Shown: one piece after another, positions 1-29,360 of the stretch
Position numbering within the stretch: the first letter of the stretch is position 1
How the letters are laid out: each line of letters begins with the position of its first letter
Source of the DNA: a virus
Strand: one strand, 5' to 3'
IMG/VR virus record: IMGVR_UViG_3300028498_000006
Location: 1-29,360 of that record
Length of the DNA stretch: 29,360 nt
Notes under the pieces: model-generated
The model's database searches: none
What the model was told of the DNA's origin: nothing
What the model saw: only the letters and a program-made list of their open reading frames with translations
Made by a program: the position numbers and the translations under genes

Positions 1-2
1 GC

Positions 3-407
3 CAACGCTATGCAGACGTGACACAGATGGGCTTTACGACTCGTGAGTGTCGACTGCAGGACACCAAGAACCGTCAGAACAGTATTGATGTTGATAACAA
101 TTCATGGCGTGAGAAAGGAATTGCGACAGTTTGGCGTGGTATGCAGGTTGAGCTATTGGAGTTGGCGCAAAAAAACTACGCAGCTGCTTTAGAAATAGGT
201 ATCGCTAAAGAGCAAGCACGAGCCTTGCTACCTATCGGCCTAACAATGAGCCGCTTATACATGACTGGCGATATTCGTTCTTGGTTGCATTACTTGGCAG
301 TACGTCTTGATCCAACCACGCAAAAAGAACACAGAGAGCTTGCAGCATTAATCAAAGATGAAGTCGGCAAGTATTTTGACTTAAACGGAATGTTTGAAGG
401 GGTGTGA
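3..407 (+). CDS. thyX: Flavin-dependent thymidylate synthase ThyX, 5'-truncated by the window edge
   Basis: The reading frame is open from base 3, giving Q-R-Y-A-D before a GTG at 18. This Q-R-Y fits the end of the ThyX signature RHRxxSxNExSxRY, so the true start lies outside the window and roughly the first 90-100 residues are missing. The visible part has typical ThyX C-terminal features: RECRLQDTKNRQNS, then EQARALLPIGLT, then a helix ending in LDPTTQKEHRELA, which matches the family pattern of an E-x-AR-x-x-LP segment followed by an LR...Q-x-E helix. ThyX converts dUMP to dTMP using methylenetetrahydrofolate and FAD/NADPH. In a phage it supports dTMP supply during replication, which agrees with its place just upstream of the replication genes. 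High confidence in the family; activity cannot be judged without the N-terminus. Confidence 0.9.
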   Translation, partial: QRYADVTQMGFTTRECRLQDTKNRQNSIDVDNNSWREKGIATVWRGMQVELLELAQKNYAAALEIGIAKEQARALLPIGLTMSRLYMTGDIRSWLHYLAVRLDPTTQKEHRELAALIKDEVGKYFDLNGMFEGV

Positions 408-408
408 T

Positions 409-693
409 GTGAATGTTATCCAACTAGACAGCTTTAATGAAGGTTTTAGAGTCGCACCGCGCAAGCCACACCGTCAGCCAGAAGTTAAGGTAAAAATCAG
501 TAGGACTGCGCTATCAACACTAGATATTGTCAAGCGAGATTTAAAGGCAGTTGGATCAATCAAGTTATCAGATTTTAAGCACAAATCAGCAGTCAAGAAT
601 GGCATTGGTAAATTACGAATGGAGGGCTGGGGAATTGCGGTAATCAAAGAAGGGCGAAAGGCGATTGGTTACAAGTTAATCAATAGGCAATAA
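409..693 (+). CDS. Hypothetical basic small protein
   Basis: A 94-residue product starting at GTG 409. This start is preferred over a TTG at 394 because GAAGGGG sits about 7 bases before it; it begins just after the thyX stop. The protein is rich in Lys/Arg. Its second half (about residues 38-90) could fold as a small winged helix: TALSTLDIVKRDLKAVGSIK, then KLRMEGWGI, then a short beta pair ending GYKL. This would suit a DNA-binding early phage protein, but I do not recognise a family and the fold is a guess. Confidence 0.65.
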   Translation: MNVIQLDSFNEGFRVAPRKPHRQPEVKVKISRTALSTLDIVKRDLKAVGSIKLSDFKHKSAVKNGIGKLRMEGWGIAVIKEGRKAIGYKLINRQ

Positions 694-715
694 AAAACCA
701 CTACGCAAATAGTGG
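692..715 (-). terminator. Intrinsic terminator facing the minus strand
   Basis: A perfect 6-bp stem CCACTA / TAGTGG (698-703 with 710-715, loop CGCAAA) is preceded by a run of six A. Read on the minus strand this is a stem followed by six T, so it would stop leftward transcription. On the plus strand the stem has no T tract. It lies between the small basic gene and the replication initiator gene. Confidence 0.5.
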
Positions 716-756
716 TCATATCAATCAGGTGAATGATTAATAGGAGTTATTTAATC

Positions 757-1641
757 ATGTTAGATAAAGAAAGGCAAGAGTTACTTATGAGCGACTTTGT
801 GCAAGTACCGAACATCATATTGCAAATGCAAAAGGTTTTAAAGAATGGCAATACCTATGCTTGTCTGCAATTCATCTGGTCAAAAACTGGTGGCTGGGGT
901 CGCAACGAGGACACGATTGCCTATTCTCAATTTGCCAATGATAAGCGATATGGAACTGGTCTAAGTATAAAAACCATACAGCGATCAGTCGAAAAACTAG
1001 CCGAATTAGGTGTGATAACGATAAACCCTAGTTTCAATAATATGCACGAATTTACCCTGAATATCGAAAAAATCAGAGAGTTAGTAGGTGATGAAGCCAA
1101 GTCAAATAGTCCTAGCTTGGAAGATACAAGCCAAGTCAATTTGTCCGTAAGCCAAGTCAATTTGTCCACAAGTCAGGACTATTTGTCCGACAAGCCAAGT
1201 CAAATTGACCTACACACTATAACTACTACACAAGAACTTCTACACAAGAATATTACACAAGAAGATAAACCGAAAAAATCTAAAGACAAATTCGACGCTC
1301 TCAGTTATCCAATACCTAGTTTCATTGAACAAGAAAATTGGAATGATTTTGTAGCAATGAGAAAGGAGATTAAAAAACCACTCACAGAAACAGCATGTAA
1401 AAGATTAGTGAAAAGTTTAATAGAGTTTGACGCAAACGGTTTTGATGTAAATGACTCTTTGAATAGTTCGATCATGAATCAGTATCAAGGTGTTTTTGAG
1501 AAAAGCCGCAAACAACAATCAAATCGGGTGAACGGACATGCAATCAATCAATCAGCTAACAACCAACCTAAGCAATCGCAAGCAGATATCTACGCAGCCA
1601 ACATTGCAAGAGAAATCGCAGAATACGAAGCAGCTCATTAG
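757..1641 (+). CDS. Replication initiator, lambda O-like
   Basis: A 294-residue protein. The N-terminal part (about residues 12-95) has the phage O wHTH pattern: VQVPNIILQM, then FIWSKTGGWGRNEDTIAYSQ, then TGLSIKTIQRSVEKLAELGV. The middle (about 113-151) is a Ser/Gln-rich linker of seven-residue repeats (SQVNLSV, SQVNLST, SQDYLSD) imposed by DNA iterons. The C-terminus would contact the loader encoded next. O proteins bind iterons within their own gene and recruit the P-DnaB complex. ATG 757 is chosen because AGGAG lies about 10 bases upstream; an ATG at 733 has an AGGTGA directly abutting it with no spacing. Family assignment is good. Confidence 0.85.
   Translation: MLDKERQELLMSDFVQVPNIILQMQKVLKNGNTYACLQFIWSKTGGWGRNEDTIAYSQFANDKRYGTGLSIKTIQRSVEKLAELGVITINPSFNNMHEFTLNIEKIRELVGDEAKSNSPSLEDTSQVNLSVSQVNLSTSQDYLSDKPSQIDLHTITTTQELLHKNITQEDKPKKSKDKFDALSYPIPSFIEQENWNDFVAMRKEIKKPLTETACKRLVKSLIEFDANGFDVNDSLNSSIMNQYQGVFEKSRKQQSNRVNGHAINQSANNQPKQSQADIYAANIAREIAEYEAAH
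1094..1210 (+). repeat. Iteron array, probable replication origin within the O-like gene
   Basis: Five 19-base copies of AAGCCAAGTCAATTTGTCC or close variants begin at 1094, 1128, 1149, 1170 and 1192. Copies two and three are identical. The one at 1170 is the most diverged (AAGTCAGGACTATTTGTCC). The last four are spaced 21, 21 and 22 bases, i.e. two helical turns, so proteins bound to them would line up on one face. This matches the lambda ori layout, where O binds iterons inside its own gene. An AT-rich repeat block follows directly. Confidence 0.8.
1227..1263 (+). repeat. AT-rich 13-14-base-spaced direct repeats, candidate DNA unwinding element
   Basis: Three exact copies of TACACAAGAA start at 1227, 1241 and 1254 (spacing 14 and 13), immediately after the iterons and leading into more A-rich sequence to about 1300. 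Short AT-rich repeats beside iterons are the usual form of the duplex-opening region of an iteron origin. Function is inferred from position. Confidence 0.6.
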
Positions 1642-1660
1642 CAAACAGCAAGTAGGCGAA

Positions 1661-2218
1661 ATGTTCGCCAAGTGGAAAATCTACTTCAAGTCAAAAATGA
1701 AAGATGAGGAATGGGGTTTGACGAATATCTTGCTATGGACAGCGGTACTCAATGAGTTTGATGTGACAGAGCAAGAACTGATTGAAGGTACGACCAAGGC
1801 ATGTTTTGCAAGAGAGCTTAACGGTTGGCCTCCTACCACAGTCACAGACTTTATCAACATATTCAGAACAGAGACAGCAAGCGAATATCCGACAGCACAA
1901 GCTGCTTTTGATAATGCTTGTAACCAATGCGGGCTTATTGAAGATCGATACGTTAAACGCAAATGGCTACATAGCGTTGTATTGGAGACAGCAAATCGCA
2001 TCGGTGCATGGAAGCTCAAGACAGCCGACAGCTATTTTCTAAAGACATTCACAGGTGTTTATGAGCAAGTGGTGGCAGAACACAAACAGGGCGCTAGTTT
2101 TGAAGTTGCGGAAGATAAACGGCTAGAAGTTGGCAAGCATCAGCCAGTACAAGCAGGGTCAGAAGCAGACAAGCAGATTACAGCAAAGTTAGAAGCATTA
2201 CGGAGGGTGAGCGCGTGA
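1661..2218 (+). CDS. Replication protein P-like helicase loader
   Basis: A 185-residue product beginning FAKWKIYFKSKMKDEEW. It contains a helical middle resembling lambda P-type loaders: LTNILLWTAVLNEFDVTEQE, then ARELNGWPPTTVTDFINIF. P proteins bind host DnaB helicase and deliver it to O at the origin; the location directly after the O-like gene supports this. ATG 1661 has AGGCGA about 3-8 bases upstream and avoids the roughly 100-base overlap that an in-frame ATG at 1538 would cause. The longer form remains possible because residues upstream (EKSQNTKQLISKQQVGE) are also protein-like. The end overlaps the next start by four bases. Confidence 0.7.
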   Translation: MFAKWKIYFKSKMKDEEWGLTNILLWTAVLNEFDVTEQELIEGTTKACFARELNGWPPTTVTDFINIFRTETASEYPTAQAAFDNACNQCGLIEDRYVKRKWLHSVVLETANRIGAWKLKTADSYFLKTFTGVYEQVVAEHKQGASFEVAEDKRLEVGKHQPVQAGSEADKQITAKLEALRRVSA

Positions 2219-2550
2219 GTAACTACACAGAGATTTCAATAACCGATGGTGTGACCGAGAAGCGCAGACTGTTTGATTTTGGCGATGCTGAAAACCTAAG
2301 TGTCAATGAGATTGTCCATCTGCTGAACTTTGAGAGCGATAAACCAGTTTGGCATTACTTCATCATGATGAAACAAATCGAGGCGCACATGAAAAACCTA
2401 AGCTCTAACAAGAATGGTTTGTCAGGCGAGGTGTTTGTCAATGGCGAAACGGTCAAAGTAGAGCCTTTTGACGATCAAGAAGTCATTGGCATGGTGAGTG
2501 CGCTCAAGATTAGAGCTGTTCGCCAGTATCTAGCAGGAGAGACAGCATGA
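2215..2550 (+). CDS. Hypothetical protein, translationally coupled early gene
   Basis: An 111-residue acidic protein with a GTG start overlapping the stop of the P-like gene (GTGA), and AGGGTGAG just upstream. It contains a central helix HYFIMMKQIEAHMKNLSS and a short beta segment SGEVFVNGETVKVEPFDD. I do not recognise a family. Tight coupling to the replication genes suggests early expression. Confidence 0.65.
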   Translation: MSNYTEISITDGVTEKRRLFDFGDAENLSVNEIVHLLNFESDKPVWHYFIMMKQIEAHMKNLSSNKNGLSGEVFVNGETVKVEPFDDQEVIGMVSALKIRAVRQYLAGETA

Positions 2551-2882
2551 AATTATTTGAAGTAGGTCTAATTTGCGAGATTGAGGGCGGTCGTGGCGAG
2601 TTAATGAGTGGCGATGGCAATCTACTGGAAAACATCAGAAGCGTGTTAATCAAGCAAGCGAGGGATGTTGCTAACAGTTGGGATGTGGATTTTGACGATG
2701 ATGACACATACGAGGATTGCAGCGACTATAAATTCTGTGACGAGTACAAAGCGGCGGCTGAACAAGCATTAGCTGAGATTAAGAGCGCAAACAGCATCGA
2801 TGATTTGAGAAAGGTGAGAATTGAAAAGTTACACCTAAAGGTTTTTATCTTAGAGCGTGAAGTGAAAGGCGGTGCAGCATGA
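2547..2882 (+). CDS. Hypothetical acidic protein
   Basis: An 111-residue product starting at an ATGA overlap with the preceding gene. It has a run of acidic residues (DVDFDDDDTYEDCSDYKFCD) followed by two predicted helices (EYKAAAEQALAEIKSA and RKVRIEKLHLKVFILEREV). The acidic middle could mimic DNA or bind metal, but nothing specific is recognised. It ends in an ATGA overlap with the next gene. Confidence 0.6.
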   Translation: MKLFEVGLICEIEGGRGELMSGDGNLLENIRSVLIKQARDVANSWDVDFDDDDTYEDCSDYKFCDEYKAAAEQALAEIKSANSIDDLRKVRIEKLHLKVFILEREVKGGAA

Positions 2883-3076
2883 AAACCACCAAAGGCCACT
2901 CGGTCGCAGGTCTGCAAACTGCCTACCATCCTAAAGAAAACGTATATCGAGGGTGGTCAGGCAGATTGAGAGTGGTCGAAGGCAATCCGTTCTATGACGA
3001 ATATTTGAAATGGAATAGCGATGGATCAGCGTTTAAACATGAATATGGTGATTTGGATTTGAGGAGTGTTGAGTGA
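2879..3076 (+). CDS. Hypothetical small protein
   Basis: A 65-residue product, ATGA-coupled to the gene before it. It is aromatic-rich (YHPKENVYRGWSGRLR, FYDEYLKWNSDGSAF) with no family I recognise. The stop overlaps the next ATG by one base (TGATG). Confidence 0.55.
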   Translation: MKTTKGHSVAGLQTAYHPKENVYRGWSGRLRVVEGNPFYDEYLKWNSDGSAFKHEYGDLDLRSVE

Positions 3077-3246
3077 TGAATAGATTAGAGCAGGAGTTAG
3101 GCGAAGGTTATCAGCGGGTATTGCTAAATTACCTCGGCCAAGAGCATGTGGTTAATCACGGGTATGCGCCTACATGGTGGATTACTTGCGACAAAGATAC
3201 TGGCTGGTGCTGGGCGCTCGCTGGAAAAATGAAGGGTGACCGCTAA
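3076..3246 (+). CDS. Hypothetical small protein, Trp/Cys-containing
   Basis: A 56-residue ORF starting at an ATG that shares a base with the previous stop (TGATG) and ending in TAATG shared with the next start. It is therefore placed exactly as a link in a coupled chain. The middle reads APTWWITCDKDTGWCWALAG, with two cysteines and five tryptophans. No family recognised; the coupling on both sides is the main support. Confidence 0.6.
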   Translation: MNRLEQELGEGYQRVLLNYLGQEHVVNHGYAPTWWITCDKDTGWCWALAGKMKGDR

Positions 3247-3617
3247 TGACCGAACTATCAGAACAGCAAATCCAAAACAAGATTATCCGCGATGCTAAGA
3301 AAATACCGTACAAGGGCAGAACATTAGCAGATTACATCGTACACGTACCAAACGGAGGTAAACGGTCAAAGCGAGTGGCAGCAGGTTTGAAACATAGCGG
3401 AGTCAAGAGTGGCTACCCTGACCTAGTGATAGACATAGCCCGTAATGGCTACCACGGCTTGCGTATTGAGCTTAAAGATGAAAGTGGTGGCATTACCTCG
3501 GACGACCAAAAGGAACGCTTACAGATGCTCTCAGACGAAGGATATCTAGCAGTGATACGAAGTGGCTATCAGGCAGCGTTTGATGAGTTACTGGATTACA
3601 TGGGTGTCAAACGCTAA
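3246..3617 (+). CDS. VRR-NUC domain endonuclease (PD-(D/E)XK fold)
   Basis: A 123-residue single-domain nuclease. Visible elements of the VRR-NUC family: a Glu/Gln helix (SEQQIQNKII, 5-14), NGGKR (36-40), GVKSGYPDLVID with the PD motif at 58-59, IELK with the E-x-K pair at 75 and 77, and a Q-containing helix followed by GYLAVIRSG. VRR-NUC proteins are structure-specific DNA nucleases. Phage forms are usually stand-alone and sit in recombination clusters, as here with HNH and NinB genes. Catalytic residues look intact. Start ATG is coupled to the preceding stop. Confidence 0.85.
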   Translation: MTELSEQQIQNKIIRDAKKIPYKGRTLADYIVHVPNGGKRSKRVAAGLKHSGVKSGYPDLVIDIARNGYHGLRIELKDESGGITSDDQKERLQMLSDEGYLAVIRSGYQAAFDELLDYMGVKR

Positions 3618-3720
3618 TTACGCACACAAACGCATCAAATCGGCTAAATGCGAGGTTTTAAAGTTGGTTTGATGCAGGTGGGGCTTGATAGGGTTTAAAT
3701 CGAATAGAGAGGGTTTAGTG

Positions 3721-4137
3721 ATGAAGTTAAACAAAGTGCAAAGAGCAGAGTTAAAACTTAAATTTGGTGGTCAGTGTAGCTATTGCGGTATCGAGCTAAC
3801 CAACCGATGGCAGGCCGACCATTTGGAGCCAGTTGAGCGCGAAGTGATTTGGTACAAGTGCGAAAAATCTCGAACGCTAAAAAGCAAAAGCGGTGATATG
3901 CGTAAGCCTGAGCATGACCATATCGACAATATGATGCCGTCATGCGTTAAGTGCAATAACGATAAGTCTAGCGAGACTCTTGAAAATTGGCGCAGGATTA
4001 TCAAGCAACGCATTAAGACGCTGAACACCGATCCGAAATATGCAAGCTATCAAAAGGCTAAGCGGTACGGATTGGTTGTTGAGACGGATATTGATGTTGT
4101 TTTCCACTTTGAGAAATACGAGGCAACCAATGACTAA
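3721..4137 (+). CDS. HNH endonuclease
   Basis: A 138-residue protein with a zinc-type HNH core: CSYC (19-22), ADH (32-34, the His-metal finger start), a second Cys pair CVKC (75-78) followed by NNDKSSET (the Asn-containing helix), and HDH (65-67). HNH proteins nick or cut DNA. Here the gene sits among recombination genes rather than next to the terminase, so a role in recombination or as a free-standing nuclease is more likely than in packaging. ATG 3721 is preferred over an upstream TTG because GAGAGGG precedes it. Confidence 0.8.
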   Translation: MKLNKVQRAELKLKFGGQCSYCGIELTNRWQADHLEPVEREVIWYKCEKSRTLKSKSGDMRKPEHDHIDNMMPSCVKCNNDKSSETLENWRRIIKQRIKTLNTDPKYASYQKAKRYGLVVETDIDVVFHFEKYEATND

Positions 4138-4324
4138 TCTCAAACTAAAAAGACCAATCGCTGTGGGCGACCAATCGACGCATAAGAAAGACAACACGGA
4201 TTGCGAAGTCACATCGATTTGGATTAATACGGCAGGTCAGGCGGTTATTGAGTCGGTCGATGAAAATAATGAGCTTAGCACGGACAGTGTGAGCAGTTTT
4301 ATTAACAATTATCGTAAGGGGTAG
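4130..4324 (+). CDS. Hypothetical small beta-rich protein
   Basis: A 64-residue product beginning TNLKLKRPIAVGDQ, overlapping the HNH gene end by 8 bases. The sequence reads as a small SH3-like barrel (VGDQ..., CEVTSIWINTAGQAVIESVD) with a short C-terminal helix. A longer in-frame start would overlap the HNH gene by nearly 100 bases and is not favoured. The following gene begins with a similar beta-rich domain. Confidence 0.6.
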   Translation: MTNLKLKRPIAVGDQSTHKKDNTDCEVTSIWINTAGQAVIESVDENNELSTDSVSSFINNYRKG

Positions 4325-4327
4325 GTT

Positions 4328-4828
4328 ATGGATATTACGGTTGGTAGTGTTTGGGTTGTTAAGGGTAGCGATAATTTTACAGCAACGGTTACGCAAGTTG
4401 CAGACAAGGGGCGGGCTATTACCTACGTACTAAGGGATGAAGAAACTGCTGGTGAGACGGTTAGACAGACCTCAGATGTGGTATTTAGAAACACATACTT
4501 GCCGTACAGCTTCGTCAGTGTAGAGCCGGAAATCGAAGACGACACCCCCAAAGCCTTGCAAATACTAAACGAAGCCGTACAAATAATGGCAGAACGTGGC
4601 AAGTCTTATGATAAGTCAGGCGGTCAGGCTGAGCGCTCAATGCCAAAGATTGTCGCAATGTTTAACGCGCTGACAGGGCATGAGTTGACACCAGAGCAAG
4701 GTTGGAAGTTTATGTGTTGCTTGAAGTTGGCAAGGTCTGAGCAAGGCGAGTATCGAGAAGATAATTACCTTGATGGGGCGGCTTACATGGCATTGGCAGG
4801 CGAAGAAGCGGAAGCCAGCAGTGAGTAA
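4328..4828 (+). CDS. DUF6378 domain protein
   Basis: A 166-residue, two-part protein. Residues 1-66 form a beta-rich domain (GSVWVVKGSDNFTATVTQVA). Residues 77-160 match my memory of DUF6378: ILNEAVQIMAERGKSYD, then a helix with KIVAMFNALTG, then CLKLARSEQGEYREDNYLDG. The latter pattern recurs in tailed-phage early regions and resembles the helical nucleotide-associated (MazG-like) style, but its activity is not established to my knowledge. GGGGTAGG precedes the ATG. Confidence 0.75.
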   Translation: MDITVGSVWVVKGSDNFTATVTQVADKGRAITYVLRDEETAGETVRQTSDVVFRNTYLPYSFVSVEPEIEDDTPKALQILNEAVQIMAERGKSYDKSGGQAERSMPKIVAMFNALTGHELTPEQGWKFMCCLKLARSEQGEYREDNYLDGAAYMALAGEEAEASSE

Positions 4829-5117
4829 GCGCGATAACAAGCGGCTTGAACAGGTCCGGTCCTTACCATGTTGTGTTTGTGGTATGGGACCGCGCTCACA
4901 GGCGGCTCATTCAAACTTTAGTGAGCACGGAAAAGGTCGGTCCATCAAAGCCGATGACAAATATACGATACCGTTATGTGATGCGGACCATAAAAGATTT
5001 GACCAGATGCTCATGGGTATGGACCGCAATCAATCGCTCGAATGGTTCAATAAAAAATTAGCTTTCATTGACGAGGTTCTGAATGACCAAGCAAAAGGCG
5101 AAGCCCCTATATTTTAG
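4821..5117 (+). CDS. HNH-like / DUF968-like putative nuclease
   Basis: A 98-residue product. The order RSLPCCVC (13-20), AAH (28-30), HGKG (36-39), KADDKYTIPLC (43-53) and DHKRFDQ (56-62) follows the phage DUF968-type HNH layout: paired Cys, then His, then PLC...H. GTG 4821 overlaps the DUF6378 stop by 8 bases and leaves a clean N-terminus; a longer ATG at 4770 would overlap by about 60 bases. It is followed by ninB, as DUF968/Ref-like genes often are in lambdoid nin regions. Whether it cuts DNA is unproven. Confidence 0.7.
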   Translation: MSKRDNKRLEQVRSLPCCVCGMGPRSQAAHSNFSEHGKGRSIKADDKYTIPLCDADHKRFDQMLMGMDRNQSLEWFNKKLAFIDEVLNDQAKGEAPIF

Positions 5118-5571
5118 ATTGGTTAGTGATGAAGTAAGGGATAACTGCATCAAAACTATGTATTTAGCCCACCAAGACAGCGACGAGGTGCTCGAGGTGG
5201 TTATACAGCCGGCCAAACGCAAAAGATCGCTAGCACAAAACCGCATTTACTGGCTGTGGGTTGGTCAATGGTCAGAGCATTGGGGTTGGACAGAGGAATA
5301 CACCCATCATTTTTTTAAGTACAAGTTTCTAGCTATGATTTTTTACAGAGAGGACGCGAAGTATGCCGAGGGATGCGACGCGGTAAAGCTAATCAAAGCC
5401 ATTGATGAGGGTATGTACAAATCAATAGCTGCAAACGTCATCAGACAGACAAGTACGACAAAAGCCAGTACAGCGCAAATGAAAGAATATTTAGACAAGA
5501 TTGAGCGTTACTGCTACGCAAAAGACGTGATTTTAAAGATACCGGATGATCTTAAATGGGCGAGGGACTGA
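5083..5571 (+). CDS. ninB: Recombination protein NinB
   Basis: A 162-residue protein with the NinB hallmark RSLAQNRIYWLWVGQWSEHW (48-67), preceded by a beta strand (LEVVIQPAKRK) and followed by an aromatic helix (YTHHFFKYKFLAMIF) and QTSTTKAS. NinB (Orf in lambda) is a recombination mediator that binds SSB-coated single-stranded DNA and helps Red-type recombination. AGG lies upstream of ATG 5083. The C-terminus (MKEYLDKIERYCYAKDVILK, then IPDDLKWARD) is echoed by the next small gene. Confidence 0.85.
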   Translation: MTKQKAKPLYFRLVSDEVRDNCIKTMYLAHQDSDEVLEVVIQPAKRKRSLAQNRIYWLWVGQWSEHWGWTEEYTHHFFKYKFLAMIFYREDAKYAEGCDAVKLIKAIDEGMYKSIAANVIRQTSTTKASTAQMKEYLDKIERYCYAKDVILKIPDDLKWARD

Positions 5572-5687
5572 TGACCATCAAACAACACGACAAGTACCTG
5601 AACATGATGCACGACCACTTTACGAGCTTAGGCATGATTTTAACGATACCGAATGACATTGACTGGGTGCAAGGGAGAGACTACTGA
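5571..5687 (+). CDS. NinB C-terminal-like microprotein
   Basis: A 38-residue ORF coupled on both sides (TGATG shared with ninB's stop and with the Q-like start). Its sequence KQHDKYLNMMHDH...LGMILTIPNDIDW parallels the NinB tail MKEYLDKIERYCY...DVILKIPDDLKW. At DNA level, 5635-5656 matches 5528-5549 at 20 of 22 bases. It therefore looks like a duplicated NinB C-terminal element retained as its own gene. Function unknown. Confidence 0.65.
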   Translation: MTIKQHDKYLNMMHDHFTSLGMILTIPNDIDWVQGRDY

Positions 5688-6070
5688 TGAGCGAACTAAA
5701 CGTACAGCAATTATTGATTAACTTTGGCGCTTGGGTTCGTGATGATAAAAACGACTTGGGTTACGGCAATCCATTCAATGCGATATTAGCAGCGGCACCG
5801 CACTTGGATGATAATGACGAGGACTGTGAGCAGCCAGTACAGTTTAAAAACGCAGGGCACATGACAGACTTAGATGCAGCTGTCATCGATACGGTGCTCA
5901 AACGGCTTGCTGATCGTCATTATCACTTGTACGTCCTAATCATGGCTCACTATGTCAAACAGTGGTCAGAGCGCAAGATGGCACGCAAAATGCGCATGTC
6001 ACGCGGTCAGGTAGGCAAAGATATATGCAAGGCTGAGGGAGTGATAGATGGCTTGTTGATGCGATTATAA
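5687..6070 (+). CDS. Antitermination protein Q-like
   Basis: A 127-residue protein resembling the smaller Q-type phage antiterminators: an N-terminal LLINFGAWVRDD...LGYGNPF (9-30) and a C-terminal helix-turn-helix, QWSERKMARKMRMSRGQVGK (92-111), followed by a helix to VIDGLLMRL. Q proteins bind DNA near the late promoter, load onto paused RNA polymerase and let it read through the early terminator of the late operon. Its location at the end of the nin-like region, upstream of a promoter-terminator pair (7386-7493), strongly supports this. Confidence 0.8.
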   Translation: MSELNVQQLLINFGAWVRDDKNDLGYGNPFNAILAAAPHLDDNDEDCEQPVQFKNAGHMTDLDAAVIDTVLKRLADRHYHLYVLIMAHYVKQWSERKMARKMRMSRGQVGKDICKAEGVIDGLLMRL

Positions 6071-6095
6071 TTTTGATTTATTTTAAAATGAGTGC

Positions 6096-6123
6096 TTGAC
6101 CAATATTAAATCTAGTATATACT
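6096..6123 (+). promoter_or_regulatory. Sigma-70-type promoter for the three-gene unit after Q
   Basis: A -35 TTGACC (6096-6101) and -10 TATACT (6118-6123) are separated by 16 bases. The -10 region lies within a perfect palindrome. Transcription would begin near 6130 and reach the ATG at 6173. Confidence 0.7.
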
Positions 6124-6130
6124 AGATTTA
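6107..6130. promoter_or_regulatory. 24-bp perfect palindrome, probable operator
   Basis: The half site TAAATCTAGTAT (6107-6118) is followed directly by its exact reverse complement (6119-6130), with no spacer. It covers the -10 box and the likely start site, so a bound dimer would block RNA polymerase. The binding protein is unknown; autoregulation by one of the three genes, or control by a phage/host repressor, is inferred. Confidence 0.75.
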
Positions 6131-6172
6131 TACCAAGTAAGACAACTTAAACATCACCCAGAGGGTCGAATC

Positions 6173-6550
6173 ATGAATACTTCAACCATATTCAAAAAAG
6201 CACACGCACTAACCAAAGCAACGGTCAGAGCAGGCGATAGCTACAGCGCAACCTTCGCAGCCTGCTTGAAAGTTATCTACGCAGAAAGTAAAAGTAAAAT
6301 CTCTTTTAACTTCGCAGATCGCCGCAAAGCCCGCTGCACTTTCAAGAAATCAAAATCAGGAAGAAAGGTTATTGAGGTTATTGTTGGTTCAGAAACTCAA
6401 GCTATGTTTGCAAAAATTGGCTTGGAGGCTGAAATATTATTTCCACGCAGCCCAACTATGAATATCAAAATAGATAAAATCGGTGAAGCGTTTGAAAAGA
6501 TGGGCGACTTCAATAACAAGTATCAGTATGTTTATTTTGTAGAGGTGTGA
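6173..6550 (+). CDS. Hypothetical protein, first gene of the palindrome-controlled unit
   Basis: A 125-residue basic protein. The N-terminus (FKKAHALTKATVRAGDSYSA, then TFAACLKVIYAESK, about 8-42) resembles a short helical module that recurs at the start of many plasmid and phage proteins of Moraxellaceae-like bacteria, with a KAHxL start and a later F-A-x-x-LK. The rest is mixed alpha/beta with a basic stretch FADRRKARCTFKKSKSGRK. AGAGGG precedes the ATG. I cannot assign a function. Confidence 0.65.
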   Translation: MNTSTIFKKAHALTKATVRAGDSYSATFAACLKVIYAESKSKISFNFADRRKARCTFKKSKSGRKVIEVIVGSETQAMFAKIGLEAEILFPRSPTMNIKIDKIGEAFEKMGDFNNKYQYVYFVEV

Positions 6551-6817
6551 GTGAAAAACAATTATATCTTCCAAAGGCTTTTATCAACGTTTGATCTAAG
6601 TCGCAATCATGAGCTAACCGCTAAAGTGTTTGAGCTTGGCGGTCAACGTAGCGAAGTTAGTAAGTCGTTGGTTAAATCTTGGCGCACTCACGATGTAACG
6701 AATAGACACTACAAACCAATGCGTGATGATGCGCTCGATATGTTCCTAGACGGATTGCAGGAAGCCAGCAAACAAGGATTAATCACAATTCATATTAACA
6801 ATGGGGAACGGTCATGA
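6551..6817 (+). CDS. DUF1456 (YehS-like) family protein, single copy of the domain
   Basis: An 88-residue product starting at GTG directly after the previous stop, with GAGGTG upstream. It fits the DUF1456 pattern: NNYIFQRLLSTFDLS, then VFELGGQRSEVSKSLVKSW (compare IFALGG...VSKEEVSAWL), then MRDDALDMFLDGL (compare CSDEELARFLDGL). Chromosomal YehS proteins carry two such domains; this is one. Its function is unknown. It overlaps the next start by four bases. Confidence 0.65.
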   Translation: MKNNYIFQRLLSTFDLSRNHELTAKVFELGGQRSEVSKSLVKSWRTHDVTNRHYKPMRDDALDMFLDGLQEASKQGLITIHINNGERS

Positions 6818-7233
6818 AATTTCAAAGATTTTTATTCAACATGCAGATCGGGCAGTTATCAGTTGCTAAGTATGAGCGAGAAGATAGCTCCATAACCTTG
6901 ATGGTAGAGAGCGAAGGCGAGGCGGTGGATGGTTATGCTCAGCTAGATTTTGATAATCAAGACGCTTATATCGACTGGATAGATGGCTTGATTGGTAGTA
7001 GAGACGAAATAAGTGCTGATGCTGAGATTGTTCAAGATGTAATTAAAGTCATGAAAGACAGAGCATCACAAGCAGTTTATGATGACAGGTATTCGGAAAA
7101 ATCCACAAAAAAACTGGTGTCGTTCAACACTGAAAAGCACAGCGATCTACTCGAAGCTATTAAGTCGGATGAAATGAGCTTTAGCGAGCGCTGCAAAGAG
7201 TTATTGATTAAACATTATGAGCTTGATATCTAA
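6814..7233 (+). CDS. Hypothetical protein, third gene of the unit
   Basis: A 139-residue acidic protein, ATGA-coupled to the DUF1456-like gene. The N-terminal half is beta-rich (FNMQIGQLSVAKYER, DSSITLMVESEGE). The last about 45 residues (KLVSFNTEKHSDLLEAIKSD, then FSERCKELLIKHYE) have the beta-helix-helix look of a ribbon-helix-helix DNA-binding domain, which would make it a candidate for binding the upstream palindrome. That is inference only. Confidence 0.6.
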   Translation: MKFQRFLFNMQIGQLSVAKYEREDSSITLMVESEGEAVDGYAQLDFDNQDAYIDWIDGLIGSRDEISADAEIVQDVIKVMKDRASQAVYDDRYSEKSTKKLVSFNTEKHSDLLEAIKSDEMSFSERCKELLIKHYELDI

Positions 7234-7268
7234 TTGTACCTCTATTGAGTTTAGGATATGATGAATTG

Positions 7269-7331
7269 CCACTGCATAAGTGGTTTAGAAAATGCTTTAT
7301 TTGGTAATGATGTTTTTCACCGCATAGGTGG
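7269..7331 (+). repeat. Two similar small hairpins in tandem
   Basis: CCACT-GCATA-AGTGG (7269-7283) and CACC-GCATA-GGTG (7318-7330) share the loop GCATA and both run into GGTTTA. They follow the three-gene unit, before its main terminator. Neither has a full T tract. They may protect the mRNA end or be worn terminators. Confidence 0.45.
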
Positions 7332-7343
7332 TTTATTGAGAGA

Positions 7344-7367
7344 GCACGGTTAACGCCGTGTTTTTTT
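7344..7367 (+). terminator. Intrinsic terminator after the three-gene unit
   Basis: The stem CACGG (7345-7349) pairs with CCGTG (7356-7360) around loop TTAACG, followed by seven T (7361-7367). It closes the unit that starts at the 6096 promoter, isolating it from the late promoter just downstream. Confidence 0.8.
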
Positions 7368-7385
7368 ACGTCCAAAATTTAGCGC

Positions 7386-7414
7386 TTGACGTGGCTGCCA
7401 CCTTCCTATATATT
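7386..7414 (+). promoter_or_regulatory. Probable late promoter (pR'-like)
   Basis: TTGACG (7386-7391) and TATATT (7409-7414) with a 17-base spacer. A start near 7421 gives a short untranslated leader that meets a terminator ending at 7493. With Q encoded upstream, this is the arrangement of lambda pR' and tR'. Confidence 0.75.
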
Positions 7415-7462
7415 GATGTTATGCTGTGTTAAAGTAACGAATAAAGCAGCGTAAATAATTTT

Positions 7463-7493
7463 AAGTCCTATCTTCATTGATGGGGCTTTTTTT
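7463..7493 (+). terminator. tR'-like terminator in the late leader
   Basis: A 10-bp stem, AAGTCCTATC (7463-7472) with GATGGGGCTT (7479-7488), includes two G-T wobbles, with loop TTCATT and T tract to 7493. Located about 45-70 bases after the promoter start and before any gene, it would cut transcripts short until Q modifies RNA polymerase. Confidence 0.75.
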
Positions 7494-7520
7494 ATGCCTA
7501 AAATTTAGCAAGGGATTGCT

Positions 7521-7679
7521 ATGGACTACGAGCTAACCAACAAACAGCTTTATCATCGATGGGATGATACTGATAACGAGATTGCAAAGCTGTACTGGCT
7601 GACCAAGCTAAGAGACCGCGCTAATTGCAGGTATCGAGACGCTCAGTATTACGTTGACTTGATTGAAGCTACTAAATAA
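7521..7679 (+). CDS. Hypothetical small protein, first ORF of the late transcript
   Basis: A 52-residue ORF with AAGGGA 6 bases before its ATG. It is largely helical and charged: DYELTNKQLYHRWDDTDNE, then AKLYWLTKLRDRA, ending YYVDLIEATK. It lies between two terminators (7463-7493 and 7687-7716). No family recognised. Confidence 0.6.
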   Translation: MDYELTNKQLYHRWDDTDNEIAKLYWLTKLRDRANCRYRDAQYYVDLIEATK

Positions 7680-7686
7680 CCAGTTC

Positions 7687-7716
7687 GCCCTCACTTGATT
7701 GTGCAGGGCATTTTTT
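7687..7716 (+). terminator. Intrinsic terminator
   Basis: GCCCT (7687-7691) pairs with AGGGC (7705-7709), extended by CAC/GTG across one unpaired C, followed by six T (7711-7716). It separates the 52-residue ORF from the next cassette. Confidence 0.7.
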
Positions 7717-7737
7717 ATGCAAAAATAAGGTGCAATT

Positions 7738-7986
7738 ATGGCAACTACAACACAGATCACAGTAAACAGAGCATGGGTAAAGTTGTCAGATAGTGATTGC
7801 ACAGTACAAGCAAATAGCACTGATCAGTTTCAATTTGCAATTACAGCAACCGAGCCGACAACTGAGGCTGCATTACTCTTACGCATTAATGAGCCAGTTA
7901 ATTTGGCGTACAAGACAGCGGTTTGGTGTCGATTAACGTCAGGGTACACGCGAGCAAATGGTATTGCTGTTAACGTCATTAAGTGA
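7738..7986 (+). CDS. Small virion-type protein (decoration or fibre-associated), unassigned
   Basis: An 82-residue, beta-rich protein reading like small phage surface proteins: ATTTQITVNRAWVKLSDSDC, then a FAITATEPTTEAALLLRINE middle and VNLAYKTAVWCRL end. AAGGTG precedes the ATG. It heads a three-gene cassette with a LamG-like protein. The structural role is inferred from style and neighbours. Confidence 0.6.
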   Translation: MATTTQITVNRAWVKLSDSDCTVQANSTDQFQFAITATEPTTEAALLLRINEPVNLAYKTAVWCRLTSGYTRANGIAVNVIK

Positions 7987-7993
7987 GGTTGAT

Positions 7994-8698
7994 ATGCGAT
8001 ATTTTGGATTTGATAAACCCAGTTTTGCTTTTAAGACGTTTGGGTTTGGCAGTAGTGATGATGCCATCAAGGCGTTATTTGCAGGTGGTAAGCAAGGTAT
8101 ATGGTTAGACCCTAGCGACTTGTCAACGATGTTCAAAGATGCAGCAGGTACTCAACCAGTTACAACTGATGGCGACCCAGTAGGGTTAATTAGAGACAAG
8201 TCGGGTAATGGTTATCATGCTACGCAGTCAGTTAGTGCAGCAAGACCTACTTATCGTACTGATGGGGTTTTACGTTGGTTAGAGTTTGATGGTGCTGATG
8301 ACTACCTTACTACAATGTATACACCTGCCTCGGATTGGTCATCGGGAGTGGGCTTGGTAGTTAAGAGGAACGCTGGTTTTATATTTGAGAGTAACCCTTC
8401 TGCTGCTAACAACTACTTAGCTGCTAGTACAAGTAATGTGAGCGTATTTTCAGCACCTGATGGTTATGGTAGCGCACTCGTTTTTACCTTAAATAATCCA
8501 TTTGTTTACACTACTAGCGTGGTTGGTGACAATATAGGTTCATACCCCATGTCTATTGGAGCAAGATATACAGATACGATTAGTTCTTATCGTGTAAATG
8601 TAGATATTTATGGCTTAGTAGTTTTAGATATTGTTACGACAAGTGACTTAAATAATATCAATAAGCACCTAGCAAAAAAATCAGGAGTTACGTTATGA
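7994..8698 (+). CDS. LamG/concanavalin-like fold phage structural protein
   Basis: A 234-residue product. The segment GGKQGIWLDPSDLSTMFKDA, then GDPVGLIRDKSGNGYHATQS, then WLEFDGADDYLTT is a pattern I associate with LamG-like jelly-roll modules of phage virion proteins (DPSDLSTLF, DKSGNGxHA, FDGxDD). The remainder is beta-rich. Such domains often bind carbohydrate or cap virions. ATG 7994 (with TGAGG upstream) is chosen over a longer frame that overlaps the previous gene. The end overlaps the next start (ATGA). Confidence 0.7.
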   Translation: MRYFGFDKPSFAFKTFGFGSSDDAIKALFAGGKQGIWLDPSDLSTMFKDAAGTQPVTTDGDPVGLIRDKSGNGYHATQSVSAARPTYRTDGVLRWLEFDGADDYLTTMYTPASDWSSGVGLVVKRNAGFIFESNPSAANNYLAASTSNVSVFSAPDGYGSALVFTLNNPFVYTTSVVGDNIGSYPMSIGARYTDTISSYRVNVDIYGLVVLDIVTTSDLNNINKHLAKKSGVTL

Positions 8699-9087
8699 GC
8701 CAATACACGCATAGAATGACTCTTGTTGTACCTGAATCTTTAATGAGCCAAGCTAATCAGTTAGCGTTAATCGCTGGTGAGTCTCCTGATGACGTGCATA
8801 CATTTACACAAGCAAACCACCAAGACGCAGACCGCAATCTGTACGATGTTTGCTCGACAGTCATTAAGCCGATTGTGTTATCACTACTCAATACACCACT
8901 TGCTGATAGTCCGTTACAAGCTGAGGGTGCTGACGTATCTTTAGCACAGCAAGCGATGGATAAAGTGATTATGTATGAGCAGGGTGTAACTATCACATCA
9001 GAGCATATTTACATAGGGATTGATATTGACCCGTTTGATATGTTTGAGCAGCTTGGTTTAACAATGATCGAAACACAGCCCTCTTAA
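8695..9087 (+). CDS. Hypothetical protein, last gene of the cassette
   Basis: A 130-residue protein, ATGA-coupled to the LamG-like gene: SQYTHRMTLVVPESLMSQAN at the start, a helical middle, and IYIGIDIDPFDMFEQLGL near the end. It resembles small phage proteins that accompany LamG-like ones, but I cannot name a family. Its stop codon lies inside the loop of the following terminator. Confidence 0.6.
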   Translation: MSQYTHRMTLVVPESLMSQANQLALIAGESPDDVHTFTQANHQDADRNLYDVCSTVIKPIVLSLLNTPLADSPLQAEGADVSLAQQAMDKVIMYEQGVTITSEHIYIGIDIDPFDMFEQLGLTMIETQPS

Positions 9088-9100
9088 TTGAGGGTTTTTT
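9079..9100 (+). terminator. Intrinsic terminator with the stop codon in its loop
   Basis: CCCTC (9079-9083) pairs with GAGGG (9090-9094), loop TTAATT, then six T (9095-9100). The upstream gene's TAA (9085-9087) is in the loop, so a ribosome ending translation covers the stem. It precedes the packaging genes. Confidence 0.75.
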
Positions 9101-9115
9101 ACGTCAGGAGGGCGT

Positions 9116-9610
9116 ATGAGTAATGATGTGCCTGAGGGCGTAGAAGTAGACAAAGGCGGTAGACCTACAATCTACAGTGAAGAATTAGCACAAGTAATAT
9201 GTGAGTCGCTAATGGTTGGTATGTCTTTACGTAAGATATGCCAGCTTGATGATATGCCAGCTATATCTACTGTAATGCAATGGTTAGCTAGTGGCAAAGA
9301 CGGGTTTATGGAACAGTACGCACACGCGAGACAAGTGCAAGCTGAATACCTGCTTGATGAGATGATTGATATTGCTGATGATTCATCAAAGGATTATGTG
9401 ATTGTCGATGGTCAAGAGCGATTGGATCAAGAGCACATACAAAGAGCCAGATTGCGAATTGACACACGCAAGTGGAATATTGAGAAGTTAGCGCCTAAGC
9501 GTTATGGAGCTAAACAACAAATCGAGAGCAATGTAAACCTAAGCGTTAATAACTTGACTGACGATGAGTTAGACGCACAAATTGCGGCGCTAAACAATGA
9601 CAACTCGTGA
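9116..9610 (+). CDS. Terminase small subunit (Sf6-like)
   Basis: A 164-residue protein. An N-terminal DNA-binding region follows GGRPTIYSEELAQVICESL: a helix-turn-helix, GMSLRKICQLDDMPAISTVM (36-55), then a central oligomerising helical region (ARQVQAEYLLDEMIDIADDS) and a C-terminal tail TDDELDAQIAALNN. It forms the ring that recognises the packaging start and engages the large subunit encoded next. CAGGAGGGCG precedes the ATG at ideal spacing. It overlaps the large-subunit gene by 14 bases. Confidence 0.85.
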   Translation: MSNDVPEGVEVDKGGRPTIYSEELAQVICESLMVGMSLRKICQLDDMPAISTVMQWLASGKDGFMEQYAHARQVQAEYLLDEMIDIADDSSKDYVIVDGQERLDQEHIQRARLRIDTRKWNIEKLAPKRYGAKQQIESNVNLSVNNLTDDELDAQIAALNNDNS

Positions 9611-11048
9611 TGACAAACTAAAGCTCATTAACCTGCTGAAAGAAAAACGACGCAGAGAGCATGTGTATCGCTACAAGACATTCGGTGAAAGGTTGTATCC
9701 AATTCAGCAAGAGATGCTGCAATGCACTAAGAATTACACTCAAGTTTGTTTGATGGCTGCCAACCGAGTTGGTAAGACCATGACAGGTACATACATTGAT
9801 GCTATTCACGCATTAGGTCAGTACCCTGATTGGTGGGACGGCCATACATTCGACCATGCACCGCTATTGTGGCTGCTTGGTTATTCAGGTGAGAAATGCC
9901 GCGACCTTTTGCAGAAACCTATTTTCGGTATTCGCAGAGAGAATGAGTGGATAGGCGGCTTGATTCCACCTGAGTACATATTAGACCATGAGTCTATGAC
10001 CGGAACGCCTAATGCCATGCGTACTGTGTACGTGAGACATGGTGGTGGTGGTGACGTTCAGCATCAAACCGCAGCCGTTCAGCTTTGGTCATACAGTCAA
10101 GGACAACACGCCTTAATGGGAGATAACGTTGATTGGTTTCATATCGACGAAGAACCAAAAGACCCTAATATTTATCCGCAGGTGTTAACTCGTACAGCAA
10201 CGGGTGACAACGGTAAAGGTGGTCGAGGCATCTTGACGTTTACGCCTGAGAATGGTCGTACCGACTTGGTTATTCAGTTTATGGATAATCCTGCTGATGG
10301 ACAAATCATGCTGAATGCTGGTTGGGATGATGCGCCACATTTGGATGAGCGAACCAAGAAGACATTACTCGAATCATTCCCAGCTCACCAACGCGATATG
10401 CGTACTAAGGGTATCCCAATGTTAGGTCATGGACGTATTTATGATTTAGGTGAGGAGTTTGTCACTTGTGATCCGTTTGAAATACCTAATCAGTTTATGC
10501 TTATCAATGGCATGGATTTCGGTTGGGATCACCCACAGGCACAAGTACAGTTAGCTATCGACCTTGAGAACGATATTATTTATGTCACTCATGCTTGGAA
10601 GCAAAGACAAGTTACACCAAGCGAAGCATGGACGGCAACCAAGAAATGGGCTGATGGTGTTCCGACTGCATGGCCTTTAGATGGATTGCAGTCTGAGAAA
10701 AGCTCAGGTAATCAGCAAAAGAAGTCTTACGATGATGTTGGGTTTAACTTGCTTCCTACTTATGCCAAGTGGTCTGACAACACAAACGGTGTGGAGATTG
10801 GTTTGCTTGAGATATTACTGCTAATGAAAAGCGGTAAGTTCAAAGTATTCAATACGCTTAGAGATTGGCTCAATGAGTTCTTGCAGTACCATCGTGACGA
10901 CAAAGGCAAGATTGTCAAGACTGGTGACGACTTATTGGATGCTACACGTTACGCATACATGATGCGGAATCATGCTATCCAGAAAGGATTGATTGGTGAG
11001 CCAGAACCTGAGCAAGCACCTATCCCTAGAATCACAACCTATTGGTAA
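9597..11048 (+). CDS. Terminase large subunit (packaging ATPase-nuclease)
   Basis: A 483-residue protein. Walker A is ANRVGKT (55-61). Walker B is WFHIDEEP (180-187, D184 and E185), with the coupling motif LTFTPENG (213-220). The C-terminal RNase H-like nuclease shows GMDFGWDH (305-312, Asp 307), LDG (361-363, Asp 362) and DDLLDATRYAY (444-454). Length and motifs suit P22/Sf6-type headful terminases. It pumps DNA into the procapsid through the portal encoded next and cuts it. No missing motif is seen. Confidence 0.92.
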   Translation: MTTRDDKLKLINLLKEKRRREHVYRYKTFGERLYPIQQEMLQCTKNYTQVCLMAANRVGKTMTGTYIDAIHALGQYPDWWDGHTFDHAPLLWLLGYSGEKCRDLLQKPIFGIRRENEWIGGLIPPEYILDHESMTGTPNAMRTVYVRHGGGGDVQHQTAAVQLWSYSQGQHALMGDNVDWFHIDEEPKDPNIYPQVLTRTATGDNGKGGRGILTFTPENGRTDLVIQFMDNPADGQIMLNAGWDDAPHLDERTKKTLLESFPAHQRDMRTKGIPMLGHGRIYDLGEEFVTCDPFEIPNQFMLINGMDFGWDHPQAQVQLAIDLENDIIYVTHAWKQRQVTPSEAWTATKKWADGVPTAWPLDGLQSEKSSGNQQKKSYDDVGFNLLPTYAKWSDNTNGVEIGLLEILLLMKSGKFKVFNTLRDWLNEFLQYHRDDKGKIVKTGDDLLDATRYAYMMRNHAIQKGLIGEPEPEQAPIPRITTYW

Positions 11049-11054
11049 TAAACT

Positions 11055-13217
11055 ATGAGCAAGCAAAACGAGACATTGCATAAACGCTTGCTTGAGCGTA
11101 TCGATGCAGACTATGACCAATCGCACGACAACCAACGCCAGTCCTATGATGACAGGCGTTTTTGTTTTGTACAGGGCGCACAGTGGGACGGTGATATTGG
11201 CAGACAGTTTGAAGGTCGTCCAAAGTTTGAGTTTAACAAGATTCAGCTATCAGTCATTCGTATTTACAATGAATGGGCAAAGAACCGCTTCACAGTCGAA
11301 TTTAGACCACAGAACAATGCAGCTGATACAGATACAGCCGACAACTTGCAAGAGCTGTTCAGAGCTGATGAGCGCGATAGTAATGCTGATGAGGCTTACT
11401 CTACTGCGTTCATGGAAGGCATCAGTGGCGGTATCGGTGCGATCATGCTTGAAGCCAAGTATGACGATGAAGATGGTGATGACGACGAATATCAACGTAT
11501 TCGTATCAAGCCCATATTTGAAGCTGACACGATGGTCTATTGGGATAGTAACGCACGACGCTATGACAAGGCAGACGCTAAGCATGTGACTATCGTTACG
11601 TCGATGAGCAAGGCGCAATTCAAGTCTAAGTATAACAAAGAGCCTGCGAGCTTTGATGACTTACAAGGCTATCGCTTTGATTGGCGTGATGGTGACAACG
11701 TACGAGTCGCTGAGCACTTTGAGTTGACAACAAAGCAGGTTGAAGTCACTAAGCTGTCACACCCCGAAGGTGGCGAACCGGTCAAGCTCTACGAAGATGA
11801 TGAAGATTACGATCAACAGCTAGACACTTACGTGGTGCAAGGCTATGAGATTGATTTTGTTAAGAAGGTTAAGCGTAAAGAGGTCAAAGGTTATGTATTG
11901 AGTGGTAATGAGATTGTCGAAAAGCTAGGTGTGATTGCTGGTGAGTATCTGCCAGTAGCACCGTTTTATGGCAAGCGCATGTACGTCAGTGGTCGTGAGG
12001 TCACGCAAGGTCATGTGGGGCTTTCTCGCGATGCTCAAATAGCATTTAACTTGAAGATGTCAGGCTTGATTGATTTGGCGAGCCGTCCGCAAGATGAAAC
12101 GCCTATCTTTACGCCAGCGCAAGTTAAAGGGCACGAGCAGCAATGGGCGAGCAAAGAGGTTGAACGCAAGCCGTACTTAACAATTAACCCAACCAAAGAT
12201 GCTAATGGTCAGCTGGTCGCAGTCGGGCCACAAGCCTACACTAAAGCACCAGTTATCCCGCAAGCTATGGGCGCATTGATTGAGTCTAGCGGTGCGCTCA
12301 TTGGTGAATTGACAGGCAATCAATCGAATGGTGAGCAGTTAGTAAGCAACGTATCTACCGAAGCGGTGGAAATGGTACAAGATAAGGTTGATGCTCAGGC
12401 ATATATCTATCTTGATAACTTTAGTAAGACCATTGCACACGTTGGTCGCATTTGGTTATCGATGGCACAGGTTGTCTATGATGAAGAAAACCGCGAAATG
12501 TCAGGCGTTAGTCATGATGATTCTGATAGCAAGGTTGTTATCAATAAGCCCACTATCAAAGATGGTCAGCTTGCATACGAAAACGATATGCAGGGCGGTA
12601 AGTACAAAGTAACGGTTGATATCGGTGAAGCGTTTAGCACACAGCGTGATAAGACAATCAAGCGTCTGCTTAACTTGGTGCCAATGGTTCAAGACCCACA
12701 GATGCAATCGGCGCTACTCAATACCATCTTGGCTAATCAAGACGGTGAGGGTATGCACGACTTGGCGAAGTTTGCTCGTAAGAACAACATCAACATGGGG
12801 ATTACCGAGCCTGATGAGCAAGAAGCTAAAGAGATGGAAGCTGCGCAACAAGCATCTGCTAATCAGCCGCCTGATGCACAGACGCAGTATTTCGAGGCAG
12901 AAGCAGCGAAAGCACTTGCGGGTGCAGAGAAAGCGAAAGCTGACACACAGAAAACGATTGCTGAGACTGACGAGACACGCGCCACGACTGCTCAAAAGTT
13001 ATTTGAAATTGAACAGTCTCAACGTGAGGCTCAACAGCAGACACAGCAAACTTTGCAAGAGCTTATGCAGATGATGACTCTTATGACGCAATCACAAGCG
13101 CAGAGTGAGCAGCAGATTGAGCAAGAGGTTACGCCACAGCCTGAACCTGACCCACAGCAGATGGCGCAAATGATGGAAGGTATGCCTGATGGTATGCCGC
13201 CGATGGAGGGTATGTGA
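11055..13217 (+). CDS. Portal protein (P22 gp1-like)
   Basis: A 720-residue protein, very close to the P22 portal's length (about 725). N-terminal DYDQSHDNQRQSYDDRRFCF and VQGAQWDGDIG, and later LIESSGALIGELTGNQSNGE and MVQDKVDAQAYIYLDNFSKT, are typical of this family. The last about 130 residues are a long Ala/Gln/Glu-rich helix (EAEAAKALAGAEKAKADTQK, then QQQTQQTLQELMQMM), corresponding to the P22 portal's helical barrel that extends into the capsid. The end PDGMPPMEGM is Met/Pro-rich. It forms the dodecameric DNA gate. Confidence 0.9.
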   Translation: MSKQNETLHKRLLERIDADYDQSHDNQRQSYDDRRFCFVQGAQWDGDIGRQFEGRPKFEFNKIQLSVIRIYNEWAKNRFTVEFRPQNNAADTDTADNLQELFRADERDSNADEAYSTAFMEGISGGIGAIMLEAKYDDEDGDDDEYQRIRIKPIFEADTMVYWDSNARRYDKADAKHVTIVTSMSKAQFKSKYNKEPASFDDLQGYRFDWRDGDNVRVAEHFELTTKQVEVTKLSHPEGGEPVKLYEDDEDYDQQLDTYVVQGYEIDFVKKVKRKEVKGYVLSGNEIVEKLGVIAGEYLPVAPFYGKRMYVSGREVTQGHVGLSRDAQIAFNLKMSGLIDLASRPQDETPIFTPAQVKGHEQQWASKEVERKPYLTINPTKDANGQLVAVGPQAYTKAPVIPQAMGALIESSGALIGELTGNQSNGEQLVSNVSTEAVEMVQDKVDAQAYIYLDNFSKTIAHVGRIWLSMAQVVYDEENREMSGVSHDDSDSKVVINKPTIKDGQLAYENDMQGGKYKVTVDIGEAFSTQRDKTIKRLLNLVPMVQDPQMQSALLNTILANQDGEGMHDLAKFARKNNINMGITEPDEQEAKEMEAAQQASANQPPDAQTQYFEAEAAKALAGAEKAKADTQKTIAETDETRATTAQKLFEIEQSQREAQQQTQQTLQELMQMMTLMTQSQAQSEQQIEQEVTPQPEPDPQQMAQMMEGMPDGMPPMEGM

Positions 13218-13342
13218 TGCAGATCAACAAAGAGAAGTTGTACTGGTTTGTACTCCTACCTTTGTTTGTGATCATCATGACGTTTGCAAATACCGAAAAG
13301 ATGGAGTTGCTAAATGAAACTAATCCTGCTGCTACTCGCTGA
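13217..13342 (+). CDS. Small single-span membrane protein
   Basis: A 41-residue ORF, coupled to the portal stop by TGATG. One hydrophobic segment, LYWFVLLPLFVIIMTFA (residues 8-24), follows a short basic N-terminus. No family can be named from so short a sequence. Its placement inside the head operon is unusual; it could be a small pinholin-like or accessory protein. Confidence 0.55.
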   Translation: MQINKEKLYWFVLLPLFVIIMTFANTEKMELLNETNPAATR

Positions 13343-13412
13343 ACGCTTCCTAATCTACATGGACAAGAAAATCAAAGCTAGTGACGAGAAGTTATTTAGT
13401 GAGGATGATTAG
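13314..13412 (+). CDS. Small ORF with a hydrophobic N-terminus
   Basis: A 32-residue ORF, MKLILLLLAERFLIYMDKKI then KASDEKLFSEDD, overlapping the preceding ORF by 29 bases in another frame, with TGGAG about 8 bases upstream. The hydrophobic start and charged tail suggest a membrane-attached peptide. The stop codon is within the 5' stem of the next terminator. Expression is uncertain. Confidence 0.5.
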   Translation: MKLILLLLAERFLIYMDKKIKASDEKLFSEDD

Positions 13413-13435
13413 CCACTTTAACGAGTGGCTTTTTT
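13411..13435 (+). terminator. Intrinsic terminator before the scaffold gene
   Basis: A perfect 7-bp stem AGCCACT (13411-13417) / AGTGGCT (13424-13430) with loop TTAACG and six T (13430-13435). The loop equals that of the terminator at 7344. In a Q-modified transcript it would be read through, possibly setting head-protein ratios. Confidence 0.75.
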
Positions 13436-13489
13436 ATTGCCTAAATTTTAACAACAGCTACCAGATGCTTAATCTGAGGAGATACCAAC

Positions 13490-14359
13490 GTGAGCGACAT
13501 TTTAGACGACAACGAAGATTATCAAGAAGATACCGAGCAAGTCGAAGATAACGAGGTTATTGATGATGAGCAGGATATTGATGATAGTCAAGACGGTGAG
13601 CAAGACGATGATACCGAGCAGAACGATAGCACAGATGATGATGTGCTTGACTTTAGCTTTGATGATGATGGTGAAGACAAAGACCCATACATTGGTCAAG
13701 AGGCTCCTGCATGGGTTAAAGAGACACGCGAAAAGTATCGCGAGGCTCAACGCGAAAACCGTAAGTTAAAGCAGCAGCTCGAACAGCGAAGCGGTCAACC
13801 TGAGCAACAAGCGTTACGCGAGAAGCCAACCGCTGAGGCTCATGAGTACGACACTGATGCATACGAAGCTGATTATGAAGCATGGTTAGTTGAGAAGCAG
13901 CAGTACGAAGCTAAAGCACAAGCTGAGCGACAAAAGTATCAGCACTATGACGAGCGTTACAAGTCATCGGTCGATGCGGTACGCGCAAAGGTAGCGGATT
14001 ACGATGAGATTGAGCAATCCATTGTTGAGACTGTGCCACCACAGCGCCAAGCGTTGATTAAGATGCTAGTCGATGACCCAGCACGAATGGTCGTTGCACT
14101 TGGCAAGTCACCAGCACAACTGGAAAAGCTATTAGGGCTTGATGATATCCAGTTTGCCAAACAAATCGTCTTAATGGAGCAGCAAATGTCGTCCAAAACA
14201 AAATCACGCAATCCAAACAAACCTAAGCCGAAAACGCATGAGCTAGAAGGTGCAGCAGGTGGTGCTGATACTCAACTGGCTAAGCTTGAAGCAGAGGCGG
14301 ACAAAACAGGCGATCGCTCAGCGGTTGCAGCATACAAACGAAAAATGCGAAACAAATAA
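13490..14359 (+). CDS. Scaffolding protein (P22 gp8-like)
   Basis: A 289-residue protein, near P22 gp8's 303. The first about 65 residues are extremely acidic (repeated DD/DE). A long helical stretch, REKYREAQRENRKLKQQLEQ (79-98), continues to about 170. The C-terminus is basic, ending RSAVAAYKRKMRNK, matching the P22 scaffold's coat-binding helix-turn-helix. It guides coat assembly and then leaves the procapsid. Position between portal and coat is as in P22. Confidence 0.85.
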   Translation: MSDILDDNEDYQEDTEQVEDNEVIDDEQDIDDSQDGEQDDDTEQNDSTDDDVLDFSFDDDGEDKDPYIGQEAPAWVKETREKYREAQRENRKLKQQLEQRSGQPEQQALREKPTAEAHEYDTDAYEADYEAWLVEKQQYEAKAQAERQKYQHYDERYKSSVDAVRAKVADYDEIEQSIVETVPPQRQALIKMLVDDPARMVVALGKSPAQLEKLLGLDDIQFAKQIVLMEQQMSSKTKSRNPNKPKPKTHELEGAAGGADTQLAKLEAEADKTGDRSAVAAYKRKMRNK

Positions 14360-14377
14360 CTTTTAAAGGAGCCTCAA

Positions 14378-15658
14378 ATGGCTGGAACTACTAAAAACGG
14401 TCTATTAAAGCAAGAACTGGTCATGTTTGACGAGGTGATTGCAGACTTTGAAGAAGCGCTTGTTTACACGAAAGCAGCAGAACGATTTAACTTGGGAGAT
14501 GCAGCAGCGTCGGCACGAGCCAATGATACTGTATGGCGCCCGATGCCGTTACAGGTTGACAGCGAAGAAGGTCTTGACCAAACAGGAAATTTCTTAGGTC
14601 ATACCGAACTTGCTGTACCAGTAACCGTTGACCGTGTACGATCAGTACCAGGCACTATCAATAGTCGTGAATTGCGTGACCCTAACGTACTACGTCGCAA
14701 GGGTAATGCTGCTAAGCAGAAACTTGCTAGTGACGTTAATGATGCGCTACGTCGTCAGGTTGCATACTACGGATCAATCGTTGACACACAAGCAGGTGCA
14801 GCAACAGGCTTCAATGACGTTGCTGAGCTGATGGCTAAATTTGATGATTTAGGCGTACCTGAAAACGACCGTATGGCGTTCTATAGTTCACGCGATATGG
14901 TCAAAATGGCTGCCGATTTAGCAAGCCGTCAAACTCTGTCAGGTAAAACTCAAACGGCATACGAGAAAGCCTACATCAATGAGATTGCAGGTTTTGACGT
15001 ACATAAAGACAGCTCAGGTATCTATCTGCCAGCTGCTACGGCAACAGGCGCTACGGTAACGGGCGGCAATCAACGCCATATCCCACAAGCCACTGTTAAA
15101 AATCCAGTGACAGGCGATGAGCACAACTTGGACAACCGTTCAATGCTGCTAACTGTGGCTGCAACTGGTGGTGCGTTTGCCGTCGGTGATGCATTCACAA
15201 TAGCGGGTGTTTATTCGGTCAACATGAAGAATAAGCAGCAGACACAAGAACTTAAAACATTCCGTGTTATCGATGTTAAGTCAGCAACTAGTATCGAAAT
15301 CGTACCTGCTATTGTTTGCGATGATGGCGCAAGCCCAACCAGTGCTGAGTCGGCATATAAGAACGTGTCAGCAACTCCGGCAGGTGGCGCAGCAATTACC
15401 ATGCTCAACAAAAACGCATCGTACGCAAACGGTGCGTTTGTAAAAGGTGCGCTTGAGTTTATCCCGTCAACTTTGGCGCTTGACAACCAAGACGGTTGGG
15501 CGACTACCAAGGCAACGCTTGATAATGGCTTGACGATTTACTACACCCGTCAAGGCGATATCAACAACCTATCGACTAAGTATCGTTGGGATATTGTCTT
15601 TGGTACAGCGCTGCTCAATCCCGAAATGGCAGGCATCCAATTATTTAACCAAGCGTAG
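14378..15658 (+). CDS. Major coat protein (P22 gp5-like)
   Basis: A 426-residue protein (P22 coat is 430). Shared layout: TVWRPMPLQVDSEEGLD (compare TIWMPVEQES in P22), RDPNVLRRKGNAAKQKLASD, and an inserted domain around residues 240-345 (DNRSMLLTVAATGGAFAVGD, AFTIAGVYSVNMKNK, RVIDVKSATSIEIVP) like the P22 I-domain. The end TIYYTRQGDINNLSTKYRWD parallels P22's [20 protein letters not shown]. HK97 fold. AAAGGAG precedes the ATG. Confidence 0.92.
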   Translation: MAGTTKNGLLKQELVMFDEVIADFEEALVYTKAAERFNLGDAAASARANDTVWRPMPLQVDSEEGLDQTGNFLGHTELAVPVTVDRVRSVPGTINSRELRDPNVLRRKGNAAKQKLASDVNDALRRQVAYYGSIVDTQAGAATGFNDVAELMAKFDDLGVPENDRMAFYSSRDMVKMAADLASRQTLSGKTQTAYEKAYINEIAGFDVHKDSSGIYLPAATATGATVTGGNQRHIPQATVKNPVTGDEHNLDNRSMLLTVAATGGAFAVGDAFTIAGVYSVNMKNKQQTQELKTFRVIDVKSATSIEIVPAIVCDDGASPTSAESAYKNVSATPAGGAAITMLNKNASYANGAFVKGALEFIPSTLALDNQDGWATTKATLDNGLTIYYTRQGDINNLSTKYRWDIVFGTALLNPEMAGIQLFNQA

Positions 15659-15669
15659 GAGATTAACAA

Positions 15670-15864
15670 ATGGCTGATCCAACTTTTAGCGCACCAGTCG
15701 TGACTCGCGATGGTATTACAGGTTTATACAAGGCAAGTTACACTGTATCAGGTACAACCGAGAAAGCAGAAGGTGTAGGTGATACGGTCTATCAAGCTAA
15801 GCGTCACGCTGTGGTTACGTATCGTGCCACCAATCCGTTGGCATTCTTAGACCTTCCTGCATAA
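15670..15864 (+). CDS. Hypothetical small protein after coat
   Basis: A 64-residue protein, ADPTFSAPVVTRDGITGLYK onward, with a beta-rich start and a helix around AKRHAVVTYRATN. TAGGAG precedes the ATG. Being directly after coat it could be a decoration or head-stabilising protein; the function is not recognised. Confidence 0.6.
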   Translation: MADPTFSAPVVTRDGITGLYKASYTVSGTTEKAEGVGDTVYQAKRHAVVTYRATNPLAFLDLPA

Positions 15865-15880
15865 CGTAGATTTATAGTTA

Positions 15881-15906
15881 TTGCGCATTACTTAGGTAGT
15901 GCGTAA
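15881..15906 (+). other. Strong RNA hairpin without a T tract
   Basis: TTGCGCATTAC (15881-15891) pairs along 11 bases with GTAGTGCGTAA (15896-15906), with two G-T wobbles and loop TTAG. It lies in the gap after the coat-associated gene and is not followed by T residues, so it more likely marks mRNA processing or protects the abundant coat message than ends transcription. Confidence 0.5.
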
Positions 15907-15938
15907 TTGCGATGGATTTAACTAACAGAGGATAAACC

Positions 15939-16487
15939 ATGTCAAACATGATAATTTATGCACCGCTGTCCGCTACTGGTGGCAATATTGAGAACGTTTA
16001 CGGCACCAAGATGCGCGTCCGTGTCATTGACGCCAGCAACAAAGATGAAGTTGGGCAAGCCAAGGCTGATGGCTGGATGCCAAAAGCTGATGATGTTATC
16101 GAGCAGATCGAAACCGAAAAGCTTGAAGCTGAAAACAAGGTTATGAAAGGTAAGCTTGGTGGTGCTCGTGTTGGCGATACTGCGAATAACTCACGCATAG
16201 ATGAGCTTGAAGAACAGCTATCGACCGCATTGACCGAGATTGCAGGTTTTGAGCAAGAGCGCGAAGATTCGGACAAAGTTATTAATGAGAAAATTGCACG
16301 AATTGCAGAGCTTGAGCAGAAACTCGCAATCTACGAAGAAAGCAAAGACGCAAACGGTGATGGTGTCGTGTCATACGATGAAATGACCAAAGACGAATTG
16401 AAAGTATTGCTTGAGCAGCGTGACGTTGAGTTTGTCGAACGTGACAGCAAAGACGCGCTAATTCAGAAGCTAAAAGACAGCGAGTAA
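15939..16487 (+). CDS. Coiled-coil protein with EF-hand loop and HeH-like C-terminus
   Basis: A 182-residue protein in four parts: a beta-type N-terminus (KMRVRVIDASNKDEVGQAKA, 24-43); coiled coil (53-70 and 86-135, e.g. RIDELEEQLSTALTE); an EF-hand calcium loop DANGDGVVSYDE (137-148) with D1, N3, D5, G6 and E12 in canonical places; and a HeH/SAP-like ending MTKDELKVLLEQRDVEFVER, then KDALIQKLK. HeH-like ends are common in phage proteins near the coat gene. Probably a head-associated protein; calcium binding is inferred from the loop alone. Confidence 0.7.
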   Translation: MSNMIIYAPLSATGGNIENVYGTKMRVRVIDASNKDEVGQAKADGWMPKADDVIEQIETEKLEAENKVMKGKLGGARVGDTANNSRIDELEEQLSTALTEIAGFEQEREDSDKVINEKIARIAELEQKLAIYEESKDANGDGVVSYDEMTKDELKVLLEQRDVEFVERDSKDALIQKLKDSE

Positions 16488-16491
16488 TCCA

Positions 16492-16902
16492 ATGATCTTA
16501 AAACGTGACATAGTAGACCGCGCATTCAAACTCTTATCTATGTCAGGTTTTGAGCTTGATGATGCGCCAGAAGACAGTCAAGATATATTGCAGACACTTG
16601 ATGACATGATGGCAGAGCTGCAAACTGGTAGCTACGACTTTGGTTATCTCTTAGCTGAGGACGTGACCGACAGTTATCTTGGTGACGACTCAGGTATCAA
16701 GCGTGATGCGCTATCAGGTATCTCACATAAGCTAGCATTACGCATTTGTAGCATCTACGGCAAACAACCGCCAGTCCTGCTACTCAATCAGGCTGACGAC
16801 GCATATAACGCCATGCTGACCATCTATCAGCAGATACCGACAGTTAAAGACTGTCCTGACAATGTAGTTTTAGGCGCGGGTAATAGAGCAAGGTGGTGGT
16901 GA
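16492..16902 (+). CDS. Head-tail adaptor, P22 gp4-like
   Basis: A 136-residue protein (P22 gp4 is 166). It follows the family's helical pattern: RDIVDRAFKLLSMSG, then QDILQTLDDMMAELQTGSYD, FGYLLAEDVTDSYLGDDSGI, and ISHKLALRICSIYGKQPP. It binds under the portal to begin the tail. The position before the gp10-like gene is conserved with P22. P22 gp4 also has muralytic activity; no such motif is evident here, and the protein is shorter. Confidence 0.8.
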   Translation: MILKRDIVDRAFKLLSMSGFELDDAPEDSQDILQTLDDMMAELQTGSYDFGYLLAEDVTDSYLGDDSGIKRDALSGISHKLALRICSIYGKQPPVLLLNQADDAYNAMLTIYQQIPTVKDCPDNVVLGAGNRARWW

Positions 16903-16903
16903 T

Positions 16904-18319
16904 ATGCAAATCCCAATCGTTAACGGTATTTACACAGATAACACAGCCGACTATCGCACGTCATACCCACTGAATCTTGTGCCAGTACCAAAGCAGAACG
17001 GTATTGCCAATGGTTATCTAAAAAAAGCTGACGGCATTGAGCTATTTTGCGGTGCCGAGAAAGGCGGTATTGATAGAGGTGGTATCAACTGGAATGGTGT
17101 TTGTTATCGCGTCATTGGCACAACATTATGGCAAGTTGGCGATAACGGCGTTTGTACCTCTATCGGAACAGTGTCAGGTAGTGAGCAATGCAGCTTTACT
17201 TACTCGTTTGACCGTCTAGGCATTGCATCAGGTGGTAATCTCTACTACTTGCAAGGTAGTACGCTAACGCAAGTGACAAACGCCAATCTTGGTACGGTTG
17301 TCGATGTTGAGTGGATTGATGGTTACTTTGTCACGACTGATGGTGAGTTTATCATTCAGACTGAATTGAATGACCCAACTCAGGTTAGCCCAACAAAGTA
17401 TGGCTCAAGTGAGGCTGACCCTGATCCAATTGTCGGCTTAATGAAAGTACGCAATGAGCTTGTGGTGCTAAATCGATATACCATTGAGGTGTTTGATAAC
17501 GTTGGTGGTGAGGGATTTGCGTTTAGTCGCATTGATGGCGCTATGATGACCAAAGGGCTTGTTGGCACACATGGTAAGTGCTTATTTGCTCAGTCATTCG
17601 CGTTCGTTGGCAGTGGTAAGAATGAGCCATGCAGCGTGTATCTAGGCGCTAATGGCGGCATAACTAAGATTGCGACTCGTGAGATTGAGCTGATTATCTC
17701 AGGCTATACCGATGAGCAGCTATCAAAAATCGTGCTGGAAGCCAAAGAACAGGACATGCACCAGCATTTATACCTGCATTTGACAGACAGAACGCTGGTA
17801 TTTGACTTTATGGCAACGCAGGTGATGCAACAACCCATTTGGTTTGAGCTGTCATCATCAAGCGATGGTAAGGGCGCATACAGAGCAATCAATCATGTGT
17901 GGTGCTATAACAAGTGGATTGTAGGCGATAGACTCAACAGCAATGTTGGCGTAATGAGTAGCAAAGTGTCAAGCCATTACGGTGAACCGGTCGCATGGGA
18001 AATCAACACGACATTCTTGTACAACGGTGGTCAGTCAGGACAAATCAAGTCAATTGAGCTTGTCGGTTTGACAGGTCGCACAAACAACATGCCTGATCCG
18101 CAAGTGTTTTTATCGTGGACAAAGGACGGCATGACATGGAGCAATGAGCGACTGCACAGACAAGGTATGCGCGGACAGTACAGTAAACGCATTATTTGGC
18201 TAAGAGCTATCGGTATGTTTCGGCAGATGATAGGGCTTAGATTCCGAGGCTGTGACGACTCATTGGCATCATTCACAGCAATTGAGGCAGACGTGGAGGC
18301 ATTTGGTAATGGCAGCTAA
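16904..18319 (+). CDS. Packaged-DNA stabilisation protein, P22 gp10-like
   Basis: A 471-residue protein, essentially the length of P22 gp10 (472). It is beta-rich throughout, starting QIPIVNGIYTDNTADYRTSY and NLVPVPKQNG, with internal repeats of strand-turn units of the gp10 propeller type and GHGKCLFAQSFAFVGSG-like segments in the middle. It forms the tail hub between gp4 and the tailspikes. High confidence from order, length and N-terminal signature. Confidence 0.85.
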   Translation: MQIPIVNGIYTDNTADYRTSYPLNLVPVPKQNGIANGYLKKADGIELFCGAEKGGIDRGGINWNGVCYRVIGTTLWQVGDNGVCTSIGTVSGSEQCSFTYSFDRLGIASGGNLYYLQGSTLTQVTNANLGTVVDVEWIDGYFVTTDGEFIIQTELNDPTQVSPTKYGSSEADPDPIVGLMKVRNELVVLNRYTIEVFDNVGGEGFAFSRIDGAMMTKGLVGTHGKCLFAQSFAFVGSGKNEPCSVYLGANGGITKIATREIELIISGYTDEQLSKIVLEAKEQDMHQHLYLHLTDRTLVFDFMATQVMQQPIWFELSSSSDGKGAYRAINHVWCYNKWIVGDRLNSNVGVMSSKVSSHYGEPVAWEINTTFLYNGGQSGQIKSIELVGLTGRTNNMPDPQVFLSWTKDGMTWSNERLHRQGMRGQYSKRIIWLRAIGMFRQMIGLRFRGCDDSLASFTAIEADVEAFGNGS

Positions 18320-18692
18320 TCGCACATTTAAAATACCTCGTGACGTACTGGCTCAGATAACAGGCGGCAATCCACAAGCAATCAAAGCGTTTGAAAATAT
18401 CGAGGTGGTGGCAAACGATACGCCACAAGATATGGCAGACCTTGTGATTCAGATCGAGGGTGCAGCATCACAAGCTGAGCAGGCGGCAATCTTGGCAACT
18501 CAAGCGGCCGCTATCATTAATCAGATGATTGCCGATAATCAAGTGCCATTGCAAGCCGTCAGCGTACCGTCAGAGCGTTCTGACTCACTACAAGCTGTTA
18601 GCGTATCAATCTATCAAGATGACCACCTACAGACCGTTAGCAGCCCTTATGACTGCCAAACTCAACTCATACCAGTACAGGGTGATATATGA
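18309..18692 (+). CDS. Small virion-associated protein in the gp26 (tail needle) slot
   Basis: A 127-residue protein: N-terminal ANRTFKIPRDVLAQITGGNP; an alanine-rich helix, IEGAASQAEQAAILATQAAA (49-68), likely coiled; then three and a half 13-residue repeats (LQAVSV at 81 and 94, LQTVSS at 107, LIPVQ at 120). It overlaps the gp10-like gene by 11 bases. It holds the P22 gp26 needle position but shows no clear needle sequence; whether it plugs the tail is open. Confidence 0.65.
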   Translation: MAANRTFKIPRDVLAQITGGNPQAIKAFENIEVVANDTPQDMADLVIQIEGAASQAEQAAILATQAAAIINQMIADNQVPLQAVSVPSERSDSLQAVSVSIYQDDHLQTVSSPYDCQTQLIPVQGDI

Positions 18693-18985
18693 AACTAACA
18701 AATAAGCAAGCAGCTAACATCACACTAGCAGCCGCAAGTAATACCGTTTATCTGCCAAAAACGGATGCACAAATCAGAGCGTTCACGATTCACAACCCAA
18801 CCGCTGACCCGATTGATACCACTGTATTAGTCAGCGGCAAAACATACATTAAGAAAACAATCACAGGTGGCGCAACTGAGGTTATTGCCTCGTTATTCAA
18901 TCAGCAGCTTGTAAAAGACGAGCCACTAACCATGACGGGTGAAGGTGCAAACGTGCTATTAACGGTCGTCGATATCACGGAGTAG
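18689..18985 (+). CDS. Small beta-rich virion protein
   Basis: A 98-residue protein: KLTNKQAANITLAAASNTVY, then strands around AFTIHNPTADPIDTTVLVSG, ending GANVLLTVVDITE. ATGA-coupled to the preceding gene. The style is of small phage structural proteins of one beta-sandwich. Unassigned. Confidence 0.65.
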   Translation: MKLTNKQAANITLAAASNTVYLPKTDAQIRAFTIHNPTADPIDTTVLVSGKTYIKKTITGGATEVIASLFNQQLVKDEPLTMTGEGANVLLTVVDITE

Positions 18986-18987
18986 TC

Positions 18988-19413
18988 ATGTCAGTCACTC
19001 AGGTCAAATTCGCAGACTATCAGGTTGAGATCACAGCAATGATGATGGATATGCTGCACCTTGAGCCGCAAAAGGTTGATATTCCTATTCAGTATTACAT
19101 CAATATTGATGAGGCAGGGGTATTGAAACCAATGCTTTGGCTTGATGGTGACGCGATCAAAGGCGTGGCGCTAATCTTTGTCTCTACGTCTATGCGTAAC
19201 GAATCATTGATTGACGCGCAAACCGATGTGCTGTGGGTTAAGTCTGAACATCGCGGTAATAGCTCAGAGTTTATCGACGGCATACGTCAGCACTTAAAAG
19301 AGATTGGCGTTAACCATTGGTACGCTGCGAGCCGTATTGCTGCGCCCATTGATGGATTCTTGGAGCGCAACCAATTCAAACCACTTGAAAAACTATATTA
19401 CTGCGAGGTGTGA
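18988..19413 (+). CDS. GNAT-like acetyltransferase-fold protein in the virion gene cluster
   Basis: A 141-residue protein. The order GVALIFVSTSMRNESLIDAQ (strand), DVLWVKSEHRGNSSEFIDGI (strand, then R-G-N-S-S loop, then helix), HWYAASRI and a final FLERNQFKPLEKLYYCEV (the beta-bulge F-K-P-x-E-x-x-Y end) is a GNAT fold. The acetyl-CoA loop is weak (RGNSSE in place of R/QxxGxG/A), so it may be structural, as suggested for T7 gp13-type internal virion proteins. CGGAG precedes the ATG. Confidence 0.6.
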   Translation: MSVTQVKFADYQVEITAMMMDMLHLEPQKVDIPIQYYINIDEAGVLKPMLWLDGDAIKGVALIFVSTSMRNESLIDAQTDVLWVKSEHRGNSSEFIDGIRQHLKEIGVNHWYAASRIAAPIDGFLERNQFKPLEKLYYCEV

Positions 19414-19414
19414 C

Positions 19415-20017
19415 ATGAGTTTCATTAAAAAGGGCTTTGACAGCCTAACAGGTAAGACGGCTGCTAAAAACGCGAGTCAAGCGCAGCAGCAAGCCAGTCA
19501 GCAAGGCATGGAAGAACAGCGTCGCCAGTTTGACGCACTACAGAAGCTCATGCAGCCTTACGTGCAATCGGGCACAGGCGCGTTGCAAGGACAGAATGAC
19601 TTATTAGGCTTGAATGGTTTTGGCAAGCAACAAACTGCTATTGGCAACATTGAAAACAGCCCATTCTTTAAATCACAATATCAACAGGCAGAAAACGCAC
19701 TATTGCAAAACGCATCTGCTACGGGCGGTCTGCGCGGCGGCAACACTCAAGAGGCTTTGGCTGATAATCGATCAAACTTACTGTTCGGCAATGTACAGCA
19801 GCAGCTGCAAAATTTGAGTGGTGTCGCTAGTAACGGGCAGAACGCAGCAGCAGGACTTGGTGGTAACGGATTAACGTTTGGTAATAATATTGCGCAAGGC
19901 TATGGCGATATTGGACAGGCACAAGCTGGCTATCAATTAGCTAAAGGTCAGGTTAATTCAGGATTGCTTAATACAGCTATTCGTGGCGGCATGATGGCAA
20001 TGGGCGGAGGATTTTAA
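19415..20017 (+). CDS. DNA ejection protein, P22 gp7-like
   Basis: A 200-residue protein. The N-terminus SFIKKGFDSLTGKTAAKNAS is followed by a Gln/Ala helix, then LQKLMQPYVQSGTGALQGQN and ASATGGLRGGNTQEALADNR, closely like the gp7 pattern in P22 (TPLADKYIGSLEGL, EATGGLGSTATSNQL), and a Gly-rich end. gp7 is packed in the head and ejected to help form the trans-envelope channel. ATG 19415 follows GAGGTG; a longer frame would overlap the GNAT-like gene. Confidence 0.8.
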   Translation: MSFIKKGFDSLTGKTAAKNASQAQQQASQQGMEEQRRQFDALQKLMQPYVQSGTGALQGQNDLLGLNGFGKQQTAIGNIENSPFFKSQYQQAENALLQNASATGGLRGGNTQEALADNRSNLLFGNVQQQLQNLSGVASNGQNAAAGLGGNGLTFGNNIAQGYGDIGQAQAGYQLAKGQVNSGLLNTAIRGGMMAMGGGF

Positions 20018-21622
20018 ATGCAACTCGCACAAAGTTACTTACAAGGTATGGCAAGCCCATTCGACGGTGTGCTTGAGGCGTACGGTCAAGGTCAGGGATT
20101 CCGAGAGAATAGAGGTATCTTGGAAGCAAGAGAAGCAGAGCAAGCACGTAAAATCCAAGCACAGCAGCAGCTTGAACAGCTCGATTGGAATGATATGGGC
20201 GCAGTTAGTCGTGTCGTAGCTCAATACCCTGAGTACACGAAGGGCGCTCAAGAATACTATGATCAAATGGAAACCAAAGCCAAAGAAGGTTTGTTTAGAA
20301 CCATGAGCCGAGGCGTGTCTGCATTACAAAGCGGATCAAATCAGGTGGCAGCTGACTTGTTTAAAAGCCAAGCAGAGGGCTATAGAAACGTTGGCGATGA
20401 GGATGCAGCAGAAACAGCAGATTGGCTCGCTGAGATGTCCATAACAAGCCCTGAGACCGCGCAACGTGCGTTAATGTTGCAGTTGGCTAGCGTTGGCGGC
20501 AAAGACACAGCAGCGGCTTACGGCTCACTTTCAGGTGCAAATTTAGCAGAAGAAGCTGCGCCATATACTAATGCGAATACACAGGCAACTACAGGCAAGT
20601 TAACGTCTGACAGAGTAAACACGGTCAATCAAGACATATCGAACGCAGCAATCGGCAAAGACCCAGCCGCATTCAGTACAGTCATCACACGACAGTATGA
20701 GAATGGTCTAATCAATAAAGAAGATTACGACTATATGATGACTAATATTACAGACCCTGAAAAGGCGGGTAGTTACTTGCGCGGTCTTGCTATGGGCAAT
20801 CCTGCTATTGCTGCCGCCTACAAGCCAACGACAGCATATGTCAATCAGGGCGATAAGATTACAGCCGTCGAAGTCGATCCATACGATGGCACAAGTAGAA
20901 CGACTGGCACTTATGGAGTGAGCGCAAGCCCCAACACAGTCTATGCAACTGATGCTAGTGAGCGCAATAACGTTAGAACAAACGCACAAAACAATATTAA
21001 TAGTCAGCGTACGGCGCAAACAGCCGCCAATGCCGAACAAACTAGACGCGACAAGTTGGCGATTGATAGCTATGTAGCAAAGCAAAGATTAGAAATAGAA
21101 TCAGGTAAGGTGACTCAAAAGGTAATGCCCGATGGCCGTGTAATGTTGTTTGACAATCAGGGACGTATGAAACCAGTGATTGACCCTGAAACTGGCAAAC
21201 CTATGATCAGCAAGAAAGCCGATCCAGCAATCGCTAAAACATACAGAGAAGAAAAGGTTAGGCAAGATAAGCTTAATGTATTGCTGACTGAAATCGAGCC
21301 GTTGATTAAAGACTCTACAGGTAGCGTACCTGGCACTGCTGCTGACTACATAGCTCGTGGTGTCGGCGTTACAACCAAAGGGGCGGAATCAATAGCCAGA
21401 CTTAAAACACTGTCTGGTCAGTTGGTTGCAATGATGCCTCGCATGGAAGGGCCGCAATCCGATAAAGATGTTGCCATGTATAAAGAAATGGCGGGTAATC
21501 TGGCTTCTACCATAACGCCAAGAAAGATGAGACTGGCTGCTTTAGACACCATTAAGGCGTTAAACGAGAAGTACGCTGACTTGAACAACGCCTCACAGGT
21601 CAAAGAAGATGATTTATTCTAA
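20018..21622 (+). CDS. DNA ejection/internal virion protein, gp20-position
   Basis: A 534-residue, largely helical protein rich in Ala, Gln and Glu. The start SYLQGMASPFDGVLEAYGQG and FRENRGILEAREAEQARKIQ is typical of podoviral ejection proteins that begin with a helical segment. Late sequence includes DKLAIDSYVAKQRLEIESGK and a C-terminal helix. It starts one base after the gp7-like stop, with GGCGGAGG upstream. Similar to P22 gp20 in order and size (471), though sequence identity is not claimed. Confidence 0.7.
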   Translation: MQLAQSYLQGMASPFDGVLEAYGQGQGFRENRGILEAREAEQARKIQAQQQLEQLDWNDMGAVSRVVAQYPEYTKGAQEYYDQMETKAKEGLFRTMSRGVSALQSGSNQVAADLFKSQAEGYRNVGDEDAAETADWLAEMSITSPETAQRALMLQLASVGGKDTAAAYGSLSGANLAEEAAPYTNANTQATTGKLTSDRVNTVNQDISNAAIGKDPAAFSTVITRQYENGLINKEDYDYMMTNITDPEKAGSYLRGLAMGNPAIAAAYKPTTAYVNQGDKITAVEVDPYDGTSRTTGTYGVSASPNTVYATDASERNNVRTNAQNNINSQRTAQTAANAEQTRRDKLAIDSYVAKQRLEIESGKVTQKVMPDGRVMLFDNQGRMKPVIDPETGKPMISKKADPAIAKTYREEKVRQDKLNVLLTEIEPLIKDSTGSVPGTAADYIARGVGVTTKGAESIARLKTLSGQLVAMMPRMEGPQSDKDVAMYKEMAGNLASTITPRKMRLAALDTIKALNEKYADLNNASQVKEDDLF

Positions 21623-21631
21623 GGATTGATA

Positions 21632-22552
21632 ATGGCATATCAAGGTGGAAAATTATCGAATGGCACACCTCTAAACGTGGCAGTCTATAACGCTTACAGG
21701 AACGCAGGACTGTCTCACAATCAAGCCTTAGCTGTTACAGCTGAGGTTGGTCGTGAAAATAGTTTTAATGCCAACATACTGTTTGGTAATCACACCGATC
21801 CTGCGCGTGATAAGAAGGGTAAGAAAATACGCAATCTTGGTATGTTGTCTTGGAATCAAGGCCGCGACAACATGCTTGAGGGTTTCTTAAAGCAAAACGG
21901 TGTTATGAAAAATGGCGTTATGGAGCAAACCCAAGCAAATCTTAACGCACAAGCTCGGTTCAGCGTTCGTGAAATGAAAAGCAAAAAATACGCAGGAAAG
22001 CTCAAAAAATTTTGGAGCAATCCTGATGCAAGTCCTGACTCTTATGCCGCTGAATTAGGCAAGCATTACATTGCATGGGCTTACGGCCAGAACGACATAA
22101 AAGGCAAAGTTCCCGGTACAAGAGTACCGTTTGACTGGAAAGCTAACGATAATAGGCGCAGAGGTTACCTGAACACACTTAACGGTATGTTGGGTGGCAA
22201 AACCACTTATCAGGCACAAAACAACGATTCATCATGGAGCGAACCACAGTGGGAATCTCAAGTATGGCAAGCCCCATCATGGCAAGACGCTGAGCAAGTC
22301 CAGTGGCAAGAGCCACAGTGGCAGGAATCTGAGCAAGCGGGTAGCTTTATCGAACCTCGATGGCAAGACGCTGAACCACAAGATCAATCATCGTTTATCG
22401 AACCTGAATGGCAATCGATTGATAACGTGCAAGTCGGTACAGTGCCAGTTAGAGATTTGACCGATAGCGAGCCTTCCACATGGCAACCACCACAGTGGGA
22501 TATACCTGAACAAGATCTGCCAATCAGCGCAATGCAACCAAGACAAATTTAA
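21632..22552 (+). CDS. Virion lysozyme-like protein with Trp-repeat tail
   Basis: A 306-residue protein. Residues 1-185 look like a lysozyme/transglycosylase-type domain: NVAVYNAYRNAGLSHNQALA, AEVGRENSF (a candidate catalytic Glu at 42, possibly 38), IRNLGMLSWNQGRDNMLEGF, and GKHYIAWAYGQND. Residues 202-289 are low-complexity, with ten Trp set in P-Q-W-Q/E units, often five residues apart. It would open peptidoglycan during DNA entry. ATG 21632 is preferred over TTG 21626 because AAGGA sits at a better distance. Confidence 0.65.
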   Translation: MAYQGGKLSNGTPLNVAVYNAYRNAGLSHNQALAVTAEVGRENSFNANILFGNHTDPARDKKGKKIRNLGMLSWNQGRDNMLEGFLKQNGVMKNGVMEQTQANLNAQARFSVREMKSKKYAGKLKKFWSNPDASPDSYAAELGKHYIAWAYGQNDIKGKVPGTRVPFDWKANDNRRRGYLNTLNGMLGGKTTYQAQNNDSSWSEPQWESQVWQAPSWQDAEQVQWQEPQWQESEQAGSFIEPRWQDAEPQDQSSFIEPEWQSIDNVQVGTVPVRDLTDSEPSTWQPPQWDIPEQDLPISAMQPRQI

Positions 22553-22561
22553 GGACCAATC

Positions 22562-25276
22562 ATGGCTAAGGTAGATAAAGCCCTTGTAATAAATCTGATT
22601 GAAGCAAAAAGACGGTCAGGTGAAAGTGACGACAAGATATTCAGTGACTTGCTAAAGCGTAAAGACTTGGTAGGTAAAAACATGAATACGCTTGTCAATC
22701 GTCATGGCGCAGCAGGAGTGTCTGACCCAAAAGCACAAGCAGCAAAGTCATTTGGTCTTGATATTAGCCAAAAGCCAAAAGCCGAGAAAAAAGGCTTAGG
22801 TGGTCGTTCTGCTGATAAGATTGGCAGATTAAAAGATCGTGCTATCGACAACCTTGCAAATAATGGCGGCTTAGCCAACTTAGCTGGCACAGGTGACGCG
22901 GCTTTGTCAGCGGTTAGCGGCATGGCTGATATGTCAATGAGTGGTATTGCGGGTATTGGCGGTATGGCGGGTGCGACAATGCGAGGACAGCCTATTATTG
23001 AGGGTTACAGCCAAGGCGAGTCAAATTATAATAGCAGTGGCGTAGCAAGAGCTTTGAAAGCTGGCGCTACACCAAGAACAGCAACAGGCGCAGACATGCT
23101 TGACGTTCTTGGTATTATCGATGATGGTATTGTTGCCGCGGGTGACGCATCGTACGAAGCTACTGGTAGTCCAGCAGTTGGCGCAGGTGTGCAAACAGGT
23201 CTTAATGCTGTAGGTATGCTTATACCAGGCAAGAAAGGCGCTCGTATCGCACCAAGGGAAGCAACACCTGCACCACGATTGACACCCGAGCAAGTCAGAG
23301 CAAGAGTGTTAGAAGCTGACGCAATCCGCGCTCAACGTGCAGCACAGCAAGCTCCAGCGCCACAAGCAAGAGTACAAGCACCAGTACAGCAAGCGCCTAT
23401 TAGTCCTACCGCTAGAAGCACGGGCTCTTTAGACAGCTATGCCGCGCAAATGGAAATACCACAACCGGCGCCAGTAAGCACAGTCGCAGCACCGCCAACA
23501 CTGGCGCAAACACAAGCGGCAACACGAAGCACGGGTTCTATTGATAATGTCATTGCTCGATTTGACGAGGCAACAAATGGCGCGCCCGTCCGCAATATTG
23601 ACGATACTGCATCGCCTTTCGGTGCTGATCCAATACCTGAAAACGTGCCACCATCGCCAGTATCAACACTACTTGATCTTGATACATCAAGACCACAAGT
23701 GGGCGGTGTGCCTATTGAAGTGCAAGGAACAAGAGCACAGGTCTTAAGAGACATTGGCATACCTGACGAAGTGGTACGCCAAGGATCAATCACTGGTGAT
23801 ATAACCGCTTTAGAGCGTGAAAAAGCTATGTCTAAGGCTGATACACCGCAAGGACTGGCTATTCGTGAAGGTATGGATGTTGAGTACCAGCGAATGAATG
23901 ATTACGCCAACAACATTATCGAAGATAGTATTGGCGCGCGCGCAGGCGCTAGTCCTGAGAGTCGCGGTCAAGTCGTTATTGATGCGCTAGAGGGGTATAA
24001 AGATTGGTACGCTAACGAAGTCAAGGCTGACTACGCAAAAGCTGATGCTGCTACAGAAGGAAAAGGCGGGATCAAGCTTTCAGAGTTTGAGCAAGATTTA
24101 AAAACACCTAGTAACTGGGTGGCTAAAGACTCAAATAAATCCTTGCGCAATGGTATTCGCTCGTATCTTAAAGAGCTGAATTTAATGGACGCTGACGGCT
24201 CGATTAAACCTATGAGTGCAAGACAGGCTGAAAGCTTGCGCCAATACATCAACACGCAATGGTCGCCTGATAGCGCAGGTTTGATTAGTCGTGTTAACGG
24301 CAAAATTGATAATGGTGTGTTTCAAGCGCTTGATGACAATGCGTATGTAGCAGCTCGCAAAAGATACCAAGATTTCAAGAAAACGTTTGAGAATCCAAAA
24401 GGCATTGCAAGCATCTTAGAATCAGACGGCATCAATCGTAAAACATCGGCAGAGCAAGTCGGTAGGAAGTTGCAGTTGTTGGCAGACAAAGACGGTGCGC
24501 AGTTTAAGCATATTTACGACTCGCTAGATGCTGTGCCAGACGCGCTCAAAGGTCAGGCTGCAAGAGCCAAGTCGGAGATACAAGCTACTATTGCCGAAAG
24601 TGTTTTAGGTAAAAAAGGCTTGAAGTCCGTCAATAGCGAGTGGATGAAGTATCGACGTACTGGTGATGATGGCAACTACAAAGCGCGCGATATTTTTGGC
24701 GAAGAAATAGCTGGTAAGCTAGATACTTATGTTGCAGGTCGCAATGTATTACAGCATGTCGATCCAAACCCATCAGGCACAGCCACCACAATACCAAATA
24801 TTGATAGATGGAACAGTGGCGAAAACGCAGCTGGCGCAGGTATGGGTATCGCTGGCGCCGCAATGACAGGTGGTAGCGCAGTAATTGGTGTTGCAGCAGG
24901 TCTTGCAGGTAAAGCGGTTGGTCGCAAATTCAAACAGGTTATGGCTGAAAAACAAAATGTTGCTGACTTTAATCAATCAATCAATCCTAAACGTGCAGAG
25001 GTTTACCGCGAGGTTAACAAAAAACGGATAGATGACGTGATTGATAGTGCAGAAATGCAAGCGTTGATTGATGAGTTTGAAAATCCCACGCCGAATGAAA
25101 CTAAGTTAAAGATATTGCAAAAAAAGTTGACGTTATCGCCTGAATGGAAAGCTTATGTTAAAACTCTGCCAGCAGAGGCAAGACAGGCAGCCATGAATAG
25201 CGCCGACATTTTAACCATGCTAACACAAGGTGCAAATAGCCAAGACGATAACAGTGCAGCCTTAACTTCTTTTTGA
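22562..25276 (+). CDS. Large DNA ejection protein, gp16-position
   Basis: A 904-residue protein. Features: a helical N-terminus (ALVINLIEAKRRSGESDDKI); Gly/Ala-rich hydrophobic stretches (AGTGDAALSAVSGMADMSM, then GIAGIGGMAGATMRG, about 108-138, and GAGMGIAGAAMTGGSAVIGV near 756-776) which could enter a membrane; a Pro/Gln/Ala linker (about 228-330, with APAPQARVQAPVQQAP); and a long helical C-terminal half. Position and style fit P22 gp16, which is larger here (609 in P22). ACCAATC precedes the ATG with AAGGA a few bases before. Confidence 0.75.
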   Translation: MAKVDKALVINLIEAKRRSGESDDKIFSDLLKRKDLVGKNMNTLVNRHGAAGVSDPKAQAAKSFGLDISQKPKAEKKGLGGRSADKIGRLKDRAIDNLANNGGLANLAGTGDAALSAVSGMADMSMSGIAGIGGMAGATMRGQPIIEGYSQGESNYNSSGVARALKAGATPRTATGADMLDVLGIIDDGIVAAGDASYEATGSPAVGAGVQTGLNAVGMLIPGKKGARIAPREATPAPRLTPEQVRARVLEADAIRAQRAAQQAPAPQARVQAPVQQAPISPTARSTGSLDSYAAQMEIPQPAPVSTVAAPPTLAQTQAATRSTGSIDNVIARFDEATNGAPVRNIDDTASPFGADPIPENVPPSPVSTLLDLDTSRPQVGGVPIEVQGTRAQVLRDIGIPDEVVRQGSITGDITALEREKAMSKADTPQGLAIREGMDVEYQRMNDYANNIIEDSIGARAGASPESRGQVVIDALEGYKDWYANEVKADYAKADAATEGKGGIKLSEFEQDLKTPSNWVAKDSNKSLRNGIRSYLKELNLMDADGSIKPMSARQAESLRQYINTQWSPDSAGLISRVNGKIDNGVFQALDDNAYVAARKRYQDFKKTFENPKGIASILESDGINRKTSAEQVGRKLQLLADKDGAQFKHIYDSLDAVPDALKGQAARAKSEIQATIAESVLGKKGLKSVNSEWMKYRRTGDDGNYKARDIFGEEIAGKLDTYVAGRNVLQHVDPNPSGTATTIPNIDRWNSGENAAGAGMGIAGAAMTGGSAVIGVAAGLAGKAVGRKFKQVMAEKQNVADFNQSINPKRAEVYREVNKKRIDDVIDSAEMQALIDEFENPTPNETKLKILQKKLTLSPEWKAYVKTLPAEARQAAMNSADILTMLTQGANSQDDNSAALTSF

Positions 25277-25310
25277 TATATTAAACGTATCTCAAAAATT
25301 AGGCTGCATC

Positions 25311-25532
25311 ATGGAAAATTTCAGACTGTTTTTAATACGGCTGCTTCAAGTCCTTTGGGTTTTTGCTGTCGTGACTGCCATCTTAACGATGTTTAGCGAG
25401 GGGTTTGGGTATTTCTTTGGAGTTATTCTGATGATCGGTATACCCTTAATAGTCACTCAATATCTAGTGTTCGCAAGTTTAAACCCAATAGGCTTGTTTG
25501 ATGGACGCATTAAAAAAGGTCTAATCACGTAA
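25311..25532 (+). CDS. Small two-span membrane protein
   Basis: A 73-residue protein with two hydrophobic segments: LFLIRLLQVLWVFAVVTAIL (about 5-24) and FFGVILMIGIPLIVTQYLVF (about 34-53). It sits alone between the large ejection protein and a terminator, at the place where P22 carries its immI accessory genes (including membrane-located sieA). A superinfection-exclusion role is a hypothesis; the protein is shorter than SieA. Confidence 0.6.
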   Translation: MENFRLFLIRLLQVLWVFAVVTAILTMFSEGFGYFFGVILMIGIPLIVTQYLVFASLNPIGLFDGRIKKGLIT

Positions 25533-25550
25533 ACCCAACCCAAACACATA

Positions 25551-25572
25551 CCGCCCATTGAGGCGGTTTTTT
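25551..25572 (+). terminator. Intrinsic terminator after the two-span membrane protein gene
   Basis: CCGCC (25551-25555) pairs with GGCGG (25562-25566), loop CATTGA, then six T (25567-25572). Confidence 0.85.
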
Positions 25573-25584
25573 ATTGCACAAAGC

Positions 25585-25619
25585 AAAACCCCCAAGGGCA
25601 GCAACCTTTGGGGGTTTTT
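25585..25619. terminator. Bidirectional intrinsic terminator
   Basis: CCCCCAAGG (25589-25597) pairs with CCTTTGGGGG (25605-25614) with one bulged T. Five T follow on the plus strand, and four A precede it, giving a T tract on the minus strand as well. It closely follows another terminator, so the locus is insulated twice. Confidence 0.8.
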
Positions 25620-25655
25620 ATATTCACACCTAGTAGAAGTAGGAGTAAATCGTAA

Positions 25656-25808
25656 GTGAATTTTAACATAGATTTAAGCGAAACGGTGACCAAAATGTTA
25701 GATAAATACGAAACCTCTCCAATGACGCGACGACTTATCAACTCATTGGTTTTTATATTATTTTTATTCGTTCTAGGTGGGTTTATTAACTCAATTAGAT
25801 GGTGGTAA
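25656..25808 (+). CDS. Small single-span membrane protein
   Basis: A 50-residue product starting at GTG with AGGAG about 10 bases upstream: an amphipathic N-terminal half (NIDLSETVTKMLDKYETSPM) and one hydrophobic span SLVFILFLFVLGGFI (30-44), ending NSIRWW. It is bounded by terminators on both sides. Unassigned; together with the two-span protein it forms the accessory locus before the tailspike. Confidence 0.55.
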   Translation: MNFNIDLSETVTKMLDKYETSPMTRRLINSLVFILFLFVLGGFINSIRWW

Positions 25809-25823
25809 AGAAACAAATAACAG

Positions 25824-25847
25824 CCCGCCTTGCGCGGGTATTTTTTT
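25824..25847 (+). terminator. Intrinsic terminator before the tailspike gene
   Basis: CCCGC (25824-25828) pairs with GCGGG (25834-25838), loop CTTGC, then TA and seven T (25841-25847). Confidence 0.8.
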
Positions 25848-25868
25848 GCCTATTTTTTGGAGATTGAC

Positions 25869-28370
25869 ATGGCATTACGCACATCATTAGTCGCGCAGCC
25901 GCATTTATACATGGGAGATACGACCGGCAGACCGCTTGATGCTGGTAAGGTCTATTTTGGTCAGCCCAACAAAGACCCTGAATTTTACCCTATTGATATT
26001 TACTACGATGAATCACTAACCGTTACAGCAGCACAGCCAATACGCACTAAAGGCGGCTTCATGAATGCCAATGGTGACATGGTGGAGGTGTATGCTGCTG
26101 AGTCGGAATACAGTGTCAAGGTATTGGATGCTTACGATAGAGAGGTTTTCTATCAAGAAAGTATAAGCAGTGCAAACGCACAGATAGAGGCTCAAAAGCT
26201 AGACACAGGAATTACAGCCACCGCTAAATTTGGTGGCGTCAATCGAGATCAGTCAGACAAAAATACAGACACGCTAAGTATTGCGGACTTAGGTTCTGTG
26301 TCAACCGCTTTATCAGTGAGTAAATCAACAGGTCGAACCATCCAAGGCGCACACACCACCAATGCAGTGACGGAAGTACCAAACCTCGAAGCGTTTAGGG
26401 ATGCTGATTTTGCAAAGCCAGTCACAGGCGGTACATTGCACTACGCCACTGAAGATTATCGTAAAATACGCAAGTCCAAGATATCCAATACAATAGATTA
26501 CACAGCTTGGACGCAAGACAAATGCTTTGAGTACAATGGTGTAATTTACGCACCTTATCAAATGAGCACACAGCACACTTCTGTAGGTCAGAGAATCGTG
26601 TGGTCGCGTAGTTTTGACAAGGGCAACACATGGACGCAGCCCGAGGTTATACTTGATGCTGCTATTAATCCATCTAGGGGTTATAACTGTTTCTCTATGG
26701 GTGAGTCAGGCGGTCGTCTTTATGCAATGATGGAGTGGCGTACAGATACAAGTTCAGACGATACTGAGTTTTACTTATACAGCCGACCATTAGATAGGAC
26801 GCGTAAGGTCACAGGAGGTATCACTAAAGCTATAGGGGCAACAGACCTAAATGTACTAATGCCTAACCACGGCTTAATTGCAGGAGATTTTATATACTTC
26901 ACAGGTACAGGCGTTAGTGGTGCAAGTGGTAAAGTTGCAGTGAAAAGTGTCGTAGACAAAGATAACTTTAAGTTAGCAACGACCATTGCAGAAGGTACGG
27001 CAGTTGATACTACGGGCACTTCTTGGTACGCAGCCGTAGAGTTTCTAAATAACTCATGGGCTATCCAGTTAGTCACATCAAGCATGACTATCGGTTCAGG
27101 TACATCAAAGATTACCCATGTTCACAGTTTTGCAGATATTAATGGTGATAGCTTTATCATGGGCTTTGGCTTTGGGGGGTCTGCCGCTGACACAGTACGT
27201 CAAGTAGGTTACTTTCATGTTCAGAATATACATGGTACTTCGGCAACGCTTACTAAGTACCGCATTAATGCAGCAGATGAATCTTACAGCACCGAGCCAT
27301 GTGTTATTTACGACAGCACAGAGAACTATGTTTATTTAACGACACGCAACCAAGCGACAAGTAAGAAAGCCGCAGTAACTCGTAGTATCTTAAATAGTGG
27401 TACGTGGGAAAGTTTAGAGTTACCGTTTAAAAACGTATTCTGTAATATGCCTATCGTCAAGCGTGAAAACAAGTTGTACGTTTTTGGCACAGAGCGCGGT
27501 AAGAACTCCTTCATTGATGGTAATACGGACTACATATCTTTAGGTGTGCAAGACGTAGCTACGTATATGTACGAGATAACAGACTTTGACGTTAATTCAA
27601 TTAAAGCAAGCGTACTAACTTATGATACACATGGTGGTGACAGTGCTATATCTGGCACTGGTGTAGGTTCTGCTATCTATGCGTTCGGAAAACTAATGTA
27701 CTTTTATGGCTCTGAGAGTGCGGATGGTCAGCATTTGTATGGGTCTAATGCTAGCAATGTAGATAATCGTAGTAAGTTTAATAACAATGGTTTTCAGCCT
27801 GATATTATGCTGTTAGAGATTACATTAGAACAGTACGTACCCACCCAAGATTTTACGCTAACAGGATATGATAGTAAGACGTTACCTATTGTACGAAACA
27901 TTAGTAACGTAAGAAGTGTGGACGCGCCTTTAAACTTCAAGTACCCAGTAGGTTTGGCAGGGGGTATTAATACAGGGATATTATTTGATGCTAGGGATGC
28001 CGTATTAATAGGCAACAACACACCTACTGGCTCAGATACTAAGGCGCTATTTCTGTCAGCATCGCAATCTGTAACTGGGAATAGGGGTGCGTCTATCTGG
28101 ATGTACGGAGCAAACCACGCCTCCAGCCCTAACAGATTGGTTTTAAGTAGTGCGTCAGAGGTACTAATAACAAGTCCGTCAATCCAGCCTTTCGGTAGCA
28201 ACACAACGGCGCTAGGTTCGGCTTTAATTCGCTTCACGACAGGGTATTTAAAGAACTTAAATCTAAGTGCATTAGCTGCTTATGCAGATAACGCAGCAGC
28301 AGCTACAGGTGGATTAACAGCAGGAGAGATATACCGTACCGCTACAGGTCAACTAATGATTGTTTACTGA
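25869..28370 (+). CDS. Tailspike: P22-type head-binding domain fused to a GH58-type endosialidase
   Basis: An 833-residue protein from ATG 25869 (GGAGA upstream). Residues 1-105 follow the P22 tailspike head-binding pattern (AGKVYFGQPNKDPEFYPIDI...). From about 203 it tracks coliphage K1F endosialidase as I remember it: AWTQDKCFEYNGVIYAPY (K1F AWPQDKAFVYENVIYAPY), an Asp-box SFDKGNTW (248-255), GYNCFSMGES with AMMEWRT, an inserted barrel VTGGITKA...PNHGLIAGDF, and VDKDNF. Candidate catalytic residues E476 (STEPC), R493 (TTRNQ) and R543 (GTERGKN) fit K1F E581, R596 and R647, with spacing 17/50 versus 15/51. It should bind and cleave a polysialic-acid-like capsule. The C-terminus lacks the K1F chaperone and ends with a short tail-fibre-type motif. 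Confidence 0.88.
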   Translation: MALRTSLVAQPHLYMGDTTGRPLDAGKVYFGQPNKDPEFYPIDIYYDESLTVTAAQPIRTKGGFMNANGDMVEVYAAESEYSVKVLDAYDREVFYQESISSANAQIEAQKLDTGITATAKFGGVNRDQSDKNTDTLSIADLGSVSTALSVSKSTGRTIQGAHTTNAVTEVPNLEAFRDADFAKPVTGGTLHYATEDYRKIRKSKISNTIDYTAWTQDKCFEYNGVIYAPYQMSTQHTSVGQRIVWSRSFDKGNTWTQPEVILDAAINPSRGYNCFSMGESGGRLYAMMEWRTDTSSDDTEFYLYSRPLDRTRKVTGGITKAIGATDLNVLMPNHGLIAGDFIYFTGTGVSGASGKVAVKSVVDKDNFKLATTIAEGTAVDTTGTSWYAAVEFLNNSWAIQLVTSSMTIGSGTSKITHVHSFADINGDSFIMGFGFGGSAADTVRQVGYFHVQNIHGTSATLTKYRINAADESYSTEPCVIYDSTENYVYLTTRNQATSKKAAVTRSILNSGTWESLELPFKNVFCNMPIVKRENKLYVFGTERGKNSFIDGNTDYISLGVQDVATYMYEITDFDVNSIKASVLTYDTHGGDSAISGTGVGSAIYAFGKLMYFYGSESADGQHLYGSNASNVDNRSKFNNNGFQPDIMLLEITLEQYVPTQDFTLTGYDSKTLPIVRNISNVRSVDAPLNFKYPVGLAGGINTGILFDARDAVLIGNNTPTGSDTKALFLSASQSVTGNRGASIWMYGANHASSPNRLVLSSASEVLITSPSIQPFGSNTTALGSALIRFTTGYLKNLNLSALAAYADNAAAATGGLTAGEIYRTATGQLMIVY

Positions 28371-28378
28371 TCAAACAG

Positions 28379-28402
28379 AACCACTCACTTGAGTGGTTTT
28401 TT
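28379..28402 (+). terminator. Intrinsic terminator after the tailspike
   Basis: AACCACTC (28379-28386) pairs with GAGTGGTT (28391-28398), loop ACTT, with a T tract to 28402. Confidence 0.8.
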
Positions 28403-28427
28403 ATTATCTAAAATTTGAGGGGGCTAG

Positions 28428-28946
28428 ATGCTTAAAATTAAGTTTTGGCAGCTATGGTGGGCTTGCATAGCTGCTCTAGCTGCATCGTACCCAATTAGCG
28501 CATGGGCTGCTGACCGCATCATTGATGCAGGGGTTTTACCCGCGCCTTTTTTGCTTAGCTGGACGGGTGTTTGGGTTTTTTCAACAGCAGGTGGCTTGTG
28601 TGCAGCTTTTGTCAAAATCCCAGAGATTGATAAGAGTTTTTATTATCCAAGCCTAGCAAAAGCATTAATTGGTGTGTTTATGGGTGTGGCGTTAAGTTTG
28701 GCTGTCAATACGTTTAGCGAAGCGCAATCTGGTGCGTTGCCATTATTTGCACTGTTAGCAGGTCTATTTAGTGCGCCACTGGTTGCAGGCACAATGGTGT
28801 GGATTAGCAATCAAAAACGCATCAACAAAACACTCAATCAGGCGGTACGCAATCGCACTGGACTGGACACGTCAGTAGATGACGACTTTCAAATTGACAC
28901 AGCTTACAAAAAAGGAGACAGCGATGATAGCGCCAATCTATCTTGA
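28428..28946 (+). CDS. Membrane protein, possible holin
   Basis: A 172-residue protein with several hydrophobic spans: WWACIAALAASYPISAWAA (about 9-27), LLSWTGVWVFSTAGGLCAAF (42-61), LAKALIGVFMGVALSLAVN (77-95) and FALLAGLFSAPLVAGTMVWI (105-124), followed by a charged cytosolic-type tail. GAGGGGG lies upstream. Size, spans and position before a further membrane protein after the tailspike suit a holin. It has no clear similarity to a holin class I can name. Confidence 0.55.
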   Translation: MLKIKFWQLWWACIAALAASYPISAWAADRIIDAGVLPAPFLLSWTGVWVFSTAGGLCAAFVKIPEIDKSFYYPSLAKALIGVFMGVALSLAVNTFSEAQSGALPLFALLAGLFSAPLVAGTMVWISNQKRINKTLNQAVRNRTGLDTSVDDDFQIDTAYKKGDSDDSANLS

Positions 28947-29280
28947 TTTAACGATGGCAGTATGTGCTGTCGTCTTAGGTTTATTTGTTATGTTGACACG
29001 TATGCGAGTCGTTGATGATGGTGTCTATACGCCGATACTTGAGTTGGCTTTAGTGTGTGCTGGGGCTTTAAGTTGGGCGGTTTACGGCTTCTTGGCATCG
29101 TCAGCTATTACGTCATATCCACCATTGCACACAGTCGGCTATCAAGGGCACTGGGGTTACACACTCGCAAGGTTCTTGGGATTTGTTGCTTGGCTGCTAG
29201 CCTTGCTACTAATCACTAGGTACAGCGCATACATGCAGGTACGCAAGGTATCAAGCAAATGCAAACACCACGCCCCTTAA
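28924..29280 (+). CDS. Small membrane protein, possible second lysis protein
   Basis: A 118-residue protein with three hydrophobic segments: YLDLTMAVCAVVLGLFVMLT (6-25), ILELALVCAGALSWAVYGFL (38-57) and FLGFVAWLLALLLITRYSAY (89-108). ATG 28924 follows AAAGGAG and overlaps the preceding gene by 23 bases; an in-frame upstream start at 28879 is less likely. The overlapping pair of membrane genes suggests a holin/antiholin or holin/accessory set. Its stop codon lies in the following hairpin's loop. Confidence 0.55.
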   Translation: MIAPIYLDLTMAVCAVVLGLFVMLTRMRVVDDGVYTPILELALVCAGALSWAVYGFLASSAITSYPPLHTVGYQGHWGYTLARFLGFVAWLLALLLITRYSAYMQVRKVSSKCKHHAP

Positions 29281-29294
29281 TCGGGGATTTTTTT
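29272..29294 (+). terminator. Weak terminator-like hairpin with stop codon in the loop
   Basis: CCCC (29273-29276) pairs with GGGG (29283-29286), loop TTAATC, then A and seven T (29288-29294). The stem is only four G-C pairs. The upstream TAA (29278-29280) lies in the loop, as in the terminator at 9079. Confidence 0.55.
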
Positions 29295-29305
29295 GGAGCT
29301 AAATA

Positions 29306-29360
29306 ATGACAGATTACAACTTGTTGGCTAAAGCAGCTAATAGGCGCTTACAATCTGCGT
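29306..29360 (+). CDS. Start of a further late gene, cut by the window edge
   Basis: Only 18 codons are visible (TDYNLLAKAANRRLQSA after the Met), with TTGGAG about 7 bases upstream. The amphipathic helical start would fit the N-terminus of an endolysin, expected after holin-like genes, but the fragment is too short to identify. Confidence 0.45.
   Translation, partial: MTDYNLLAKAANRRLQSA

Follow-up and report, generated by a model that had tools for sequence, protein, structure and literature searches.

Phage genomes acquire mosaic borders by both homology-driven and illegitimate exchange, and the recombination mediator Orf itself aids Red-mediated mosaic formation (PMC3945230). At the mosaic junctions of lambdoid phages and mycobacteriophages, the lineage changes at gene borders, there is little or no homology at the joints, and the gene order is conserved (PMC3945230, PMC3029335). 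In mycobacteriophage Island3, the last 18 residues of gene 68 copy those of gene 67, which was explained as a recombination product at a module junction (PMC3029335).

The window analysed here, a virus record of 29,360 bases, shares the three general features of these junctions, but its left joint lies 38 codons inside the displaced gene and a readable piece of that gene was left. As in Island3, a small ORF has a C-terminus that resembles that of the upstream gene in both protein and DNA (18 residues and about 60 bp in Island3), and the ORF is absent in ninB relatives, as gene 68 is absent in the near-identical sister phage Brujita (PMC3029335). In contrast, the shared 3' end in Island3 belongs to an 85-residue ORF without other homologues, whereas the whole ORF of the window corresponds to the tail of a known second allele lineage, for which the donor genes were identified. 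Island3 gene 68 is thus a partial precedent for the ORF of the window.

The ninB-Q region and a second ninB lineage

Judging from the ORF translations, the early region of the window is of the temperate type, and the packaging and structural genes come after it. An HNH gene, ninB, a 38-codon ORF and a Q-like antiterminator gene follow each other with short overlaps (Table 1). The nearest relatives of the window ninB are found in Psychrobacter phages and prophages, and its product shares 96% identity with NinB from a prophage of Psychrobacter glacincola. The predicted fold of this NinB had no match in the PDB, which leaves sequence profiles as the basis of its assignment; at the sequence level, lambda Orf (1PC6) matched it weakly (E 0.32). 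The window Q is 75% identical to that of pOW20-A (L005). The HNH protein is 96% identical to that of L003 and 67% identical to that of L002, whereas ninB is closest to L002, which indicates a further mosaic step near 5040-5083.

Table 1 Positions of the genes, joints and short elements of the ninB-Q region in the window
Feature	Position	Strand	Basis
HNH gene	4785-5117	+	
A-type ninB (NinB/Orf recombination mediator), 162 aa, intact	5083-5571	+	PF05772, 27.6 bits (cut-off 23.8); phrog_72, E 1.1e-31
Repeat copy 1, in A-type ninB	5523-5560	+	30/38 identical to copy 2
SD-like GAGGG within the 3' end of ninB, at a spacing of 4 nt from the ORF ATG	5562-5566	+	Duplex energy -7.9 kcal/mol
Left junction: A-type ninB end (GAGGGA/TTGA, break before TTGA) joined to B-type CTGATGAC; the common TGA is the ninB stop and overlaps the new start	5567-5571	+	Junction strings; end of the similarity to L002/L003 at 5571
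B-type-derived DNA block (mosaic segment), 123 bp	5568-5690	+	blastn identity of 86.2% (L109) and 84.6% (L110), limited to exactly this span
38-codon ORF, very probably the 3' remnant of a B-type ninB, reading from a former internal Met	5571-5687	+	End of the 179-codon (G016) and 166-codon (G070) frames
Repeat copy 2, in the 38-codon ORF	5630-5667	+	30/38 identical to copy 1
SD-like GCAAGGGAGA, 8 nt before the Q start	5669-5678	+	Duplex energy -8.4 kcal/mol
Right junction at the Q start codon, common ATGA	5687-5690	+	L109 identity to 5690; pOW20-A identity from 5687
Q-like antiterminator gene	5687-6070	+	PF06530, E 7.2e-18; phrog_79, E 4.3e-26

The preliminary description had noted that the small ORF resembles the end of ninB in protein and DNA and that it has its own start and stop, each overlapping a neighbour by one base. 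Both observations were confirmed. The two repeat copies lie at an offset of 107, with a core of 20 matches out of 22 bases at 5528, and this core is the sole 22-mer pair in the window to reach at least 20 matches at a distance of up to 200 nt; no comparable pair arose in 60 dinucleotide shuffles. The ATG of the ORF overlaps the TGA of ninB (5569-5571) and its TGA overlaps the ATG of Q (5687).

The product of the ORF (MTIKQHDKYLNMMHDHFTSLGMILTIPNDIDWVQGRDY, 38 aa) shows only 30% amino acid identity to the adjacent NinB (E 0.1). Among 50,697 phage records, the best tblastn match was the C-terminus of the NinB of Rhizobium phage RHph_TM3_3_3 (47%, E 0.05), and the top matches among the fetched ninB loci were also NinB C-termini, with E values down to 2e-6 (Acinetobacter prophages, 47%). 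As this homology is independent of the neighbouring gene, the DNA likeness between the ORF and the adjacent ninB reflects common NinB ancestry and not a recent copy. In profile scans, the ORF alone matched positions 119-153 of the 161 of phrog_72 weakly (E 0.2) and had no Pfam match; from these comparisons, its homology to the NinB/Orf family appears clear only through its relatives.

The decisive matches came from a search of the ORF against 105 genomes of the genus Psychrobacter. The ORF corresponds to 37 of the 38 residues (97%) at the end of a 179-codon open frame (L109, in G016) and is 86% identical to the end of a 166-codon open frame (L110, in G070). Both frames encode full-length NinBs that belong to a second lineage, with matches to phrog_7283 (E 1.6e-21 and 5.2e-22) and weak ones to phrog_72. 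At 25-26% identity to the window NinB, they do not count as its alleles in the strict sense. We refer to the lineage of the window ninB (phrog_72) as A type and to that of L109 and L110 (phrog_7283-like) as B type. Compared with the full mediators of both types, the 38-residue product aligns to the last long helix and the protein end, but begins only after the conserved core (QNR...W motif, dimer ring): the first ~121 residues are missing from it, among them the invariant Q52, N53, R54 and W57. No relative of the B-type NinBs was found in a scan of viral contigs. The Pfam NinB profile PF05772 reported no B-type NinBs in the Psychrobacter genomes, whereas phrog_7283 does. Direct protein searches were therefore used, and counts of ninB in Moraxellaceae that rely on profiles are probably underestimates.

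The free ORF is absent next to the ninB of relatives with 96% (L002/L013), 81% (L003), 70% (L005), 69% (L028), 65% (L006) and 65% (L014) identical ninB, an absence that the preliminary description itself had named as refuting its reading. The ninB of these relatives is followed either directly by Q or by another small gene. Between the ninB and Q of the closest ninB relative (L002/L013), there is a different ORF of 77 aa (3490-3723, + strand) with CxxC pairs (zinc-finger-like), which indicates that the gap between ninB and Q is a variable slot. When viral contigs were scanned with degenerate DNA for the tail or the junction, neither a NinB tail nor another record of this junction came up. A conserved free NinB tail did not appear in the viral contigs, phages and plasmids searched, nor in 349 genomes of the family.

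Besides that of the window, orphan ninB tails were observed in two Moraxellaceae genomes. In G332 (L138), an A-type NinB tail of ~18 codons (YLQGVALPVPEDLKWVR, ending at a stop) is located at ~2375-2428 (+ strand), without a start codon and just before the next gene. It comes after a B-type ninB (1159-1608) and a 252-aa ORF, and this arrangement is the reciprocal of that in the window. In G153 (L148), a NinB tail lies in a 66-aa ORF (1474-1674, - strand) whose first half is unrelated; it is 66% identical to Acinetobacter NinB C-termini, and no other part of ninB was found upstream of it.

Borders of the B-type block

The window exhibits sharp breakpoints with different relatives on either side. 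On the A-type side, blastn similarity to L003 (85.4% over 4820-5571) and to L002 (88.9% over 5040-5571) ends at the same base, and on the Q side, similarity to pOW20-A begins at 5687, the ATG of Q. Between them, identity to the B-type genes is confined to 5568-5690 and drops to background on either side. In stepwise comparisons, L109 matches the window at 5/11 positions over 5561-5571, 23/29 over 5572-5600, 39/40 over 5601-5640 and 14/50 over 5691-5740. For L002, 10/11 positions match over 5561-5571, with background beyond, and for pOW20-A 47/50 match over 5691-5740.

The strings at the left joint are GAGGGATTGA in the A-type genes, AAGGCTGATGACG in L109 and GAGGGACTGATGACC in the window; their comparison places the join within five bases (Table 1), with TGA common to both parents. 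The junction sequence in the window is GGGCGAGGGACTGATGACCATCAA, and the TGATG of the stop/start overlap comes from the B-type codons CTG ATG (Leu-Met) at the join. The sequence at the right joint is TACTGATGATT in L109 and ATGAATGAA in pOW20-A, with the ATGA at the Q start common to both.

Origin of the 38-codon ORF

Based on these results, we consider it highly probable that the 38-codon ORF is a recombination scar at a mosaic junction, made of the last 38 codons of a displaced B-type ninB, and not a copy of the adjacent ninB. The simplest order of events is the replacement of a B-type ninB by a module comprising HNH and A-type ninB, together with an exchange of Q. The ancestor phage would have carried a B-type ninB directly upstream of Q. 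A crossover 38 codons before the end of this gene would have brought in the HNH gene and a full-length A-type ninB, leaving the last B-type codons behind, and the A-type stop would have come to overlap a Met codon of the relic through TGATG, which would make the relic look like a gene. Q may have been exchanged at its start codon before or after this replacement. Three further genes of the window recur in the G070 prophage (L110), those at 4142-4324 (57%), 6173 (44%) and 6551 (87%), and the slot between these genes is likewise filled by HNH, ninB (here of B type) and Q. As these shared genes lie on both sides, including beyond Q, a B-type ninB fits this slot. Against this account, only one record of the junction was found, and the Q allele of the window differs from those of both B-type donors, which calls for at least one more exchange at the start of Q.

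The preliminary description regarded the ORF as a tandem duplication of the 3' end of the adjacent ninB that had since diverged. The 20/22 DNA match and the common ILxIPxDxxW pattern would agree with such an origin, which is nevertheless refuted by the far higher protein identity to the B-type NinBs of other prophages (97% and 86%) than to the neighbour (30%), and by the alignment of the whole 123-bp block to B-type ninB at 85-86% DNA identity; we consider it extremely improbable. It is also rather unlikely that two full ninB genes once stood in tandem, the second having lost its first part by deletion. This would yield the same final junction as allele replacement by one crossover, and G332 demonstrates that two ninB-like pieces can occur in one phage genome, but it requires an extra step and two intact adjacent ninB genes were present in no fetched genome.

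The repeat itself was considered as the main cause, acting as a recombination substrate, and was rejected, as the left joint is outside both copies. Gene conversion between the two copies was also considered: 4 of the 8 window-specific changes in the relic correspond to the aligned base of the A-type copy, which is too few to tell from chance.

Translation, possible function and significance

Given the good SD sequence at its start, translation of the ORF is likely, and it is probably enabled by the GAGGG within the 3' end of ninB. In relatives, this GAGGG also precedes the downstream gene. On the window branch, compared with the two B-type tails, 7 of the 8 changes are synonymous and 1 is nonsynonymous. 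From this comparison, the 7:1 excess appears to reject neutral drift over the whole window branch, but it does not demonstrate that the free tail is under selection, because most of the branch may precede the truncation, inside an intact B-type ninB. Of the earlier proposal that the ORF is under selection or recently formed, a recent formation fits the data, whereas selection on the free tail is not shown by the substitutions, which are mostly synonymous but may predate the truncation.

The relic could also be translated by coupling from ninB and co-opted as a free NinB C-terminal tail that binds NinB, DNA or SSB and tunes recombination. Its own start, stop and good SD sequence are consistent with this function, the low dN, with a single nonsynonymous change on the window branch, could also reflect selection on the free peptide, and lambda Orf uses its C-terminal helix in DNA binding, although this helix is flexible and its contribution modest (PMC4118853). 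In the AlphaFold model of the window NinB (mean pLDDT 80), however, the region equivalent to the ORF consists of the final long helix (130-146) plus a C-terminal stretch of low confidence, which makes it unlikely that the tail folds alone. In addition, the substitutions can predate the truncation, the ORF is absent in the ninB relatives, a conserved free tail was not found in the genomes scanned, and one of the other orphan tails, that of G332, is without a start codon. A lone helix of this type might in principle bind a partner, but a role as regulator or competitor of NinB, as previously suggested, appears very unlikely. That the tail in G332 was kept without a start codon suggests that reasons at the DNA level or chance alone, and not a peptide, underlie its retention.

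Considered as a scar, the relic would be nearly neutral as a peptide. It may be tolerated, and is probably useful only as DNA, by providing the Shine-Dalgarno sequence of Q and a stop/start overlap that would couple Q to upstream translation. The corresponding stretch in L109 serves the Q of L109 itself (-8.1), and in A-type relatives the 3' end of ninB serves the next gene directly; the values for Q in L110 and L003, for which the start was misplaced by one base, were left out of this comparison. The relic was probably kept because its removal would have to preserve the start region of Q.

Gene swapping of this kind is usual among phages. This locus is a clean example of how module exchange can create apparent small genes, as both parental ninB lineages are known and the joints are placed within a few bases. 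It also calls for caution, since a small ORF beside a homologous gene in a phage operon can be a piece of a displaced allele and not a duplicated regulator. Finally, it suggests that such pieces may persist because they contain the region from which translation of the following gene starts.
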